Made by a program: the position numbers and the translations under genes. From the NCBI RefSeq assembly GCF_013823385.1, contig NZ_PNMA01000002.1:1-64000 (forward strand): DNA of 64,000 bases, read 5' to 3'. This document shows positions 1-64,000 of the stretch, piece after piece. The notes below the pieces were generated by a model. That model saw only the letters and a list, made by a program, of their open reading frames with translations, was not told the origin of the DNA and made no database searches. Source of the stretch: Hyphomonas sp. GTDB lineage: Bacteria; Pseudomonadota; Alphaproteobacteria; Caulobacterales; Hyphomonadaceae. The first letter of the stretch is position 1; the number at the start of each line of letters is the position of its first letter.

Positions 1-322
1 CCCTTCGAGGGATCAGAAATCGCACGGCGATTTCCCCGAGAAGGCCTGCTGTCTGAAAGACAGCTGGCAAGGCCACCTGAACTGATCCGAACCCGGATGG
101 CACCCGCCAGTCCGGATACAGACATATGGAAAAAACTCATGGCAAGACGAAAACGAGACCGCCGGCTGGATTATGCGCAGATCAGCTACCCTGAAGACCG
201 CGCCGCCCTGCTGAGGCTCAGCGGCGCGCCCGCCTGGCTGATCGCCCGCGCGCAGCGGGAGGAGCGCCCGAACGCCCTGCGTGCCCTTGGCAATCCTCAG
301 CGGCGCCGGGAAAAGGCGCGCC
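1..322. other. Leading gene-poor stretch with hairpins
   Basis: This stretch holds no confidently coding gene. It contains three successive hairpins: one at 17-33 (7 bp stem, ACG loop), one at 48-64 (7 bp stem, GAA loop, enclosed by GGCC at 43-46 and 71-74), and one at 93-115. The last belongs to a motif that recurs at 16321-16372. A possible small ORF starts at 139. What lies upstream is outside the window, so this may be the end or the leader of another transcript. Confidence 0.5.
43..131 (+). ncRNA. Structured RNA-like motif, copy 1
   Basis: The order is a hairpin (43-74, closed by GGCC/GGCC), a four-base spacer, the string GAACTGATCCGAAC, a second hairpin (93-115; CCGGA and GGC paired with GCC and TCCGG), then ATACAGACATATGGA. 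The same order recurs at 16297-16372 with the second hairpin and flanking single-stranded bases nearly identical, while the first hairpin has a different sequence but a kept position. Conserved structure with changed stem sequence suggests an RNA element, either a small RNA or a leader. I do not recognise a named family. The strand is assumed from the ATG-like end and is uncertain. Confidence 0.4.
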
Positions 323-372
323 CTATTTCTCGCCGGCGGCCTTGCCCATCTGGCGCAGGATCCAGACCGTGA
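139..372 (+). CDS. Possible small basic protein, unrecognised
   Basis: A 77-codon ORF starts at an ATG just downstream of the hairpin motif. Residues about 10-55 use GC-rich third positions like the neighbouring real genes and look protein-like (for example LDYAQISYPEDRAALLRL), whereas the C-terminal third is Arg/Pro-rich and looks like read-through. The end overlaps the convergent 44-residue gene at 323-457. There is no strong ribosome binding site; an in-frame ATG at 97 lies inside the hairpin motif. It may be spurious. Confidence 0.3.
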   Translation: MARRKRDRRLDYAQISYPEDRAALLRLSGAPAWLIARAQREERPNALRALGNPQRRREKARPISRRRPCPSGAGSRP

Positions 373-457
373 TACCGATCATCACCAGTATCAGGGCGCC
401 GAAACCTGCAAGCGCGCCCACCGCCAGGGGATCAATCGTCAGATTACCGATCTGCAT
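323..457 (-). CDS. 44-residue single-pass membrane microprotein
   Basis: Reading the minus strand from 457 gives a 44-residue protein beginning MQIGNLTIDPLAVGALAGFG and ending in GKAAGEK. Residues about 11-33 form one hydrophobic helix, followed by a short basic tail. A very strong ribosome binding site (GGAGGAGG) lies six bases before the ATG, the best evidence that it is translated. It stands alone, with mvaB starting its own transcription unit farther right. No function can be assigned; the form is like small inner-membrane subunits or regulators. Confidence 0.65.
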   Translation of the reverse strand: MQIGNLTIDPLAVGALAGFGALILVMIGITVWILRQMGKAAGEK

Positions 458-536
458 GTGAGGCCTCCTCCAGCATTGAGATTCTCAAACGGAAGATACG
501 AGAAGCCTGGCGCCGGGGAAACCCGCGTAAGACTAC

Positions 537-1439
537 CTAGGCTGGGAACGCCCCCGCCCGGCTGAGCGCGCTGGCGACCGGGTGGCCCAGCACGGTTTCC
601 AGCCATTTTGCCGTTTCGATCAGGCGCGCAAGGTCGAGCCCCGTCTCATATCCCGCCCGCTCCAGCATCCAGACAACATCTTCGGTCGCCACATTGCCCG
701 TCGCCGCCGGCGCGAAAGGACAGCCGCCAATGCCCCCGCAGCTGGCATCGATCACATCCACGCCCGCCTCCACGGCGGCAAACACATTCGCGAGGCCTGC
801 ACCGCGCGTATCGTGGAAATGCATCCGCAGGAACACGTCCGGCGCCTCGATCCGTACCCGGTCGATCGCGCGGCGCACGTCCCACGGCGTGGCCGCCCCG
901 ATCGTGTCGCCCAGCGCCAGCTCGGCAACGCCTGCCCGCTGCGCCTGCGCGGCAAGGCTGCCGACCACGGCGATATCCACATCGCCCGTATACGGATCGC
1001 CAAAAGCCACCGAGATCGTCGCCGTCAGCGGAATGCCCGCCTCATGTGCCAGCGGGGCGCAATGGCTGAGCATGTCGGCGCTCTCCTGCGGGCTCATGCC
1101 CTGGTTGCGCCGCCCGAACGCCTCGCCTGCCACCAGCACGAAATTGATTTCATCCGCCTTCGCCTCAATCGCCCGGCGCATGCCGGTCTCGTTGAGAGCC
1201 AGGGCAATGTGGCGGGTCGTCCGTGTCCGGTCGAGCCCGGCAAACACGGCCGGAGAATCCGCCATCTTCGGCACGGCCTTGGGGCTGACGAAGCTCCCCG
1301 ATTCCATCCGCCGGACGCCCGCCGCCTCCAGCCGCGCAATGAATTCCAGCTTCTGTTCGACGCTGAGATTGGCCGGATCATTCTGCAGCCCGTCGCGCGG
1401 GCCAACCTCCACAATATCGATACGCCGTCCCATGCTCAC
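537..1439 (-). CDS. mvaB: Hydroxymethylglutaryl-CoA lyase
   Basis: This 300-residue protein should cleave HMG-CoA to acetoacetate and acetyl-CoA, the last step of leucine breakdown. The N-terminal EVGPRDGLQN (residues 11-20) is the family's metal/substrate strand. The HMG-CoA lyase signature GGIGGCPFAPAATGNVATED sits at about 235-253, with the catalytic cysteine at residue 240, and a metal-binding HFHDT motif precedes it. Length fits bacterial lyases. The start used is a GTG at 1439 that overlaps the TGA of the upstream crotonase gene (GTGA), so the pair is probably translationally coupled; an ATG two codons later is an alternative. Confidence 0.93.
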   Translation of the reverse strand: MSMGRRIDIVEVGPRDGLQNDPANLSVEQKLEFIARLEAAGVRRMESGSFVSPKAVPKMADSPAVFAGLDRTRTTRHIALALNETGMRRAIEAKADEINFVLVAGEAFGRRNQGMSPQESADMLSHCAPLAHEAGIPLTATISVAFGDPYTGDVDIAVVGSLAAQAQRAGVAELALGDTIGAATPWDVRRAIDRVRIEAPDVFLRMHFHDTRGAGLANVFAAVEAGVDVIDASCGGIGGCPFAPAATGNVATEDVVWMLERAGYETGLDLARLIETAKWLETVLGHPVASALSRAGAFPA

Positions 1440-2269
1440 TTCCCTGTAAATGCCGGCGCCCGCCGCTCGACAAAGCTCGCCACGCCTTCCTTGAAATCAT
1501 GCGTCGCAAAGCTCGCCTCCATCTCGGCATCGGCCACTTCCAGCGAGGCCGCGTAAGACTGGAAATAGCTCTCGCGCACCTGCCGCTTCATGATCGCTAC
1601 CGAGCGCGGCGACACCTGCGTCGCCAGATGCCGGGCCGTCTCGCCCACAAATTCCATCAGTTCACTGCCGGGCAGCGCCTTGTTGACGAGGCCAAGCCGC
1701 TCTGCCTCCACCCCGTCAAACTTGCGCGCGGTGAACAGAAGGTCCAGCGCATGGGCTTCCCCGACCAGGCGCGGCAGCTGCCAGGCAATGCCATGCTCGG
1801 CAATCAGGCCGCGCTGGGCAAAGGCGGTGGTGAACTTCGCCTCGGCGGCGGCATAGCGCATGTCGGCAAAGAGGGTGAGGATCAGGCCGATACCGGCGCA
1901 GGGCCCGTTGATCGCCGCGATGATCGGCTTGGGGCAGGCAAACATGTGGCCAAAGCGGCCCGGGAACACCTTCTCGAGCTCTGACGGCGTCTGCGGCCTG
2001 GGGGCAGAAGGCCGCGTCGCGTTATAGTCTGCCCCGGCGCTCGCCTGGATCGACTGGAGGCCGTTCATGTCCGCCCCGGCGCAAAAGCCGCGCCCCGCCC
2101 CGGTGATCACGATGCAGCGCACGGCGTCGTCAGCCCCGCCCTTCCGGATCGCGGTCTCCACCTCAACCTGCATCGTGCCGGTCCAGGCGTTCAGCCGGTC
2201 GGGACGGTTCAGCGTGATCGTCAGCACGCCGTCTGAAAGCCCGGTCAATATCTCCTGATAGGCGCTCAT
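1436..2269 (-). CDS. Crotonase-family acyl-CoA hydratase/isomerase
   Basis: This 277-residue protein has the enoyl-CoA hydratase/isomerase fold: LNRPDRLNAW near residue 20, the oxyanion-hole segment GAGRGFCAGADM near 60-70, and a second block NGPCAGIGL near 120. By eye the two catalytic glutamates of classical crotonase appear replaced (Ile and Phe). A glutamate in GLIAEHG occupies the site where PaaG-type isomerases carry Asp. It is therefore probably not a plain 2-enoyl-CoA hydratase. It is coupled to mvaB through a GTGA overlap, which suggests leucine/isovalerate or related acyl-CoA breakdown. The exact substrate cannot be read from sequence. Confidence 0.85.
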   Translation of the reverse strand: MSAYQEILTGLSDGVLTITLNRPDRLNAWTGTMQVEVETAIRKGGADDAVRCIVITGAGRGFCAGADMNGLQSIQASAGADYNATRPSAPRPQTPSELEKVFPGRFGHMFACPKPIIAAINGPCAGIGLILTLFADMRYAAAEAKFTTAFAQRGLIAEHGIAWQLPRLVGEAHALDLLFTARKFDGVEAERLGLVNKALPGSELMEFVGETARHLATQVSPRSVAIMKRQVRESYFQSYAASLEVADAEMEASFATHDFKEGVASFVERRAPAFTGK

Positions 2270-2389
2270 CGCTCGTCTCTCCCTATGGTCTCTGCATCAG
2301 TCTAGACCCGTATCCCAGGATTGGGCAGACGCAAAACCACGCTCCCCTGCCGCTTGACTTGGGCGCGGCCATGGGCGACCGCTGCGGCG

Positions 2390-2785
2390 ATGAGCAGCTT
2401 CCTCCCTCCCCTCTCCGGCAGCGCGCAGGACGAAACCGCCGAGCTGCGCCCGCGCTTCGATGCGAACGGTCTCATCGCCGCCATCGCGCAGGATGCTGTC
2501 AGCGGCGAGGTGCTGATGCTCGCCTGGATGAATGCCGAGGCGCTGCAGAAAACGATTCTGACCGGCCGGGCCACCTACTGGTCGCGTTCGCGGGGCGAAA
2601 TCTGGGTCAAGGGCGAAACCTCCGGCCACATCCAGGAAGTCACCGAGATCCGCATCGATTGCGATCAGGATGCCGTGCTGCTGAAAGTCCGTCAGACCGG
2701 CGGGGCCTGCCACACCCACCGGGAGAGCTGCTTCTACCGGCGCGTCGACGGCTCTGCGCTATCCTTCCCCGGCGAGGCAGATTAG
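2390..2785 (+). CDS. hisI: Phosphoribosyl-AMP cyclohydrolase
   Basis: This enzyme opens the adenine ring of phosphoribosyl-AMP in histidine biosynthesis (third step). The 131-residue protein shows the family blocks [26 protein letters not shown], the magnesium-binding DCDQDA and the zinc-binding [14 protein letters not shown]. There is no HisE pyrophosphohydrolase domain, so it is the single-domain form usual in alphaproteobacteria. The ORF is open from 2321, but [10 protein letters not shown] at 2390 gives the normal length. It stands alone, divergent from the crotonase gene; hisB is 58 kb away. Confidence 0.92.
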
Positions 2786-2813
2786 GGTTCCGCCGAAAAC
2801 TGGAGGAACCGCC

Positions 2814-3713
2814 ATGCGCCTGCCCACATCATTGACCCAATGCCTGCTAACCGGCGCTGCCGCCGCCCTTCTGGCTGCCTGCGCCCCGCCTGCCGAAACG
2901 CCCTCTGCCGAAGCGCCCCTGCCTGCTGCCGAAACCGCAGACGCAGCCGCCCCGGCGCTCTACGTCGATGTGCTCGATTGCGGCACCATCGCCATCTCCG
3001 ATCTCGATGCCTTCTCCTCGGCCGGCGACTATGCTGGCCAGGCCGACGAGTTCACGAACACCTGCTATCTGATCAACCACCCGAATGGCCGCCTGCTGTG
3101 GGATCTTGGCCTGCCGTCCCAGCTCGTCGGCCTGCCGCCCTTCACCCAGCAGATATTCACCGTATCGGTCGAACGCTCGATCACAGACCAGCTCGCCGAT
3201 CTCGGCGTGGTGCCGTCCGAACTCACCTATGTCTCGATCTCGCATGCCCATTTCGACCATATCGGCCAGGCCGATCAGGTTCAGGGCGCCACCTGGCTCG
3301 TGAACCAGACCGAGTATGACTACATGTTCCCGGCCGATGGCTCGCCCCCGGCGGACCCGTCACTGGCGGCAAACTTCGCCCTGTTCCAGGCGATGGACAA
3401 ACAGATCATCAGCGATGGGCATGACGTGTTCGGCGATGGCAGCGTGGTGATCTTCCAGACGCCTGGCCATACGCCGGGGCATTCATCGCTCCAGCTGACC
3501 CTGCCGGAAACCGGGCCGGTCCTGCTGACCGGCGACCTCTATCACCGCACCGAGAGCCGCGAGCTTGGCCGCGTGCCGCGCTTCAACACGAGCGAAGAGA
3601 ATACCCTCGCCTCGATGGCCGCATTCGAAGCGCGGGCCACCGACCTTGGCGCCAAGGTCGTCATCCAGCATGAGCCGGCTGACATTGAGCCGCTGGGCGG
3701 AGCTATTCGCTAG
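2814..3713 (+). CDS. Metallo-beta-lactamase-fold lactonase-like lipoprotein
   Basis: This 299-residue protein resembles N-acyl homoserine lactonases. The N-terminus is a lipoprotein signal with lipobox LLAAC (Cys at about residue 23), followed by an Ala/Pro-rich linker, so the enzyme is probably membrane-anchored in the periplasm. The dizinc site is complete: SHAHFDHIG (HxHxDH), TPGHTPGHSS, the bridging Asp in TGDLYH, and a final His in IQHEPAD. Family members open the lactone ring of acyl homoserine lactones, but other lactones or esters are possible. It starts 28 bases after hisI and overlaps the convergent DUF389 gene by 11 bases. Confidence 0.82.
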   Translation: MRLPTSLTQCLLTGAAAALLAACAPPAETPSAEAPLPAAETADAAAPALYVDVLDCGTIAISDLDAFSSAGDYAGQADEFTNTCYLINHPNGRLLWDLGLPSQLVGLPPFTQQIFTVSVERSITDQLADLGVVPSELTYVSISHAHFDHIGQADQVQGATWLVNQTEYDYMFPADGSPPADPSLAANFALFQAMDKQIISDGHDVFGDGSVVIFQTPGHTPGHSSLQLTLPETGPVLLTGDLYHRTESRELGRVPRFNTSEENTLASMAAFEARATDLGAKVVIQHEPADIEPLGGAIR

Positions 3714-5349
3714 GCGCCGTCTCATCCTCAGCGGGCAGAGGGGCGGGCCGGATGAAAATCCGGTCCTCCCGCCCGGCAAACTCGCCCCGGCGGAATTCGC
3801 CAGCAATGCTGGCTGAAAGCCCCGCCTCCGTGAGCACGGCGGCGATGCGGGCGGCGCGGCGGTGCCCCAGCGCCCGCTCGTCAAATGTCTGCGCCGCCAC
3901 GGCGTTCGGAAGATAGGCCACCACCTCCACCCGCCGCGCGCCCCAGCGCTGCAGGGCCCAGACCTGATCGGCCAGCATATCGGCGGCGCGCGGGGCCAGC
4001 GCATCATCATTGGGCGCAAACGGGATGGGCAGCAGCGCCAGCGGCGGCGGTACGACTGAGATCGTCCAGTCGGCATAGTTCCGCGTCAGCCCTTCCTCCA
4101 GGCTGCGCCAGACCGGCAGGGTCACCCCTTCGGTCGGCGCGGCTGCGAACACAGCCGAGCGCGCCTGCGGGTCGATGTCTGCGGCGGCGAGATTGAAGGG
4201 AAAGGCGGCGCGCAGATCCCGCTCGGTCCGGCGTTCCTGAGCCAGGGCTTCGAACTGGGACATCTGGGCCCGCAGCGGCGCGCCAAGGGAAGACTCCGCC
4301 GCCTGAAGGAAACGCGCCGTCGCGGTGTTGTTGTTGTCGTCCACCTGAATCTGGTCGATCGAAACCTTCACCGTCCGGCGAAACCGCTCTGCCAGCCGCT
4401 CCGCCAGCGCCGCTTCGGCGCCCGGCACACGGTCATTGGTCAGCACGGTCGCCTGCAGCACGATCTGATGTTCCCCGCGCCGGGGAAACGCCACATCCAT
4501 ATCGGAAAGCCGCGCTTCCCTGCCCTCAAACGGGACCAGTACCAAATCCCGCGCCACATCCCGCACGCGGGTCTCATAGGCAATGTCGCGCAGCGCCAGG
4601 CCGAGCGGAATCGAAAGGGCAACGAAGACGCCGACGATCAGCCCGGTCTGCCAGAAATTATGCTGCGGGCTGTGGCGCTCGCCAAACCCGTAGAAGCGGG
4701 ACAGCACCGTCACCGAGAGCGCAATCGCCAGAAGGTTCGTCATGTAGAGAAAGAAGGCCCCGCCCGCGAGCTGGAACTGCGCCGTCGCAAGGCCATAGCC
4801 CACAACCGCCAGCGGCGGCATCAGGGCCGTGGCAATCGCCACGCCGACGATCGTCTCGCCCTTGCGGTGGATCACGGCATAACCGCCCGCAAGACCGGAG
4901 AAGACAGCGACCAGAAGATCAAAGAAATTCGGCCGCGTCCGCGCCAGGATCTCCGGGGTCACATCCGTCAACGGAGAAAGGAAAACGATCAGAAAAGACG
5001 TGCCAAGCGCCAGACCGGTGCCGATGGCCAGCGAGAGGATGGCCTCCCGCAGCGCTTTCAACTCCAGGATCGAAAGCGAGAAGCCCATCAGCATGATCGG
5101 CCCCATCAGCGGAGAGATCAGCATAGCGCCAATGATCACCGCCGGAGACGACAGAAGCAGGCCGAGAATGGCGATCCCGCAGGACATTGCCGTCATGAAA
5201 AGATAGCGCCCGGAGACGCCGCCTTCTTCATGGACGTGATCGACCACTTCCATATGATCAATGCTGCGGATGCCGCGCCAACGAGCCACCCGCAGCCGGC
5301 GATACCATTCCGGCCGCCGGGGCGGCTTGTGCTCAGCAGTATTGGTCAT
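3703..5349 (-). CDS. DUF389 membrane protein with OmpA-like C-terminal domain
   Basis: The 548-residue protein has a short cytoplasmic N-terminus, then a DUF389 core of about six membrane helices (residues 45-260) with the typical glycine-rich strings SSPAVIIGAMLISPLMGPIM and ATALMPPLAVVGYGL. A long soluble part follows. Near residues 430-530 the pattern IPFAPNDDALAP, a stretch of hydrophobic strands, and HRRAARIAAVLTEAGL resembles an OmpA/MotB peptidoglycan-binding fold, although the key Asp/Arg pair is not certain. The molecular role of DUF389 proteins is not established; transport is often suggested. The stop lies inside the convergent lactonase gene. Confidence 0.75.
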   Translation of the reverse strand: MTNTAEHKPPRRPEWYRRLRVARWRGIRSIDHMEVVDHVHEEGGVSGRYLFMTAMSCGIAILGLLLSSPAVIIGAMLISPLMGPIMLMGFSLSILELKALREAILSLAIGTGLALGTSFLIVFLSPLTDVTPEILARTRPNFFDLLVAVFSGLAGGYAVIHRKGETIVGVAIATALMPPLAVVGYGLATAQFQLAGGAFFLYMTNLLAIALSVTVLSRFYGFGERHSPQHNFWQTGLIVGVFVALSIPLGLALRDIAYETRVRDVARDLVLVPFEGREARLSDMDVAFPRRGEHQIVLQATVLTNDRVPGAEAALAERLAERFRRTVKVSIDQIQVDDNNNTATARFLQAAESSLGAPLRAQMSQFEALAQERRTERDLRAAFPFNLAAADIDPQARSAVFAAAPTEGVTLPVWRSLEEGLTRNYADWTISVVPPPLALLPIPFAPNDDALAPRAADMLADQVWALQRWGARRVEVVAYLPNAVAAQTFDERALGHRRAARIAAVLTEAGLSASIAGEFRRGEFAGREDRIFIRPAPLPAEDETAPSE

Positions 5350-5436
5350 GTCCCGTCCTCGTTCACGAGAGTCCGTTCAAGCAAGCCACAGTGTAGCTCG
5401 CTCTCGCAACTGAAGTGTTACGCTAAGGAACGAGGC

Positions 5437-7137
5437 TCAGTTGCCACCCTCAACCAGGCGCCGGGCGATCACCATCGCCTGCACTTCGCCCGCGCCCTCG
5501 AAGATGTTCAGGATACGTGCGTCCTGCAGAATGCGGCTAATCGTGTATTCCAGCGCAAAGCCATTGCCGCCATGGATCTGCACGGCATTGTCCGCCGCCG
5601 CCCAGGCAACCCGCGCCGCCAGCAGCTTCGCCATGCCCGCTTCCAGATCGCACCGCTTGCCATTGTCCTTCTGGCGCGCCGAGAAATAGGTCAGCTGGCG
5701 CACGCCAATCAGTTCCGCCGCCATCATCACCAGCTTGTTGGAGACACGCGGGAACTTGAAGATCGCCTGGCCAAACTGCTGCCGGTCGAGCGCGTAACGA
5801 AGCCCGGTTTCGAAGGCGTTCTGAGCCACGCCCACCGCGCGCGCCGCCGTCTGGATACGGGCGCTCTCGAAGGTGGCCATCAGATGTTTGAAGCCCTGGC
5901 CTTCCACGCCGCCCAGCAGGTTCTCGGCCTTCACCTTGAACCCGTCAAAGCCGATCTCGTATTCCTTCATGCCGCGATAGCCGAGCACTTCGATTTCGCC
6001 GCCCGTCATGCCCTCTGCCGGGAACGGCTCGGCATCGGTGCCGCGCGGCTTCTCCGCCAGCAGCATGGAGAGGCCGGAGAAATTGTTCGTCGCCGGATCG
6101 GTTCGCGCCAGCAGCGTCATCAGGTCGGCGCGCACAGGGTGGGTGATCCAGGTCTTGTTGCCAGTTACGATATAATCGGCGCCGTCAGCAGACTTGACCG
6201 CGCGGGTGCGCAGCGAGCCAAGGTCAGACCCGGTATTGGGCTCGGTGAACACGGCCGTGGGCAGGATCTCGCCGCTGGCAATCTTGGGCAGCCACTTCTC
6301 CTTCTGCTCGGGCGTGCCCCCGATCAGGATCAGTTCAGCAGCGATCTCGGACCGCGTGCCGAGAGAGCCCGTCCCGATATAGCCGCGCGACAGTTCCTCG
6401 GAGACAACGCACATCGCCGTCTTGCCCATGCCGAGGCCGCCGAACTCTTCGGGGATCGTCAGCCCGAACACGCCGAGCTCCGACATTTCGTCGACCACAT
6501 CCATGGGAATGTATTCATTGCGCAGGTGCCAGCCATGAGCGTGCGGCTTGATCCGGTCTGCGGAAAACTTGGCAAACTGTTCGCGCACCATTTCCATGGT
6601 CTCGTCGAGACCGGTGGTCTCCACCGTATTGCGCGACAGCGCATCGGGCAGCAACGCAGCAGCGGCTGAAAGAACTGCCTGGCTCTTGCCCTCGATGATC
6701 AGCTTGCGGATGACCGGCACGGCGAACAGTGCGTCGGACGCCTCAAGGCTGCCGAGTTCATGCGGGCGGATCGTCTCGCCCTGGTTCATCGGAATGCCGC
6801 CAATGATCTGGGCGCAATACTCGCTGAACAGGATCTGGGACAGCAGCGCCTCGGCCTCACCGAACCTGCCCTCAGCCTCAAGCCGCGCGGCCCATTCGGA
6901 AACCTGGCGCAGCGTTTCGACATAGGTGACGAGCCAGGAGAGGCCATGGGCCATGTGCTGGTTGCGCTCGAAGGCGCCGCGATCCGGTTTCCCGTCAGCG
7001 CCGGCCAGCAGGCCCCTCGCCCCGGCAATCGCGGCGGCCGCATAGGTGTCGAGCGCGGTGACGGCTTCCGCCAGCACGCCCACAAGCCCCGGAAAAACCG
7101 TGCCCTGGCCCTGTTCCAGCGTCTCAACTGCACCCAT
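5437..7137 (-). CDS. mcd: (2S)-methylsuccinyl-CoA dehydrogenase
   Basis: A 566-residue acyl-CoA dehydrogenase with an extra N-terminal region of about 150 residues before the usual flavoprotein fold. That layout and length are characteristic of methylsuccinyl-CoA dehydrogenase, which makes mesaconyl-CoA in the ethylmalonyl-CoA pathway. Flavin and fold motifs include LTIPEEFGGLGMGKTAMCVVSE, AVFTEPNTGSDLGSLRT, GNKTWITH, the C-terminal QIHGGNGFALEYTISRILQDARI and IFEGAGEVQ. Ordinary short-chain dehydrogenases are about 380 residues. The assignment is strengthened by a malyl-CoA/methylmalyl-CoA lyase gene in the same window. It is a single-gene unit by spacing. Confidence 0.85.
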   Translation of the reverse strand: MGAVETLEQGQGTVFPGLVGVLAEAVTALDTYAAAAIAGARGLLAGADGKPDRGAFERNQHMAHGLSWLVTYVETLRQVSEWAARLEAEGRFGEAEALLSQILFSEYCAQIIGGIPMNQGETIRPHELGSLEASDALFAVPVIRKLIIEGKSQAVLSAAAALLPDALSRNTVETTGLDETMEMVREQFAKFSADRIKPHAHGWHLRNEYIPMDVVDEMSELGVFGLTIPEEFGGLGMGKTAMCVVSEELSRGYIGTGSLGTRSEIAAELILIGGTPEQKEKWLPKIASGEILPTAVFTEPNTGSDLGSLRTRAVKSADGADYIVTGNKTWITHPVRADLMTLLARTDPATNNFSGLSMLLAEKPRGTDAEPFPAEGMTGGEIEVLGYRGMKEYEIGFDGFKVKAENLLGGVEGQGFKHLMATFESARIQTAARAVGVAQNAFETGLRYALDRQQFGQAIFKFPRVSNKLVMMAAELIGVRQLTYFSARQKDNGKRCDLEAGMAKLLAARVAWAAADNAVQIHGGNGFALEYTISRILQDARILNIFEGAGEVQAMVIARRLVEGGN

Positions 7138-7256
7138 CGCGTCTCTCCCTCATATCTGTTGCCGCCTCATGTCGCCGAATAGGATAGGGCGGCAAGCGCT
7201 TTCTGGCATATCCATGTTGTGCGGCGCAACATCGCGCCGGAGTCCATCTCCTGGCC

Positions 7257-8075
7257 TCAGCCTTCCAGTTTCCGGTAGCGCGCCGTCTGCGAATGCGCCA
7301 GGGCCCGGCCCGCCGGCTCCGGCAGAAGGCGGGTCAGCGTCGCCACCGCCTTGTTGAACAGGCCCGGCACCACCACCGGCTGGCCCCGGTTGACCGCCTC
7401 AATTCCGGCTTTCACCACCGGCGCGGCGTCCATCCACATCCATTTCGGCATCTTGTTGGTCGTCTCGCGCATGCCGTTGACGTCATGGAACTCGCTCCAG
7501 GTAAAGCCGGGGCAAAGCGCCGTGCAATGAACATCCTTATGCCCCAGCGTCTCGCATTCGGCCGCGACACTCTCGGAGAACTTGATCATCGCCGCCTTCA
7601 CGCTCCCGTAAAGCGTGTGCCCGGCGCTGCCGGGCGCATACCCGGCCAGAGAGGCAACATTGATGATCCGGCCATAGCCCCGCGCTGCCATGCCGGGCAG
7701 CACCCGGTGCGTCAGCTCCACCGGCGCCAGATAGAGAACCTGCAGGAAATCGGCCTGCTCGGCCCATTTGGTGGAGAGAAACGTGCCGGGCAGTCCGTAG
7801 CCGGCATTGTTGACCAGCGCGTCGATCTCCCGGCCCTTGCCTTCCAGCGCAGCCATGATCCGCGGCGGCGCGCCGGGATTGGCCAGATCTTCGGGAATGA
7901 CCTCCACCAGCACGCCGTAGCGGGCATGCAGCTCGGCCGCCAGAACCTGCAGCCGGTCCACCCGCCGCGCCGTCAGGGCGAGGTCCCAGCCCAAAGCTGC
8001 GTACTGCTTCGCAAACTCAGCACCTATGCCGGAAGAGGCACCCGTGATGAGGCAAAGCCGCCTATTCATGCCCAT
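7257..8075 (-). CDS. Short-chain dehydrogenase/reductase
   Basis: A 272-residue classical SDR with the nucleotide-binding TGASSGIG near residues 11-18, the structural NNAGYG near 90, a catalytic Ser in NVASLAGY and the YGSVK catalytic Tyr/Lys pair near 155-159. ARR after strand 2 favours NADP(H). It resembles the DltE/YqjQ-like oxidoreductases, which have a longer C-terminal tail. The substrate is unknown. An ATG two codons in is an alternative start. It is transcribed leftwards, 119 bases before the mcd start. Confidence 0.85.
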   Translation of the reverse strand: MGMNRRLCLITGASSGIGAEFAKQYAALGWDLALTARRVDRLQVLAAELHARYGVLVEVIPEDLANPGAPPRIMAALEGKGREIDALVNNAGYGLPGTFLSTKWAEQADFLQVLYLAPVELTHRVLPGMAARGYGRIINVASLAGYAPGSAGHTLYGSVKAAMIKFSESVAAECETLGHKDVHCTALCPGFTWSEFHDVNGMRETTNKMPKWMWMDAAPVVKAGIEAVNRGQPVVVPGLFNKAVATLTRLLPEPAGRALAHSQTARYRKLEG

Positions 8076-8245
8076 TTTTCATGCTCGCTTCGTGAGTTGT
8101 GTCAGAAATGCAACAAAAGCATAACTAAAGCATGGCGTTAGCGCGGCCTCCTTGTTGATTGCTACGCCGCCCTCACCTTACGGTCAGTTCAGGTTTCCAC
8201 AACCACCCGCCGGCAAGCCGGCACACACGCACACGGAGTGACCCC

Positions 8246-10729
8246 ATGAAATTTAAAACAGCCCTATCAGCGGCCGTTGCCGTTGTTGCGCTTTCCGCCG
8301 CCGCAGCCCCCGTCTGGGCACAGGCACAGGAAGGCGACTCTGCCCGAACCCTCGATACCGTCGTCACCGTCGGTACCCGCGTTGCCAACCGCTCTGCCCT
8401 CGATACCGCCGCCCCGGTAGACGTGGTGTCCGCAGAGACCATCCAGAATATCGGCGTCGGCGAGCTTAACCAGGCGCTCTCCGTCAACCTGCCTTCCTAC
8501 AACTTCCCCCGCCCTGCCCTGACCGATGGCACCGACTCCGTGCGCCCCGCCGCCCTGCGCGGCCTGGCGCCCGACCAGACCCTCGTGCTCGTCAATGGCA
8601 AGCGCCGCCACTCCGCCGCCCTCGTCAACGTCAACGGCTCGATCGGCCGCGGCGCTTCGGCGGTTGACCTCAACACCATCCCCTCGCTGGCCGTTGGCGG
8701 CGTGGAAGTCCTGCGCGATGGCGCCTCGGCCCTTTATGGTTCCGACGCGATTGCCGGCGTGGTCAACGTCCGCCTGCGCGAAGCCAATACCGGCGGCGCA
8801 GTCCAGGCGAGCTATGGCTGGCGCGAAACCGAATATACGACACCGGTCATCGCCCCGACCGCCGCAGGCGTGCCCAATCCCGGCAGCACGGTCAGCCGCA
8901 AACGCTCGGACGGCCATGTCCTGACCGTCGCCGGCTGGAAAGGCTACAGCCTCGGCGAAGATGGTTTCCTCACCATCACCGGCGAATACAAGGACCAGAA
9001 CCACACCGAACGCTCCGGCTATGACAGCCGCCAGCAATATCCGACCGTCTTCCCGGAAGGCGAAGCGATCATCAATCGCTTCAATGGCTGGACCGGCGAG
9101 CCCGACCTCGAACAGCTGAGCTTCTTCGCCAATGCAGGCTACACCCTCGCCAACGGTGTCGAGCTTTATGGCTGGGGCAGCTTCCAGGACCGCGAAACGG
9201 TGTCTGCCGGCTTCTTCCGCCGCGCCAATGATGCCCGCAACGTCATCGAGATCTACCCGAACGGCTTCCTGCCGAAGATCAACCCGACGACTACGGACTA
9301 TTCGGCCCTCGGCGGCGCCCGCTTCAACTGGGCCGGCTGGGATGTCGATGCCTCGCTCGGTTATGGCTCCAACAAGATGGAGTTCCAGATCATCGACACG
9401 CTGAACCGCTCGATCGGCCCGGCATCCAAGACCTCCTTCGACGCCGGTGGTTTTGAAGGCTCGCAGCTGGTGGCCAATATCGGCTTCGTCAAAGGCTTTG
9501 CCATGGACGGCCTCGCCTCCGATCTCAACGTGGCCTGGGGTGTGGAAGCGCGCAAGGAAACCTACGAAATCTTCGCAGGCGAGCCCGACTCCTACCGCAA
9601 TGGCGGCGTGCTGCTCGGCGGCGCCCCGACCGCGTCTGGCGCCCAGGTGTTCCCCGGCTTCCGCCCCGAAAACGAGCGTGACGAAGACCGCACCGCCGTC
9701 GGTATCTATGTCGACCTTGAAGCCAACGTCACCGACAAGCTGCTCGTCTCCGGCGCCGTGCGCGGCGAATCCTATTCGGACTTCGGCGAAGCCCTCACCG
9801 GCAAGCTCGCAGCCCGTTACGATCTGACCGAGAGCTTCGCAGTCCGCGGCTCGATCCAGAACGGCTTCCGCGCCCCGTCGCTGCAGCAGCAATACTTCAC
9901 CACCACCTCGACGAACTTCATCGGCGGCGTGCCCTTCGACATCACCACCTTCACGGTGGACGATCCGGTGGCCATCGCGCTCGGCGCAACTCCGCTGGAT
10001 GCAGAAAAGTCGGTCAACTACGCCCTCGGCTTCGTCTTCCGTGCCGGCGCCTTCAACCTCACGGTCGATGGATACCGGATTGATGTTGAAGACCGTATCG
10101 TCCTGTCGGAAAACCTCACCGCAGCCAACGTTCAGGCTTACCTGCAAGGGCTCGGCTTCGTCGGTTCGGGCGGCGGCCGCTTCTTCCTGAACGGCGTCGA
10201 CACCGAAACCACGGGCGTCGACATCATCGCCAACTACGCCTTCCCGGAAACGGAAATCGGCACCTTCCGCGGCACGCTCGGCGCCAACTTCAACAAGACC
10301 GAAGTGACGAAAGTGCCGGCCGTTCCGCAACTGGCAGCGCTTAATCCGGCCCCTGTCCTCTTCGGCCGCGTCAACGTCCTGACCCTCGAAGAAGGCGCCC
10401 CGAAGGACAAGTTCACCGGCCAGCTCGACTGGGAACGCGGCCCCTTCGCCGCCACCCTGCGCGCGATCCGCTATGGTGAAGTGCTGGTGCCCAACTCCAA
10501 CCCGGCCAGCGACTATACGCTCGATCCGAAAACGGTCATCGATCTGGAAGCCCGTTACACCTGGAACGACCGCCTCACGCTCGCCCTCGGCGCCGACAAC
10601 ATCCTGGACGAGTATCCCGATGCGGCCCCGGCAGCGCAGAATGGAACGGGCAATACGCCCTTCTCCACCTACTCGCCCTTCGGCTATTCGGGCCGCTTCG
10701 TCTACACGAAGGCTACCCTGAAATTCTAA
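8246..10729 (+). CDS. TonB-dependent outer-membrane receptor
   Basis: An 827-residue receptor with a clear signal peptide (MKFKTALSAAVAVVALSAAA, cleavage after VWAQA). It continues with the TonB box/plug region: DTVVTVGTR, a plug with PAALRGLAPDQTLVLVNGKRRH, and VEVLRDGASALYGSDAIAGVVNV. A long beta-barrel follows and ends in the aromatic residue Phe (ATLKF), as outer-membrane proteins do. The start at 8246 has GGAG nine bases upstream; the reading frame is open from 8159 but those codons would spoil the signal peptide. The ligand cannot be inferred. A strong terminator follows at 10754. Confidence 0.92.
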   Translation: MKFKTALSAAVAVVALSAAAAPVWAQAQEGDSARTLDTVVTVGTRVANRSALDTAAPVDVVSAETIQNIGVGELNQALSVNLPSYNFPRPALTDGTDSVRPAALRGLAPDQTLVLVNGKRRHSAALVNVNGSIGRGASAVDLNTIPSLAVGGVEVLRDGASALYGSDAIAGVVNVRLREANTGGAVQASYGWRETEYTTPVIAPTAAGVPNPGSTVSRKRSDGHVLTVAGWKGYSLGEDGFLTITGEYKDQNHTERSGYDSRQQYPTVFPEGEAIINRFNGWTGEPDLEQLSFFANAGYTLANGVELYGWGSFQDRETVSAGFFRRANDARNVIEIYPNGFLPKINPTTTDYSALGGARFNWAGWDVDASLGYGSNKMEFQIIDTLNRSIGPASKTSFDAGGFEGSQLVANIGFVKGFAMDGLASDLNVAWGVEARKETYEIFAGEPDSYRNGGVLLGGAPTASGAQVFPGFRPENERDEDRTAVGIYVDLEANVTDKLLVSGAVRGESYSDFGEALTGKLAARYDLTESFAVRGSIQNGFRAPSLQQQYFTTTSTNFIGGVPFDITTFTVDDPVAIALGATPLDAEKSVNYALGFVFRAGAFNLTVDGYRIDVEDRIVLSENLTAANVQAYLQGLGFVGSGGGRFFLNGVDTETTGVDIIANYAFPETEIGTFRGTLGANFNKTEVTKVPAVPQLAALNPAPVLFGRVNVLTLEEGAPKDKFTGQLDWERGPFAATLRAIRYGEVLVPNSNPASDYTLDPKTVIDLEARYTWNDRLTLALGADNILDEYPDAAPAAQNGTGNTPFSTYSPFGYSGRFVYTKATLKF

Positions 10730-10753
10730 GGCGCGATCCCTCCGCTTACCAAC

Positions 10754-10782
10754 AAACGCCGCCCTTCCGGGGCGGCGTTTTT
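10754..10782 (+). terminator. Rho-independent terminator after TonB receptor
   Basis: A GC-rich perfect stem (ACGCCGCCC paired with GGGCGGCGT, small TTCC-type loop) is followed by a run of T, 25 bases past the receptor stop codon. Confidence 0.88.
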
Positions 10783-10865
10783 CATTGCCCTGAGGGCAGC
10801 GCTTGATCTCTTCTGGCCCGCCCCTACTGTCCGGCGCCAGCACACGATCCTTGGGGGGAAACACT

Positions 10866-11693
10866 ATGGCCCGCATCCGCGCCAACGGCATTGAACTGGA
10901 ATATGACACGCTGGGAAATCCGGCCGACCCGGCCATCCTGCTGGTGATGGGCTTTGCCTTCCAGATGACCCGCTGGCCAGACGCCTTCCGCCAGGGCCTT
11001 GCCGAGGCTGGCTTCCATGTCATCCGGTTTGACAACCGGGATATTGGCCTCTCCCAGGAAATGGGCGGCTTTTCCAGCTATACCCTGAACGACCTTGCCG
11101 CCGATGCCGCCGGCCTGCTGGAAGCGCTCGGCATTGAGCGCGCGCATATTGTCGGGATGTCGATGGGCGGCATGATTGCCCAGCTGATGGCGCTCGACCA
11201 TCCGCAGAAGGTTCACAAGCTGGTTGCGATGATGACTTCGTCCGGCGCCCCGAACCTGCCCCCGCCCACCCAGGAAGCCCTCGCCGCGCTGACCGCCGTG
11301 CCGATGCAGCGCACGCCCGAGGCCATCGCCGACATCGCCGTGAAAGCCCAGCACGCCATCGGCTCGGCGCCGCATCTGCGCAACAGCGCAGATACCATCC
11401 GGCGCAATGCGATTGAGGACTTTCACCGCTCGGACCGGCCATTTGGCGTCATCCGTCAGTTCACGGCCATTCAGGCCCAGCCCCGCTGGCATGACCGTCT
11501 CGGCGCCGTCACGGCCCCTACCCTCGTATTGCACGGCAGCGATGATCCGCTGGTGCGCCCGGCGGCCGGCGAAGACATCGCCCGGCGCATTCCCGGCGCC
11601 CGCTTCAAGGCCCTTCCGGGCTGGGGCCATGATCTCGCCGACGCGCTGTCGGAAACCCTCGCCAGCGAGATCACAGCCTTCCTGAAAGCATGA
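10866..11693 (+). CDS. Alpha/beta hydrolase
   Basis: A 275-residue alpha/beta-hydrolase. It has FDNRDIGLS near residue 48, the nucleophile elbow GMSMGG near 98, the acid in VLHGSDDPLV near 222 and the catalytic His in GWGHDLA near 250. The overall pattern resembles TAP/DhaA-type esterases and aclacinomycin methylesterase-like enzymes. The start at 10866 has a strong site (GGGGGGAAAC) just upstream; the frame is open from 10803. It is a monocistronic gene that runs tail-to-tail with the cyclase-family lipoprotein gene. The substrate is unknown. Confidence 0.85.
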   Translation: MARIRANGIELEYDTLGNPADPAILLVMGFAFQMTRWPDAFRQGLAEAGFHVIRFDNRDIGLSQEMGGFSSYTLNDLAADAAGLLEALGIERAHIVGMSMGGMIAQLMALDHPQKVHKLVAMMTSSGAPNLPPPTQEALAALTAVPMQRTPEAIADIAVKAQHAIGSAPHLRNSADTIRRNAIEDFHRSDRPFGVIRQFTAIQAQPRWHDRLGAVTAPTLVLHGSDDPLVRPAAGEDIARRIPGARFKALPGWGHDLADALSETLASEITAFLKA

Positions 11694-11697
11694 TCCG

Positions 11698-12672
11698 TTA
11701 GCGGATGGCCACCGGGTTGATGATCGCCTGAACGGCGCCTTCAAGGCGCGGCGTGCCCAGCGTGAAGAAGAACTCCGTCACACCGTCTTCGGCCAGTTCA
11801 TGCGTCACCATATTCTCGAGGATGTAGACGCCATTCTTGGCCAGCAGTGTCAGGTGAACATCAAACGGCCGGGCCTCCTTCTCGAACGGGATCACTTCCA
11901 GCGCCCAGGTATCGGCGCCCACCGCGACGGCGCCAAGATCGGCCAGATACTGCGCCCCTTCCACGCCAGGGCCTGGCTCCGTCGGCGGAAGATCGGCAGA
12001 ACCTTCATTGGCCTTCATCGTGCCCGTATGGAAGAGAACCACATCCCCCTCCCCGATGCTGACACCGGCCGCCGCCATCGCCGCGTCGATCTCCGCCTTA
12101 TTGAAAGCTGTTCCGGCAGGCACCGGATTGCCAAACTGCTTGGTCATGTCCAGCAGCACGCCGCGCGTCGCCATCGGCGGCAGATCATGCGTGCCAAACT
12201 GGGTAAGCCCGCCGGTCGTCACAAAGTCCGCCACCGGCACACCGTTATAATAGCGATGGTCGATGCCCATATGGCCAAGCCCGTCAATCTGGCTGCCGAT
12301 GCCGATATAGGTGTTGACGAGATCGTCATTGCCCACCGCCTTGTTCTCGCCCAGCGGCGTGCCCGATCCGTCCGAGAGCTGAAGGATCGTCATGGAGAAG
12401 CTGCGCGGCCCGTATGCCGGCGTCTTGCGCCCGGTCACCTGGCCCAGCGCATAGGTCTTGCCCGTGGTGATCAGCTTGGCAGCTTCGGCTGTCTTCTCCG
12501 GCGAGAGCAGGTTCATAGCCCCGATCCGGTCCTCCGCGCCATAGCGGGAGGGATACCAGACCTCTTTCGCAGCCCCCTTTGCCCCCGGCGCCGGCGCCGG
12601 CGCGGCCTCATCCGCCGCCATATGCCCGCACGCCGCCACCAGCAGCACCGATGCCATCAGAACCTTCTTCAT
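11698..12672 (-). CDS. Cyclase-family lipoprotein
   Basis: A 324-residue member of the metal-dependent cyclase family (kynurenine formamidase-like, PF04199). The start at 12672 gives MKKVLMASVLLVAACGH, a lipoprotein signal with Cys near residue 15, and has a GGAGGAAG site upstream; earlier codons in the open frame lack this. The family metal segment appears as GIGSQIDGLGHMGID: the Asp and the second His are kept, but the first HxGTH block of kynurenine formamidase is changed, as in the larger subfamily. It probably hydrolyses or cyclises a small substrate in the periplasm. Confidence 0.78.
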   Translation of the reverse strand: MKKVLMASVLLVAACGHMAADEAAPAPAPGAKGAAKEVWYPSRYGAEDRIGAMNLLSPEKTAEAAKLITTGKTYALGQVTGRKTPAYGPRSFSMTILQLSDGSGTPLGENKAVGNDDLVNTYIGIGSQIDGLGHMGIDHRYYNGVPVADFVTTGGLTQFGTHDLPPMATRGVLLDMTKQFGNPVPAGTAFNKAEIDAAMAAAGVSIGEGDVVLFHTGTMKANEGSADLPPTEPGPGVEGAQYLADLGAVAVGADTWALEVIPFEKEARPFDVHLTLLAKNGVYILENMVTHELAEDGVTEFFFTLGTPRLEGAVQAIINPVAIR

Positions 12673-12738
12673 CGCTTCCTCCCGATTTTCTGTTTCTGGG
12701 AGAAAGCCTAGCGCCGGATCGCGCCTGCGCAACCCGTA

Positions 12739-13686
12739 TCAGGCCCGGCGCACCAGGAAGCCCGCCCGCGGGAAATGCACATGGATGGTCTCGGCCACGT
12801 CGCTCACCCGCTGCAGGATCACGCGCTGGCTGTCGGCATGCACCAGCTCGCCCTCCACCCAGTCCTGGCCGTAATCGTCTGGCGCCACCGCCACATGCTC
12901 GCCCGGCGCAAAGCCCTGCGGTTCGTTGCGCGTGGTTGCCGCCACCAGGCGCGGGGCCGCATCCTTGGCAATCGCAATGGCCTGAGCCGGCGTGATCGTC
13001 TCGGGCGTCTGGCCTTCCACTTCGGTCAGCCGGTCATACCAGGCCCGCGTCAGCGGCGCGCTCTCGAAACAGGCATCGGCAAAGGCCGGCACGGCCTGCT
13101 TCATCCACCACACATTCATGTAGGCATGCACATCGACAAAGCCCGGCTTCGCGCCGATCAGATACAGCCCGCCGCCCGCGCCCTTGGCGCCCGCCAGCCG
13201 CTCCTCCAGCAGCATCAGCCGCGCCCGCCACTGGTCGCGCATCATCGGCGCCACCGCCTTCATCGCCGGGATGTTGAACGGCCGCCCGGAAAGCTGCTCG
13301 CGGTCCTTGATGAAGGCTTCGGGCACATTGTCCCCGATCTCGCCAAAGATCACCGCCACCGAAGACTGGAACCAGCGCCCGTCGCTCCAGCCCGCCACCA
13401 TCTGCGAAAGGCCCTCATGGCCCGGCAGTTTCAGCGACACCATCGGATAGCGGATATCCAGCTCCCGCAGGATGATCGCCGTGTCGCAATAGATATCCGC
13501 GCCGATCTGCAGCACCGGAATGCGCCGGTAGCCGCCCGTCAGCGGGATAAGGTCGGGCTTGGGCATGATCGAGGGCTGCTCGACCCTCGCATAGGCGAGG
13601 TTCTTGAGGCGAAGCGTCAGGCGCACCTTCTCGGCATAGGGCGATGCAGGATATTCGTGCAGGATAATGCTGCGGGCGTCCGCCAT
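12739..13686 (-). CDS. Glutathione S-transferase family protein
   Basis: A 315-residue protein with an N-terminal thioredoxin-like GST domain: LHEYPASPYAEKVRLTLRLK, then the cis-Pro segment RIPVLQIGADIYCDTAIILREL. A longer helical C-terminal domain and an extra tail of about 90 residues follow. Ser/Tyr at the start of helix 1 could be the glutathione-activating residue. The start at 13686 is preceded by GGGAGG; the frame extends to 13791 but those residues do not fit the fold. The substrate is unknown. Confidence 0.8.
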   Translation of the reverse strand: MADARSIILHEYPASPYAEKVRLTLRLKNLAYARVEQPSIMPKPDLIPLTGGYRRIPVLQIGADIYCDTAIILRELDIRYPMVSLKLPGHEGLSQMVAGWSDGRWFQSSVAVIFGEIGDNVPEAFIKDREQLSGRPFNIPAMKAVAPMMRDQWRARLMLLEERLAGAKGAGGGLYLIGAKPGFVDVHAYMNVWWMKQAVPAFADACFESAPLTRAWYDRLTEVEGQTPETITPAQAIAIAKDAAPRLVAATTRNEPQGFAPGEHVAVAPDDYGQDWVEGELVHADSQRVILQRVSDVAETIHVHFPRAGFLVRRA

Positions 13687-13835
13687 GGTAACCGTTTGCC
13701 TCCCAGGCTGTTTTTGGGGCGCACTCTGCGCGCGTTCCTGTTTGCAGGAAAGTGTAAATTCCGCCCTTAACTCTGGGATAAGAAACGGCAAGAATCGGGT
13801 GGCGCCGCCCTGGCGGCTCCGGCAAACTCCCCTCC

Positions 13836-14720
13836 ATGGCAGACACCCTCTCCCCCCTCGACGAACGCGCCCGCGCCTATGCCCGCATGGCCAAGGCTCT
13901 CGAATGGCTGGGCGACACCTGGCAGGAATGGCCCGGCCTTGACGCCGCCGCCCGGGCCATGGGCCTCTCGCCGCATCATTTCCAGCGCGAGTTCACCCGC
14001 TGGGCCGGCATCAGCCCGAAACAGTTCCAGGGCGCCCTTGCCCATGCCGCTGCGGGCGATCTCCTGCGCCAGGGCGCCAGCGTGCTGGACGCCAGCCTCG
14101 AGACCGGCCTTTCCGGCCCAGGGCGCCTGCACGACCTTTTCATCGCCCATGAAGGCCTCACCCCCGGCGAAGCCAAATCCGGCGGCAAGGGCGCAGACCT
14201 TACCCTCGGCAAGGCGCCCACCCCCTTCGGCATGGGCGCCTGGCTGATTGGCCCGCGCGGCCTCATCGCGCTCGGCTTCATCGACGAGGAGGCCGCCCCG
14301 CGCACCGGCTTCGAGCATCAGGGCCGCCAGGAAGAAGACGCCTTCGCCAATCTCGCCGCCCGCTATCCCGCCGCCACGATCCGCCGGGATGACGCCGCCG
14401 CCGAGCGCATGGCGCGGGACGTGTTCGAGGATGGCGCGCCCCTGCCCGTCTGCCTCTATGGCACGCCTTTCCGCCGTCAGGTCTGGCGCGCGCTGCTGGA
14501 TATTCCAGCCGGCGAAACCTGCACCTATGGGCGCCTGGCCGCCGCGATCGAGGCGCCCAGGGCCTCCCGCGCGGTCGGCGCGGCGGTCGGGGCCAACCCG
14601 GTCAGCTGGTTCATCCCCTGCCACCGGGCCCTTGCAGCCGATGGCCGGCTGCATAACTATCATTGGGGTGTGGCGCGAAAGCGCGCCATGCTGGTATACG
14701 AACGCGCCCATCTGGCCTGA
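13836..14720 (+). CDS. AraC-type HTH / methylated-DNA-protein-cysteine methyltransferase (Ada-like)
   Basis: A 294-residue two-domain protein. Residues about 15-100 form an AraC-type DNA-binding region (LDAAARAMGLSPHHFQREF). The C-terminal part is an O6-alkylguanine-DNA alkyltransferase with FRRQVWRALLDIPAGET, the HTH segment TYGRLAAAI and the acceptor Cys 262 in IPCHRAL. The N-terminal phosphotriester-repair zinc domain of E. coli Ada is absent, as in many alphaproteobacterial homologues. It should repair O6-methylguanine and may regulate its own synthesis. Divergent from the GST gene. Confidence 0.88.
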   Translation: MADTLSPLDERARAYARMAKALEWLGDTWQEWPGLDAAARAMGLSPHHFQREFTRWAGISPKQFQGALAHAAAGDLLRQGASVLDASLETGLSGPGRLHDLFIAHEGLTPGEAKSGGKGADLTLGKAPTPFGMGAWLIGPRGLIALGFIDEEAAPRTGFEHQGRQEEDAFANLAARYPAATIRRDDAAAERMARDVFEDGAPLPVCLYGTPFRRQVWRALLDIPAGETCTYGRLAAAIEAPRASRAVGAAVGANPVSWFIPCHRALAADGRLHNYHWGVARKRAMLVYERAHLA

Positions 14721-14780
14721 TCCTCAAGGGGGCCAGCCAGCTTCGGGCGCCCAATTCTGGCCCTGAAGCGGACCTGACCC

Positions 14781-15239
14781 ATGTGGCTCTACTTTCTTCT
14801 CATCTTTGCCATCCTGGCCTGGGGTGCCCACCTTGGCTGGCGGTGGAAACAGACGCGGGAATTTGCGCCCCAGCTGCTCGCCCTGCGCCAGCAATCGGGT
14901 GAATTGCCTCCTGGCATTGACGAGAAGGAGTTCACCGATCTCTATCTCCGCGCCGAAGGCCCCCGCGCCGCCACCTATATCTATGTCTGCGCCGCCCTGC
15001 TGACGCTGGGCCTCGCCCCGTTGATCGCCGTGTTCAACATGATCTGGGACACTTTCTGGCAGCTCTCGGGCACCTCCCCAGTGTTCGAGCGCGGCACCCT
15101 GATCCACACCTTCAGCATCTTCCTCGCCTTCATGGGCGTGACGGTGCTGCTCCTCGCCGCCGCCCTGCGCCGCTACTACACCCTGACACCGCCAAACCTC
15201 CGGCAGGTCATCCGTAATCTGAAGGAAGCCTATTCATGA
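14781..15239 (+). CDS. Three-helix membrane protein, unrecognised
   Basis: A 152-residue protein with a hydrophobic N-terminal helix (residues 2-18), a soluble loop of about 50 residues, a second helix at about 66-86 and a third at about 112-130, then a basic tail. No family is recognised. Its stop overlaps the start of the VOC gene (ATGA), so the two are co-translated. Confidence 0.7.
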   Translation: MWLYFLLIFAILAWGAHLGWRWKQTREFAPQLLALRQQSGELPPGIDEKEFTDLYLRAEGPRAATYIYVCAALLTLGLAPLIAVFNMIWDTFWQLSGTSPVFERGTLIHTFSIFLAFMGVTVLLLAAALRRYYTLTPPNLRQVIRNLKEAYS

Positions 15240-15709
15240 GCCCTGAATTCCTCCACACCATGATCCGCGTCGGCGACATTGACGCGGCCAAGCGCTTCTT
15301 CTGCGACGGCCTCGGCCTCACCGAAGTCACCCGGTACGACAATGAAGCCGGGCGCTTCACCCTGGTCTTCCTCGCCGCCCCGGCAGACATCGCCCGCAAT
15401 GGCGGCGTGCCCGAAGGCGCCTCCCCAACATCGCTCAATATCCCGATGGTGGAACTCACCCATAACTGGGACGAGACCGAATATGCCGGCGGGCGCAATT
15501 TCGGCCACCTCGCCTATCAGGTCGAAGACATCTACGCCGCCACCCAGCGCTTTGCCGATCTCGGCGTCACGATCAATCGTCCGCCCAGAGACGGCCGGAT
15601 GACCTTCATCCGCTCCCCCGACGGCATCTCCGTCGAACTCCTCCAGAAGGGCAAACCGCTGGCCCCGCAAGAGCCCTGGGCCAGCGCCCCGAATATCGGG
15701 GCCTGGTAA
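15236..15709 (+). CDS. VOC-family glyoxalase/lactoylglutathione lyase-like protein
   Basis: A 157-residue vicinal-oxygen-chelate protein with two beta-alpha-beta-beta-beta repeats. Metal-ligand positions of glyoxalase I are all present by eye: His in EFLHTMIRV, Glu in VELTHNWD, His in FGHLAYQV and Glu in SVELLQKG. It probably isomerises the methylglyoxal-glutathione adduct, but related VOC enzymes share these ligands. It is coupled by a 4-base overlap to the upstream membrane protein. The C-terminal tail after the last ligand is longer than in E. coli GloA. Confidence 0.82.
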   Translation: MSPEFLHTMIRVGDIDAAKRFFCDGLGLTEVTRYDNEAGRFTLVFLAAPADIARNGGVPEGASPTSLNIPMVELTHNWDETEYAGGRNFGHLAYQVEDIYAATQRFADLGVTINRPPRDGRMTFIRSPDGISVELLQKGKPLAPQEPWASAPNIGAW

Positions 15710-15750
15710 GAAGGAGGATAAGCCCCCCGCCTATCCAACACCTCCCACCC

Positions 15751-15785
15751 GTCATCCCGGAATTTGCGGAGCAAATATCCGGGAC
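15751..15785. repeat. GTCATCCCGG palindromic repeat 1
   Basis: This starts GTCATCCCGG and folds into a hairpin (CCCGGA..TTTGC paired with GCAAA..TCCGGG around GGA). It is one of three related units here, 42 bases after the VOC gene stop. Such palindromes are dispersed in many alphaproteobacterial genomes. Confidence 0.75.
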
Positions 15786-15809
15786 CCAGAAAGCCCCTCC
15801 ACCCCCCGT

Positions 15810-15855
15810 GTCATCCCGGCCAAGGCCGCGCAGCGGCCGCAGAGCCGGGACCTGC
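15810..15855. repeat. GTCATCCCGG palindromic repeat 2
   Basis: Same ten-base head as repeat 1. The stem pairs CCCGGC with GCCGGG and GGCCGC with GCGGCC around GCAG. It lies in the same orientation as repeat 1. Confidence 0.75.
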
Positions 15856-15879
15856 TCACGGTTTGCAGAGCGCCCTCAC

Positions 15880-15919
15880 CAAGGTCCCGGATCACCGCTG
15901 CGCGGTGTCCGGGATGACA
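15880..15919. repeat. GTCATCCCGG palindromic repeat 3, inverted
   Basis: Ends in CCGGGATGAC, the reverse complement of the shared head, so it is inverted relative to repeats 1 and 2. The stem pairs CCCGGA with TCCGGG and ACCGC with GCGGT around TGC. Confidence 0.75.
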
Positions 15920-16296
15920 CGCGCGGAGAAAACCTTATCCGACCGGGTGTCCCGTTCCCCCACATTACACGCATCCTCCCCACAGGAGCCGCGCCGGTAC
16001 CGTTCGGTTTGGGGGGAGGGGCGCCCCGGAGGATGGGAGGCGGTGGACGTAACGGCCCACCGCAACCCTAGGGACGTTGATCCAGGCAAGCCGGACCAAA
16101 AAGCCGGTAGAGAACCCCGACTGGCCCGCCTCTCACCCGAGAGGTCACGTGAGCAATGGTAAGTGGTCAAGGCCTGGCAGCGCCGAAGTCATCCCGAAAA
16201 CTGCCCGAAACTCCGGCGGCAGTGCGCGGCGGGCGAATGCGCCCACACCGCAACAGTAAAACTTAAACCACCGGGCGCCGCGGCGCCCGCCGCGCA

Positions 16297-16372
16297 GGCT
16301 CCACTTCAAGTGAGCCGACCGAACTGCTCCGAACCCGGATGGCCCCGCCAATCCGGATACAGCCGCATGGAG
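16297..16372 (+). ncRNA. Structured RNA-like motif, copy 2
   Basis: First hairpin at 16297-16316 (GGCTC paired with GAGCC), a four-base spacer, GAACTGCTCCGAAC, then the second hairpin at 16335-16356, which is a perfect CCGGATGGC/GCC-ATCCGG stem with a CCC loop, then ATACAGCCGCATGGA. Compared with copy 1 at the window start, the second hairpin and linker are nearly identical and the first hairpin keeps its place but not its sequence. It lies in a gene-free region, just downstream of the convergent truB stop. No downstream gene follows on the plus strand, which argues against a simple leader and for an independent RNA or a DNA element. Confidence 0.4.
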
Positions 16373-16401
16373 ACACGCCGCACCAGCATTCCGGCGACCG
16401 G

Positions 16402-17343
16402 CTACCCGGTAAAAACGCGCACCGGCTCGAACTGTCCGGCGCGGACTTCGCCCAGCGCAATCGCCTCCTCACCCATAAGGGCAAGGGCAACCCGGTCGTC
16501 CTCATCGCTGCGCCCTTCGCGCCAGCCTTCCACCACATGCGGCAGCAGGACAATCGAGCGCCCCTGGCGGATATTGGCCGCGTCATGCGGGCTGATCTGC
16601 ACCTGCGGCATGCCGGAGAGGACCGCATGCAGTGGCTGCAGCTTCGTCATCAGGGCGGGCTTGTCCTCCTTCAGCGCCTCCAGATCGGCAAGGGAGACGG
16701 CCGATTGCGCCCCGAAAGCGCCGACGCGGTTGCGGCGAAGCTGGGTGATATGGCCCTCCGCGCCCAGATCATTGGCCAGATCCCGCGCCAGCGCCCGGAC
16801 ATAGAAGCCCTTGCCCGAGACGACATGGATCACCGTATGATCGGCGTCCGGCATACCGATCACGCTGGCGGCATGCACATCCACCTCGCGGGCCTCCAAC
16901 TCGAACGCTTCGCCTTCCCGCGCCAGGTCATAGGCCCGTTCGCCCGCCACCTTGATGGCGGAATATTTCGGCGGCACCTGCTGGATCGTCCCGATATAGC
17001 GCTTCAGCGCCGCTTCGATGGCGGCCCGGTCCGGGCGCACATCTGAGGTGGCAATCACTTCGGCTTCGGCGTCCTGGCTGGCGGTCGAAATGCCCCAGCG
17101 GATGGTGAAGACATATTCCTTGTGCGCGTCCATCGCCCACTGGACGGTCTTGGTCGCTTGGCCGAGCGCGATGGGGAGGATACCGTCCGCCAGCGGATCA
17201 AGCGTGCCGCCATGGCCCACCTTGTCGGCATTGTAGAGCCGCTTGATGATGGCCACCGCCTGGGTGGAGGTCATGTCGACCGGCTTGAAAAGATTGATCC
17301 AGCCCGTGATGGGCTCGCCTTTGCGCTTACGTTGGCGGGACAC
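16402..17343 (-). CDS. truB: tRNA pseudouridine(55) synthase
   Basis: A 313-residue enzyme that makes pseudouridine 55 in the T-loop of tRNAs. It shows GWINLFKPVDMTSTQAV, the catalytic-Asp motif GHGGTLDPLADGILPI, and the RNA-binding block GFYVRALARDLANDLG. The start is a GTG at 17343 with GGAG eight bases upstream; the frame is open to 17469, but that N-terminus is unlike the family. It is the last gene of the nusA-infB-rbfA region, though separated from rbfA here by a DUF-like membrane protein gene. rpsO, its usual neighbour, is absent. Confidence 0.93.
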   Translation of the reverse strand: MSRQRKRKGEPITGWINLFKPVDMTSTQAVAIIKRLYNADKVGHGGTLDPLADGILPIALGQATKTVQWAMDAHKEYVFTIRWGISTASQDAEAEVIATSDVRPDRAAIEAALKRYIGTIQQVPPKYSAIKVAGERAYDLAREGEAFELEAREVDVHAASVIGMPDADHTVIHVVSGKGFYVRALARDLANDLGAEGHITQLRRNRVGAFGAQSAVSLADLEALKEDKPALMTKLQPLHAVLSGMPQVQISPHDAANIRQGRSIVLLPHVVEGWREGRSDEDDRVALALMGEEAIALGEVRAGQFEPVRVFTG

Positions 17344-17475
17344 TGGTATTCTCCGGGCTGGCCAGTCTGGCGGTTCGAACGCGCAGCCGGCAAAGGGCTC
17401 ATATTGTGCCGCCGGGCTTATGCGCGCTGGCCCTGCCGCGTCAACGGGGCCTGCTGCTGCGCCCGGCAAAAAGGA

Positions 17476-18093
17476 TCAGAAAGTAATGCGCGGGCCTTCG
17501 AAAACATCGTCTTCCTGGGCAGGCTCCGGCTTGGCCGGCGCGGCGGCACTCAGCGCTGCGCCCTTGGGCAGGCGAAGGTTCACGACATCGAGATTGAGAT
17601 CGAAATCGCCCGTGATGGCCGCGTCGCCCGTATCCATCTTGTGGCGCACCACATCCCGGATCTTCACCAGAACATCCCGGTTATTGTCCACCAGCGGGAT
17701 CTGCCGGGCATCCGAAGTGCCGATCAGGAGGCGGTAGTAAGGCTCCCGCTTCTTCAGCATCACAGCAATCATCGCCGCCCGGATGCCCAGAAGGACGCCG
17801 AGAACCAGCAAACCGATGCCGGCAAAGAGGCCGATCACCCCATCGCCCTGCGCCGGGCGCAGCGCCCACCAGCCGAGCCCCAGCAGGCCGAAGAAAAGAA
17901 GGGAGACACACAAGGTGGCATAGACGCTCTGCGTCTTGCGATTGCGCGGGGTATCCCAGGGGGCAAACTCATGGCGCTCGACCGACATGGTCGCGATCCG
18001 GCGGATGGCGATGGTATCGTCGCCCATCTGCAGCGAAGCTGCGGAAACCTCGCCCTGGCGGGCGCCTTCCATGTCGAGTGTCTGACGGTCCAT
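17476..18093 (-). CDS. Two-helix membrane protein, DUF6232-like
   Basis: A 205-residue protein. The soluble N-terminus (about 60 residues with DDTIAIRRIATMSVERHEF) is followed by two adjacent membrane helices near residues 60-80 and 85-108, then a soluble domain containing YYRLLIGTSDARQIPLVDNN. The general pattern is like DUF6232 proteins; this identification is from memory and only moderate. It is inserted between rbfA and truB, with a terminator-like hairpin after rbfA, so it may have its own promoter. Function unknown. Confidence 0.65.
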   Translation of the reverse strand: MDRQTLDMEGARQGEVSAASLQMGDDTIAIRRIATMSVERHEFAPWDTPRNRKTQSVYATLCVSLLFFGLLGLGWWALRPAQGDGVIGLFAGIGLLVLGVLLGIRAAMIAVMLKKREPYYRLLIGTSDARQIPLVDNNRDVLVKIRDVVRHKMDTGDAAITGDFDLNLDVVNLRLPKGAALSAAAPAKPEPAQEDDVFEGPRITF

Positions 18094-18151
18094 TCTGAGC
18101 CCCGATTACCCAATATGATGGGCTGGCAGGGCCATCCCATCCTGTCAAATG

Positions 18152-18189
18152 ACAAAGCAAAAAGGCAGAAAGACGGCAGCCGCCTGCCT
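18152..18189 (-). terminator. Terminator-like hairpin after rbfA
   Basis: On the minus strand AGGCAG pairs with CTGCCT across a 15-base loop and is followed by TTTTGCTTTG. It abuts the rbfA stop codon and would separate rbfA from the downstream membrane protein gene. Confidence 0.55.
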
Positions 18190-18597
18190 TCAGTCCTGGC
18201 TGTCCACGTCGCGGCGCACGCGCGGATCGTTCAGCAGCCTGTCGATAGCGGTTGCCTCATCATAGGAGGCGTCCGCGATGAAATGCAGCTCTGGCGTGAA
18301 CTTCAGTTCGATCTCGCGGCCCAGCCGCGCGCGCAGGAACCCCTTCGCCCGGGTCAGCGCCTCGGTGAGACGCTTGCGCCCCTCCTCGGACTCGTCGCCC
18401 AGCGGGGTGACGAAGATATTGGCATGCTTGAGATCGGGGGAGCAGCGCACTTCCCCGACCGTGACGATGACATTGGCAAGATCGGGATCGCGGAAGTCCT
18501 CGCGCGAGATGATCTCGGCAAGGGCATGGCGGATGATCTCCCCAGCGCGCAACTGGCGCTGGGAAGGAAGACCGGGAGGTGTCGGGCGGCGGGCCAT
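18190..18597 (-). CDS. rbfA: Ribosome-binding factor A
   Basis: A 135-residue protein needed for late maturation of the 30S subunit and 16S rRNA 5' end. Family features are the N-terminal RQLRAGEIIRHALAEII and the KH-like core DPDLANVIVTVGEVRCSPDLKHANIFV, followed by a LGREIELKFTPELHF block. It starts 9 bases after infB stops, so it is in the same operon. Confidence 0.94.
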   Translation of the reverse strand: MARRPTPPGLPSQRQLRAGEIIRHALAEIISREDFRDPDLANVIVTVGEVRCSPDLKHANIFVTPLGDESEEGRKRLTEALTRAKGFLRARLGREIELKFTPELHFIADASYDEATAIDRLLNDPRVRRDVDSQD

Positions 18598-18606
18598 ATC
18601 GGGGTG

Positions 18607-21180
18607 TTACGCAAGCGTCCTTGCGATTTCCTCGACCTGGAAGCACTCGATCTTGTCGCCGACGCGGATATCGTCATAGCGCTCGAACGCCATGCCGCAT
18701 TCCATGCCTGCATTGACCTCGGACACTTCGTCCTTGAAGCGCTTGAGCGTCTTGAGCTTGCCCTCGTGGATAACGACGTTGTCGCGCAGCAGGCGCACGC
18801 CGCAACCGCGGAGAACCTTGCCTTCGGAGATCCGGCAGCCGGCAACCTTGCCGACCTTGGTGATGTTGAAGACTTCCAGAATATCGGCATAGCCGAGGAA
18901 GGTCTCCCGCTTCTCCGGGGCAAGCATGCCCGACAGGGTCGATTTCACGTCGTCGAGCAGGTCGTAGATCACCGAATAGTAGCGGATCTCGACACCTTCA
19001 CGCTCGGCCAGATCACGCGCCTGCTTGTTGGCGCGGACGTTGAACGCAAAGATCGGCGCATTCGACGAGCGCGCGAGCAGAACATCGGACTCCGAAATAC
19101 CGCCGACAGCGCCATGAATGACCTTGGCGCGAACTTCCTCGGTCGAGATCTTGTCGAGCGACATGGTGATCGCTTCGACAGAGCCCTGCACATCGCCCTT
19201 GAGAACGATCGGCAGTTCGCTGGTCTCGATGGCGCCGTCCTTCAGGCGATTCATGATCTGATCCAGCGAGGCACGCGCTGCCACGGACGCATTGCCGGCA
19301 ATCTGGCGCTTCGTCCGGACACGGTATTCCGTGATCTCACGGGCGCGGGCCTCGTTCTCGACGACGACGAAAACGTCGCCCGGATCCGGCGCGCCATCCA
19401 GGCCGAGCACCTCAACCGGAAGCGAAGGACCGGCATCGGCAAGTTGCTGGCCGCGCTCATCGACGAGCGCGCGCACCTTGCCCCAATTGCCGCCCGCAAC
19501 GACGATGTCGCCGCGCTTGAGCGTACCGCGTTTCACCAGAACCGTCGCGACCGGGCCACGGCCCTTGTCGAGCTTGCTCTCGATGACGACGCCGTCCGCC
19601 GGACGGTTCGGGTTGGCTTTCAGTTCAAGCACTTCGGCCTGCAGCGAGATCGCGTCCGTCAGCTCGTCAAGGCCGAGGCCGGTCTTGGCCGACACTCTCA
19701 CGGCCTGCGTCGTGCCGCCCATGGATTCGACCTGAATGTCATGCTGCAGAAGGTCTGTGATGACCTTGTCCGGATTGGCGTCGTGCAGGTCAGACTTAGT
19801 GATTGCCACGACGATCGGCACACCGGCCGCCTTGGCATGGCTGATGGATTCAATCGTCTGCGGCTTGATGGAATCGTCTGCGGCGACGACCAGAACGGCG
19901 ATGTCGGTCGCGTTGGCGCCGCGGGCACGCATGGCCGTGAAGGCAGCGTGGCCCGGCGTATCCAGGAAGGTGATCCGTTCGCCGGATTTCAGCTGAACCT
20001 GATAGGCGCCGATATGCTGGGTAATGCCGCCGGCTTCACCGCCGGCCACATCTGTCTTGCGCAGGGCGTCCAGCAGCGAGGTCTTGCCGTGGTCGACGTG
20101 GCCCATGATGGTGACGATCGGCGCACGGGGTTGCAGATCTTCCTCACGGTCGTCCTCGCCCTCAAGACCGATTTCAACGTCGGCCTCAGACACGCGCTTC
20201 ACGGTGTGGCCGAATTCGCCGGCGATCAGCTCTGCCATGTCGGCGTCGATGATGTCATTCCCGCGCAGCATTTCGCCCTGCTTGAACATGAACTTCACGA
20301 CGTCAGCGACGCGCTCGTTCATACGCTGGGCGAGATCCTGGAGGGTGATCGTTTCCGGCAGGGTGACTTCGATCGAAACCTTGTCGCGGTGATCAGCGCC
20401 GCCAATACGGCGTTCGCGTTCACGCTCGCGGGCCCGGCGGACCGAGGCGAGCGAGCGTTGACGGTCTGCATCATCGCCCAGCGCCGAAGCGATGGTCAGC
20501 TTGCCACGGCGGCGTTCGCCGGCATCGCGCGACGCCTTCGTTGCCACTTCCCGGGCGCGCTCGGCACGATCATCGCGCGCCGGCTTGCTTGGGCTTCCAC
20601 CGCCGCGCTTGGCGCGGCCGGCATCGGCTTCTTCTGCTCCGGCGGCCGGAGGGGCCTGAACGGCAGGGGCAGCACGGGGCGCCTTTGTCGGGCGTTCCAC
20701 GCGTTGTTCGCGGGTGGCAGCTTCGGCGGCCAGCTTGGCGGCTTCTTCCTCAGCGCGGCGGCGAGCCTCAGCCTCTTCGCGTTCGCGGGCTTCCTGCTGC
20801 TTGCGCTCCTGTTCGTTCCGCAGGCGATCCTGAGCGGCCCGTTCGGCCTCGGTGTCCTTGGCGCGGGCGGCTTCTTCGGCCTTGCGCTGCTCAAGCACTT
20901 TCTGCCGGGCCTTGAGCTCGGCAACTGTGATGCCGAGCTTGGCAGCAAGAGCGACCAGCTTGGCTTCCATTGCATCGGAAGCAGACGGCGTCGCGGGGCC
21001 AGCATCATTGCCACCGCCCTGCCCGCCACCGGCAGACACCGGGCGGCGCTTCTTGGTCTCGACGACCACCTGTTTGGAGCGCCCATGGCTGAAGCTCTGC
21101 TTGACCGTGCCGGAGGTCTTCCGCACCACAGTCAACGGCTTGCGCCCACCGGAATTGCCTTGATCGTTCGTATCGCTCAT
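18607..21180 (-). CDS. infB: Translation initiation factor IF-2
   Basis: An 857-residue IF-2, the GTPase that places initiator tRNA on the 30S subunit. A long charged Ala/Arg/Glu-rich N-terminal region (1-260) is typical of alphaproteobacteria. The GTPase domain has GHVDHGKT at 360-367 and DTPGH at 407-411. The G4 motif is TKSD at 461-464 instead of the usual NKxD. IF2 domains 2, C1 and C2 follow and the protein ends in [12 protein letters not shown]. Located between ylxR and rbfA, 55 bases after ylxR. Confidence 0.96.
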
Positions 21181-21235
21181 TCGTCCTACATATCACATAT
21201 TACACCGAAACACCTCTGTGTTCCGGCAGTTTCCG

Positions 21236-21922
21236 TTATCGGCCCGTTTCCTGGAACCAGGTCAGCTCTGGTGCCTCCCGAAATCCGGTGAGGCGCCGAT
21301 AGGCGATCTCCCAGGAATCCGCGATGGGCCCCCTACGGACGAGCCCGTGTATCACACGGTCGCGTCCAAATGCCATGCCCAATTCCGGCGCGCTGAGCGC
21401 TCCGGCGACTTTCACGTCGCTATATAGGGCTTTTGCGAGAAAATATACCTTCGAGCGGCCATCTTCCGCGCCATCTGCCGCCTCAAGCAGGAAAGCGGGG
21501 TGCCCGCCGCGCAGAGCGTCGCGCACCTGGTCAAACCCGCATATGGCTTGCCCGGCCTTGCGCGCAAGGCTGAGCGTGTCGACGCAGCGTTTGAGGAGAA
21601 GGCGCTCAATCAGATCGGCCAGCCCCTCAGGCACTGTGACCTGAGATTTGAACCCGCGTGCGAAAGCGCCTTTCTTGGCGGCCAGATCGATCACGCCGCG
21701 CTCTGCCTTCACCCAGACGCCCCTGCCCGGCAGGCGCTCCTGAATGTCCGGCGTCACAACACCATCGGGAGACAGCACAAAGCGCAGCATCGCCGCCTTC
21801 GGCAGCCGCTCGCGGGTAACCGCGCACTGGCGCTCGGGCGAGGAAGTATCCTCCTCGCCCGGACCATCATCCAAATTGTCTGCGATCAGGCGCGGATCAC
21901 TCTCGGGACGCGGCTTCGTCAT
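21236..21922 (-). CDS. ylxR: YlxR (DUF448) / L7Ae-like RNA-binding fusion
   Basis: A 228-residue protein. Residues about 30-110 form a YlxR/DUF448 domain (PERQCAVTRERLPKAAMLRF and GRGVWVKAERGVIDLAAKKGAF). After it, an L7Ae/YlxQ-type segment follows (DTLSLARKAGQAICGFDQVRDAL). In Firmicutes these are two genes (ylxR, ylxQ); here they are fused, as in other alphaproteobacteria. The start at 21922 overlaps the nusA 3' end by 26 bases; the frame continues upstream but only as a shadow of nusA. It is probably an RNA-binding protein of ribosome or RNase P function. Confidence 0.85.
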   Translation of the reverse strand: MTKPRPESDPRLIADNLDDGPGEEDTSSPERQCAVTRERLPKAAMLRFVLSPDGVVTPDIQERLPGRGVWVKAERGVIDLAAKKGAFARGFKSQVTVPEGLADLIERLLLKRCVDTLSLARKAGQAICGFDQVRDALRGGHPAFLLEAADGAEDGRSKVYFLAKALYSDVKVAGALSAPELGMAFGRDRVIHGLVRRGPIADSWEIAYRRLTGFREAPELTWFQETGR

Positions 21923-23669
21923 CGCCGCCCTCCGATTCAAGTTCGGAGAGGTCAATGCCGAGCTCTTCGGCAAGGGCCTCTTCCTCTTCATCATCGTCAG
22001 TCGAATTGCCGAGCTCGCCAAGCGCGAGGAGCGCACGCTCCTCCTCGGTCAGCTCAGGGGCTGCTTCGGTTGACTGTTGCTGCGCCAGCATCTCCTCAAT
22101 GGCTTCCGGCTCGATCCAGCCAGCGGCAACGCGCGCCTTCATGACAAACAGATTGGCGTCGTCCTTGCGCATCTCGCCCTTCTTGAGGATGCCTTCGACC
22201 CAGACGGGCTTTCCGTCCGGACCGGGCTCGCGGTAGCCGGTGATGTCGTCCGGAACGAGACCGGCCACATCTTCAACCGTCTTCACGCCTTCCTGACCAA
22301 GCTTCACAGCAAAGGAGGGCGTCATGCCTTCCAGCGCCATGACGTCGTCCGTCACGCCAAGTTCGCGGCGCTTGGCATCGTTTTCAGCGGCGACGCGCTC
22401 AAGATACTCGCGGGCACGCTCCTGCAGCTCTTCAGCCACATCGGTGTCGAAGCCCTCGATCGTGATGAAATCATCGGAAGCGACATAGGCAATCTCTTCA
22501 ACCGACTCGAAGCCTTCCGAAGCCAGCAGCTGGGCGAGGGTTTCGTCCGCATCCAGAGCTTTCATGAAGAGTTCGGTACGCTCCTGGAATTCCTTCTGGA
22601 AGCGTTCGGAATCTGCCGACTCGGTGATCAGGTCGATCTGCCAGCCGGTGAGCTGGGATGCCAGGCGCACGTTCTGGCCGCGGCGGCCAATGGCCAGCGG
22701 GAACTGATCGTCAGCCACCACAACCTCGACGCGGCGCTCGTCTTCATCGAGCACCACCTTCGAGACTTCTGCCGGCTGCAGCGCGTTCACGATGAAAGTG
22801 GCCGCGTCAAAGCTCCACGGGATGATGTCGATCTTCTCGCCCGAAAGCTCGCCGACGACCGCCTGGACACGCGCGCCGCGCATACCGACGCAGGCGCCGA
22901 CCGGATCGATCGAGCTATCATTGGAGATAACGCCGATCTTGGCCCGGCTGCCCGGATCGCGGGCACAGGCCTTGATCTGGATAACGCCTTCATAGACTTC
23001 CGGCACTTCCTGGGCGAACAGCTTGCGCATGAAATCTGGTGCCGCGCGCGACAGGAAGATCTGCGGGCCCTTCACTTCACGGCTCACCTTGTAAAGGTAG
23101 GCGCGCACGCGATCATTCGGCTGGAAATTCTCGCGCGGGATACCGTCATTGCGGCGGATGATGCCCTCAGCGCGGCCAAGATCGACGATCACATGGCCAT
23201 ACTCGACGCGCTTGACGATGCCGGAGACGATCTCGCCGACGCGGTCCTTGTATTCATTATACTGACGCTCACGCTCGGCATCGCGCACTTTCTGCGTGAT
23301 CACCTGCTTGGCGGTCTGGGCAGCAACACGGCCGAAATCGAAGGGCGGCAGCTCTTCCTTGAGCTCGCTTCCGGAGACCAGGGAGGCATCAATGCGCTTG
23401 GCTTCGGAGAGACGCAGCTGTTTGGCTTCGTCTTCAAAAACTTCGTCTTCCACAACCGTCTGCACGCGCCAGAGCGTCTGTTCGCCCGTCGCAGGATCGA
23501 TCTTGGCCCGGATGTCATGCTCCTGGCCGTACTTGGCCTTGGCGGCTTTCTCGATCGCCTCCTGCATCGCCTCAATGACGATACGCTGGTCAATCGACTT
23601 CTCCTCGGCAACCGCCTTGGCGATCTGCAGGATTTCAAGCCGGTTGGCTGAAACGCCGATGGCGCTCAT
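21897..23669 (-). CDS. nusA: Transcription termination/antitermination protein NusA
   Basis: A 590-residue NusA. It has the RNA-polymerase-binding N-terminal domain (residues 1-130), an S1 domain (GEIVSGIVKRVEYGHVIVDLG), KH1 and KH2 domains (VGACVGMRGARVQAVVGELSGEKIDI and FPLAIGRRGQNVRLASQLTG), and a C-terminal acidic extension with two helix-hairpin-helix repeats as in Proteobacteria. It modulates pausing, termination and antitermination. Its start overlaps the rimP stop (ATGA), and ylxR overlaps its end, giving a tightly coupled operon. Confidence 0.96.
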   Translation of the reverse strand: MSAIGVSANRLEILQIAKAVAEEKSIDQRIVIEAMQEAIEKAAKAKYGQEHDIRAKIDPATGEQTLWRVQTVVEDEVFEDEAKQLRLSEAKRIDASLVSGSELKEELPPFDFGRVAAQTAKQVITQKVRDAERERQYNEYKDRVGEIVSGIVKRVEYGHVIVDLGRAEGIIRRNDGIPRENFQPNDRVRAYLYKVSREVKGPQIFLSRAAPDFMRKLFAQEVPEVYEGVIQIKACARDPGSRAKIGVISNDSSIDPVGACVGMRGARVQAVVGELSGEKIDIIPWSFDAATFIVNALQPAEVSKVVLDEDERRVEVVVADDQFPLAIGRRGQNVRLASQLTGWQIDLITESADSERFQKEFQERTELFMKALDADETLAQLLASEGFESVEEIAYVASDDFITIEGFDTDVAEELQERAREYLERVAAENDAKRRELGVTDDVMALEGMTPSFAVKLGQEGVKTVEDVAGLVPDDITGYREPGPDGKPVWVEGILKKGEMRKDDANLFVMKARVAAGWIEPEAIEEMLAQQQSTEAAPELTEEERALLALGELGNSTDDDEEEEALAEELGIDLSELESEGGDDEAASRE

Positions 23670-24262
23670 TGGACATCTCCTGTCTCTTCATCTTCGTCTT
23701 CGGACTCGTCGATCTCGAAATCGGCGAGGGATTCTTCATCGTCTTCCGGCTGCGGTGGCAGATTTCCTGCGGCCCGCGCGGCTTCAATCAGTTCGTCCGT
23801 GAGCACGAGACTTGCCCGGCTCATTTCGTGGATGCCGGCAACGAGTTCGGTCTCATCGTCAAGCTCGATCCGGGCGCCGTCATTGTCTTCGCCGATAATG
23901 ATGCCGGTGAAGCGGCGGCGGCCATCAATCGGACGCGCCAGTTCGATCTTCACGGCATGGCCGATCCAGCGGGCAAAATCGCCAGGACGCGTCAGCGGCC
24001 GGTCGATGCCCGGCGTCGATACTTCCAGCGTGTAAGCCTCGGAAATCGGGTCTGCGGCGTCCAGCGTGGGCGACAGGGCCCGCGAAAGGCGCGCGCAATC
24101 TTCCACATCGGTCGGCGCGCCCCCTGCCCTCTCGGCCATGATCTGCAGGTGCGGGCGGCGCCCACCCTGGACGCGCAGGCGCACGATTTCCATCCCGATG
24201 CCCTCAGCCACAGGCTGGATCAGCGAAAGAAGACGGCGTTCCTGTTCAGTCAGAACGATCAT
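23666..24262 (-). CDS. rimP: Ribosome maturation factor RimP
   Basis: A 198-residue protein for 30S maturation. The family pattern is clear: LIQPVAEGIGMEIVRLRVQGG, DVEDCARLSRALSPTLD, YTLEVSTPGIDRPLTRPGDFARWIG and the C-terminal SH3-like part. The tail from about 170 is strongly acidic. It is first of the rimP-nusA-ylxR-infB-rbfA operon. No obvious Shine-Dalgarno lies at the usual distance (GGAG is 17 bases up), and a terminator-like hairpin lies just 24-60 bases before the start. Confidence 0.93.
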   Translation of the reverse strand: MIVLTEQERRLLSLIQPVAEGIGMEIVRLRVQGGRRPHLQIMAERAGGAPTDVEDCARLSRALSPTLDAADPISEAYTLEVSTPGIDRPLTRPGDFARWIGHAVKIELARPIDGRRRFTGIIIGEDNDGARIELDDETELVAGIHEMSRASLVLTDELIEAARAAGNLPPQPEDDEESLADFEIDESEDEDEETGDVQ

Positions 24263-24285
24263 GTGTAGGGGGCAGGCTCCGGACT

Positions 24286-24321
24286 AAAGAAAAGCGGCGG
24301 ACCCGTTTCCGGACCCGCCGC
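24286..24321 (-). terminator. Terminator/attenuator hairpin in front of rimP
   Basis: On the minus strand GCGGCGG...CCGCCGC forms a long stem with an internal GTCCG/CGGGT pairing and a GAAA loop, followed by TTTTCTTT. It lies between the TonB-domain gene and rimP, and the T-run ends only 24 bases before the rimP start. It may end transcription of the upstream gene, or act as an attenuator in the rimP-nusA leader. Confidence 0.75.
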
Positions 24322-24406
24322 CGATATATTTCGACTTGGCCGCTAGATAGTCGCAATTGATCGGGATGTCGAGGGGCCAGATGAATACCATGATGGCCTG
24401 ACACCC

Positions 24407-25543
24407 TTAGGGCCACATCACAAACTGGAAGGGTATGGTTACCAGCTGGCTATTGGCTTTAGAGCAATCTGGCTCTGGCTGCTGTTCATTGTAAGTCCAG
24501 CGAACATTCTTCATCGAATCCAGCGCCGCCTTCTCAAACTTGCTGTCGGGCACAGCTGCCAGAACTCTTACATTTCTTATCTCGTCCACTTCTAGATCGA
24601 ACCCGATCAGAACTGCGCCGATATATCCCTCCTTCAGTGCATCACGAGGATAATTTGGGCTGGGCGTCTTATCCAACCCTCCTCGACAATATCGCGGCGG
24701 CCTCTCGCGTGTCTCGTAGTACGCTTTTCGCAGCTTCTTTCTTTCTGTGTCGACGTACTCATCAGCTGCGGCGATTGCGCGTCGATGACTGGATGGGTGC
24801 GAACGGAACCAGGAGGTTATTGCGTAACGCCACGCTTGGGTCTGGTAATAAAGGTCCTTCAGCACGGGCCGGTCATCTTGTTCCTCAAGTATATAAGGAT
24901 AGAGACTGACCTCCAGCCGAGCCAGACGATCAAGGGCTTCCGACCCTCGTTTTCGCGAAAAGGTCGTCGCTATCGAGGAGAGTTCAACTGTTGCCCAATT
25001 TTCTGGAATGACGGCGCGCACAGGAGCGTAGTGAGCGATAGCTAAGTCCGCAATTTTCTGGGTTTGAGCAAGATTGCCCGCCTTGAGTTTAGCCGCGTGA
25101 AATTTGTCGAATGCCACAATGGTGAGTAAGGTGGGCTGTTGAGGTGCTACAGCGCTGAGAGCTTTTTCCAGTGCCGTGGACGTCTTGGAGTTCTGCTCCA
25201 CGCTCCATTCGGATAGAGCGATCAGCAAATTACCGAGTTCCGCCGAAACTTCTTGACTAGCTGGCCCGCGCATTATGGACGCCGCGCTGCGGGCCCGATC
25301 ACATGCCTCCCGAATACACAGCTGCGTTCCCGCTTCAAAAGCGATCTCGCGCGCATAGGGATCATCAGGGTTCTCAGCGGCAGCAGCGATCAATTCTTCT
25401 GAAATCAGCAGGATGGCGGCAGAGTCGTTTTTCTCGAGAGCAACATTGAAGCTTTGGATGAGATCAGGAGGAATTTTTGCTGAAGCCGATGCGCAAAACA
25501 TTAGCCCAAACAATACAGCCAACACCCATCCACGCAGTTTCAT
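24407..25543 (-). CDS. Periplasmic protein with TonB C-terminal domain
   Basis: A 378-residue protein from the start at 25543. MKLRGWVLAVLFGLMFCASASA is a signal peptide, cleaved after ASA. A helical, possibly repeat-like region without recognisable motifs follows (residues 25-285). The C-terminus holds a TonB-type domain: PNYPRDALKEGYIGAVLIGFDLEVD and AALDSMKNVRW, with a cysteine on each side. Unlike true TonB it has no N-terminal membrane anchor or Pro-rich stalk, so it is probably soluble in the periplasm. Codon use is clearly less GC-rich than in the neighbours, suggesting recent gain. Confidence 0.75.
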   Translation of the reverse strand: MKLRGWVLAVLFGLMFCASASAKIPPDLIQSFNVALEKNDSAAILLISEELIAAAAENPDDPYAREIAFEAGTQLCIREACDRARSAASIMRGPASQEVSAELGNLLIALSEWSVEQNSKTSTALEKALSAVAPQQPTLLTIVAFDKFHAAKLKAGNLAQTQKIADLAIAHYAPVRAVIPENWATVELSSIATTFSRKRGSEALDRLARLEVSLYPYILEEQDDRPVLKDLYYQTQAWRYAITSWFRSHPSSHRRAIAAADEYVDTERKKLRKAYYETRERPPRYCRGGLDKTPSPNYPRDALKEGYIGAVLIGFDLEVDEIRNVRVLAAVPDSKFEKAALDSMKNVRWTYNEQQPEPDCSKANSQLVTIPFQFVMWP

Positions 25544-25599
25544 TTTCACCTCGGCAGCCACCTCCTTTAGGTTGCCAGATTAAGCGCAACGGTCAACCC

Positions 25600-25633
25600 A
25601 AAACAAAAGCGGCTTGGGTCGCCCAAGCCGCTT
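25600..25633 (-). terminator. Terminator of cold-shock gene
   Basis: A perfect stem on the minus strand (AGCGGCTTGGG paired with CCCAAGCCGCT, short CGA loop) followed by TTTTGTTTT, 26 bases beyond the csp stop. Confidence 0.9.
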
Positions 25634-25658
25634 CCGCGCGTCTTCCCGAGGAAAAGAC

Positions 25659-25868
25659 TTAGAGGACTTTCAGGTCCACAGCCGAGGTTTTGCCGCGGCG
25701 CTCGTCTTTGTAGAGCTCGTAGGAGATCGACTGGTTCTCAGCGAGGGTTTTGAGGCCCGAGCGCTCGACAGCAGAAATATGGACGAAAACGTCCGAGCCG
25801 CCATCGTCCGGCTTGATGAAGCCGAAGCCCTTCTGATCGTTGAACCATTTTACTTTGCCGGTTGCCAT
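25659..25868 (-). CDS. Cold-shock domain protein
   Basis: A 69-residue CspA-family nucleic-acid chaperone. RNP1 appears as [18 protein letters not shown]2 as VFVHISAV, and the C-terminal strand as [15 protein letters not shown]. It has the size of a single domain. The gene stands alone with its own terminator. Upstream to about 26000 lies a long untranslated leader holding an inverted repeat. Cold-shock genes are often regulated by such leaders, but no specific thermosensor is identified here. Confidence 0.95.
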
Positions 25869-26054
25869 AATGGCTTTCCTTTGCCGTTCCGTCGGCCGCG
25901 CAGACGCGGAATTACGCCTTGCGGTGCCTGTCGAAACTCGGAGGAGGGAAAGTCATTGCCGTCGGTCTGACGGGGTCTTGATATTCAGACCGACCGGTTT
26001 CGATAGCCTAGATTTGCGCATGTACGGGGGTTTTCGTCAAGAAGGACCGTCAAC
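25869..26054 (-). promoter_or_regulatory. Leader/intergenic region of cold-shock gene
   Basis: 186 bases between trmB and csp. A 10-bp inverted repeat (GTCGGTCTGA at 25961-25970 and TCAGACCGAC at 25985-25994) could be part of the csp leader or the end of the trmB transcript. A GGAAAG site lies just before the csp start. Confidence 0.45.
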
Positions 26055-26753
26055 TCACCGCACGCGGAAGTCGAACCAGACCGGCCGGCAATCACCCAGC
26101 TGCTTGGATTCGTAGCGGGTCGTCACATGGTCGGCAGGGGCACAGCGCCAGTCATCAGCGGCCGCCGCCAACCACTCAAACCTGCCATCGCCGAGGAAGG
26201 TCAGCAGGGCTTCATCCGCATAGCTCTTCACATCGGTGGCAAAGCGAAGATGACCGCCGGGCTTCAGTTTCGGGTAGAGCGCATCCAGGAACGCGGGCTG
26301 CACAAGCCTGCGTTTATGCTGGCGGCGCTTGGGCCATGGGTCCGGAAAAAGGATGAAGACCCTGTCCAGACTCTGATCCGGCAGGCGCGCGATCAGGGGA
26401 CGTGCATCGTCAGGCCAGAGGCGGACATTGCCGGCGCCCGTTTCCTCGATGCCGGCTAGGGCCTTGGCGACCCCTTCCAGAAAAGGCTCGCAGCCGATGA
26501 TCCCGGTGCCCGGATTACGGCGCGCCTGGGTTATCATGTGCTCGGCGCCGCCAAAGCCTATTTCCAGCCAGAAGGCCGCCTTGCCGGGAAACAGTTCCGA
26601 GAGGACGATCGGGGCCTCTCCTTCGGCGATCCGCCAGGTGTTCAGCGTCTCGGCCATCAGGGCTCTCTGCCGGGGAGAGAGCGGGCGCCCTCCTGTCCGG
26701 CCAAAGCTGCGCAGCGGCCGGTCCCGAAACTGGGAGTCGTCTGCGCTACTCAT
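26055..26753 (-). CDS. trmB: tRNA (guanine-N7-)-methyltransferase
   Basis: A 232-residue methyltransferase making m7G46 in tRNA. It has a SAM-binding LEIGFGGAEHMI, the family's FPDPWPKRRQHKRRL substrate loop, and the C-terminal TRYESK motif. It overlaps the XRE regulator gene by 8 bases, so it is the last gene of the miaB-phoH-ybeY-corC-lnt-XRE-trmB unit. In many relatives metK lies between the regulator and trmB; it is missing here. Confidence 0.93.
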   Translation of the reverse strand: MSSADDSQFRDRPLRSFGRTGGRPLSPRQRALMAETLNTWRIAEGEAPIVLSELFPGKAAFWLEIGFGGAEHMITQARRNPGTGIIGCEPFLEGVAKALAGIEETGAGNVRLWPDDARPLIARLPDQSLDRVFILFPDPWPKRRQHKRRLVQPAFLDALYPKLKPGGHLRFATDVKSYADEALLTFLGDGRFEWLAAAADDWRCAPADHVTTRYESKQLGDCRPVWFDFRVR

Positions 26754-27180
26754 ACTGCCCCTGGTGCGTTGCGCGGGTTTCGAAGGCGGAGGCGGCGGCC
26801 CGAATGGTGGCCAGAAGGGAGCGGCGCAAGGAAGCGTCTTCGATCTTCTGGAACGCTTCTATCAGTTGAAGCACCTCGTCGGACAGGACCGCAATCTGGG
26901 GTTCCTCGGCCTCTTCGGCCAATCCTGGTGTTTCCCTAAACGGGAGGGTGCCGGCGCCCTCGAAGAAGAAGCCGACGGGAACTTCGAGCACATTGGCAAT
27001 CTCATACAGGCGGCCGGCGGAAACCCGGTTCACGCCCTTTTCGTACTTCTGGACCTGCTGAAAGGTCAGGCCCAGCAACTCACCCAGCCTTTCCTGGGTG
27101 AGCTTCAACCTGCGGCGCTGGCGGTAGATGTTCTCCCCGACGATGCGGTCAATATCGCTCGGCAATTTGCTTTCTGACAT
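26746..27180 (-). CDS. XRE-family transcriptional regulator
   Basis: A 144-residue regulator. Residues about 12-66 form a helix-turn-helix of the Cro/C1 type (RQRRRLKLTQERLGELLGLT, QQVQKYEKGVNRVSAGRLYE), ending in PVGFFFEG. The C-terminal half is acidic then helical, and resembles the conserved regulators located by lnt/metK in alphaproteobacteria. It overlaps trmB and follows lnt by 45 bases. Confidence 0.88.
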   Translation of the reverse strand: MSESKLPSDIDRIVGENIYRQRRRLKLTQERLGELLGLTFQQVQKYEKGVNRVSAGRLYEIANVLEVPVGFFFEGAGTLPFRETPGLAEEAEEPQIAVLSDEVLQLIEAFQKIEDASLRRSLLATIRAAASAFETRATHQGQYE

Positions 27181-27225
27181 GACCTGATCCTAGGCGCGCC
27201 GCGCATTTCCACAAAGGAAATGCCC

Positions 27226-28869
27226 TTAGCGTCTCCAGGTCGCGAAGGCCAGTAGTGCGAACAAGCAGAGCGAAATCCAGAATAGGGCCGCGCCGAACCG
27301 ACTCTGAAACAGGGTCACTTCGGCAGCCACGGGCAGCCTCGCCCGGCCGTATGAAGTAGACCAGCCTTCCGGCGCCGTTTCCGCCGGAATGGTGCGCATG
27401 ATCTCGCGGCCATACCCATCGACGATACCGGACGTGCCCCGATTGGCCGCCCGGACCAGCGGCAGGCCGGTCTCGATCGCGCGATAACGGTTCTGCGCAT
27501 AATGCTGCGCCGGCCCCATCCCGCGCCCGAACCAGGCATCGTTGGAAATCAGGACCATCCACTGCGCCCGATCCGTCAGGTTCACGCCCCGCGAAATTTC
27601 CGGGAACAGCCCTTCATAGCAGATCAGCGCGACAAAGGCCGGAAGGCCGCCGGTATCGATCGCCGTCGCCCCTGCCCCTGGCCGGAAGCCGTCTGCGGCA
27701 AGCCTCTGGACTGTCGGCGGCAGCATCCCGCTAAGCTGGGGCCCGTACGGAATGAAATTGATGGCGGCCAGCTCCCCGAACGGGACAAGCCGGTGCTTGT
27801 CGTAGAGCGCCAAGGGGCCGGTCTGGTTGACCGTCTCGTCCATCACCGCAAGGCTGTTATAGTAGGTGCGGCTGTCAGTGGTCGTCAGCTCATACCGCGT
27901 CGTGCCCGCGATCAGCTTGCGCTGGCCGATATAAGCCGCGATGGCATCCAGCGCATTGGCATCCTGCAGCAGATAGGCCGGCACCGCCGCTTCGGGCCAG
28001 ACCACGATGTCGCCCGGCCGGCTGTCAGGATATGTCAGCATGCGCAGATATTCATAGAGAACCGGATCAGGCCCGAGCGTATCCCACTTGTCCTGCGGGA
28101 CCCCGGCATCCATCACCACGACTGCCTGATCGGTGAGCGGAGAGGTTTCTTCGGTGCGGTTTGCCCCCCAGGCCCAGCCGAGCGCAAGCGCCACGACCGA
28201 GACAAGCGCCGGCGCAACGCGAAGCGGAATGCCCCGCGCGTCCCGCGTATCCACAAGCGCTGCCGGCGACGCCATGACGAACACCGTCATAAGCGTCAGC
28301 CAGTAAACGCCGCCCAGGGAGGCGGCCTGCGAAAGCGCGCCACCGGGAATCCAGGTTGTGCCCGGAAGGTTCCAGGGGAAGCCGCCGAAGAGATGGCCCC
28401 TCGCAAATTCCGCAAGGGCGAAGAAGAGCGCGAAAATGAAAACGCGGGAGGGCGAGGCAGACCAGAAGGCGCCCGCCATGGCGGTGAAGGCGCCCCAGAT
28501 GATCGCCATGCCCGCCGGCAGCAGGATGAGCGGCATCCAGATGAACCAGATCGTCCGCGCCGGATCGACCAGGAAGGGCATCGCCGTCCAGTGAAGGCTG
28601 ATCAAGAAGAAGCCCGTCCCAAATGCCCATCCGCGCAGGAACACCGCCCTGCCCCAGCGCGCCTGCGCGCGGGCGCCATCAATCATCCAGACAAGGCCGG
28701 TGAAGGAAATGACCAGCACAGCGCTGAAATGAAAGGGCGCGAAGGCGACAGCCGAAAGCGCGCCCAGCGCAAAAGCAGCGGCCAGAGCCGGCAGGCCGGA
28801 CAGGCGCGCAAAGGCCTCATGCAAAGGCCCAAGCGCAGTGAATCCATGGCTGCGCACAGCTTTGCTCAT
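27226..28869 (-). CDS. lnt: Apolipoprotein N-acyltransferase
   Basis: A 547-residue inner-membrane enzyme adding the third acyl chain to lipoproteins. It has about six membrane helices in residues 28-240, then a nitrilase domain in the periplasm. The catalytic triad is visible: Glu 293 in VVWPEAAVP, Lys 358 in LYDKHRLVPFGE and Cys 417 in LICYEGLFPE. A last membrane helix ends the protein. The 6-base gap from corC indicates one operon. Confidence 0.95.
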   Translation of the reverse strand: MSKAVRSHGFTALGPLHEAFARLSGLPALAAAFALGALSAVAFAPFHFSAVLVISFTGLVWMIDGARAQARWGRAVFLRGWAFGTGFFLISLHWTAMPFLVDPARTIWFIWMPLILLPAGMAIIWGAFTAMAGAFWSASPSRVFIFALFFALAEFARGHLFGGFPWNLPGTTWIPGGALSQAASLGGVYWLTLMTVFVMASPAALVDTRDARGIPLRVAPALVSVVALALGWAWGANRTEETSPLTDQAVVVMDAGVPQDKWDTLGPDPVLYEYLRMLTYPDSRPGDIVVWPEAAVPAYLLQDANALDAIAAYIGQRKLIAGTTRYELTTTDSRTYYNSLAVMDETVNQTGPLALYDKHRLVPFGELAAINFIPYGPQLSGMLPPTVQRLAADGFRPGAGATAIDTGGLPAFVALICYEGLFPEISRGVNLTDRAQWMVLISNDAWFGRGMGPAQHYAQNRYRAIETGLPLVRAANRGTSGIVDGYGREIMRTIPAETAPEGWSTSYGRARLPVAAEVTLFQSRFGAALFWISLCLFALLAFATWRR

Positions 28870-28875
28870 TTAACT

Positions 28876-29736
28876 CTACTCCTCGGCAGCAGGCTGCGGC
28901 GGGGGTTCGGGCAGGCGCAGACGCAGGCGGCGAACGCGCCGCGAGTCCGCATCAACGATTTCAATCTCAGTTCCGCCGGGATGGCGCAGAACTTCGCCCC
29001 TGGCTGGGACCTTTCCGGCGAGGGCAAAGGCGACCCCGCCCAGCGTGTCAATGTCCGCATCCAGATCATCCAGGCTGAGGTCCACCCCGGACTCTTCCTG
29101 GAAATCCTCGATCTCCATGCGCGCGTCCGCTTCCCACAAACGGGCACTGCGGCGCACGAACATCGCCTCTTCATCATCGTGTTCGTCTTCGATGTCACCC
29201 ACGATGACCTCAACAAGGTCTTCCAGGGTCAGCAACCCATCGGTGCCGCCATACTCGTCCACCACCAACGCCAGATGAATGCGGGTCGCCTGCATCTTCA
29301 CCAGAAGATCGGTCAGCTTCATCGAAGGGGGAACGTAGAGCACTTCCCGGTGCATCCGCTCAAGCGGGCGGCGCGGCGGTGTTCCGCCTTTCGCCAGCTC
29401 GGTGACAAGATCCTTGATGTGAACAAAGCCGATCGGATCATCCAGCGTTTCCCGGAAGACCGGGAGCCGCGAATGGGTGACCTCGGCGAAGAACTCCAGA
29501 AGTTCCTGAAAACCGATGCCCGCTTCCACTGCCTTTATGTCGGCCCGGGGCACCATCACATCGTCGACGCGCAATTCTTCGAACTCGGCCAGCCGCAGCC
29601 GCATGACCTGTGGCGCATCGGTGGGCTCGGCATCCTTGCCTGTCGCATTCACAGGCTCTGCCGCCTTCTTCCGGAAGCCGAAGAGGTTTCTCAATCGGCC
29701 AGAAGGGGCCGCGTCGGAGGGGTCTGAATCGCTCAT
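28876..29736 (-). CDS. corC: CorC/YbeX-family CBS-domain protein
   Basis: A 286-residue soluble protein with two CBS domains (VDDVMVPRADIKAV near 55 and HLALVVDEYGGTDGLLTLEDLVEVIVGDIEDEHD near 155) and a CorC/HlyC C-terminal domain (GGVAFALAGKVPARGEVL). It lacks the DUF21 membrane part. It is associated with divalent-cation efflux and lies in the conserved ybeZ-ybeY-corC-lnt order of proteobacteria. Confidence 0.9.
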   Translation of the reverse strand: MSDSDPSDAAPSGRLRNLFGFRKKAAEPVNATGKDAEPTDAPQVMRLRLAEFEELRVDDVMVPRADIKAVEAGIGFQELLEFFAEVTHSRLPVFRETLDDPIGFVHIKDLVTELAKGGTPPRRPLERMHREVLYVPPSMKLTDLLVKMQATRIHLALVVDEYGGTDGLLTLEDLVEVIVGDIEDEHDDEEAMFVRRSARLWEADARMEIEDFQEESGVDLSLDDLDADIDTLGGVAFALAGKVPARGEVLRHPGGTEIEIVDADSRRVRRLRLRLPEPPPQPAAEE

Positions 29737-29742
29737 TTCCGG

Positions 29743-30195
29743 TCAGTCAGTCTGGTATGGATTAGCTATGCCGAGGGTTGCAAGCGCCTTTATTTCCAAC
29801 GCTTCCATTTCTGATGCTTCTTCATCCGTCTCGTGATCGAATCCGAGGAGGTGCAGGTATCCGTGGATCAGCAGATGAACAAGGTGGTCTGCCAGCTTCT
29901 TCCCCTGAATTTCGGCGTCTGTTGCAGAGACGCCCCATGCAACCGCAATGTCGCCTAGAAACGGCCGGTCCATCGGCAGCGAGGGGAAAGAAAGGACGTC
30001 TGTTGGTTTGTCCTTGCCCCGAAAATCTCGATTCAGCTGATGAAGGGCGCCATCATCTGCCAGCAGCAGGGCAATGTTGCCGGCATCGACAGACGCGACC
30101 GACTGGGCTGCGTCAAAGGCCTTGCGGCATAGAGCGTCGAGATCTCCCAGCGCGCTCCAACTGTCATCCTCGACGATAAGATCGAAACTGATCAT
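29743..30195 (-). CDS. ybeY: Endoribonuclease YbeY (rRNA maturation factor)
   Basis: A 150-residue metallo-RNase acting in 16S rRNA 3' end maturation and ribosome quality control. The zinc site [18 protein letters not shown] (HxxxHxxxxxH) is complete and the N-terminal block [18 protein letters not shown] matches. The start at 30195 ([11 protein letters not shown]) fits the family length; the open frame begins at 30267. It lies between phoH and corC with 6-7 base gaps. Confidence 0.94.
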
Positions 30196-30202
30196 GGCCG
30201 GG

Positions 30203-31189
30203 TCAGCCCTGCCCGGCAGCGGCATAGGCATCGATGATCCGGCTAACCAGCCCGTGGCGGACCACATCGGCAGCGGTCAGCCGCTGAACCGAAATGCCTT
30301 CGACATTCGCCAGAATGCGCAGGGCCTGCTTGAGACCGGATTCCTGATTGCCAGGAAGGTCGACCTGATCGGGATCGCCGGTAATGACCATGCGGCTGTC
30401 ACGGCCCAGACGGGTCAGCACCATTTTCATCTGCGCCGCGGTTGTGTTCTGCGCCTCATCAACGATGACGAATGCGTTCTTCAGGGTACGTCCGCGCATG
30501 AAGGCAATCGGCGCAACCTCGATTTCGCCGCGCGCCATCCGGCGCTCCATCTGCTCCTGCCCCATCAGCTCGCGCAGGCTGTCCCAGATGGGCAGCATGT
30601 AAGGGTCAACCTTCTCTTCCAGCGTGCCCGGCAGGAAGCCGAGCTTTTCGCCCGCTTCAACGGCCGGCCGCGTGACGATCAGGCGCTGACGGATGCCCGC
30701 ATTGAGTTCGGCAACGCCGGTTGCCACGGCAAGGAATGTCTTGCCGGTACCGGCAGGACCGACGCCGAAAACCAGCGCATTATCCGGATTAGCAAGCATA
30801 TCCAGGTACTTTGCCTGACCGCGGGTCATCGCGGTGACAGACTTTTTCAGACCCCGCAGGGCGGAGAAAGATTGCGCTGGTGATTGAGCCGCCTGCAGGG
30901 CGCCATCAAGTTCCATCTCGCTGGGTTCCCCACCGCTCCGCAGGCGGCGCTCGAAATCTGCAAGGGCAGCTTCAGCGATGGACACGCCCTCTTCCGCGCC
31001 GCTCAGCCGGATGCCGCCGCCCTGGCTTTCGGCCTGCAGCCCAAAGGCCTTCAGCCGGGTTTCCAGAAGGGTCAGATGCCGGTGATGGGGCCCGCAGAGA
31101 TCGCGCAGGCGTTCGGCTTCGCGCACCTCATACAGGCGGCTGACCGTTTGCGGCTCAGTTTCGGTAGAAGACCGCCGTTTTCCGCTCAC
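30203..31189 (-). CDS. phoH: PhoH-family ATPase (YbeZ)
   Basis: A 328-residue ATPase. An N-terminal KH-like region is followed by the PhoH domain, with Walker A GPAGTGKT at 144-151, Walker [12 protein letters not shown], and a sensor [21 protein letters not shown]. It is a likely RNA helicase/ATPase working with YbeY. Its start overlaps the miaB stop by four bases (ATGA). Confidence 0.93.
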
Positions 31190-32562
31190 AGAGCCGCCTC
31201 GCGCACGCGTGCCAGTTCCCCGGTCAGCGAATTGAGGCTCGCACCGACGATTTTCACGTCGACAATCTGCCCGTTGAGACTTTCAGGCCCCTCGAAGTGA
31301 ACCGCCTGCAGATAGGGTGAGCGGCCATGCATCTGGCCCGGATTCCGGCCCTTGCCCGTTACCAGCACCGGCAGAGACTTGCCGATCTGCGAAGCATTGA
31401 ACTCGGTCTGCTGCTGCCGCAGCAAGGCTTGCAGAGCCTGGAGACGTTCGTCCTTTACCGCTTCGGAGACATGTCCGTGCATCTCGGCGGCCGGTGTTCC
31501 GGGGCGCGAGGAATATTTGAACGAATAGGCGATGGCGTAGCCGATATCCCGGACGAGTTGCATCGTGGCCTCGAAATCCGCGTCACTTTCCCCCGGAAAA
31601 CCAACGATGAAGTCAGACGCGATGGCGATGTCTGGCCGGACCTTGCGGACGCGGGCGATGATATCCCGGTAATGGTCGGCTGTGTGCCCGCGGTTCATGG
31701 ATTTGAGAATACGGTCGGAGCCTGACTGAACCGGCAGATGCAGGAACGGCATCAGCGCCGGTGTGTCGCCATGAGCGGCAATCAGATCGTCATCCATGTC
31801 GCGCGGGTGGCTGGTGGTGTAGCGGATGCGCTCGATCCCGCCAATTCTGGACAAATGGCGACACAGCTGGCCAAGCGTCCAGTCATCCCCGCCCTCGATT
31901 GCCGGGGCGGGCCCGTGAAACGCATTCACATTCTGGCCAAGCAGGGTGATCTCGCGAACGCCCTGCGAGGCAAGGCTGCGCGTCTCGAGGACAATATCAT
32001 CCACACGGCGGGAGATTTCCGCCCCCCGTGTGTAGGGCACCACACAGAAGGTGCAGAACTTGTCGCATCCTTCCTGCACCGAGACGAACGCCGCCGGGCC
32101 ATCGGCCTCACGCGTCTTCGGGAGGGCATCGAACTTCTCGATGGTGTCGAACTCGGTTTCCAGACGGTCCCCAATGGCGCGGCTGGCGCGGGCGATCATT
32201 TCCGGCAGCTTGTGATAGGCCTGCGGGCCAAGGACCAGATCCACGGCGGGTTGGCGGCGGATAAGTTCCTCGCCTTCGGCCTGGGCAACGCACCCAGCCA
32301 CCGCAATCGTCATCCGCCCACCGGAGGCTTCCTTCATCCGCTTCAGCTGGCCAAGTTCGGAATAGACCTTCTCGGTTGCCTTCTCGCGGATATGGCAGGT
32401 GTTGACGACCACGAGATCGGCCGCTTCCGGGGCGTCCACAGGCGCATAGCCCAAGGGCCGCAGCACATCGCGGATGCGCTCGGAATCATAGACATTCATC
32501 TGGCAGCCATAGGTCCTGATAAACAGGCCCTTGAGGCTCTTTTCGTCGGGGGTGCCGGTCAT
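31186..32562 (-). CDS. miaB: tRNA-2-methylthio-N6-dimethylallyladenosine synthase
   Basis: A 458-residue radical-SAM methylthiotransferase modifying A37 of tRNAs. The N-terminal auxiliary cluster ligands are Cys 20 (YGCQMN), Cys 56 (NTCHIR) and Cys 91 (AGCVAQ). The radical-SAM cluster ligands are Cys 166, 170 and 173 (GCDKFCTFC). A TRAM domain ends the protein. It heads the operon through phoH to trmB and is divergent from the symporter gene. Confidence 0.95.
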
Positions 32563-32710
32563 CTGGCGGCTTATGCCTCAAAAGCGGGCAAGCTGAAAGA
32601 ACCTTCCTCAACGCAGCAAGCTCTACAGCAGCTTTAGGCTTCACAGGTGAGAGAAGCGGGCTAGTGTGCCCCCAAATTGACACCTTTGGCGCCGGGGAGG
32701 CCCTCTGTTC

Positions 32711-34234
32711 ATGTTCGAAAATTTCTATGCCAGCCTTGAGACTGGCGTACAAAATGTCAGCGGCTTCATCTGGGGCGGAGAATGGGGTGGAGAACAGGTT
32801 CTGCCTGTTGGTCCGATCGCCGTTATCCTGCTCGGGACCGGCCTGTTTTTCATGCTTCGCCTTGGCGGCCGGCCGCTGCTCCGGTTTATCCCGGCCCTTG
32901 TCGAGGTCTGGAAAGGCCGCAAGGGGAATGGCGATCCTGCCGCCATCACGCCGTTTCAGGCACTTTCCACAGCCCTTTCCGGCCAGGTCGGGACGGGTAA
33001 CATCGTGGGTGTGGCCACCGCCCTGACGCTGGGCGGCCCCGGCGCCATCTTCTGGATGTGGGTGACGGCGATCTTCGGCATGGCACTCGCCTTCGCCGAA
33101 AGCTCGCTGGCCATCAAATACCGCGAGATTGACGAATATGGCCGCATCAATGGCGGCCCGATGTATTACATCAAGAAGGGCCTCGGAAAGAACTGGACCT
33201 GGCTGGCGGCGATTTTCTGCGTCGGGACATTGTTCTCCGCAACAGCCACCGGCGGCATGATCCAGGCCAACAGCCTGACGGCAAACATTCATTCGGCGTT
33301 TTCGGATGGCGGTATCGGCATTCCGCTATGGGTGCTGGGCCTCATTCTGGCGGGCCTGGTCTTTGCCGTGATCGTTGGCGGCATCAAATCCATCGGCCGC
33401 GTGGCCGGTAGCCTCGTGCCGACGATGGCGGCGCTCTACATTCTCGCCTGTATCGTCATTCTGCTCCTGAACCTGCAATACATTCCCGGCGCATTCGGGA
33501 TGATCTTCTCTTCCGCCTTTGGCCTGAACCAGGCCGCCGGTGGCCTCGCAGGTTATGCTGTCCTATCCGCGATCCGCTTCGGTGTGGCCCGCGGCCTGTT
33601 CTCGAACGAAGCGGGCCAGGGCTCGGCCCCGATCGCGCACGCCGCCTCGCAGATGAAGAACCCCGCCAAGCAGGGCGAGATCGCGATGATCGGTGTCTTC
33701 ATCGATACGATGGTCCTCTGCACCATGACCGCACTTGTCATCCTGACAGCCGAGGGCAGCTGGGCCACGGCCGCGCAGTTCAAGGAATGGGCGGGCGAAA
33801 CCACGACCCATATGTGGATGGCGGAAGGCCACAACCCGGCAACGCTGACCAATCAGGCCTTCACCGATGCCGTTCCCGGCCCCGTCGGGGGCTGGCTCGT
33901 AACGCTATGTCTGGCTCTCTTCGCCTTCACCACGATCATCGGATGGTCCTACTATGCCGAGCAGGCGGTGACATTCCTCGTCGGGGAATGGGCGACGAAG
34001 CCGTTCCGCTATATCTGGGTGATCATCATCTTCATCGGCGCGATGGCCGAGGTGAATATCGTCTGGCTGTTCGGCGACATCGCCAACGCTTCCATGGCGC
34101 TGCCCAACCTGCTTGCCATCCTGCTGCTGTCAGGCGTGGTCTATGGCATTCACAAGGCAAATGGTGATCCTGAAACCGCAGACGGCGACAGCCTCATTGA
34201 AGACCTGCGCATAAAGGAAACGCCCGCCGAATAG
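32711..34234 (+). CDS. Alanine/glycine:cation symporter family protein
   Basis: A 507-residue inner-membrane protein of the AGCS family, which imports D/L-alanine or glycine with sodium. The family signature is seen in STALSGQVGTGNIVGVATAL, with GGPGAIFWMWVTAIFGMA and FSNEAGQGSAPIAHAA further on. About ten membrane helices are visible. The start has GGGGAGG upstream. The stop codon sits within a hairpin. The intergenic region to miaB (148 bases) showed no convincing glycine riboswitch. Confidence 0.92.
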   Translation: MFENFYASLETGVQNVSGFIWGGEWGGEQVLPVGPIAVILLGTGLFFMLRLGGRPLLRFIPALVEVWKGRKGNGDPAAITPFQALSTALSGQVGTGNIVGVATALTLGGPGAIFWMWVTAIFGMALAFAESSLAIKYREIDEYGRINGGPMYYIKKGLGKNWTWLAAIFCVGTLFSATATGGMIQANSLTANIHSAFSDGGIGIPLWVLGLILAGLVFAVIVGGIKSIGRVAGSLVPTMAALYILACIVILLLNLQYIPGAFGMIFSSAFGLNQAAGGLAGYAVLSAIRFGVARGLFSNEAGQGSAPIAHAASQMKNPAKQGEIAMIGVFIDTMVLCTMTALVILTAEGSWATAAQFKEWAGETTTHMWMAEGHNPATLTNQAFTDAVPGPVGGWLVTLCLALFAFTTIIGWSYYAEQAVTFLVGEWATKPFRYIWVIIIFIGAMAEVNIVWLFGDIANASMALPNLLAILLLSGVVYGIHKANGDPETADGDSLIEDLRIKETPAE

Positions 34235-34243
34235 GCGGGCGTT
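34218..34243 (+). terminator. Hairpin overlapping the symporter stop
   Basis: ACGCCCGCC pairs with GGCGGGCGT around GAATA; the symporter's TAG stop lies in the loop. No long T-run follows, so termination strength is uncertain. Confidence 0.5.
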
Positions 34244-34269
34244 CAGCGGGCTCAGGCTTTCGCTGAGGG

Positions 34270-35274
34270 TCAGATCGTCAGGACGATCTTGCCGAAATGC
34301 TTCTGGCTTGCCTGATGGGCAAAGGCAGCGGCGATCTGATCCAGCGGGAACTTGCTGTCGATAACCGGGCGCATGTTGGAGGCCTCAATAGCCTCCACCA
34401 TGTCTTCCTGATGGCGGCGCGAGCCGACCGTGATGCCGGACACGGTGATATTGCGCGAGAACAGCGCGGCGGTTGGCACTTCGCCAGACACGCCGGTCAG
34501 AACGCCGATCAGGGAGATATGACCGCCGGGACGGCAGGCATTGATGGATTGGGCCATTGTGCCCGGTCCGCCGATCTCGACCACCTCGTCCACACCGCGG
34601 CCACCGGTCAGCTCAAACGCCTTGCGGCCCCATTCCGGCGTCGTCTTATAATTGATGACATGATCGGCGCCGAGCGCTTTCAGGCGCTCCATCTTCTCAT
34701 CGGAAGAGGACGTCGCAATCACGCGTGCGCCAGCCATCTTGGCAAATTGCAGCGCAAAGATCGAAACTCCGCCGGAGCCCTGAACCAGAACCCAGTCACC
34801 CGGCTTGGTCTTGGTTTCCACGAACATGCCGCGCCAAGCCGTGAGCGCCGCACATGGCAGCGTCGCCGCCTCCTCGAAACTCCAGCCGGCCGGCATCCGC
34901 GTGAACGCCGTCTCAGGCGCAGCAACAAATTCGGCGCCAAAACCGTCCGCGCCATCGCCGGGCACGCTGGCAAATCCAGCTGCCTCGATCTGGCCTGACT
35001 GCCAACCGGGGAAGAAAAGCGAAATGACCTTGTCGCCTACCTTCCATTTGGTGACACCTTCGCCGACCGCGACGACTTCGCAGGCGCCGTCCGACATCGG
35101 AATGCGGCCATCCGGCGTCGGGATACCGCCGAGCACGACGACGAAATCGTGATAGTTGAGCGAGCTTGCCCGCACGCGGACCAGCACTTCCCCCGCTTTC
35201 GGCGTCGGGTCGTCCCGCGTCTCGATCACGAGATTCTGGAGCCCGCCGGGCTTCTTTACGGCTGCTACTTTCAT
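34270..35274 (-). CDS. MDR-family NAD(P)-dependent oxidoreductase
   Basis: A 334-residue zinc-independent medium-chain dehydrogenase/reductase of the quinone-reductase/alcohol-dehydrogenase type. It has the GroES-like N-terminal domain (RASSLNYHDFVVVLGG), the Rossmann segment VLVQGSGGVSIFALQFAKMAGARVIATSSSDEK, and GADHVINYKTTPEWG. The structural-zinc cysteines of classical alcohol dehydrogenases are missing. The precise substrate is unknown. The gene is followed on the same strand by no close neighbour and lies 54 bases after the ligase gene stop. Confidence 0.87.
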   Translation of the reverse strand: MKVAAVKKPGGLQNLVIETRDDPTPKAGEVLVRVRASSLNYHDFVVVLGGIPTPDGRIPMSDGACEVVAVGEGVTKWKVGDKVISLFFPGWQSGQIEAAGFASVPGDGADGFGAEFVAAPETAFTRMPAGWSFEEAATLPCAALTAWRGMFVETKTKPGDWVLVQGSGGVSIFALQFAKMAGARVIATSSSDEKMERLKALGADHVINYKTTPEWGRKAFELTGGRGVDEVVEIGGPGTMAQSINACRPGGHISLIGVLTGVSGEVPTAALFSRNITVSGITVGSRRHQEDMVEAIEASNMRPVIDSKFPLDQIAAAFAHQASQKHFGKIVLTI

Positions 35275-35328
35275 TGTCTTGTCCTCCCTGGGTGTGACCG
35301 GACGGGACCTATGGCGCCCTTGGGGAAG

Positions 35329-36789
35329 TCAAGAGGAAGCGGCGAGCCTTGCCTCGCGTAAAGCCTTCCGGCGGACCTTACCCGCATCATCGCGCACCGC
35401 TTCGGCAGTGTATTCGAAGCTTTTCGGGATCTTGTAGCGCACGAGCCGTTCGGCCAGATGAGCAAGCATCGCGGCATCATCCACCGGGCCATCGGGCCGG
35501 TCGATCACGGCATGGAGCCGCGCGCCCATATCCTCATCGGGCAGCCCGATGACGGCAGAGGATCTGACGCCGGGATAAGCTTCGATCGCCGCTTCCACTT
35601 CTGCCGGATAGATGTTGGCGCCGCCCACGATCACCATGTCGGACAGGCGGTCGGAGAGGTAGAGATAGCCATCCTCGTCCATCCAGCCGAGGTCACCCAG
35701 GCTTTCCCAGCCACCATCAATGGCCTTGGCGTCCGCGCCGATATAGCGATAGGTGGTGCCGGCGCCTGCAATGGGACGAATGAATACCTCGCCCACTTCG
35801 CGTGGTGGCAGGGTCTGGCCATCCTCGCCGACGATCTTCATCTCGCAGGTTTCCACTGGCTTGCCGACCGATCCCTTATGTTTCAGCCATTCCGTGCCCT
35901 GAATGGTTGTGGAGCCCTGCCCTTCCGTGCCGCCATAGAGTTCCCAGATCACTTCCGGGCCCAGCCAGTCGATGAAGCATTCCTTCAGCCAGGCCGGGCA
36001 GGGCGCGGCCAGGTGCCAGAGCGCCTTCAGGCTGGAAAGGTCGTAGGCGGATCGTACTTCTTCGGGCAGCGACCAGATGCGGCGCATCATGGTGGGCACG
36101 GTGTAGACTACATCGACCTTGTGCTTCTCGATCAGCTTCAGGGTTTCCTCAGCATCAAACCGTGTGGTGACGACAATCGTGCAGCCCTTGAACAGGGCGG
36201 TCATGGCCCAGAGGAACGGGCCGTTGTGATAGAGCGGGCCAGGGATCAGCATGCAGCCCTGCTGTGGAATCTCCAGAAGGGGTACGTCTGGATCAGATGC
36301 GGCGGGCTGTTTGGAGACGATCAGTTTGGGACGCCCGGTCGAGCCGCCCGATGTCATCGCCTTGAAGCTGGCCGCGGTAACCTCCGGCAGCGGCGCATCT
36401 GACAGCTCTGCGCCGGGCTGATACCCCTGCGGAACACACGCCGCCTGCGGATATTCCCCATCGGGAACACCAACAACAAGGCTCGGCGCGCCAATCTCGA
36501 CGATCTGGTCGCGCTCCAGCTTTGGCAGACGCGCTGAAATCGGCTGGGGTGTCGCGCCAGCTTTCCATGTTGCGAAACAGGCTTCGAAAAACTCGATCCC
36601 GTTCGGCAGGGAAATCGTGACGAAATCATCCTGCTTCACGCCCAGCTTCTGATAAGCGCGCGCCAGACGATTGGTGCGCGCTTCAAACTCCGCCCAGCTG
36701 ACCTCCTTGCCTTCATGGCTGAGAACTGTCCTGTCCGGCTGCTCGGCCGCCCAGTGCGCAATGATGCGCGACAGTGAAATGATCGCCAT
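35329..36789 (-). CDS. Acyl-CoA synthetase (AMP-forming)
   Basis: A 486-residue ligase of the ANL superfamily that activates a carboxylic acid to its CoA thioester by an acyl-AMP. It shows the P-loop MTSGGSTGRPKLIVSK, ELYGGTEGQG, and YLSDRLSDMVIVGGANIYPAEVE with the hinge region. The C-terminal KIPKSFEYTAEAVRDDAGKVRRKALR carries the catalytic Lys. The closest impression is of the bile-acid/short aromatic acid group of synthetases; the substrate is unknown. Starts 36 bases after the next gene's stop. Confidence 0.88.
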   Translation of the reverse strand: MAIISLSRIIAHWAAEQPDRTVLSHEGKEVSWAEFEARTNRLARAYQKLGVKQDDFVTISLPNGIEFFEACFATWKAGATPQPISARLPKLERDQIVEIGAPSLVVGVPDGEYPQAACVPQGYQPGAELSDAPLPEVTAASFKAMTSGGSTGRPKLIVSKQPAASDPDVPLLEIPQQGCMLIPGPLYHNGPFLWAMTALFKGCTIVVTTRFDAEETLKLIEKHKVDVVYTVPTMMRRIWSLPEEVRSAYDLSSLKALWHLAAPCPAWLKECFIDWLGPEVIWELYGGTEGQGSTTIQGTEWLKHKGSVGKPVETCEMKIVGEDGQTLPPREVGEVFIRPIAGAGTTYRYIGADAKAIDGGWESLGDLGWMDEDGYLYLSDRLSDMVIVGGANIYPAEVEAAIEAYPGVRSSAVIGLPDEDMGARLHAVIDRPDGPVDDAAMLAHLAERLVRYKIPKSFEYTAEAVRDDAGKVRRKALREARLAASS

Positions 36790-36825
36790 GAATGTTTCCT
36801 CCCGTTTCCTTTTATTCGCACCAGG

Positions 36826-37779
36826 TCAGATGCCGGCGCGCTTCAACAATCTCTGAAATCCGCCCCAGAACTCCGCCCGGCGATCATCCGTCTCCATCAG
36901 GATCTCGTGCATCGCGCCGTCCACGGTAATGTGTTCGCAGTCCTTCAGACGCGCCGCGATGCGGGCATGGGCGGCATTGTCGATCAGCTTTTCGTCTCCG
37001 GCCGAAGCAACGAAAACCGGAACCGTCACCGTTGCCAGCGTCTTGGGCTTGGAGAAGGTCGAGAAGATATCAAGGGACGCTCCAAGCCATCCCCAGGTGA
37101 TCGGGCCAAGCTCCAGATCTGGATGCGCGTCAATCAAGGCCCGCTGCAAATCCCAGCGGCGCTTGTCATGGGTCACGATATTCGTCTCAAATCGCTCTGG
37201 CGGGCCAGGCTGCATGGCATAGTCGCCGGAACGGCCGGTCGCCCGCATCGCCCAGACAAGGTAGCGCATACCAAGGAAAGGCGATTTCAGCCCCCACATG
37301 GGCGCGCAGAAGGCTGCTGCTTCCACCTTCACCAGGCCCTTGGCAATCGCCGCCAGCGCAATTGCGCCCCCCATCGAATGGGCGAGAGATACGTACGGCC
37401 GGGGCAGGCGGCTTTCCAGGGCATCAAGCCCCTTTGCCAGCGCCGTCATGAAAGTTTCGAAACGGTCGATATGCCCCTTCTTGCTGTCAGGCAGCAGCCG
37501 GTCAGAGAGGCCCTGCCCCGGCCAGTCCAGAATGACGAGCGCAAACCCCATCTGCTGGAGTTCGCGGCCCACCTCGAAATACTTTTCGATGAACTCGGTT
37601 CGCCCTGGGCAGACGATGACCGTGCCACGTGCCTTTGCCGGTGAAAGCGCGGGGGCAATGCACGCTCTCAGCCGCCTGCCCTCTGATCCCTCAAACCAGA
37701 CGATCTCAGCGCCCTGCGGCGGAGGGTTCCCCGGCACTTCGACAAACCGGCGGCTTCTGTCGCTTGAGGGCGTCACCAT
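36826..37779 (-). CDS. Alpha/beta hydrolase, monoacylglycerol-lipase-like
   Basis: A 317-residue serine hydrolase of the lysophospholipase (PldB) type. VIVCPGRTEFIEKY and LDWPGQGLSDRLLPD precede the nucleophile elbow SLAHSMGGAIAL. The acid is probably in VPVFVASAGDEKLIDN, and the His in ITVDGAMHEILMETDDRR. It probably releases fatty acids, which the neighbouring acyl-CoA ligase could activate. It is cotranscribed by spacing with the ligase and oxidoreductase genes. Confidence 0.87.
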   Translation of the reverse strand: MVTPSSDRSRRFVEVPGNPPPQGAEIVWFEGSEGRRLRACIAPALSPAKARGTVIVCPGRTEFIEKYFEVGRELQQMGFALVILDWPGQGLSDRLLPDSKKGHIDRFETFMTALAKGLDALESRLPRPYVSLAHSMGGAIALAAIAKGLVKVEAAAFCAPMWGLKSPFLGMRYLVWAMRATGRSGDYAMQPGPPERFETNIVTHDKRRWDLQRALIDAHPDLELGPITWGWLGASLDIFSTFSKPKTLATVTVPVFVASAGDEKLIDNAAHARIAARLKDCEHITVDGAMHEILMETDDRRAEFWGGFQRLLKRAGI

Positions 37780-37866
37780 TCAGTGTCTCCAGAGGCCAGA
37801 TAGATTGAGCCGCCCGCAGGTCTCCCCGGGGCGGCCCAATGCGTCAAGCGATCTGTATCAGATGGC

Positions 37867-38172
37867 TCAGTCAGCGAGCTTTTTCATCAGGGACTGGAGC
37901 TGCATGGCGACGGACATGTCACCGGCAACTTTCAGCTTGCCCTGCATGAAGGCCATGGTCGGGTCCAGCGCGCCAGCGGCGAGCTTGGTGAAGTCATCCC
38001 AGTTTACCGAGATGGTGGCATCGGCTGCGCTGTCGGAATTATCGGCCACGCCTGCGGCGCCGTCGATGAACAGCTTGCCAACGCTGCCGAAGTCGAACTT
38101 AACTTTTTTCTTGAAATCGCTGCCGCCGGCAACGGCTGCTGCTGCGCGCTCAGTAAGTTGGGCGAGATCCAT
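37867..38172 (-). CDS. SCP2 sterol-binding-domain protein
   Basis: A 101-residue small lipid-binding protein of the sterol carrier protein 2 family, with KVKFDFGSVGKLFIDG, SVNWDDFTKLAAGALDPTMAFMQGKLKVAGD and a helical end. Such proteins bind fatty acyl-CoA or sterols. The start at 38172 has a GGAGGAAG site; the frame is open farther upstream only as a shadow. It is divergent from the carboxyltransferase gene, fitting an acyl-CoA role. Confidence 0.88.
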   Translation of the reverse strand: MDLAQLTERAAAAVAGGSDFKKKVKFDFGSVGKLFIDGAAGVADNSDSAADATISVNWDDFTKLAAGALDPTMAFMQGKLKVAGDMSVAMQLQSLMKKLAD

Positions 38173-38280
38173 CAGGCTTCCTCCTTGGATTGATACCTGC
38201 AGCGGATAAAGCAAACCGGACGGGACGCGGCAAGAAGAATCCCTTGACGCGCCTTGCGGCACATCGGTCAGGTAAACTTC

Positions 38281-39828
38281 ATGAGTTGGCAAAAAGCGAT
38301 TGAAGAACTCCGCCGCCGGGAACGCCTGGCCGAGGAGATGGGGGGAGAAGAGCCGGTTTCGCGCCAGCGCGGACGCGGCAAACTCACGGTTCGGGAGCGG
38401 GTCGCCTTCCTGGCCGATCCGGGCAGTTTCCATGAAATCGGCAAGATCGCCGGCAAGGCGAGCTATGGCGCTGACGAAGAGCTGGCGGGCTTCATGCCCT
38501 CCAACTCCGTGATGGGGCGGGCACGGCTAGATGGCCGTCCAACGGTTATTCTGGCCGATGACTTCACCGTCCGGGGCGGCGCGGCGGATGCATCCATCTG
38601 GCAGAAGATGGTTCAGGCCATAAAGATGGCCGCCGAATACCGGATGCCGCTTGTCCAGATGATCGACGGCACCGGCGGGGGCGGTTCGGTCAAGATGCTG
38701 GAGAAAGATCCCCGCACCTACATCCCCGAAACGCCAGGCTGGAACGAAATCGTCCACGGCCTGACTCAAGTGCCGTTCGTATCCCTGGCGCTCGGCCCGT
38801 GCGCCGGCATGGGCGCGGGCCGCGTCGCCGCGAGCCATTTCAGCGTCATGGTGAAGGAACTCAGCCAGGTTTTCGTAGCTGGGCCGCCTGTGGCGATTGC
38901 GCTGGGAGAAGATGTTACCAAGGAAGAGCTCGGCGGCTGGAAAATCCAGGGGCAGAACGGCACGGTCGATAATGTCGTCGATACCGAAGCCGACGCTTTC
39001 ATCGCAGCCCGGAAATTCCTCTCCTATCTCCCGCCTTCGGTGCATCACCTGCCTGAACGTGTTCAGCCCGCAGACGATCCGAAACGAAAGGAAGAAAGCC
39101 TCCTCTCCATCGTGCCGGAAGATGGCCGCACCCCCTACAAGCCACGCCGCATCATTGAGGCCGTGGCCGACAAGGGCAGCTTTTTCGAGATCGGCTCCTA
39201 TTGGGGCCGCGGCATCGTCACCGGTCTTGCCCGGATTGACGGGCACGCCGTGGGCATCATGGCGGGCGACCCCTTTTTCCTGGACGGCGCCTGGACGGCA
39301 GATGTGTGTGACAAGGTCACCCGCCATATAGACCTTTGCTCAACCTTCCACCTCCCTGTCATTCACTTCGTGGACTGTCCCGGCTTCGCCGTGGGCGTAA
39401 AGGCGGAAACGGCCGGCGTCACCCGCGCAGGCGTGCGCGCCATGACGGCAGTTTATCAAGCCAGCGTGCCTGTCTGCTCGGTGGTCATCCGCAAGGCCTA
39501 TGGGCTCGCCGGATCTGCCATGATGAACCAGTCCAGAACCAAATGGCGCTATTGCTGGCCAAGCGGCGATTGGGGCTCCCTGCCGATGGCGGGCGGAATT
39601 GAAGCTGCCTTCCGCAAGGAGCTGTCAGAAGCAGACGATCCAGAAGCATTGAAGGCGCAGCTTTACAAGAAGTTCGACGCCATCCGGTCCCCCTTCCGGA
39701 CGGCGGAAAGTTTCTTTGCGGAGGAAATCATCGATCCGCGCGAGACCCGCCCTCTGCTGGTTGACTTCGTGCAGCATGCCCAGCGCGTCTTGGAAGCCGG
39801 CGAGACCCGGACCGGTTTCCGCCCCTGA
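38281..39828 (+). CDS. Acyl-CoA carboxylase carboxyltransferase subunit
   Basis: A 515-residue biotin-dependent carboxyltransferase of the propionyl/methylcrotonyl-CoA carboxylase beta group, with both crotonase-like halves. Signatures include DDFTVRGGAADASIWQK, IDGTGGGGSVKMLE, GPCAGMGAGRVAASHFSVMV in the N-half, and HAVGIMAGDP, VDCPGFAVGVKAE, RKAYGLAGSAMMN in the C-half. No biotin carboxylase or carrier gene is nearby, so it must borrow subunits from elsewhere. The start at 38281 follows an AGG; upstream codons (open to 38254) are not used. Confidence 0.87.
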   Translation: MSWQKAIEELRRRERLAEEMGGEEPVSRQRGRGKLTVRERVAFLADPGSFHEIGKIAGKASYGADEELAGFMPSNSVMGRARLDGRPTVILADDFTVRGGAADASIWQKMVQAIKMAAEYRMPLVQMIDGTGGGGSVKMLEKDPRTYIPETPGWNEIVHGLTQVPFVSLALGPCAGMGAGRVAASHFSVMVKELSQVFVAGPPVAIALGEDVTKEELGGWKIQGQNGTVDNVVDTEADAFIAARKFLSYLPPSVHHLPERVQPADDPKRKEESLLSIVPEDGRTPYKPRRIIEAVADKGSFFEIGSYWGRGIVTGLARIDGHAVGIMAGDPFFLDGAWTADVCDKVTRHIDLCSTFHLPVIHFVDCPGFAVGVKAETAGVTRAGVRAMTAVYQASVPVCSVVIRKAYGLAGSAMMNQSRTKWRYCWPSGDWGSLPMAGGIEAAFRKELSEADDPEALKAQLYKKFDAIRSPFRTAESFFAEEIIDPRETRPLLVDFVQHAQRVLEAGETRTGFRP

Positions 39829-39929
39829 CCTGACGCGCTTCCCGATTCCACCCCGCTTCGGGCATGCTCTTGCCATTTTCGGGGAGATGATGCCTCCTTG
39901 AACCCGGTGATCGGGGAGGGACATCATTC

Positions 39930-40817
39930 ATGCTTTGGAAATCTGCTCTTGCGGCTTTGCCGCTTGTCCTGGTGACCGCTTGCGGCGCACCGGGCGACAG
40001 AAGCTACTCTTCGCCCGGCGCCCCCGCGCCAGCCGAAATTACGATGAAAATGGCGGAGCCGTCTTACGAGGCCGCCAGAGACACAGCCGGTGGCGGCGCG
40101 CCCGTGGCCGAGCAGTACATCGCCTATGCCCACAGTGTCGGGATGCGCCTTCCAGTGAAAGCCATTGAACCCACGCTGCAAGGGCACATTGCCGCCTGCA
40201 ACGCGGCCGGGCCTTCCGTCTGTATTGTGACCAATTCCTGGCTCAATGCCTATTCGGAAGATTCAGCCTCCGCTTCGCTGAACCTTCGGGCGACGCCCGC
40301 CTGGATTGATACATTTCTTTCGGGCGTCGAGGCCGAAGCCATCGCTGCGAAGGGCGAGATCACCAATCGCCAGACGACCGCCGAAGACCTGACCGTCTCG
40401 ATCATTGACACCGGCGCCCGCCTGAAGGCGCAGCAGACACTTCAGGAGCGGCTCCAGAAACTCCTTGCCGAACGGCCGGGCGAACTGGGCGAGCTTCTGG
40501 AAACGGAGCGGGAGCTGGCGCGGGTCAATGGCGAGATTGACTCTCTCAAATCCTCCCTCGCGGCCCTGCGCCAAAGGGTGGATATGAGCCAGCTTTCCGT
40601 CAGCTACGAGACCAAGATCAATCCGGTGTCCCAGGGCGCGCTTCAACCGCTGGGCGAGGCCTTCGGCAACTTCTTCTACAACCTCGCCAGCGCCATCGCC
40701 GCCGTGGTGACAGCGTTTGCGGTCGGCCTGCCCTGGCTCCTGCTGCTGGGCGCCTTGCTCTGGATCTGGTTGCGGCTGATCTGGCCCCGCATCCGGAGAA
40801 AGAAACCGGGCGCCTGA
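39930..40817 (+). CDS. DUF4349 lipoprotein
   Basis: A 295-residue membrane-linked protein. A lipoprotein signal (VLVTAC, Cys near residue 18) is followed by a variable region, then the DUF4349 core: a GEITNRQTTAEDLTVSIIDTGARL block and a coiled-coil (residues about 165-215, ERLQKLLAERPGELGELLETE), ending in a membrane helix near 250-280 and a basic tail. Function unknown. A bidirectional terminator follows between it and gltB. Confidence 0.85.
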   Translation: MLWKSALAALPLVLVTACGAPGDRSYSSPGAPAPAEITMKMAEPSYEAARDTAGGGAPVAEQYIAYAHSVGMRLPVKAIEPTLQGHIAACNAAGPSVCIVTNSWLNAYSEDSASASLNLRATPAWIDTFLSGVEAEAIAAKGEITNRQTTAEDLTVSIIDTGARLKAQQTLQERLQKLLAERPGELGELLETERELARVNGEIDSLKSSLAALRQRVDMSQLSVSYETKINPVSQGALQPLGEAFGNFFYNLASAIAAVVTAFAVGLPWLLLLGALLWIWLRLIWPRIRRKKPGA

Positions 40818-40835
40818 TCCGTTTCCGGATCAGGC
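40812..40835. terminator. Bidirectional terminator hairpin
   Basis: GCCTGATCCG pairs perfectly with CGGATCAGGC around a four-base loop, between the convergent DUF4349 lipoprotein gene and gltB. The hairpin covers the lipoprotein's stop codon; A/T-rich bases flank both sides. Confidence 0.75.
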
Positions 40836-40841
40836 AACCTT

Positions 40842-43800
40842 TCAGACGCGTTCTGCCTGCTTGCGCTTGGCGCCATCGCCCTTGCGGGCCAGCAGGATGC
40901 CGGCAACTTCCTTGGGCACGATCATCAGCATCTGGCTGAGGGTCGTCTCCCAGGCGTCGAGCAGTTCCTTGCCCCGCACCGATCCGGTCCGGCGCACATG
41001 CTCTTCGAGCAAGGCTTTCGTTTCGCCGATATATTCCTCCGGCATGTCCGCCAGCGGATACCAGTCGATCGAGTCCGGATTGGCCACCCGCTCAAACCGC
41101 TGTTGCGGATCCCAGATAAAGGCAGCGCCCCCGGTCATCCCGGCGCCGAAATTGTCGCCAACAGGCCCGAGGATAACGGCTCGCCCGCCAGTCATGTACT
41201 CGCAGCCATTGGCGCCGCAGCCTTCCACCACGGCCTTCGCGCCCGAATTGCGGACAGCGAAGCGAACGCCTGCCGTGCCGGCCGCAAACAGCTTGCCGGA
41301 GGTGGCCCCGTAAAGGCAGGTGTTGCCGATGATGGCGTCGCCCACCGCCGCGCGGCGGTCACGCGGGCGCGGAGTCACGACGATGCTCGCCCCCGAAAGA
41401 CCCTTGCCGACATAGTCATTCGCGTCCCCCAGCACTTCCAGCAGAAGCCCCTGCACGCTGAACGCGCCGAGCGACTGACCGGCTGATCCCTCAAGGCGAA
41501 TATGCAGACGGCCTTCAGGAAGAGCATGCATGCCGAACTTGCGGGTGATGCGCGAGCTGGCCCGCGCGCCGATTGCCCGCATCGTGTTCTGCACGCCATA
41601 TTCCAGCTGCATCTTCTCGCCGCGCTCGAAGAACGGCTCGGCGTCGCGCAGGATCTGAGCGTCGAGCGTATCGGGAACTGCCTCGCGGCGGTTTGGCTTG
41701 TAAACGACCGGGCTATCTGTATCGACCTGGACCAGAAGCGGATTGAGGTCGAGGTCATCAAGGTGCGTCGCGCCGCGGCTGACCTGCTTGAGCAGGTCGG
41801 TGCGCCCGATCGCTTCGTCCAGAGACTTCAAGCCGAGCGAGGCGAGGATCTCGCGCACGTCTTCGGCGATGAAGCTCATCAGGTTGACGACCTTGTCCGG
41901 ATTGCCGGTAAAGTGCGCGCGCAGGGCTTCGTCCTGTGTGCACACGCCGACCGGGCAAGTGTTGGAATGGCACTGGCGCACCATGATGCAGCCCATCGCA
42001 ACGAGAGAAGCCGTGCCGATGCCGTATTCTTCGGCGCCCAGCATTGCGGCGATCACGATATCCCGGCCCGTGCGCAGACCGCCATCTGTCCGCAGGGTGA
42101 TCTTTTCGCGGAGGTTATTGAGCGAGAGCACCTGATGCGCTTCGGCCAGGCCGATCTCCCATGGCAGCCCCGCATACTTGATCGAGGTTTGCGGAGAGGC
42201 GCCTGTGCCGCCTACACCGCCAGCGATCAGGATGATGTCCGCCTTGGCCTTGGCAACACCCGCCGCCACGGTGCCGACACCGGACTGCGCCACGAGTTTC
42301 ACGCACACCCGGGCATCCGGATTGATCTGCTTGAGATCGTAGATCAGCTGCGCGAGGTCTTCGATCGAGTAGATGTCATGGTGAGGCGGCGGGGAAATCA
42401 GCGTCACGCCCGGTGTGGCATGGCGCAGTTTCGCAATCAGCTCGGTCACCTTGAAGCCCGGCAGCTGGCCGCCTTCGCCGGGCTTGGCGCCCTGAGCCAC
42501 CTTGATCTCGATCTCACGGCACTCGTTAAGATACTCAGCCGTAACCCCGAAGCGCCCCGAAGCAATCTGCTTGACGGCGGAGTTCATATTGTCGCCATTC
42601 GGCAGTGGGCGGTAACGGGCGCGGTCTTCCCCGCCCTCTCCGGACACGGACTTTGCGCCGATGCGGTTCATGGCGACGTTGAGCGTACCATGCGCTTCCG
42701 GAGAGAGTGCGCCCAGCGACATGCCGGGCGTGACAAACCGCTTGCGGATCTCGTTGATCGACTGAACCTGGGAGAGCGGCACTTTCGGACCGGCCGCCTT
42801 GAAGTCCAGAAGATCCCGCAGCTGCAACGGATCGCGCGCATGAACGGCGTCCACGTACTTGCGGTAGATCGAATAGTCGCCGCGGTCGCAGGCTGCCTGC
42901 AGCGTGTGGATCAGGTTGCCATCAAGGGCATGAGGTTCATCCGACGCGCGCAGGCGGTAGAACCCGCCCACGGGCAGCGAAATGACATCTTCATCAAATG
43001 CCTTCTGATGACGGACGAGCGCATTCTCCTCAAGGCCCGCCAGGCCAAGGCCTGAAATCCGGCTCGACATGCCGGGGAAATAGTCAGCCACCAGCGCGCG
43101 CGAGAGGCCAAGGGCTTCGAAATTATACCCACCGCGATAGGAGGAGATAACCGAGATACCCATCTTCGAGATGATCTTCAGGAGCCCCGCTTCGATGGCT
43201 TCCTTGAAGTTCTGCACCGCCTTGCCGAGGGAAATGTCGCCCAAAAGGCCGCGCGCATGACGATCCGCGATCGCATCCTGCGCCAGATAGGCGTTGACGC
43301 AGGTTGCACCGACGCCGACGAGAACGGCAAAGTAATGCGTATCGAGACATTCGGCGGAACGCACCGTGATCGAACAGAAAGTCCGCAGCCCCTGGGCGAC
43401 CAGATGCGAATGAACTGCTCCGGTCGCCAGCACCATCGGCACGGCAATGCGGCTCGCCGACTGGTGCTCGTCGGTGAGAATGATATGCTCCCGGCCCGCC
43501 CGCACTGCTTCTTCGGCCTCGCGGCGGATGCGTTCAAGAGCTTCCTTGAGCGCTGCCCCTTCGGAGGTCACATCAGCGGCATCAAATGTGCAGTCGATGA
43601 TTTCCGTGCCAAGGCCGAGGCGCTCCAGAAGGCGCTCATACATACCGGTCGTCAGAACCGGACTTTCCAGCACGAACACTTCCTGCTGAGATTTATCCGT
43701 ATCCAGAACGTTACCGAGATTCTTGAACCGCGTGCGCAGGCTCATCACCCGGCCTTCGCGCAGCGGGTCGATCGGCGGGTTGGTCACCTGGCTGAAATTC

Positions 43801-45383
43801 TGCCGGAAGAAATGGCTCATCGGCCGGTAGGCCATCGTCAGAACGGCAGGCGCCGTATCGTCGCCCATCGATCCGATCGCTTCCTTGCCACCTTCCGCCA
43901 TCGGCGCAAGAATCAGCTCAAGCGTTTCGAGTGTGTAGCCGGCCGCCGTTTCCCGGCGCAGCAACTCTTCCTTGTTGAAGAGAACCGGCTCCGGGCCAGG
44001 GCCGATTTCCGGCTCCAGCTCTGTCACAGCTTGCAGCCATTCCTCATAGGGCGCCTGCGCCGCGAGGAAGTCGACAATCTCGCGATGATCGTAGAATTTG
44101 CCGGTGCCAAGGTCGGCAGCGATCATGCCACCGGCTGGGATGGAGCCTCGCCGCGTGATCTCATGATTGCCGAGCGGGCACATCCCGGTTTCCGAGCCCA
44201 CCGCCAGAATACCATCCGTTGTCAGAGCGTAACGCAGCGGCCGCAGACCGTTTCGGTCAAGGCCGGCTACCGCCCAGCGGCCGTCATATGCGGCGATCGC
44301 GGCTGGTCCGTCCCATGGCTCCATGACGGAGTTGCAATAATCATAGAGCGCCCGGTGCGCCACCGGCATCACCGAATCGCGCTTCGACCAGGCTTCCGGG
44401 ATGAGCATCGCCTTGGCCATCGGGGCCGGACGGCCCGACTTGCAGAGCAGCTCCCACACAGCGTCCAGCGCGCCGGAGTCCGATGTGCCATCCGGGATCA
44501 CCGGCTTCACATCCTGCGTATGGTCACCGAAGGTTTCGGAAACCATGCGGATCTCGTGGCTCTTCATCCAGTTGCGGTTGCCGCGCAGCGTGTTGATCTC
44601 GCCATTGTGCGCGATCGTGCGGAAAGGTTGAGCCAGCGCCCATTGGGGAAATGTGTTGGTCGAATAACGCTGGTGATAGATAGCAAAAGCCGAGACGAAC
44701 CGTTCGTCGCGCAGATCAAGATAGAAATTGTCGATGTCCTGAGCCAGGAACATGCCCTTGTAGATCAGCGATTTGTGGCTGAGCGAGCAGATATAGAATG
44801 ACGGGATCGCCGCTTCGCGGGCCCGCCGCTCAATCCGCCGGCGGCAGATGTAAAGCGCCCGCTCAAGCTCCTCGGGAGAGCGGCCGCGCGCATCACGGAA
44901 CATGATCTGCTCGATGGCAGGGCGCGTGTCTTTGGCTTTCTGTCCGATTACGGACACATCAACCGGCGGCTGGCGCCAGCCATAGATGTAGAAGCCGAAA
45001 TGCAGCACTTCCCGTTCAACCAGCGTGCGGGCTGCTTCCTGCGCGCCAAAATCCGTGCGCGGCATGAAAATCTGGCCCACGCAGATCCGGTCATCGGTCG
45101 GGCTGTGACCGGTACGGCTTACATGTTCGCGGAAAAAGTCCTGTGGGACGTCAAGGCGGATGCCGGCTCCGTCCCCGGTTTTGCCATCGGCGTCGACGGC
45201 GCCCCGGTGCCATACATTCTTGAGCGCGCTGATTCCCATCTCGACAATCTCGCGGCGCGGCTTGCCATCAAGCGCCACGACGAGGCCGACGCCGCAAGCG
45301 TCCCGCTCGTCCTCAGGATTGTACGCTCCGGCATCGATGAGACGCTGGCGGTTCTGCTGATACTTTGTCACATAATCCGACAT
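40842..45383 (-). CDS. gltB: Glutamate synthase (NADPH) large subunit
   Basis: A 1513-residue enzyme that makes glutamate from 2-oxoglutarate and glutamine. An N-terminal class-II glutaminase is exposed after propeptide removal at Cys 30 (DACGVGLV). A central domain follows, then the FMN synthase domain with AGVAKAKADIILIAGGVGGTGASP, then the Fe-S cysteines in MGCIMVRQCHSNTCPVGVCTQ. The C-terminal GXGXG right-handed helix follows (VEGCGANGCEYMTGG). It lies five bases after gltD, so the order is gltD-gltB. Confidence 0.97.
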   Translation of the reverse strand: MSDYVTKYQQNRQRLIDAGAYNPEDERDACGVGLVVALDGKPRREIVEMGISALKNVWHRGAVDADGKTGDGAGIRLDVPQDFFREHVSRTGHSPTDDRICVGQIFMPRTDFGAQEAARTLVEREVLHFGFYIYGWRQPPVDVSVIGQKAKDTRPAIEQIMFRDARGRSPEELERALYICRRRIERRAREAAIPSFYICSLSHKSLIYKGMFLAQDIDNFYLDLRDERFVSAFAIYHQRYSTNTFPQWALAQPFRTIAHNGEINTLRGNRNWMKSHEIRMVSETFGDHTQDVKPVIPDGTSDSGALDAVWELLCKSGRPAPMAKAMLIPEAWSKRDSVMPVAHRALYDYCNSVMEPWDGPAAIAAYDGRWAVAGLDRNGLRPLRYALTTDGILAVGSETGMCPLGNHEITRRGSIPAGGMIAADLGTGKFYDHREIVDFLAAQAPYEEWLQAVTELEPEIGPGPEPVLFNKEELLRRETAAGYTLETLELILAPMAEGGKEAIGSMGDDTAPAVLTMAYRPMSHFFRQNFSQVTNPPIDPLREGRVMSLRTRFKNLGNVLDTDKSQQEVFVLESPVLTTGMYERLLERLGLGTEIIDCTFDAADVTSEGAALKEALERIRREAEEAVRAGREHIILTDEHQSASRIAVPMVLATGAVHSHLVAQGLRTFCSITVRSAECLDTHYFAVLVGVGATCVNAYLAQDAIADRHARGLLGDISLGKAVQNFKEAIEAGLLKIISKMGISVISSYRGGYNFEALGLSRALVADYFPGMSSRISGLGLAGLEENALVRHQKAFDEDVISLPVGGFYRLRASDEPHALDGNLIHTLQAACDRGDYSIYRKYVDAVHARDPLQLRDLLDFKAAGPKVPLSQVQSINEIRKRFVTPGMSLGALSPEAHGTLNVAMNRIGAKSVSGEGGEDRARYRPLPNGDNMNSAVKQIASGRFGVTAEYLNECREIEIKVAQGAKPGEGGQLPGFKVTELIAKLRHATPGVTLISPPPHHDIYSIEDLAQLIYDLKQINPDARVCVKLVAQSGVGTVAAGVAKAKADIILIAGGVGGTGASPQTSIKYAGLPWEIGLAEAHQVLSLNNLREKITLRTDGGLRTGRDIVIAAMLGAEEYGIGTASLVAMGCIMVRQCHSNTCPVGVCTQDEALRAHFTGNPDKVVNLMSFIAEDVREILASLGLKSLDEAIGRTDLLKQVSRGATHLDDLDLNPLLVQVDTDSPVVYKPNRREAVPDTLDAQILRDAEPFFERGEKMQLEYGVQNTMRAIGARASSRITRKFGMHALPEGRLHIRLEGSAGQSLGAFSVQGLLLEVLGDANDYVGKGLSGASIVVTPRPRDRRAAVGDAIIGNTCLYGATSGKLFAAGTAGVRFAVRNSGAKAVVEGCGANGCEYMTGGRAVILGPVGDNFGAGMTGGAAFIWDPQQRFERVANPDSIDWYPLADMPEEYIGETKALLEEHVRRTGSVRGKELLDAWETTLSQMLMIVPKEVAGILLARKGDGAKRKQAERV

Positions 45384-45388
45384 CTGAC

Positions 45389-46834
45389 TTACTCCGCCGC
45401 CACTCTTGCAGCCTGCTCGGCCGCTCTCATTGCCTTGTGCATTGCTTCTGCTGCGTCGCGGCCATCCTTGATCGCCCAGACGACCAGCGAAGCGCCGCGC
45501 ACGATATCGCCTGCCGCGTAAACGCCCGGCAGGCTGGTTTCCATGGTTGCATAATCCACCCGCACCGCGCCCCAGCGGTTCACTGTCAGCGAGGGCTCGT
45601 TGAACAGCGCCGGCAGGTCTTCCGGATCAAAGCCGAGCGCCTTGATCACCATATCTGCCTTCACATCGAAGGTTTCGCCCGTCTTCACCGGCGACTGGCG
45701 GCCCGACGCATCAGGCTCGCCCAGCTTCATCCGGCTAGCCCGCACCGCTTTGACCTTGCCGCCCTTGGTGTCGATGATGGCCTCAGGATTGGCGAGCCAT
45801 TCGAAGACAACCCCCTCCTCTTCTGCATTCTGAACTTCGCGCTGCGAACCCGGCATATTGGCACGGTCGCGGCGATAAAGGCAGGTGACAGACTTTGCGC
45901 CCTGGCGGATAGCCGTCCGCACACAGTCCATCGCCGTGTCACCGCCCCCGATGACAACCACACGCTTACCCTCGGCGTTCAGCGCGCCGCTTTCATAAGC
46001 CTCAACCGTATCGCCTAGGCTGACCCTGTTGGACGCGGTGAGATAATCGAGCGCGGGCAGAACGCCTTCCGATCCGCTCCCGGGACATTTCAGATCCTTG
46101 GCGGCATAAACGCCGGTGGCGATGAGCACGGTATCATGCTGGCTGCGCAGATCGGCCAGGGACACATCGCCGCCAACGCGCGTGTTGAACCGGAAGACCA
46201 CACCGGAAGCTTCCAAGTGCCGGATACGGCGCTCCACCACATCCTTTTCCAGCTTGAAGCCCGGAATGCCATAGATCAGCAGGCCACCGCCCCGATCATA
46301 ACCGTCATAGACAGTGACCTGATAGCCCTTGCGGCGCAGCTGTTCAGCAGCGGCAAGGCCGCCGGGTCCTGCGCCGATGATACCGGCCGACTGGCTGCGT
46401 TCGCGCGGCGGCTTGATCGGCTGGATCCAGCCTTCGGCCCAGGCGGTGTCCGTGATGTATTTCTCCACCGAGCCGATCGTCACTGTGCCATGGCCAGATT
46501 GTTCAATCGTGCAGATGCCCTCGCAGAGGCGATCCTGCGGGCAGATACGGCCACAGATTTCGGGCATGTTGTTGGTGGCGGACGAAACCCGCCAGGCCTC
46601 TTCCAGCCGGCCTTCCGCTGCCAGCTTCAACCAGTCGGGAATATTGTTCTGCAGCGGGCAGCCCTGTTGGCAGAAGGGCACGCCGCATTGCGAGCAGCGG
46701 CTTGCCTGCGCCTTGGCGGCATCCGGCGAGAACTCTCCGTATATCTCACGAAAGTCCGCCGCGCGCTCCCTGGCGCTCCGCTTCTCGGGCATGGCCCGGG
46801 AAACCTTGGTGAATTGCAGCATACGCTCGGCCAT
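45389..46834 (-). CDS. gltD: Glutamate synthase small subunit
   Basis: A 481-residue flavoprotein passing electrons from NADPH to GltB. It has two 4Fe-4S cysteine clusters near the N-terminus (RCSQCGVPFCQQGCPLQN, ICPQDRLCEGICTI), the FAD-binding GIIGAGPGGLAAAEQL, and the NADPH-binding VVIGGGDTAMDC. The order gltD before gltB and a strongly AT-rich dyad-containing promoter region distinguish this locus. Confidence 0.96.
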   Translation of the reverse strand: MAERMLQFTKVSRAMPEKRSARERAADFREIYGEFSPDAAKAQASRCSQCGVPFCQQGCPLQNNIPDWLKLAAEGRLEEAWRVSSATNNMPEICGRICPQDRLCEGICTIEQSGHGTVTIGSVEKYITDTAWAEGWIQPIKPPRERSQSAGIIGAGPGGLAAAEQLRRKGYQVTVYDGYDRGGGLLIYGIPGFKLEKDVVERRIRHLEASGVVFRFNTRVGGDVSLADLRSQHDTVLIATGVYAAKDLKCPGSGSEGVLPALDYLTASNRVSLGDTVEAYESGALNAEGKRVVVIGGGDTAMDCVRTAIRQGAKSVTCLYRRDRANMPGSQREVQNAEEEGVVFEWLANPEAIIDTKGGKVKAVRASRMKLGEPDASGRQSPVKTGETFDVKADMVIKALGFDPEDLPALFNEPSLTVNRWGAVRVDYATMETSLPGVYAAGDIVRGASLVVWAIKDGRDAAEAMHKAMRAAEQAARVAAE

Positions 46835-47071
46835 AGGCTTGCCCCGAAATTACTGGAGCGATCTCTATAAGCGGCAATTTTCCGCGAGCAAGCGGCACAT
46901 TGGCCAGTAAATATCACAATGATATTTTATGTCTGCGTTTTTTTAGGATCGCGGTATCTTTGAGAGCGGTTCCGCGCCGTAATATATCTTATTGATATAT
47001 ATTTTTTATCCTCTTCTTCCTTATGAAATGGCGGTAGCAATGTCTCAATGATTTGAATGGTACCCGGCGGC
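46835..47071. promoter_or_regulatory. AT-rich divergent gltD/uppP control region
   Basis: About 237 bases, far more AT-rich than the rest. Two dyads lie here: 46909-46927 (AAATATCA-CAA-TGATATTT, perfect) and 46982-47000 (ATATATC/GATATAT around TTATT). A sigma-70-like promoter towards uppP is TTGAGA at 46960-46965 and TATATC at 46983-46988 with a 17-base spacer; the second dyad overlaps its -10. The dyads are plausible operators for a nitrogen, metal or oxygen regulator; none can be named. Confidence 0.6.
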
Positions 47072-47929
47072 ATGTCGTTTCTTCAGCTCTTCCTGATCGC
47101 GGTCGTCCAGGGCCTAACCGAATGGCTGCCGATTTCCTCCTCGGCGCATGTCCTGCTGGCGTCCGATTTCATGGGGCTGGTGGGCCGGGATGAATTGCTG
47201 ATCAATGCCGCGTCAAATGCCGGCACCCTGATCGCCATGCTGCTCTATTTCCGTAAGGATGTCGGCGCCGCCATCCTGGGCGGGTTCGAGCTTGTGGGCG
47301 CCCCGGTTACCAAACGGCCCCTGTCGGCGGGCGGGCGCCTTGCCTTGTGCATCATTATCGCCACCCCGTTCGCCCTTGTCGGTGCCGTGATCTATGAGAG
47401 CATTGCCCCGGAATCCCTCTGGACGGCCCTGCGCAGCGTTTATGCTGTTGCCGCCTCTACCATCTTTTTCGGCGCGCTCCTCTGGTGGGCTGATGCGCGC
47501 GGCGGGCAGTCCCGCTCGGAAGGCGACATGACCCTTCGGGACGCGTTCCTGATTGGCGCCAGCCAGCTCATTGCCGTCATCATCCCCGGCACCAGCCGCT
47601 CGGGCATCACCATGACCACGGCCCGTGCACTTGGATATGAGCGTGTCGAGGCCGCCCGCTTTGCCATGCTGATCGGGGCGCCGATCCTTGCCGCCGTCAG
47701 CCTCTACGGGCTTATGGGACTTGCCAGCGCGCCGCCCGGCGGCGAGGGCGCCACGATTACCGACGGCCTGATCGTTGCGGCCATCGCCTTTGTCTCGGGC
47801 TATGCATCCATCGGCCTGCTCATGACGCTGGTCCGCAAGATGAGCTTCATGCCCTTTGTGCTCTATCGCTTTGCACTGGGGATCGCGCTGTTGGCCACCT
47901 CCCCTATCGTAGCTGGAGCAATCGGCTAA
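47072..47929 (+). CDS. uppP: Undecaprenyl-diphosphatase
   Basis: A 285-residue integral membrane phosphatase recycling the lipid carrier for cell-wall synthesis and giving bacitracin tolerance. It carries GLTEWLPISSSAH near residue 13, the catalytic PGTSRSGITMTTA near 173-185, and seven to eight membrane helices. The frame also opens at an ATG at 47057; MSFLQLFL gives the family-like start, but neither ATG has a strong binding site. Confidence 0.93.
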   Translation: MSFLQLFLIAVVQGLTEWLPISSSAHVLLASDFMGLVGRDELLINAASNAGTLIAMLLYFRKDVGAAILGGFELVGAPVTKRPLSAGGRLALCIIIATPFALVGAVIYESIAPESLWTALRSVYAVAASTIFFGALLWWADARGGQSRSEGDMTLRDAFLIGASQLIAVIIPGTSRSGITMTTARALGYERVEAARFAMLIGAPILAAVSLYGLMGLASAPPGGEGATITDGLIVAAIAFVSGYASIGLLMTLVRKMSFMPFVLYRFALGIALLATSPIVAGAIG

Positions 47930-47932
47930 GCC

Positions 47933-48922
47933 TCAGGCTTCTCGCGCCTTGTGGAACTCGCCATAGGGGCGGAAGCGCCACAGGTAAGACGGCACAATCG
48001 CTTCGACCGATTCCAGCTGCGTGACGCCGAGATCGCTGATGCCCAGCGCCCCTTCAGCCACAACATTGTCTTTCGTCAGCAGCTCGACCTGTGAGCCGGT
48101 CAACGGCGGATCACCGAAGAAACCCCAGGAAAATGGCGGCACGAACCGCCAAACTGCGCCCGTGATGTACGCAAGGGGGCGCACCACAAAGAAAGGCAGG
48201 GGAATCTTGAAGCGCGGCCGGTCCACCGTCTTCAGAATGATGTCGTAAAGCTCGTTAAAGCTGTAGCTTCGCGGGCCGCCGAGTTCGAAGGTCTTGCCCG
48301 CTGCATCTTCCCGCTCCACCGCTTCTGCAATTGCGGTGGCCACATCCCCGGCATAAACCGGCTGGAACTTCGTCTTGCCCCCGCCGATCGCCGGCATCAG
48401 CGGCGCAAACCGCGCCATATTGGCAAAGCGGTTGAAGAACTTGTCTTCCGGGCCGAACACGATGGAAGGCCGCAGGATTACGGCCGAGGGAATAGCCTCG
48501 CGCACCGCCTCTTCGGCCGCCGCCTTGCTGCGGCCATAGGGCGAGCGCGAACCGGCATCGGCGCCGATGGCTGAGACCTGCACGAAGCGGGCAATGCCTT
48601 TTTCCCTGGCGACTTCGGCCAGCAGCCCGGCGCCATCAGCCTGTTCGCCCTGGAAGGTCTGGCGGGCGTGTTCAAACAGGATACCGACGAGGTTTACCAC
48701 CGCATCTGCGCCATCCAGCGCGCGCTCAAGCGAGGCCCGGTCGCGGATATTGGCCTGAACCACATCGACCCAGCCTGGAGGGCCGGCAAGGCGTACATCA
48801 ATCGCAGTATGCACCCGGCGGCAGGCAACGCGGACACGCCACCCCTTCTCTACCAGCACACGCGCGGCATACCGCCCAATGAAGCCCGAGCCGCCAACCA
48901 GAGTCACCAAGCCTTTGCTCAT
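47933..48922 (-). CDS. NDUFA9-like NAD(P)-binding protein
   Basis: A 329-residue atypical SDR. The N-terminus TLVGGSGFIGRYAARVLVEKG binds the dinucleotide, with VQANIRDRASLERALDGADAVVNLVGI, then a Tyr/Lys pair in SPYGRSKAAAEEA, and ILRPSIVFGPEDKFFNRFA. This pattern is shared with the complex I accessory subunit NDUFA9 and related alphaproteobacterial proteins, possibly linked to quinone or complex I function. It sits tail-to-tail with uppP with three bases between. Confidence 0.85.
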   Translation of the reverse strand: MSKGLVTLVGGSGFIGRYAARVLVEKGWRVRVACRRVHTAIDVRLAGPPGWVDVVQANIRDRASLERALDGADAVVNLVGILFEHARQTFQGEQADGAGLLAEVAREKGIARFVQVSAIGADAGSRSPYGRSKAAAEEAVREAIPSAVILRPSIVFGPEDKFFNRFANMARFAPLMPAIGGGKTKFQPVYAGDVATAIAEAVEREDAAGKTFELGGPRSYSFNELYDIILKTVDRPRFKIPLPFFVVRPLAYITGAVWRFVPPFSWGFFGDPPLTGSQVELLTKDNVVAEGALGISDLGVTQLESVEAIVPSYLWRFRPYGEFHKAREA

Positions 48923-49099
48923 TGTCCTGTCTTCCTGTTTGGGCGCGGATGCCGCCCCGATTCAGCTGTTCTTCGCGCCTTTCACCATTTTGCGGCGCCG
49001 ATGTCCATGCGTCCATGACGCCCGCTGCGTTCCTGGAGCGCAGGCATCCAACCCACTATACAGCGTCCGCTTTCGATCCGGTGTAGAAAGGCGCGCGCT

Positions 49100-49723
49100 T
49101 CAGCCTTTCATCAGGCCGGAGGCCTTGAGCAGCTTGCCCGCGCGCAGAACCCGGTCGAGCTTGTGTTCGCTGGACCGGTCGCCCTTGTTGGAATCCGGGT
49201 GGAACCGGCGCACATATTCGGCATAGCGCGCGCGGATCTGCGCCGGCGTCGCGTCTGTTTCCAGATCGAGTTCCCTGAGCGCGCGGATCTGCAGGCTTGA
49301 GCGGTGCGTATGCAACCGCTCTTCACCCGCCGGGGTATCGTCCATGTCGAAGAAACTGCGGCCCGCCCAGCGGCGCGGATCATGCGGATCGGTTGCCTTG
49401 CGCCCTCCCAGCGGCCCGGCGCCCATGCGCCAGGTGCGCTTGTGCCCATACTGCTCGGCGCGCAGGAAAGCGGCTGCCTCAGCCTCCGTCATACCTTCAA
49501 AGAAATTGAAGCTGCGATTGTAGGCCGCTGCATGGGCCTCGCAGAACCAGTGGCGCCCCCTGCCGCCCGGACGCGGCGCCGGATGGGAACCTTCCAGGTC
49601 GCAGCCGGGCTCCTCGCACACGCGCGTACGCTTGGCCCGTGCGCGCGACGTCTCGTCGGCGGGCGGCTTCACGCGTATATCCGTGAACTTCACTCGGTAT
49701 CTGAACGGTTCGCCGTCTGACAT
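49100..49723 (-). CDS. J-domain protein
   Basis: A 207-residue DnaJ-class co-chaperone. The C-terminal J domain has the diagnostic HPD in RRFHPDSNKGD with LRELDLETDATPAQIRARYAEY before it. The N-terminal part (VCEEPGCDLEGSHPAPRPGG, then FCEAHAAAYN) holds a pair of CxxxxC-type cysteines and a histidine that may bind zinc. The start at 49723 is followed by the conserved MSDGEPFRYRVKF; upstream codons are read-through into the divergent bolA gene. Divergent from bolA by 31 bases. Confidence 0.9.
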   Translation of the reverse strand: MSDGEPFRYRVKFTDIRVKPPADETSRARAKRTRVCEEPGCDLEGSHPAPRPGGRGRHWFCEAHAAAYNRSFNFFEGMTEAEAAAFLRAEQYGHKRTWRMGAGPLGGRKATDPHDPRRWAGRSFFDMDDTPAGEERLHTHRSSLQIRALRELDLETDATPAQIRARYAEYVRRFHPDSNKGDRSSEHKLDRVLRAGKLLKASGLMKG

Positions 49724-49754
49724 GGGGCCACATAATAGGGAGCGCCGGTTAAAC

Positions 49755-50036
49755 ATGCCACAACCAAACGACAGACAAACGCGGATTGAGGCAGCGCTCA
49801 ACGCTGCCTTCGAGCCTGTCTCGCTGAGCGTGACTGACGACAGCCACAAGCATGCAGGCCATGCCGGCGCCGCACCGGGCGGAGAGACGCATTACTCTGT
49901 TGAAATTGTTGCCGAGGCTTTTGCCGGCCTCTCCCGTGTGCAGGTTCAGCGCGCCGTGATGATGGTGCTACAACAGGAGTTCGATACCGGCCTGCATGCC
50001 CTCGCCCTGAAGGCACGCGCGCCCGAGGCGAGTTAG
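49755..50036 (+). CDS. bolA: BolA-family protein
   Basis: A 93-residue BolA protein with the SHKHAGHAG block followed by THYSVEIVAEAFAGLSRVQVQR and a helical end. BolA proteins pair with monothiol glutaredoxins in iron-sulfur cluster and stress biology. The start at 49755 gives the family length; the open frame continues upstream into the intergenic space. The divergent arrangement with the J-domain gene is common in alphaproteobacteria. Confidence 0.92.
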   Translation: MPQPNDRQTRIEAALNAAFEPVSLSVTDDSHKHAGHAGAAPGGETHYSVEIVAEAFAGLSRVQVQRAVMMVLQQEFDTGLHALALKARAPEAS

Positions 50037-50044
50037 CCGATCCT

Positions 50045-51319
50045 TCAGTCTACCTCGATCTCCGCCACCGCGCGCGAGACATTGACCCCGGTGACCTGAT
50101 TGCGCTGCCGGCGCAGAACATTGAACCGGTAGCCATGGAACACGAAGCTCTGGCCGGGCTCGGGGATCGTCTGGGCTTCATGGATCACAAGGCCGGCAAC
50201 CGTCACGGCTTCCTCATCGGGAAGATCCCAGCCAGTGGCGCGGTTGAGATCGCGGATCGGCACCCAGCCATCGACATTGACCGAGCCGTCGGGCTGCGGA
50301 CGCACGCCCTGCACCTGCACATCATGCTCATCATGGATGGCGCCCACGATCTCCTCGAGAATGTCTTCCAGCGTGATCAGGCCCTGCAGTTCGCCATACT
50401 CATCGATAACGAGAGCGAAATGCTGGCCGCGCGACAGGAACTGGCTGAGCTGTTCCTGCACCGGCGTCGTCTCCGGGACGAACCAGGGTTTGCGCAGGAT
50501 GGAATCAAGGTCGAGCTTGGAAACGTCCCCGCCGAGCGGCAGCGCCGCGCGCAGCAGGTCCTTGGCATGGAGAATGCCGATGATCTCTTCCTTCTCGCCG
50601 CGATAGAGCGGCAGGCGGGTATGCGGGCTCGACAGCGCCTTCATGATCAACTGGCGCGGCTCAAGGTCTGCGTCCAGCATGTAGATGTTCTTGCGGTGGA
50701 TCATCACGTCTTCGACGGTGAGATCCTTCAGGTCGAGCGCGCCGACGAGGCGGAGATGATCGTCCTTGCCCACGCCGCCTTCGGCCGCATGCAGATCAAT
50801 GGCTCCGCGAATTTCGTCTTCAGCCGAGAGCGGGCTTGCGGCCGCCCCAACGCCGGCAAGACGGAGCACGCCGTTGACGATCATCTGGATGACCCTGATG
50901 ATCCAGGAGGCTGACTTCACGACCAGAGAAATGGGGCGAGCCACGTTCAGCGCCACCGAATCCGGGCGCGTGATGGCATAAGTCTTCGGCATTACTTCGG
51001 AAAAAATCAGCACGAGTATGGTCATCACGGCCGTCGCGACGGCAAGCGCAAGGCCCCCATGCCCGAAGAGCGCGGTGAACATCGAGGTCGCCAGAACCGA
51101 TGCCAGAATATTGACGACATTGTTTCCGAGCAGGATGGCGCCGATGAAATTCTCGCGGTTCGCGAGCAGCTTGTTCACCGTCCGGGCCCGCTTGTCGCCG
51201 TCTTTCTCCAGCGCGTGCATCCGGGCGCGCGAGGCCGCCGTCAGCGCCGTTTCCGATCCAGAGAAGAATGCCGATATCATCAGCAGAATGATGATGGCAA
51301 TGGCATATCCGGCAATCAT
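50045..51319 (-). CDS. HlyC/CorC (CNNM) family membrane protein
   Basis: A 424-residue protein. An N-terminal DUF21 domain has four membrane helices (residues 1-150, with MISAFFSGSETALTAASRARMHAL and LLGNNVVNILASVLAT). Two CBS domains (DVMIHRKNIYMLDADLE, HFALVIDEYGELQGLITLEDILEEIVGAIHDEHD) and a CorC C-terminal domain follow. CNNM proteins move magnesium or cobalt. It is the full-length form, unlike the soluble corC product at 28.9 kb. It lies 18 bases after aroB. Confidence 0.88.
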   Translation of the reverse strand: MIAGYAIAIIILLMISAFFSGSETALTAASRARMHALEKDGDKRARTVNKLLANRENFIGAILLGNNVVNILASVLATSMFTALFGHGGLALAVATAVMTILVLIFSEVMPKTYAITRPDSVALNVARPISLVVKSASWIIRVIQMIVNGVLRLAGVGAAASPLSAEDEIRGAIDLHAAEGGVGKDDHLRLVGALDLKDLTVEDVMIHRKNIYMLDADLEPRQLIMKALSSPHTRLPLYRGEKEEIIGILHAKDLLRAALPLGGDVSKLDLDSILRKPWFVPETTPVQEQLSQFLSRGQHFALVIDEYGELQGLITLEDILEEIVGAIHDEHDVQVQGVRPQPDGSVNVDGWVPIRDLNRATGWDLPDEEAVTVAGLVIHEAQTIPEPGQSFVFHGYRFNVLRRQRNQVTGVNVSRAVAEIEVD

Positions 51320-51337
51320 TGTAAGGCCCAGCTCCTG

Positions 51338-52468
51338 TCAGGTGGATTCGGAGAGTTCGGTGGCGAGAAAGCGTTCAACTGAGGCAAGATCAGCATCCGG
51401 ATGGACATAGGCTGCCCCGATCCCGCGCGCGAGAATCAGCGGGACACGGCCGGCGCGCGCCTTCTTGTCCTGCTGCATCAGCGTGGCGAGGCGGCTTGCC
51501 GTAAAGCGCGCCCGGTCAAACCCTTCCAGCGAAACCGGCAGGCCCGAAGCGCCCAGAACCTCCTTTACGCGCGCAGCGTCCGCAGGCGGTGTAATGCCGC
51601 TCGACGCGCCATAGCGGAAGGCAAGCGCCATGCCGAGCGCGACGGCTTCGCCGTGCAGCAGGTCTTCGCGGTATTCATTTGCCGCTTCGAAGGCATGACC
51701 AAACGTGTGGCCAAGATTGAGCAGCTGGCGCACGCCAGTTTCGGTTTCGTCTTCCACCACGATCGCCGCCTTCGCCGCGCAGGAGCGCGAAACCGCATAG
51801 CGCGCCGCTTCCGGCTTCAGCGCCAGAACCTTCTGGCCATGCTCTGCCAGCCAGTTGAAGAAAGGCGCGTCATTGATCAGGCCGTATTTGACGATCTCGG
51901 CATAGCCCGCTTTCAGTTCCCGCTCCGGCAGGGTGGCGAGCAGGCCCGTATCTGCGATCACGAGGCGCGGCTGATAGAAGGCGCCGATCAGGTTCTTGCC
52001 GCGCGGCGTGTTCACGGCAGTCTTTCCGCCTACGGACGAATCCACCTGCGCTAGCAATGTGGTGGGCACCTGCACGAACCCCATGCCGCGCTTCATCAGG
52101 CTGGCGGCCAGCCCGCCCATGTCTCCGATCACGCCGCCGCCGAAGGCGATCAGCGTATCGCCCCGGTCCGCCCCGCCCGCGAGCAGCCAGTCGAGCACGC
52201 CTTCAAGATTGGAAAAGCTCTTGGTCTTTTCGCCCGGCGGCAGGCTGCACCAGTCGAGCTGTATCCCGGCCGTCTTCACCGCCGCCTCAAGGGCGCCCTT
52301 ATGGTGACGCATCACGGTATCATCCGTCAGCACGAAGGCGCGGGGCCGTTTCAGCATCACGGAGAGCCGGGGCCCAAGTTCGGCCAGCGCGCCATGGCCC
52401 ACCAGAATATCATACGCCCGCGCGCCCAGGTCGACACGCACCGTTTCCAGCGAAGAAGGAGTGTTCAT
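51338..52468 (-). CDS. aroB: 3-dehydroquinate synthase
   Basis: A 376-residue NAD- and metal-dependent enzyme, second step of the shikimate pathway. It has the family motifs [44 protein letters not shown] and the metal-binding [31 protein letters not shown]. It overlaps aroK by four bases (52465-52468), so the two are translationally coupled. Confidence 0.95.
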
Positions 52469-53025
52469 TTCGGTTTCCAGGTCTGAAGGGCTTTCAGGAT
52501 CGCATTGACGGTATGCGTATGAGGGCCGTCCTTGGAATGGACGACCAGATCGGCCTGTGAATAGAAGGGCTCGCGTTCCATCACGAGATGGGCGAGATGA
52601 TCTTTGGCATCGGCCCGCTGCAGCAGCGGGCGGGTGTCGCGCTTCTGGACGCGGCGCCAGAGCGTTTCGAGATCGGCATTCAGCCAGACGGTGATCGCCC
52701 GCTCGCGCAGGATGGCGCGGGTGTCGGGATCCAGATAGGCCCCGCCTCCGGTCGCCAGCACGTGCGGGGGCAGGTCCAGCAGGCGGCGGATCACCTGTTT
52801 CTCGCCGCGGCGGAAGTCGGCCTCGCCATGTTTGGCAAAGATGTCTGAAATCGACAGGCCGGCTGCCTTCTCGATTTCATGGTCGCTATCGTAGAAATCC
52901 CGGCCCAGCTTGTCGGCAAGGCGCCGCCCGACAGTGGATTTGCCCGCGCCCATCAGACCGACAAGCGCAATCGTGCGCCCGTGGAAGGGCAGCTGCGTAC
53001 TTGAAGGGTCTGAGTCGGAAGGCAT
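52465..53025 (-). CDS. aroK: Shikimate kinase
   Basis: A 186-residue kinase that phosphorylates shikimate. It has Walker [10 protein letters not shown] (residues 23-31), the shikimate-binding [10 protein letters not shown], and the LID region with RDTRPLLQ. It is first in the aroK-aroB unit, transcribed leftwards from a region shared with a rightward microprotein gene. Confidence 0.95.
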
Positions 53026-53130
53026 CTGTTCGTATTACCCGGCGTTGCGCATATGTCCTAGTGGTGCCACATAGACGGCGCAATCGGCAGGCAGATTCGC
53101 CCTGCCACACTCGTTTTCTGGGCCGGTTTC

Positions 53131-53268
53131 ATGCGCAAATATCTTATCCTGTTCGTTATTCTAGCAGTCGCCATTGCCGGGGGTATGTGGTGGCTAGGTC
53201 AGCGTGCCGTCAAGAACGCGCCGCCAGAAGGCGAAATCCGCATACCTGTTGAAGGCGCCCTCGAATAG
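53131..53268 (+). CDS. 45-residue single-pass membrane microprotein
   Basis: A 45-residue protein with an N-terminal basic start (MRKY), one strong hydrophobic helix (residues 5-20) and a small periplasmic-looking tail ending EGEIRIPVEGALE. It lies between the divergent aroK and the xerD gene. The binding site is weak. Codon use is normal for this genome, including GC at third positions. No function can be given. Confidence 0.55.
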   Translation: MRKYLILFVILAVAIAGGMWWLGQRAVKNAPPEGEIRIPVEGALE

Positions 53269-53309
53269 GCTGAAACGCCCCCTTAACCGCGTTTCCCTAG
53301 CGTTGGCGG

Positions 53310-54239
53310 ATGGATGACCGTTCGCGTATTGGCGCTTTTCTCGAAATGATGTCGGCCGAGCGGGGCGCAAGCCCCAACACGCTCGATGCCTATGGCCGTG
53401 ACCTGCTGGACGCGTCCGAATTCTGCGGCCTGCGCCTCGTCACCGCCTCCTCGGCAGACCTGTCGAACTGGCTGGCAGACCTCGCCGCGCGCGGGATGGC
53501 GCCCTCCACGCAGGCCCGGAAACTGTCGGCTGTGCGCCGGTTTTTCCGCTTTCTCTTCCAGGAAGGCGACCGGAAGGACGACCCCACCGCCCGCCTCGAC
53601 GGCCCCTCCCCCGAACGGGAAGTGCCCGATGTGCTCTCCCGCGAGGAGGTTACCCGGCTGATCGCCGCCTGCGAACCGGATAAACGCCTCAAATGCCTGG
53701 TCGAACTGCTCTATGGCGCGGGCCTGCGCGCTTCCGAACTCGTGACGCTGCGGGTGGGAAACCTGCCCCGCCGCAAGGCCGGCCAATGGATGAGCGCGGA
53801 TATCATCATCCGCGGCAAGGGCGGCAAGGACCGGCTGTGCCCGCTGGGCCGCGCCGCCCTCATCGCGCTGGCCGAATGGCTGGATGTGCGTGAGGCAAGC
53901 CTGCCGGATAACCCCCTGCTGCGCAGCAAGGCGGAGGGTTTCGTCTTTCCCTCGCGCGGCAAGGAAGGCCATCTCACCCGCCGCCGCCTGGGGCAGATGC
54001 TGGAAGAACTCGCCACAAAAGCAGGAATAAGGTCAGAGCGGGTCTACCCCCACGCCCTGCGCCATGCGTACGCGACCCATCTGCTGCAGGGCGGGGCGGA
54101 CCTCCGGGTTGTGCAGACCCTTCTCGGTCACGCCGACATCTCCACGACGCAGATCTATACCCACGTCCTGACCGATGAACTCGCCGAACTGCTGGAAACC
54201 GCTCACCCCATGGCAGTGGCAGGCCGCAGCCGCCGGTAA
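53310..54239 (+). CDS. xerD: Tyrosine site-specific recombinase XerD
   Basis: A 309-residue tyrosine recombinase that, with XerC, resolves chromosome dimers at dif. The N-terminal SAM-like domain (residues 1-95) binds the core site. The catalytic residues are seen: Arg in GAGLRASEL, Lys in RGKGGKDR, His/Arg in HALRHAYATHL, His in LLGHADISTTQIY and Tyr in TQIYTHV. Its place next to aroK is usual in alphaproteobacteria; it is a housekeeping enzyme and not a sign of a mobile element. Confidence 0.93.
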   Translation: MDDRSRIGAFLEMMSAERGASPNTLDAYGRDLLDASEFCGLRLVTASSADLSNWLADLAARGMAPSTQARKLSAVRRFFRFLFQEGDRKDDPTARLDGPSPEREVPDVLSREEVTRLIAACEPDKRLKCLVELLYGAGLRASELVTLRVGNLPRRKAGQWMSADIIIRGKGGKDRLCPLGRAALIALAEWLDVREASLPDNPLLRSKAEGFVFPSRGKEGHLTRRRLGQMLEELATKAGIRSERVYPHALRHAYATHLLQGGADLRVVQTLLGHADISTTQIYTHVLTDELAELLETAHPMAVAGRSRR

Positions 54240-54242
54240 GCG

Positions 54243-54413
54243 TCAGGCGATCGCCGAGCCGCGCGTATTGACCCAGAAGGCGTGAATCACGCCGGGCAGC
54301 CAGCCGATCAGCGTCAGCAGCACGTTCAGCAGGAATTGCAGGCCAAGGCCTTCCTTGAGCAGAACCGCAACCGGCGGCAGGAAAATCGTCAGCAGGATCA
54401 TCAACAGCGACAT
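54243..54413 (-). CDS. YqaE/Pmp3-family membrane protein
   Basis: A 56-residue protein of two membrane helices (MSLLMILLTIFLPPVAVLL and FLLNVLLTLIGWLPGVIHAFWV), the diagnostic form of Pmp3 proteins tied to membrane potential and salt stress. The start at 54413 has GGAAAGG upstream. It lies convergent to xerD with a 3-base gap. Confidence 0.88.
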   Translation of the reverse strand: MSLLMILLTIFLPPVAVLLKEGLGLQFLLNVLLTLIGWLPGVIHAFWVNTRGSAIA

Positions 54414-54538
54414 GGGAATACCTTTCCGTGTGGTGTGATGACCCAACGCGCCAGACTGCCGGGCGTTCCGTCACACCCGGCCGGTTTGACGCGGTGCAGC
54501 ACCGCCCTTAATCCTTGCCCGGCAAGAGGGAGCCCCAG

Positions 54539-55594
54539 ATGAGCCAGAAAACGCCGCGCAATTTCTTCAAGCCGCTCGCCATCGGCGCCCCGGAGCCTTA
54601 CCGCGACCTGCCGGTGAAACTCGAGCGGATGATCCATTTCGTCCCGCCGCATCTGGACAAGGTGCGTGCCAAGGTGCCCGAAATGGCGCCGACCGTGGAC
54701 GTGATGCTGGCAAATCTGGAAGACGCGATCCCGGCCGATGCCAAGGACGCGGCCCGCGCCGGGGCCATCGAGATGGCCAACATGTATGACTGGCAGGGCA
54801 AGGGCACCGGCTTCTGGAGCCGCGTGAACTGTCTCAATTCCCCCTGGTTCCAGGAGGATGTGTCCGAGCTTGTCCTGAAGGCCGGCCACCAGCTGGACGT
54901 GATCATGCTTCCCAAGGTCGAAGGCCCATGGGACATCCATTTTGCTGACCAGTATGTGGCGCAACTAGAGGCCAAGGCGGGACTGAAACGCCCCATCCTC
55001 TTCCATGCCATCCTTGAAACCGCCGAAGGCGTCGCCCGCGTCGAGGAGATCGCCCTCGCCTCTCCCCGGATGCAGGGCATCAGCCTTGGCCCGGCAGACC
55101 TTGCCGCCAGCCGCAAGATGAAGACCACCCGCGTCGGCGGCGGGCACCCCTTCTACCGCGTGATCGAGGACCCCAAAGCAGACGGCACCCCCCGGATGAG
55201 CGCCCAGCAGGACCCCTGGCACTACACCCTCGCCCGCCTCGTAGACGCCTGCCGCATGGCCGGAATCAACGCCTTCTACGGCCCCTTCGGCGATATTGCC
55301 GACCTTGATGCCTGCGAGCAGCAGTTCCGCAACGCCTTCCTGCTCGGTTGCGCGGGCACCTGGAGCCTGCACCCCAACCAGATCGCGATCGCCAAGCGCG
55401 TCTTCAGCCCCGATCCGGATGAGGTGAAATTCGCCCGCAAGATCCTCGCCGCCATGCCTGATGGCACCGGCGTTGCCATGATCGACGGCAAGATGCAGGA
55501 TGACGCCACCTGGAAACAGGCCAAGGTGATCTCCGATCTGGCCGATCTGGTGGCCGCGAAAGACCCCGACCTTGCCGCCGCCTATGCGGGCTGA
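54539..55594 (+). CDS. mcl: Malyl-CoA/beta-methylmalyl-CoA lyase (Chloroflexus type)
   Basis: A 351-residue enzyme of the HpcH/HpaI-citrate-lyase-beta family. Its sequence ([75 protein letters not shown]) matches the Chloroflexus malyl-CoA lyase type more than the Rhodobacter Mcl1 N-terminus. It cleaves beta-methylmalyl-CoA to glyoxylate and propionyl-CoA, and malyl-CoA to glyoxylate and acetyl-CoA, in the ethylmalonyl-CoA pathway. The start has GAGGGAG upstream. Its last 132 bases are repeated at 56873-57004 around an inserted gene. Confidence 0.88.
55463..55594 (+). repeat. 132-bp direct repeat, left copy (mcl 3' end)
   Basis: The final 132 bases of mcl including the stop. It is identical to 56873-57004 except at 55501 (T here, C in the right copy), a synonymous change in an Asp codon. 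Confidence 0.95.
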
Positions 55595-55618
55595 CTAGGA
55601 AGACGAGATCAAGCCGAC

Positions 55619-56791
55619 TCAATTCGTTGTCACTTCCGCTTTGATGATCCTGCCATCAGAAGCCAGAACCTCACAAACAAAGGTCTCCTCCGCATCCATG
55701 GGTCGGAGCACCACTCTCCACGTTAAGCCCAACTCTCTGGTTTGGAAGTCAGATAGTCGAATGCTCAGAAAATGGTTCTTGTACTTGGCGATGAAGTCTG
55801 AGCCGCCGTTGGCGTCTGCAATGCCCATTAGCGATTCAGTGGTGGTGAACTTTTCCCAGTGTCTTGGTTCAAGTTGACCGGAAACGTCTTTTGAACCTGT
55901 CGATGGAGGCATGGCCAAAAGCTCGTCCGGATAAGGGCGTGGTCTCGCATGACGGTAATGGTCTACTTCGAGAACATGTAACATATCGCCCAAAGCAAAG
56001 AACAAAAGGCCAGACTCCGAAACATCGACATGCATTTCGCGTTCGGAGATGTCGTCTGCAAAACGGAATGACCACCGCTCGACATTGGGGTGCTTGACTC
56101 TCGATGCTGACCAGTCGCCGATGGGCTTCCCAAAGTGCGCATCGTAGATTCTGCTGAATTGTGGATAGACAGGCGACAAAGCTGCCGAGGCTGCGCGCGC
56201 GGCGTCATGAAAGCCGAATTTGCCCTCTGACTGTTTTACTAGGGATGATGAAGCCCATGCACCATTTGCTGCATCGCGCACATATTGTTCAAGGGTGGGC
56301 AAGCAAGCCATCAGGAGCGTTTTGGTCTCCTGCAAGCAGGCTTCGAGCTCCTCCTTCGTGCCGTAGCACCAGTCCATGCGCCTCCGATCGAAAAACTGGA
56401 CCAAATTGAATTTTGACCAGCTCCGTGGCGCATTGGGGCACCTCAAACGGATCCAAACGGTATAGGTCTTCCCCATGCCGAAATGATGGATGCGCTCGAA
56501 CTCCAGATCGAGTTCAACTTCCGGCGCAATGATCAGCCGGAAGCGATGCTCATTCGAGTCGGCCTCAACAAATTTGAAGCTAGGGAAATTCTGTTTCACA
56601 AAACGCTTCAATGCGCTCGGAAGGTTTACTCGACCTACACCGCGTCCGCCAAACACGGCGTCCATGCGTTTGCCGCTACTGTCACTTGTCAGGTTGGGAA
56701 AATCCGCCCGACGATACTCCAGTTTTCGCATTTCCGCACAAACTGCAGCGTGTATCTCCAAGCAAACGGATTCGCCCAGCTCCACGCCCAT
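55619..56791 (-). CDS. Unrecognised 390-residue protein in inserted segment
   Basis: A 390-residue soluble protein without signal peptide or membrane helix. I recognise no family. The N-terminal half has a patterned beta/alpha block (PSALKRFVKQNFPSFKFVEA, then HRFRLIIAPEVELDLEFERI) reminiscent of DUF4304-like folds, but this is only an impression. The middle has a conserved-looking YDAHFGKPIGDW; the end carries beta strands (TFVCEVLASDGRIIKAEVTT). A good ribosome site (GGGGGAAAG) precedes the ATG. Codon use is unlike the neighbours. It is the only gene of the segment; a defence or cargo role is speculation. Confidence 0.75.
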   Translation of the reverse strand: MGVELGESVCLEIHAAVCAEMRKLEYRRADFPNLTSDSSGKRMDAVFGGRGVGRVNLPSALKRFVKQNFPSFKFVEADSNEHRFRLIIAPEVELDLEFERIHHFGMGKTYTVWIRLRCPNAPRSWSKFNLVQFFDRRRMDWCYGTKEELEACLQETKTLLMACLPTLEQYVRDAANGAWASSSLVKQSEGKFGFHDAARAASAALSPVYPQFSRIYDAHFGKPIGDWSASRVKHPNVERWSFRFADDISEREMHVDVSESGLLFFALGDMLHVLEVDHYRHARPRPYPDELLAMPPSTGSKDVSGQLEPRHWEKFTTTESLMGIADANGGSDFIAKYKNHFLSIRLSDFQTRELGLTWRVVLRPMDAEETFVCEVLASDGRIIKAEVTTN

Positions 56792-56836
56792 GCTTTCCCC
56801 CAGTCCGAAAGGTCATATCGCTAAACTAGACGCAAT

Positions 56837-56857
56837 CGCGAGTTGCGCAACTCCGCG
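56837..56857. promoter_or_regulatory. Palindrome upstream of the inserted gene
   Basis: GAGTTGCGCAACTC (56840-56853) is a perfect 14-base palindrome, flanked by CGC and CCGCG so that the symmetry nearly extends. It lies about 50-60 bases upstream of the start at 56791 on the minus strand and could be an operator or a recombination-related site. Confidence 0.5.
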
Positions 56858-56872
56858 CGATGGGAGTCAAGC

Positions 56873-57004
56873 GGCACCGGCGTTGCCATGATCGACGGCA
56901 AGATGCAGGACGACGCCACCTGGAAACAGGCCAAGGTGATCTCCGATCTGGCCGATCTGGTGGCCGCGAAAGACCCCGACCTTGCCGCCGCCTATGCGGG
57001 CTGA
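56873..57004 (+). repeat. 132-bp direct repeat, right copy (orphan mcl 3' end)
   Basis: A copy of the mcl end including its stop, with one synonymous difference, not joined to any lyase start. The codons from an ATG at 56888 could be read but have no binding site. It probably marks the ancestral mcl end. Confidence 0.95.
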
Positions 57005-57091
57005 ATTGGCCCTCGCCAAACGCCGCAGAGACGCATAGCTTCACCCTGACAAACCCTGCCCAGACGGGTCAGGAGCAGACAGGAGCATGCC

Positions 57092-57520
57092 ATGTTGAGG
57101 ACACTCGCGGGACTTTTCGGAACAATCCTGGTCATTTCAGGACACGCTCAGGCCGATGAAGTCTGGACGACGCCCGTGGGCGAGATTGTCTATGAGGCTG
57201 ACCTTGAGACGGGTGAAGCGGTCCTCTCCTTTCCGGGCGAGAGCGGCGAGCGCCTGCTGGGTATCTTTCCCGGCCTGGCGGGGGTCAGCGAGGGCCGCGG
57301 CTATTTTGCTGGCATCTGGATCGATCCGGATGCCGCCACCGAAGGCCCCTGCCCCGGCGCGATGGCCGACCCGGTGAATGGCGGAATAACCTATAGCTGG
57401 GGCCGGATGGACCTGATCTTCACCGAGCCGGACTTTCCGGCTGGGTTCGTCGTTGTGAAAGGGGCCTGTTTCGACCCCCCGACAGACTATCTGATCGCAG
57501 AACCGATGGTGGGAGAGTAG
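57092..57520 (+). CDS. Secreted protein, unrecognised
   Basis: A 142-residue protein with a signal peptide (MLRTLAGLFGTILVISGHAQA, cleaved after AQA). The mature part is acidic with beta-rich features, an aromatic segment ITYSWGRMDLIFTEPDF, and two cysteines (GPCPG and KGACFD) that could form a disulfide. It is probably periplasmic or secreted. No family is recognised. It starts a short cluster running right, 4 bases before the NTF2-like gene. Confidence 0.7.
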   Translation: MLRTLAGLFGTILVISGHAQADEVWTTPVGEIVYEADLETGEAVLSFPGESGERLLGIFPGLAGVSEGRGYFAGIWIDPDAATEGPCPGAMADPVNGGITYSWGRMDLIFTEPDFPAGFVVVKGACFDPPTDYLIAEPMVGE

Positions 57521-57524
57521 CGCG

Positions 57525-57959
57525 ATGACGGGTTCCGGTCACACGATTGCCCTGAGCGGCTGGTCTCCCAACACGCAGGCCTGGTTGGACTGGATGCTGA
57601 CCGACCATTCTGCACAAGGCCTCGCGAAGATCCTCGCCGAAAGCGTGGTCTTCAAAAGCCCCGTCGTCCACACGCCGCAGGAGGGCAAGGCCATCACCAT
57701 GGCCTATTTGCTCGCCGCCGGCGAGACGCTGGGCAATGACAGCTTCCGCTACACCCGCGTGTTCGATTGCGGCGACCGCGCCGTTCTGGAATTCGAGACG
57801 ATGATGGACGGCATCCTCGTCAACGGCGTGGATATGATGGAATGGAACACCGAGGGCCAGATCACGGATTTCAAGGTGATGGTCCGCCCACTGAAGGCCA
57901 TCCAGATGGTTCACGCCGCGATGGGCGCGATGCTGGCGAAGATGAAAGCGGGTGCATGA
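57525..57959 (+). CDS. NTF2/SnoaL-like protein
   Basis: A 144-residue protein of the nuclear-transport-factor-2 fold, with an N-terminal helix, FKSPVVHTPQEGKAITMAYLLAAGETLGNDSFRYTRVF and the strand LEFETMMDGILVNGVDMMEW. Similar proteins are polyketide cyclase-like or limonene-epoxide-hydrolase-like; catalytic residues are not certain. It overlaps the acetyltransferase gene by four bases (ATGA). Confidence 0.75.
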   Translation: MTGSGHTIALSGWSPNTQAWLDWMLTDHSAQGLAKILAESVVFKSPVVHTPQEGKAITMAYLLAAGETLGNDSFRYTRVFDCGDRAVLEFETMMDGILVNGVDMMEWNTEGQITDFKVMVRPLKAIQMVHAAMGAMLAKMKAGA

Positions 57960-58474
57960 AGGCGCCTGTGCTTGAGACCGGGCGTCTGGTACTGAGAGCC
58001 GCCGAGCCCCGTGACATTGACGCCTCGGCTGCCATGTGGGGCTCTGACGAGGTTACCCGTTTTATCGGCGGCAAGCCGCGCTCGCGTCAGGATGCCTGGT
58101 TTGGCCTGCTGCGCGGCATTGGCCTCTGGGAGATGAAAGGCTTCGGCTACTGGGTGGTCACCGACAAGGCGACCGGCGCCTATCTCGGCGAAGCCGGCTT
58201 TGCCGATTTCGAGCGCGGCTTGCCAAGGGATCTCATCTGGGGGCCGGAGGCAGGCTGGGCCTTCGGGCCGCAGGCCTGGGGCAAGGGCTTTGCCACCGAA
58301 GCCGTCCGCGCGATCCATGACTGGCTGGACGGAACAGAGTTCACCAGCAGCTGCTGTGTGATCGAACCGGACAATTCCGGATCAAGGCGCGTGGCAGAAA
58401 AGCTCGGCTACACCCATACCGGCGAAACCCTGCTGGGCGGGGTGACCGTCTACACCTACCGGCGCGGGGCCTGA
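57956..58474 (+). CDS. GNAT-family N-acetyltransferase
   Basis: A 172-residue acetyltransferase of the RimJ/RimL type. LETGRLVLRAAEPRDIDASA opens the fold, FGYWVVTDKATGAYLGEAGF is the central sheet, and the acetyl-CoA binding turn is QAWGKGFATEAVRAI. The final CCVIEPDNSGSRRVAEKLGY is the family tail. The start at 57956 overlaps the upstream stop, and its 3' end overlaps the convergent GGDEF/EAL gene by 19 bases. The substrate is unknown. Confidence 0.85.
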   Translation: MKAPVLETGRLVLRAAEPRDIDASAAMWGSDEVTRFIGGKPRSRQDAWFGLLRGIGLWEMKGFGYWVVTDKATGAYLGEAGFADFERGLPRDLIWGPEAGWAFGPQAWGKGFATEAVRAIHDWLDGTEFTSSCCVIEPDNSGSRRVAEKLGYTHTGETLLGGVTVYTYRRGA

Positions 58475-60243
58475 AAGGCTTCGGGGCTGCCGGTCTCGTC
58501 ATTGGCGCCCAGCGGCTTCCACGCGCGCAGAAGTTCGAGGAAGGCCTGGTCCGGCAGGCCGGGGCTGTAGAGGAAGCCCTGCGCCATGGTGCATCCGCGC
58601 CGCCGCAGGAAGTCTGCCTGCTTGGTCGTCTCCACGCCTTCAGCCACCGTTTTCAGCCCCAGCGTTTCGGCCATCGCCAGGATCATCTCGACAATCGCCG
58701 GGGCCTGACGGTCTGTCTCCAGCGCGGAGACAAACTGCCGGTCGATCTTGAACACATCGAAGGGCAGCTGGGTCAGCGTGGCGAGGTTTGAGTGGCCGGT
58801 GCCGAAATCATCGATGGCGAGTTTGGTGCCCATCGCCCGCAGCGGCGAGATGAATTCGGCCACGCGCGCCGGATCAGACACCGCCATGCTTTCGGTGATC
58901 TCCAGCTCCAGCCGCCGGGGATGAAGGCCGGAGCGGCGCAGCGCGCCCATCACGGTTTCGGTCAGGTCATTGCGCTGGAACTGGCTGGGCGAGACGTTGA
59001 CGGCGACAGTCACGTCATGGCCCTCAAGTTCCCAGGTACGCGCCGCTTCACAGGCCGCTTCGAGGATCTGCTTGCCGATCTCTTCGATCAGGCCAGCTTC
59101 CTCCGCCACCGGAATGAACGCAGCCGGCGAGATCAGCTTGCCATTCGAGCGCCGCCAGCGCGCCAGCGCCTCGGCGCCGACAATCCGGCCCGTGGCAAAA
59201 TCGATCTTCGGCTGGAACACAGCCTTGAACTCGCGGTTCTCCACCGCGTCGCGCAGCTCTGCCTCAAACCGGTAGCGCCCCTGCACGATGCGGGTGAGGC
59301 GCGGGGTGAAGAAGCGGAAGCCAGACTGGGATTCGTTCCGTACAAGGCGCAAAGCGAGCTTGGCATTCTGCATCAGCTTCTGCGGCGAATCGGCGTCTTC
59401 CGGCGCCATCACGATCCCGCCCGAGAGCGACATGGTGACCGGGCGGCCAAGGATCGTGAACGGCTCATTGAAGGCATTGCGGATGGCGCGGGCAATTGCG
59501 ATCACATGTTCACGGCTGCCGGCATTCGGCATGAACAGGGTGAACTGATCTGCCGTCAGCGCCGCCAGCATGGAGCCGCGCAGCGCCGAGGCGGAAGGAT
59601 CGGGCACATCGCTCAGCGCCTTGGAAATCCGCTGGGCGGCGGCATGGATCATCATGTCGCCATGCCCTGCCCCCACCTGTTCCACCAGATGCGCAAACCG
59701 GTCGATATCCAGGAGAATGAAAGCAGCCGGCCGCTCGAAGCTGGCGCTGGGGAGGAGTTCCCCGATGCGTTTCTCCGCGGCGATGGCATTAGGCAGGCCG
59801 GTGCGGCTGTCGCGATAGGCGATCTTGCGAAGGTAGTCATTCTCCCGTTTCAGCTTGCGCACCGTGCGCGTGGTGGCCACGCGCAGGCGCCGCAGCTCCG
59901 GAAACTGCAGGGAGTAGAGGTCTGCGTCTACATCCCCGCGGGTCGACAACATGTAAGCGGTAAAGCGCAGGAACACGTCCTGCAGAGGCCGCGCCAGCAG
60001 GTAGCAGACGCTGGCCGATGTGATGATCGTGAACAGCAGCATGGCGATGATGACTGGCACAGGCACCGAGAAGCCCACCGGCGTATTCTCGCCTCTTGTG
60101 CGGAAAATCACCTCAATCGCAACGATGAGGACGAACAGGAAAATGGATAAAACCCCGCCCGCGATCCCGGCAAATGCCGGAATGGTGAGGCTGCCGGTCA
60201 AACGGCCGATGAGGCTTGCCTGCTTCAATCCATTGCCCGCCAC
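58456..60243 (-). CDS. Membrane GGDEF/EAL cyclic-di-GMP protein
   Basis: A 595-residue protein. Two N-terminal membrane helices (residues 17-42 and 62-85) precede a GGDEF domain and an EAL domain. The GGDEF motif is degenerate (ALTADQFTLFM), so cyclase activity is unlikely. The EAL part keeps GAEALARW, NVSPSQF, ELEITESM, the DDFGTGHSNL pair, FKIDRQF and AEGVET, so phosphodiesterase activity is likely. It should degrade c-di-GMP. It convergently overlaps the acetyltransferase gene. Confidence 0.9.
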   Translation of the reverse strand: MAGNGLKQASLIGRLTGSLTIPAFAGIAGGVLSIFLFVLIVAIEVIFRTRGENTPVGFSVPVPVIIAMLLFTIITSASVCYLLARPLQDVFLRFTAYMLSTRGDVDADLYSLQFPELRRLRVATTRTVRKLKRENDYLRKIAYRDSRTGLPNAIAAEKRIGELLPSASFERPAAFILLDIDRFAHLVEQVGAGHGDMMIHAAAQRISKALSDVPDPSASALRGSMLAALTADQFTLFMPNAGSREHVIAIARAIRNAFNEPFTILGRPVTMSLSGGIVMAPEDADSPQKLMQNAKLALRLVRNESQSGFRFFTPRLTRIVQGRYRFEAELRDAVENREFKAVFQPKIDFATGRIVGAEALARWRRSNGKLISPAAFIPVAEEAGLIEEIGKQILEAACEAARTWELEGHDVTVAVNVSPSQFQRNDLTETVMGALRRSGLHPRRLELEITESMAVSDPARVAEFISPLRAMGTKLAIDDFGTGHSNLATLTQLPFDVFKIDRQFVSALETDRQAPAIVEMILAMAETLGLKTVAEGVETTKQADFLRRRGCTMAQGFLYSPGLPDQAFLELLRAWKPLGANDETGSPEAFQAPRR

Positions 60244-60349
60244 GGGTGCCCACTCAGTAATTCCCGCAGAAACTGCCCTATAGATGTTTAGGAATCCGTG
60301 AACATTGATGCGCTAGCTGTAGCGCCTCCGGCAGTTTATATGGCCTTCC

Positions 60350-60946
60350 ATGACCCAGACCCGCACCGCAGACGTCACCCGCAGCACAAAGGAAACCGAT
60401 ATCTCGGTTTCTGTTAACCTCGATGGCACCGGCAAGGCCGACATCGAGACGGGAATCGGCTTTTTCGATCACATGCTGGACAGCCTGGCGCGCCACTCGC
60501 TGATCGACCTGAAAGTACGCTGCAAGGGCGACACCCACATAGACTTCCACCACTCGGTCGAGGACACCGGCATCGTCATCGGCCAGGCGATTTCAAAAGC
60601 CCTCGGCGATTTTGGCGGCATCACGCGCTTTGGCCATGCCTATATCCCGATGGACGAGACGCTGACCCGCGCCTCGATCGACCTGTGCAAGCGGCCCTAT
60701 CTGGTCTGGAAGGTCGACTTCCGCCGCGACAAGATCGGCGAGATGGACACCGAACTCTTCAAGGAGTTCTTCCATGCCCTGGCGGGCAATGGCGGCATGT
60801 GCCTGCACATCGAGAACATCTATGGCGAGAACAACCACCACATCGCCGAAAGCTGCTTCAAGGCCACCGCCCGCGCCCTGCGCAAGGCAATCACGGTAGA
60901 CCCGCGCCTTGGCGGCAAGCCTGCCAGCACCAAGGGCAGTTTGTAG
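60350..60946 (+). CDS. hisB: Imidazoleglycerol-phosphate dehydratase
   Basis: A 198-residue enzyme of histidine biosynthesis, in the single-domain form. It has the metal-binding HHSVEDTG, the duplicated [11 protein letters not shown] block with a [25 protein letters not shown] partner, and ends in [11 protein letters not shown]. It stands apart from other his genes; hisI is in the same window but far away. Confidence 0.95.
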
Positions 60947-61128
60947 TCCATGCCTACCATGCATGGACATATTGCGGGCGTGATCTAAGCGACGCGCGCT
61001 GAGGTGCTTGTTTCGACGAGAGCAGGCATCCGGTCGCGCGCGCAGGCGCCGTCTTCGGGTCGGAAACGACTGCGCAAACCGGGCTGCCGTCCGCGCCGCT
61101 TGCAACACCTCAGTTTCACTGCGCGACA
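60947..61128. other. Gene-free stretch with a weak inverted repeat
   Basis: A 182-base gap between hisB and the TetR gene. CTGAGGTG near 61010 and CACCTCAG near 61106 form a distant inverted repeat. On the minus strand, the codons after the TetR stop read MMSRSETEVLQAARTAARFAQ, which looks protein-like before breaking down; this could be an old gene remnant. Confidence 0.35.
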
Positions 61129-61776
61129 TCATGAAGATGTCGCGATCATTCGCAGGTAGAGGTTCAATGCCTCCGCTGCTGCTTGTCGAGGGTCACCGCT
61201 AACGCGCCATTCGCGGAAGTGGCGATCAACAGCCATGCGAGCAAGTCCATAGACGAAAGCACGCGCGTTCACGACAAGGTCATGGGCGGACGCGTCGCCG
61301 CGAATCGCGCCGGCAGCTTGGCCGATTGTCACTTGCTCGAGCATCAATTTGTAGATGGCGTCGTTCTGCTCGACCAGCGTCTTTGAACTATGGAAATCAA
61401 TGAGCGTTCGCGAGCTGATGATCTGGAAATGGGTTGGGTTGCTGAGCGCCCAGTTCAGATAGCCCCGACCGATGGCGCCCAGCAGCGCCACTGGGTCACC
61501 GCTCGTCTGCGCTGCCAACGAAGCGTTCACCGCCTGAGTCAACCGCAGCATGGATTGCTCAGCGACTGCCTTCAGGAGTTCGGATTTAGTCTTGAAGTGC
61601 CGGAACGGGGCTCCGGGCGATACACCGACCTTCTTCGAGACCGCGCGCAGCGAGAGCTTCTCAACACCGTACACCTCTATAAGTTCGACTGCCGCATGGA
61701 CGAGTGCGTCCACCAGACTGCCATGATGGTAGCTGCGATCAGTTTGCCTATCGGTCGGTGCGGGCGACTTGTCCAT
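61129..61776 (-). CDS. TetR-family repressor
   Basis: A 215-residue regulator. Residues about 10-60 form the TetR HTH (HHGSLVDALVHAAVELIEVYG, LSLRAVSKKVGVSPGAPFRHFKTKSELL). The C-terminal part has the WHG/TetR_C_33 pattern common to the other TetR here. The start at 61776 has GAGGTGG upstream; the frame opens at 61809, inside the operator region. It is probably an autorepressor of the divergent membrane protein gene. GC content is lower than in the neighbours. Confidence 0.82.
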   Translation of the reverse strand: MDKSPAPTDRQTDRSYHHGSLVDALVHAAVELIEVYGVEKLSLRAVSKKVGVSPGAPFRHFKTKSELLKAVAEQSMLRLTQAVNASLAAQTSGDPVALLGAIGRGYLNWALSNPTHFQIISSRTLIDFHSSKTLVEQNDAIYKLMLEQVTIGQAAGAIRGDASAHDLVVNARAFVYGLARMAVDRHFREWRVSGDPRQAAAEALNLYLRMIATSS

Positions 61777-61802
61777 AATCAACCATACCACCTCGCTGTA
61801 TG

Positions 61803-61858
61803 TAATCATCGATTATTTTTCATTGACAGTCGCTCAACCGCGAAGTAATCACCGATTA
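61803..61858. promoter_or_regulatory. Twin TetR operator dyads and divergent promoter
   Basis: Two perfect dyads, TAATC-ATC-GATTA at 61803-61815 and TAATC-ACC-GATTA at 61846-61858, lie between the TetR gene and the membrane protein gene. A near-consensus promoter for the latter (TTGACA at 61823-61828, 17-base spacer, TAATCA at 61846-61851) has its -10 box inside the second dyad, so a bound repressor would block it. Naming the TetR protein as the binder is inference. Confidence 0.8.
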
Positions 61859-61882
61859 CACTCAAACCGTGGATCATAAGAC

Positions 61883-62524
61883 ATGCCCGAAGCGCCCCCG
61901 TCCGCAAGGCTGCCTGAAACCGGCTTCTGGCTGTCAGGCGTGCTTTCATTGGTTCTCGTCGGCGCTTGCCTAGCCGCCTATTTGCAAGGGGGTGGCTCGC
62001 TCGAAGCGGTCCGGTTCATCGGACGGTGGACCATTCGGGTTGCGGTCGTCCTATTTTCGCTGGCTTTCATGGCGGCAGCGTTGGCTTCCTTGTTGCCAGG
62101 TCGAACCACGAAGTGGCTGCTCGAAAACCACCGAAACATCATGGTCGCGTTCTCGGTTGCTTTCGCCCTGCACCTATGTGCGATCGCTAGGTTCTTTTCG
62201 CTGGATCAAGGACTGTTTTGGTCGGTTAGCCCTGTTTTCTTGATCGTACTGCGAGGCATCGGCGTCGCTTTCATAGTGCTCACATTGTTCGCATCTCTAG
62301 GAGGCGGGCGGCGCGAGCGTTGGACTTGGCTGACCGCGCTCGGGTACTATTACGTCTGTGGCGCATTTTTGGCCGGCTTTGCCAAGCGGATACCACAAGA
62401 TCATTTCTACATTGCGCCGGTCGCACTGTTGTCGTTGGCGTTGGTGGTGAATTTGCTGTCGGTGGTCAAGCAGCGCAATATGCGAGCGTCACAGCGGTCA
62501 ATCGGGTCCAGCGACCACGAATGA
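61883..62524 (+). CDS. Integral membrane protein, possible ferric-reductase-like
   Basis: A 213-residue protein with about six membrane helices. The central ENHRNIMVAFSVAFALHLCAIARFF carries two histidines about 14 residues apart on helices, reminiscent of haem-ligating ferric-reductase-like (MsrQ type) proteins, but this is only weak evidence. It is controlled by a strong divergent promoter overlapped by dyads next to the TetR gene. It lies 60 bases before the second TetR gene, tail-to-tail. Codon use is less GC-rich than flanking housekeeping genes. Confidence 0.7.
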   Translation: MPEAPPSARLPETGFWLSGVLSLVLVGACLAAYLQGGGSLEAVRFIGRWTIRVAVVLFSLAFMAAALASLLPGRTTKWLLENHRNIMVAFSVAFALHLCAIARFFSLDQGLFWSVSPVFLIVLRGIGVAFIVLTLFASLGGGRRERWTWLTALGYYYVCGAFLAGFAKRIPQDHFYIAPVALLSLALVVNLLSVVKQRNMRASQRSIGSSDHE

Positions 62525-62584
62525 GCTGCTTTCAGCGAAGTCGGATCGACGGCACATATCCATTCCGGCCCGCCGCTTAGCGCC

Positions 62585-63193
62585 TCAAAGTACCGACGCG
62601 TCCACCACGGCGTCGATCAGCGCAGGCTCGGCCGGCACCTGTCCGTCGAGCATCAACATGGCGAGGCCATGCACCAGCGCCCAGGATTTCAGCCGCCGCA
62701 TCTCCCGCAGGCGCGCGGGCATATCCGGGCCATAGAGATCATCCAGCGCGCGCACCAGCATCGTCATGCCGTCTTCAGGTCTGCCTTCGGCGCAGGGCTC
62801 CGGAGCGCGGACAGGGCCCGCTCCCGGCTGTGCCATCATCAGCCGGAACAGCGCAGGATGGGCGAGCGCAAACTGCACATAGGCCCGCCCCATGGCCACA
62901 AAGGCCGACAGGGAATCCCCCTTGCCAGTCATCGCCTCCCGGAACGCTCCGGCCATCATCCCATGGCCTTCCATGCAGAGGGCGCCCAGAAGGGCCGCCT
63001 TGTCCGGAAAGTGGCGATACACCGCCGTCGCCGACACCCCGGCATTCCGCGCAATCTCGCGCAGGCTGAGCGCGTCTGCCGGGCCTGACCCGATCAGCTT
63101 CAGCCCTTCCGCGACCAGCGCCGCCCGCAGGTCGCCATGATGGTAGCGGTTTTTCTCCGCGCCCATGTTGACAGTGTTATCATTCTCGGTCAT
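62585..63193 (-). CDS. TetR/AcrR-family regulator
   Basis: A 202-residue regulator with the HTH NRYHHGDLRAALVAEGL, LSLREIARNAGVSATAVYRHFPDKAALLGAL, then a TetR_C_33/WHG C-terminal domain. It is divergent from the carotenoid oxygenase gene with 60 bases between and may control it. Imperfect dyads lie near 63168-63215 but are not sharp enough to call as operators. Confidence 0.85.
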   Translation of the reverse strand: MTENDNTVNMGAEKNRYHHGDLRAALVAEGLKLIGSGPADALSLREIARNAGVSATAVYRHFPDKAALLGALCMEGHGMMAGAFREAMTGKGDSLSAFVAMGRAYVQFALAHPALFRLMMAQPGAGPVRAPEPCAEGRPEDGMTMLVRALDDLYGPDMPARLREMRRLKSWALVHGLAMLMLDGQVPAEPALIDAVVDASVL

Positions 63194-63253
63194 GTTGTCA
63201 CCGTAAACATTGTTCCCGTCATCCGCAACCTGTCTGCTTCAGAGGAGCCCCCC

Positions 63254-64000
63254 ATGCCCAGCCCCGTCGAGACCGCCATCCGCAGCGTTGTTACCAAAGG
63301 CATCATGGGTGTGGCGGGCTTCAACCGCGCGCACCGCAAATCCAGCGCGCCCAATCCTTACCTCACCGGCATCCATCAGCCGATGGAAGCCGAATACACC
63401 CTGACAGACCTGAAAGTGACCGGGGCCATCCCGCCTGCGCTGAATGGTCTCTACCTGCGCAATGGCCCCAACCCTTTCAGCCCGCCCAATCCGGCCACCC
63501 ATCACTGGTTTGTGGGCGACGGGATGCTGCATGGCGTGCGCCTGGAGGGCGGCAAGGCGCTCTGGTATCGCAACCGCTGGGTCCGCTCACCGGAGATCAG
63601 CGAGGCTCTGGGCGAGCCGCCCGCCCCCGGCCCGCGCACACCCGCTGGTTCTGAAAGTCCGAACACGAATGTCGTCGCCATGGCCGGGCGCATCTGGGCA
63701 CTGGTTGAGGCCGGCGGCCTGCCGGTGGAAGTGTCCGACACGCTGGAAACCCGTCTGCGCAGCGATTTTGGCGGCCTGCTGCGCAAGGGCTTCACCGCCC
63801 ACCCCCACCTTGATCCGCTGACCGGCGAAACCCACGCCATCTGCTATGGCGCGCAGGACCACACCACGGTCTGGCATACCGTCATCTCCGCAGATGGCAC
63901 CGTCCGGCGGCACGAACCCATCGCCGTGGAAAACGGCCCCTCGATCCATGACTGCATGATCACCCGCAACTATGTGATCGTGATGGACCTGCCGGTCACC
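63254..64000 (+). CDS. Carotenoid oxygenase (partial, cut by window end)
   Basis: 249 codons are visible and no stop is reached. The protein is of the RPE65/carotenoid-cleavage-oxygenase family, which cleaves carotenoids or stilbenes with non-haem iron. Family features are VTGAIPPALNGLYLRNGPNPF near the N-terminus, HHWFVGDGMLHGVRL, and two of the four iron-binding histidines, in the FTAHPHLDP and SIHDCMIT segments. The start has AGAGGAG just upstream. The remaining two histidines would lie beyond 64000. Confidence 0.9.
   Translation, partial: MPSPVETAIRSVVTKGIMGVAGFNRAHRKSSAPNPYLTGIHQPMEAEYTLTDLKVTGAIPPALNGLYLRNGPNPFSPPNPATHHWFVGDGMLHGVRLEGGKALWYRNRWVRSPEISEALGEPPAPGPRTPAGSESPNTNVVAMAGRIWALVEAGGLPVEVSDTLETRLRSDFGGLLRKGFTAHPHLDPLTGETHAICYGAQDHTTVWHTVISADGTVRRHEPIAVENGPSIHDCMITRNYVIVMDLPVT

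Follow-up and report, generated by a model that had tools for sequence, protein, structure and literature searches.

The last 132 bp of a malyl-CoA-lyase-like gene, mcl, stand twice in direct orientation on the two sides of a low-GC insert with one orphan gene, in a window (the whole stretch of DNA analysed) of 64 kb from a Hyphomonas genome. A second insert in that genome, behind a UPF0262 gene, is built in the same way. The two cases are examples of a known pattern, insertion with a long target duplication, with orphan cargo and a suggestive polarity between the repeat copies. We propose that at both loci a gene end and its neighbour gene were imported by a single crossover after circularisation of donor DNA, an explanation to which we give about an even chance and which we favour over the action of an integrase and over duplication at a staggered break.

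The insert behind mcl

The features of the locus are as follows.

54539..55594, + strand: mcl, the intact target gene, 351 aa (Pfam PF03328, E=7.2e-28)
55463..55594, + strand: left repeat copy, in frame, ending at the mcl stop codon
55595..56872, no strand: insert of 1,278 bp, low GC, with an empty site in relatives
55619..56791, - strand: cargo gene, 390 aa, convergent with mcl, of no known family
56840..56853, no strand: 14-bp perfect palindrome upstream of the cargo gene
56873..57004, + strand: right repeat copy, an orphan mcl end joined to the native flank
57005..57520, + strand: native right flank, with the next gene at 57092-57520

The product of mcl is an HpcH/HpaI aldolase / citrate-lyase-beta family protein. 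The NCBIfam CitE and malyl-CoA lyase models match it under their cut-offs, and the name mcl is a label from the first sequence reading; the open reading frame list places the start at an upstream TTG (54515). That sequence-only reading had described the last 132 bases of the gene as present twice, directly oriented and with a single synonymous difference, and sequence comparison agrees. The copies at 55463-55594 and 56873-57004 differ only at offset 38, where the left copy has T and the right copy C (GAT and GAC, both Asp). Their identity is bounded by a codon boundary at one end and the TGA stop codon at the other, and flank comparison found no matching bases beyond the repeat on either side. 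The repeat search, run with 14-base seeds, gave the pair as 55463-55599 and 56873-57009 with a spacing of 1410. Because it is the sole direct repeat of at least 40 bp reported in the 64-kb window, chance does not explain it.

The roughly 1.28 kb between the copies had been called foreign-looking DNA with one gene, and both parts of this description hold. The 1,278-bp insert has 53.0% GC, whereas the 2.38 Mb of the genome surveyed have 63.1%, and only 0.6% of 11,768 windows of insert size are as low. Its single gene ends 24 bp from the mcl stop codon, and the remaining open reading frames (80-133 aa) overlap the 390-aa frame. The 351-aa mcl frame is whole and the orphan end lies at the right, also as first described. 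Family searches and a comparison of the insert ends bear out the earlier impression that integrase, transposase and terminal repeats are lacking: no recombinase was found in the insert, none of the Pfam, PHROG, PADLOC and NCBIfam models matches its 390-aa frame, the two 60-bp insert ends share no inverted repeat longer than 6 bp, and none of the hallmarks of a transposon or IS (terminal inverted repeats, a transposase, a short target duplication) was found at mcl. The window contains no tRNA gene. The 14-bp palindrome occurs once in the 2.38 Mb, and its position makes it a possible, putative operator of the cargo gene.

Relatives of the strain retain the empty site. In one relative (G022, locus L003) the mcl stop codon is followed directly by what is the right flank in the window; at L003, L007 and L008 this flank begins 0-2 bp behind mcl and the repeat is present as a single copy, and L004 looks likewise empty by eye. 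The 43-aa mcl end was matched in 101 of 105 family genomes and unmatched in 4, and a second mcl end occurs in the window's genome only (0 of the 104 others, 100 of which have one end and 4 none). The earlier expectation that some relatives would show one copy without insert was borne out, and these empty sites and single ends rule out an arrangement common to all relatives. mcl was matched in all 42 genus genomes, though in G031 over just 88 bp at a contig end; 29 of the 41 relatives were compared in sequence at this locus, and a relative of the gene that follows mcl (57092-57520) is present at 12 of these 29 loci. No genome searched other than the window's has the insertion with duplication at mcl.

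The cargo gene itself has few relatives. Its product, unmatched in the four family libraries named above, matched PDB sequences only at E 0.04 or worse. AlphaFold models were poor (mean pLDDT 44 and 46), with moderate confidence only at about residues 57-175, and Foldseek with the predicted model returned no match at E<=0.001. Relatives were found in 3 of 105 family genomes, the strain's own counted: the sole full-length one, at 29% identity, is in Ponticaulis koreensis (G079; Hyphomonadaceae), and the third is a weak match of 51 aa in G075 (E=2.7e-4). The 385 class genomes and the 398 phylum genomes yielded only the strain's own copy, and plasmids, phages and viral contigs yielded none. A contig pattern scan with the single cargo protein found nothing and missed the Ponticaulis relative, whereas a scan with a two-row cargo alignment found the Ponticaulis locus only; such scans therefore miss distant relatives.

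The Ponticaulis relative (L036:10075-11599) lies between genes for a ribonucleotide reductase and a TonB receptor, in a strain-specific replacement of about 1.5 kb for the 32 intergenic bp that G081 has there. On one side that insert directly meets the stop codon of the TonB-receptor gene, a convergent neighbour. A search near the relative gave no direct repeats of at least 30 bp, and the notion that this cargo family always sits in gene-end duplications is rejected on these grounds. By eye, a short inverted repeat lies upstream of the Ponticaulis gene too.

A second insert behind a UPF0262 gene

Gene-end repeats were surveyed in 2,382,284 of the 4,179,865 bases (57%) of the 172-contig assembly. 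A direct-repeat scan of the 3' ends of 2,140 greedily predicted genes left, after sorting by eye, two stop-ending cases, mcl and a UPF0262 gene; the mirrored scan of 5' ends gave no comparable case among top rows judged by eye. The other direct repeats in the 2.38 Mb, sorted by eye and not one by one, were attributed to paralogues, transposase copies, ankyrin-like repeats, and dispersed palindromic repeats or terminators. Shorter rows of 16-46 bp, including a 46-bp pair in the 5' control, were left out of the sorting.

Some of the dispersed palindromic repeats fall within a coding frame. A 953-aa Lhr-type helicase frame (L120:501-3362, contig C8; Pfam WH_Lhr and DEAD_assoc) contains three copies, around 1474-1591, 2476-2593 and 3024-3093, whose in-frame translation gives runs such as SSPPPPAGEVAPKATEGGAPR. 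Further G-rich palindromic repeats lie on C9 and C21.

The second case occupies C1:88785-89495 (L064:8785-9495). The target gene is identified as UPF0262 by Pfam (E=8.4e-71), and its final 48 bp, together with 2 bp beyond, stand both at C1:88785-88834 and at 89446-89495, with two mismatches. The 611-bp insert has a GC content of 47.0%, as low as only 0.08% of windows, and contains a single orphan gene (about 158 aa), convergent with UPF0262, whose stop codon stands directly behind the UPF0262 stop. Matches of this cargo to known families are weak (Pfam best E=0.016; PADLOC ThsA E=0.0019; NCBIfam best E=0.0021, under its cut-off), and no restriction-modification match is among them. The cargo searches revealed no integrase or transposase in the insert and no match in 104 other family genomes, 384 other class genomes, or plasmids, phages and viral contigs. 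Three relatives (G010, G017 and G007; L173-L175) have the empty site, where the query aligns in two halves with 48-50 bp in common.

The resident arrangement at this site differs from that at mcl in one respect. In G010 a 34-bp stretch (L173:1515-1548) is common to the 3' ends of the UPF0262 gene and of an epimerase gene that runs towards it, and in the window's genome the duplication has set the two reading frames apart without loss, both being whole. The right UPF0262 copy is therefore not an orphan. A relative of the epimerase gene is present at 3 of the 29 UPF0262 loci. The mcl and UPF0262 repeats have no common word longer than 7 bp, compared with a mean of 7.4 in shuffled sequences, and the longest word common to the two inserts is shorter than 10 bp. 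In both cases the repeat ends within 2 bp of the stop codon, exactly at it for mcl and 2 bp beyond for UPF0262.

Origin of the duplicated ends

Differences between the copies hint at which end came from outside. At the variable mcl site, C, the right-copy base, is found in 25 of the 29 relatives examined and T, the left-copy base, in 4. The UPF0262 end is matched at 40 of 50 positions or more at 6 of 29 loci, and these have the right-copy base in five and three cases at the two variable sites. Both right-copy bases occur together in G017 and G010, the two nearest relatives, and also in G022; G007, as near as G022, has the bases of neither copy, and one of the left-copy bases is found in G028. 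Over its full length, the right UPF0262 copy agrees with G010 (L173) at 50 of 50 positions and with G017 (L174) at 49 of 50. All three differences, one in mcl and two in UPF0262, are thereby placed in the left copies, and all are synonymous. We suggest that at both loci the left copy, which belongs to the intact gene, may be the imported end and the right copy the resident one. This polarity is suggestive only, since it depends on three substitutions, which would all fall in left copies with a chance of 1/8 if either copy were equally prone.

We propose the following route. The donor fragment would have come from a lineage close to the strain's own, one whose cargo gene lay directly downstream of mcl and convergent with it. 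Joining of the fragment's ends would have produced a circle of about 1.41 kb in which the terminal 132 bp of the donor mcl survived. This circle would then have been inserted by a single crossover of RecA type within the 132-bp end that it had in common with the resident gene. The left copy would then be the donor end that completes mcl, followed by the cargo gene, and the resident end would persist as the right copy. Circularisation would have left its scar at the right junction (56872/56873), and the left junction (55594/55595) would be the original point of divergence between donor and resident sequence. The 50-bp UPF0262 case could have arisen by the same circle and single crossover. The duplication, the empty sites, the low GC, the orphan cargo, the second case and the placement of the base differences are observed; the circle, the crossover and the identity of the donor are all elements that we infer.

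A comparable process is described, in the cited sections, for E. coli, where linear DNA with one-sided homology was partly degraded and recircularised and then entered by a single crossover, yielding duplications (PMC3240628). There, 56 of 60 clones were positive in a duplication PCR, the 14 duplications sequenced measured 109-950 bp, and such duplications were commoner than the 4 deletions ascribed to homology-facilitated illegitimate recombination, HFIR (PMC3240628). Those events resemble ours in being gene-end duplications of variable length with foreign DNA attached; they arose, according to the same sections (PMC3240628), during laboratory conjugation of a plasmid, whereas the mcl and UPF0262 cases are natural and their donor is unseen.

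Import by single crossover is consistent with the single repeat copy at the empty sites of both genes, with the lack of matching bases next to the repeats and of an inverted repeat longer than 6 bp at the insert ends, and with the repeat lengths, 132 and 50 bp, which are as random end loss would give. Other observations sit less easily with it. The abutment of both inserts on stop codons is not specifically predicted and is the least explained part, although it becomes less odd because the DNA behind these stops varies in the genus (the neighbour relatives at 12 of 29 and 3 of 29 loci). The left-copy base also occurs in the 4 mcl relatives and in G028, and 50 bp is short for a crossover. Since the genome has no Ku match, with a model that among 14 control genomes was positive in Bacillus subtilis alone, non-homologous end joining was rejected and circularisation would need another kind of end joining. 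Neither a donor with the cargo gene directly behind mcl nor a circular, plasmid or phage form was found in the plasmids, phages, viral contigs and genomes searched, by pattern scans of limited reach and among genomes that include no known conspecific strain.

The same topology would result from a remnant or non-autonomous site-specific element at gene 3' ends, a CIME-like attL-cargo-attR arrangement that brings its own synonymous version of the gene end and is mobilised by an integrase in trans or has lost its own by internal deletion. This alternative fits the reconstituted gene ends with their synonymous differences only, it can draw on at least 15 tyrosine-recombinase-domain matches in the genome, and an integrase-driven element is the best account of repeats that end at the mcl stop codon and 2 bp past that of UPF0262. 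We nevertheless consider it unlikely, as family searches found no integrase in either insert, no other family genome has a second mcl end, and the two gene ends differ in repeat length and share words only at the shuffled level, and the inserts have no word of 10 bp or longer in common. A XerD-like tyrosine recombinase gene (window 53310-54239) does lie 300 bp upstream of mcl, and near mcl it is the only integrase-domain match among the matches listed. It is not favoured as the agent because it is a usual neighbour in the genus: among the matches listed, 40 of 42 genus genomes have an integrase-domain match within about 4 kb upstream of mcl, and in the two that lack one (G031 and G041) mcl is at or near a contig end. 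The Campbell-type integration first suggested for mcl thus keeps its topology and gains the left-copy variants, but its site-specific element finds no support in an integrase, in second mcl ends of relatives, or in a core common with UPF0262.

Two further routes were weighed. A foreign fragment could have been captured at a staggered double-strand break whose long overhang was filled in, a true target-site duplication, and this would readily explain an exact duplication of variable length with no bases matching beyond it. Its copies, however, would be identical at the start, and the unconstrained right mcl copy should then change first; the three differences lie in left copies, which fits import and fits a filled-in break poorly. 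The absence of a Ku match and the stop codons within 2 bp of both boundaries, for which a break offers no reason, also argue against this route, which we regard as improbable. Additive HFIR, in which a crossover upstream in the gene is followed by copying of the donor through the stop codon into the cargo gene and by an illegitimate return to the resident gene 132 or 50 bp ahead of its stop, would give an identical product and the same polarity of differences without need of a circle, and joints free of homology occurred in 3 of 4 HFIR clones in E. coli (cited parts of PMC3240628). As described there, HFIR generally deletes DNA of about the insert's size and mostly uses 3-10 bp of microhomology (PMC3240628); here there are a duplication and no microhomology, and we doubt strongly that HFIR was responsible.

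The arrangement might, finally, have arisen in the computer. In a draft of 172 contigs, the 132-bp repeat could conceivably have led to the misplacement of a free 1.41-kb circle or of a chimeric join, in that a circle together with an empty site would give identical junctions and a repeat of this length may exceed short-read k-mers. The mcl copies, though, differ by one base, and an artefact at mcl is unlikely given that UPF0262 has the same anatomy with a 50-bp repeat, within ordinary read span. We assign this explanation very little weight, and return to import by a single crossover as the reading we prefer.

Known systems and meaning

Integrative elements occupy the 3' ends of protein-coding genes, among them e14 and phage 21 in icd and ICESt1 and CIMEs in fda. 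They resemble the present cases in that the gene end is duplicated and the element-borne end keeps the gene intact, but they carry or derive from integrase-bearing elements, of which none is seen at mcl or UPF0262: our searches found neither an integrase inside the inserts nor, in the 104 other family genomes, a second mcl end.

The closest match is the insertion with long target duplication described for Helicobacter pylori strains 26695 and J99 (Nobusato et al. 2000, as presented in parts of PMC3031569, PMC1643837, PMC4978471 and PMC3154945). In both systems a gene-sized insert lies between long direct copies, variable in length, of a sequence that occurs once in the other genome. Both loci have a repeat that is single at the empty site of relatives, both repeats (132 and 50 bp) are variable and far longer than transposon target duplications, and both inserts are free of a transposase and of terminal inverted repeats, a criterion that we set here. 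The H. pylori duplications are frequently linked to restriction-modification genes, as these parts of the sources put it (PMC1643837, PMC3031569, PMC4978471, PMC3154945); such cargo is frequent, not obligatory, and our two cargos are orphans with no restriction-modification match. The repeats here, in contrast to what is described there, have a stop codon no more than 2 bp from their end, and their differences point to the gene-side copy as imported. In the literature on long target duplications returned by topical, not locus-aimed, searches, the mcl and UPF0262 loci are not mentioned.

The Ponticaulis relative calls to mind another pattern, the deletion-coupled insertions of Haloquadratum, which the cited excerpt presents as foreign DNA, particular to a strain, that is set exactly into a syntenic backbone (PMC3119063). 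It likewise sits in a replacement; such insertions, as far as that excerpt goes, lose resident DNA and leave no duplication, unlike mcl and UPF0262 (PMC3119063). A circle-insertion model has been put forward, in the part of the source cited, for Arabidopsis genes that lie between genic repeats (PMC2869330).

These comparisons suggest that what is new here are orphan, non-restriction cargos, repeats whose ends lie no further than 2 bp from a stop codon, and a polarity hinting at an imported copy. Beyond the two loci, one may envisage a recombinase-free uptake of single orphan genes, set convergently against a resident stop codon, in which a replacement end is imported and the old end stays as a scar; we offer this wider idea as speculative and rather doubtful.

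Little is known of how orphan genes get into bacterial chromosomes when no recombinase is involved, and the mcl and UPF0262 insertions keep both scars together with base differences that may separate the imported from the resident end. With conspecific genomes, insertion with long target duplication, an old descriptive pattern, becomes testable. If the wider idea is true, long gene-end duplications would mark recent single-gene acquisitions, and the duplication would let both of two overlapping convergent genes survive an insertion, as UPF0262 and the epimerase gene have done.
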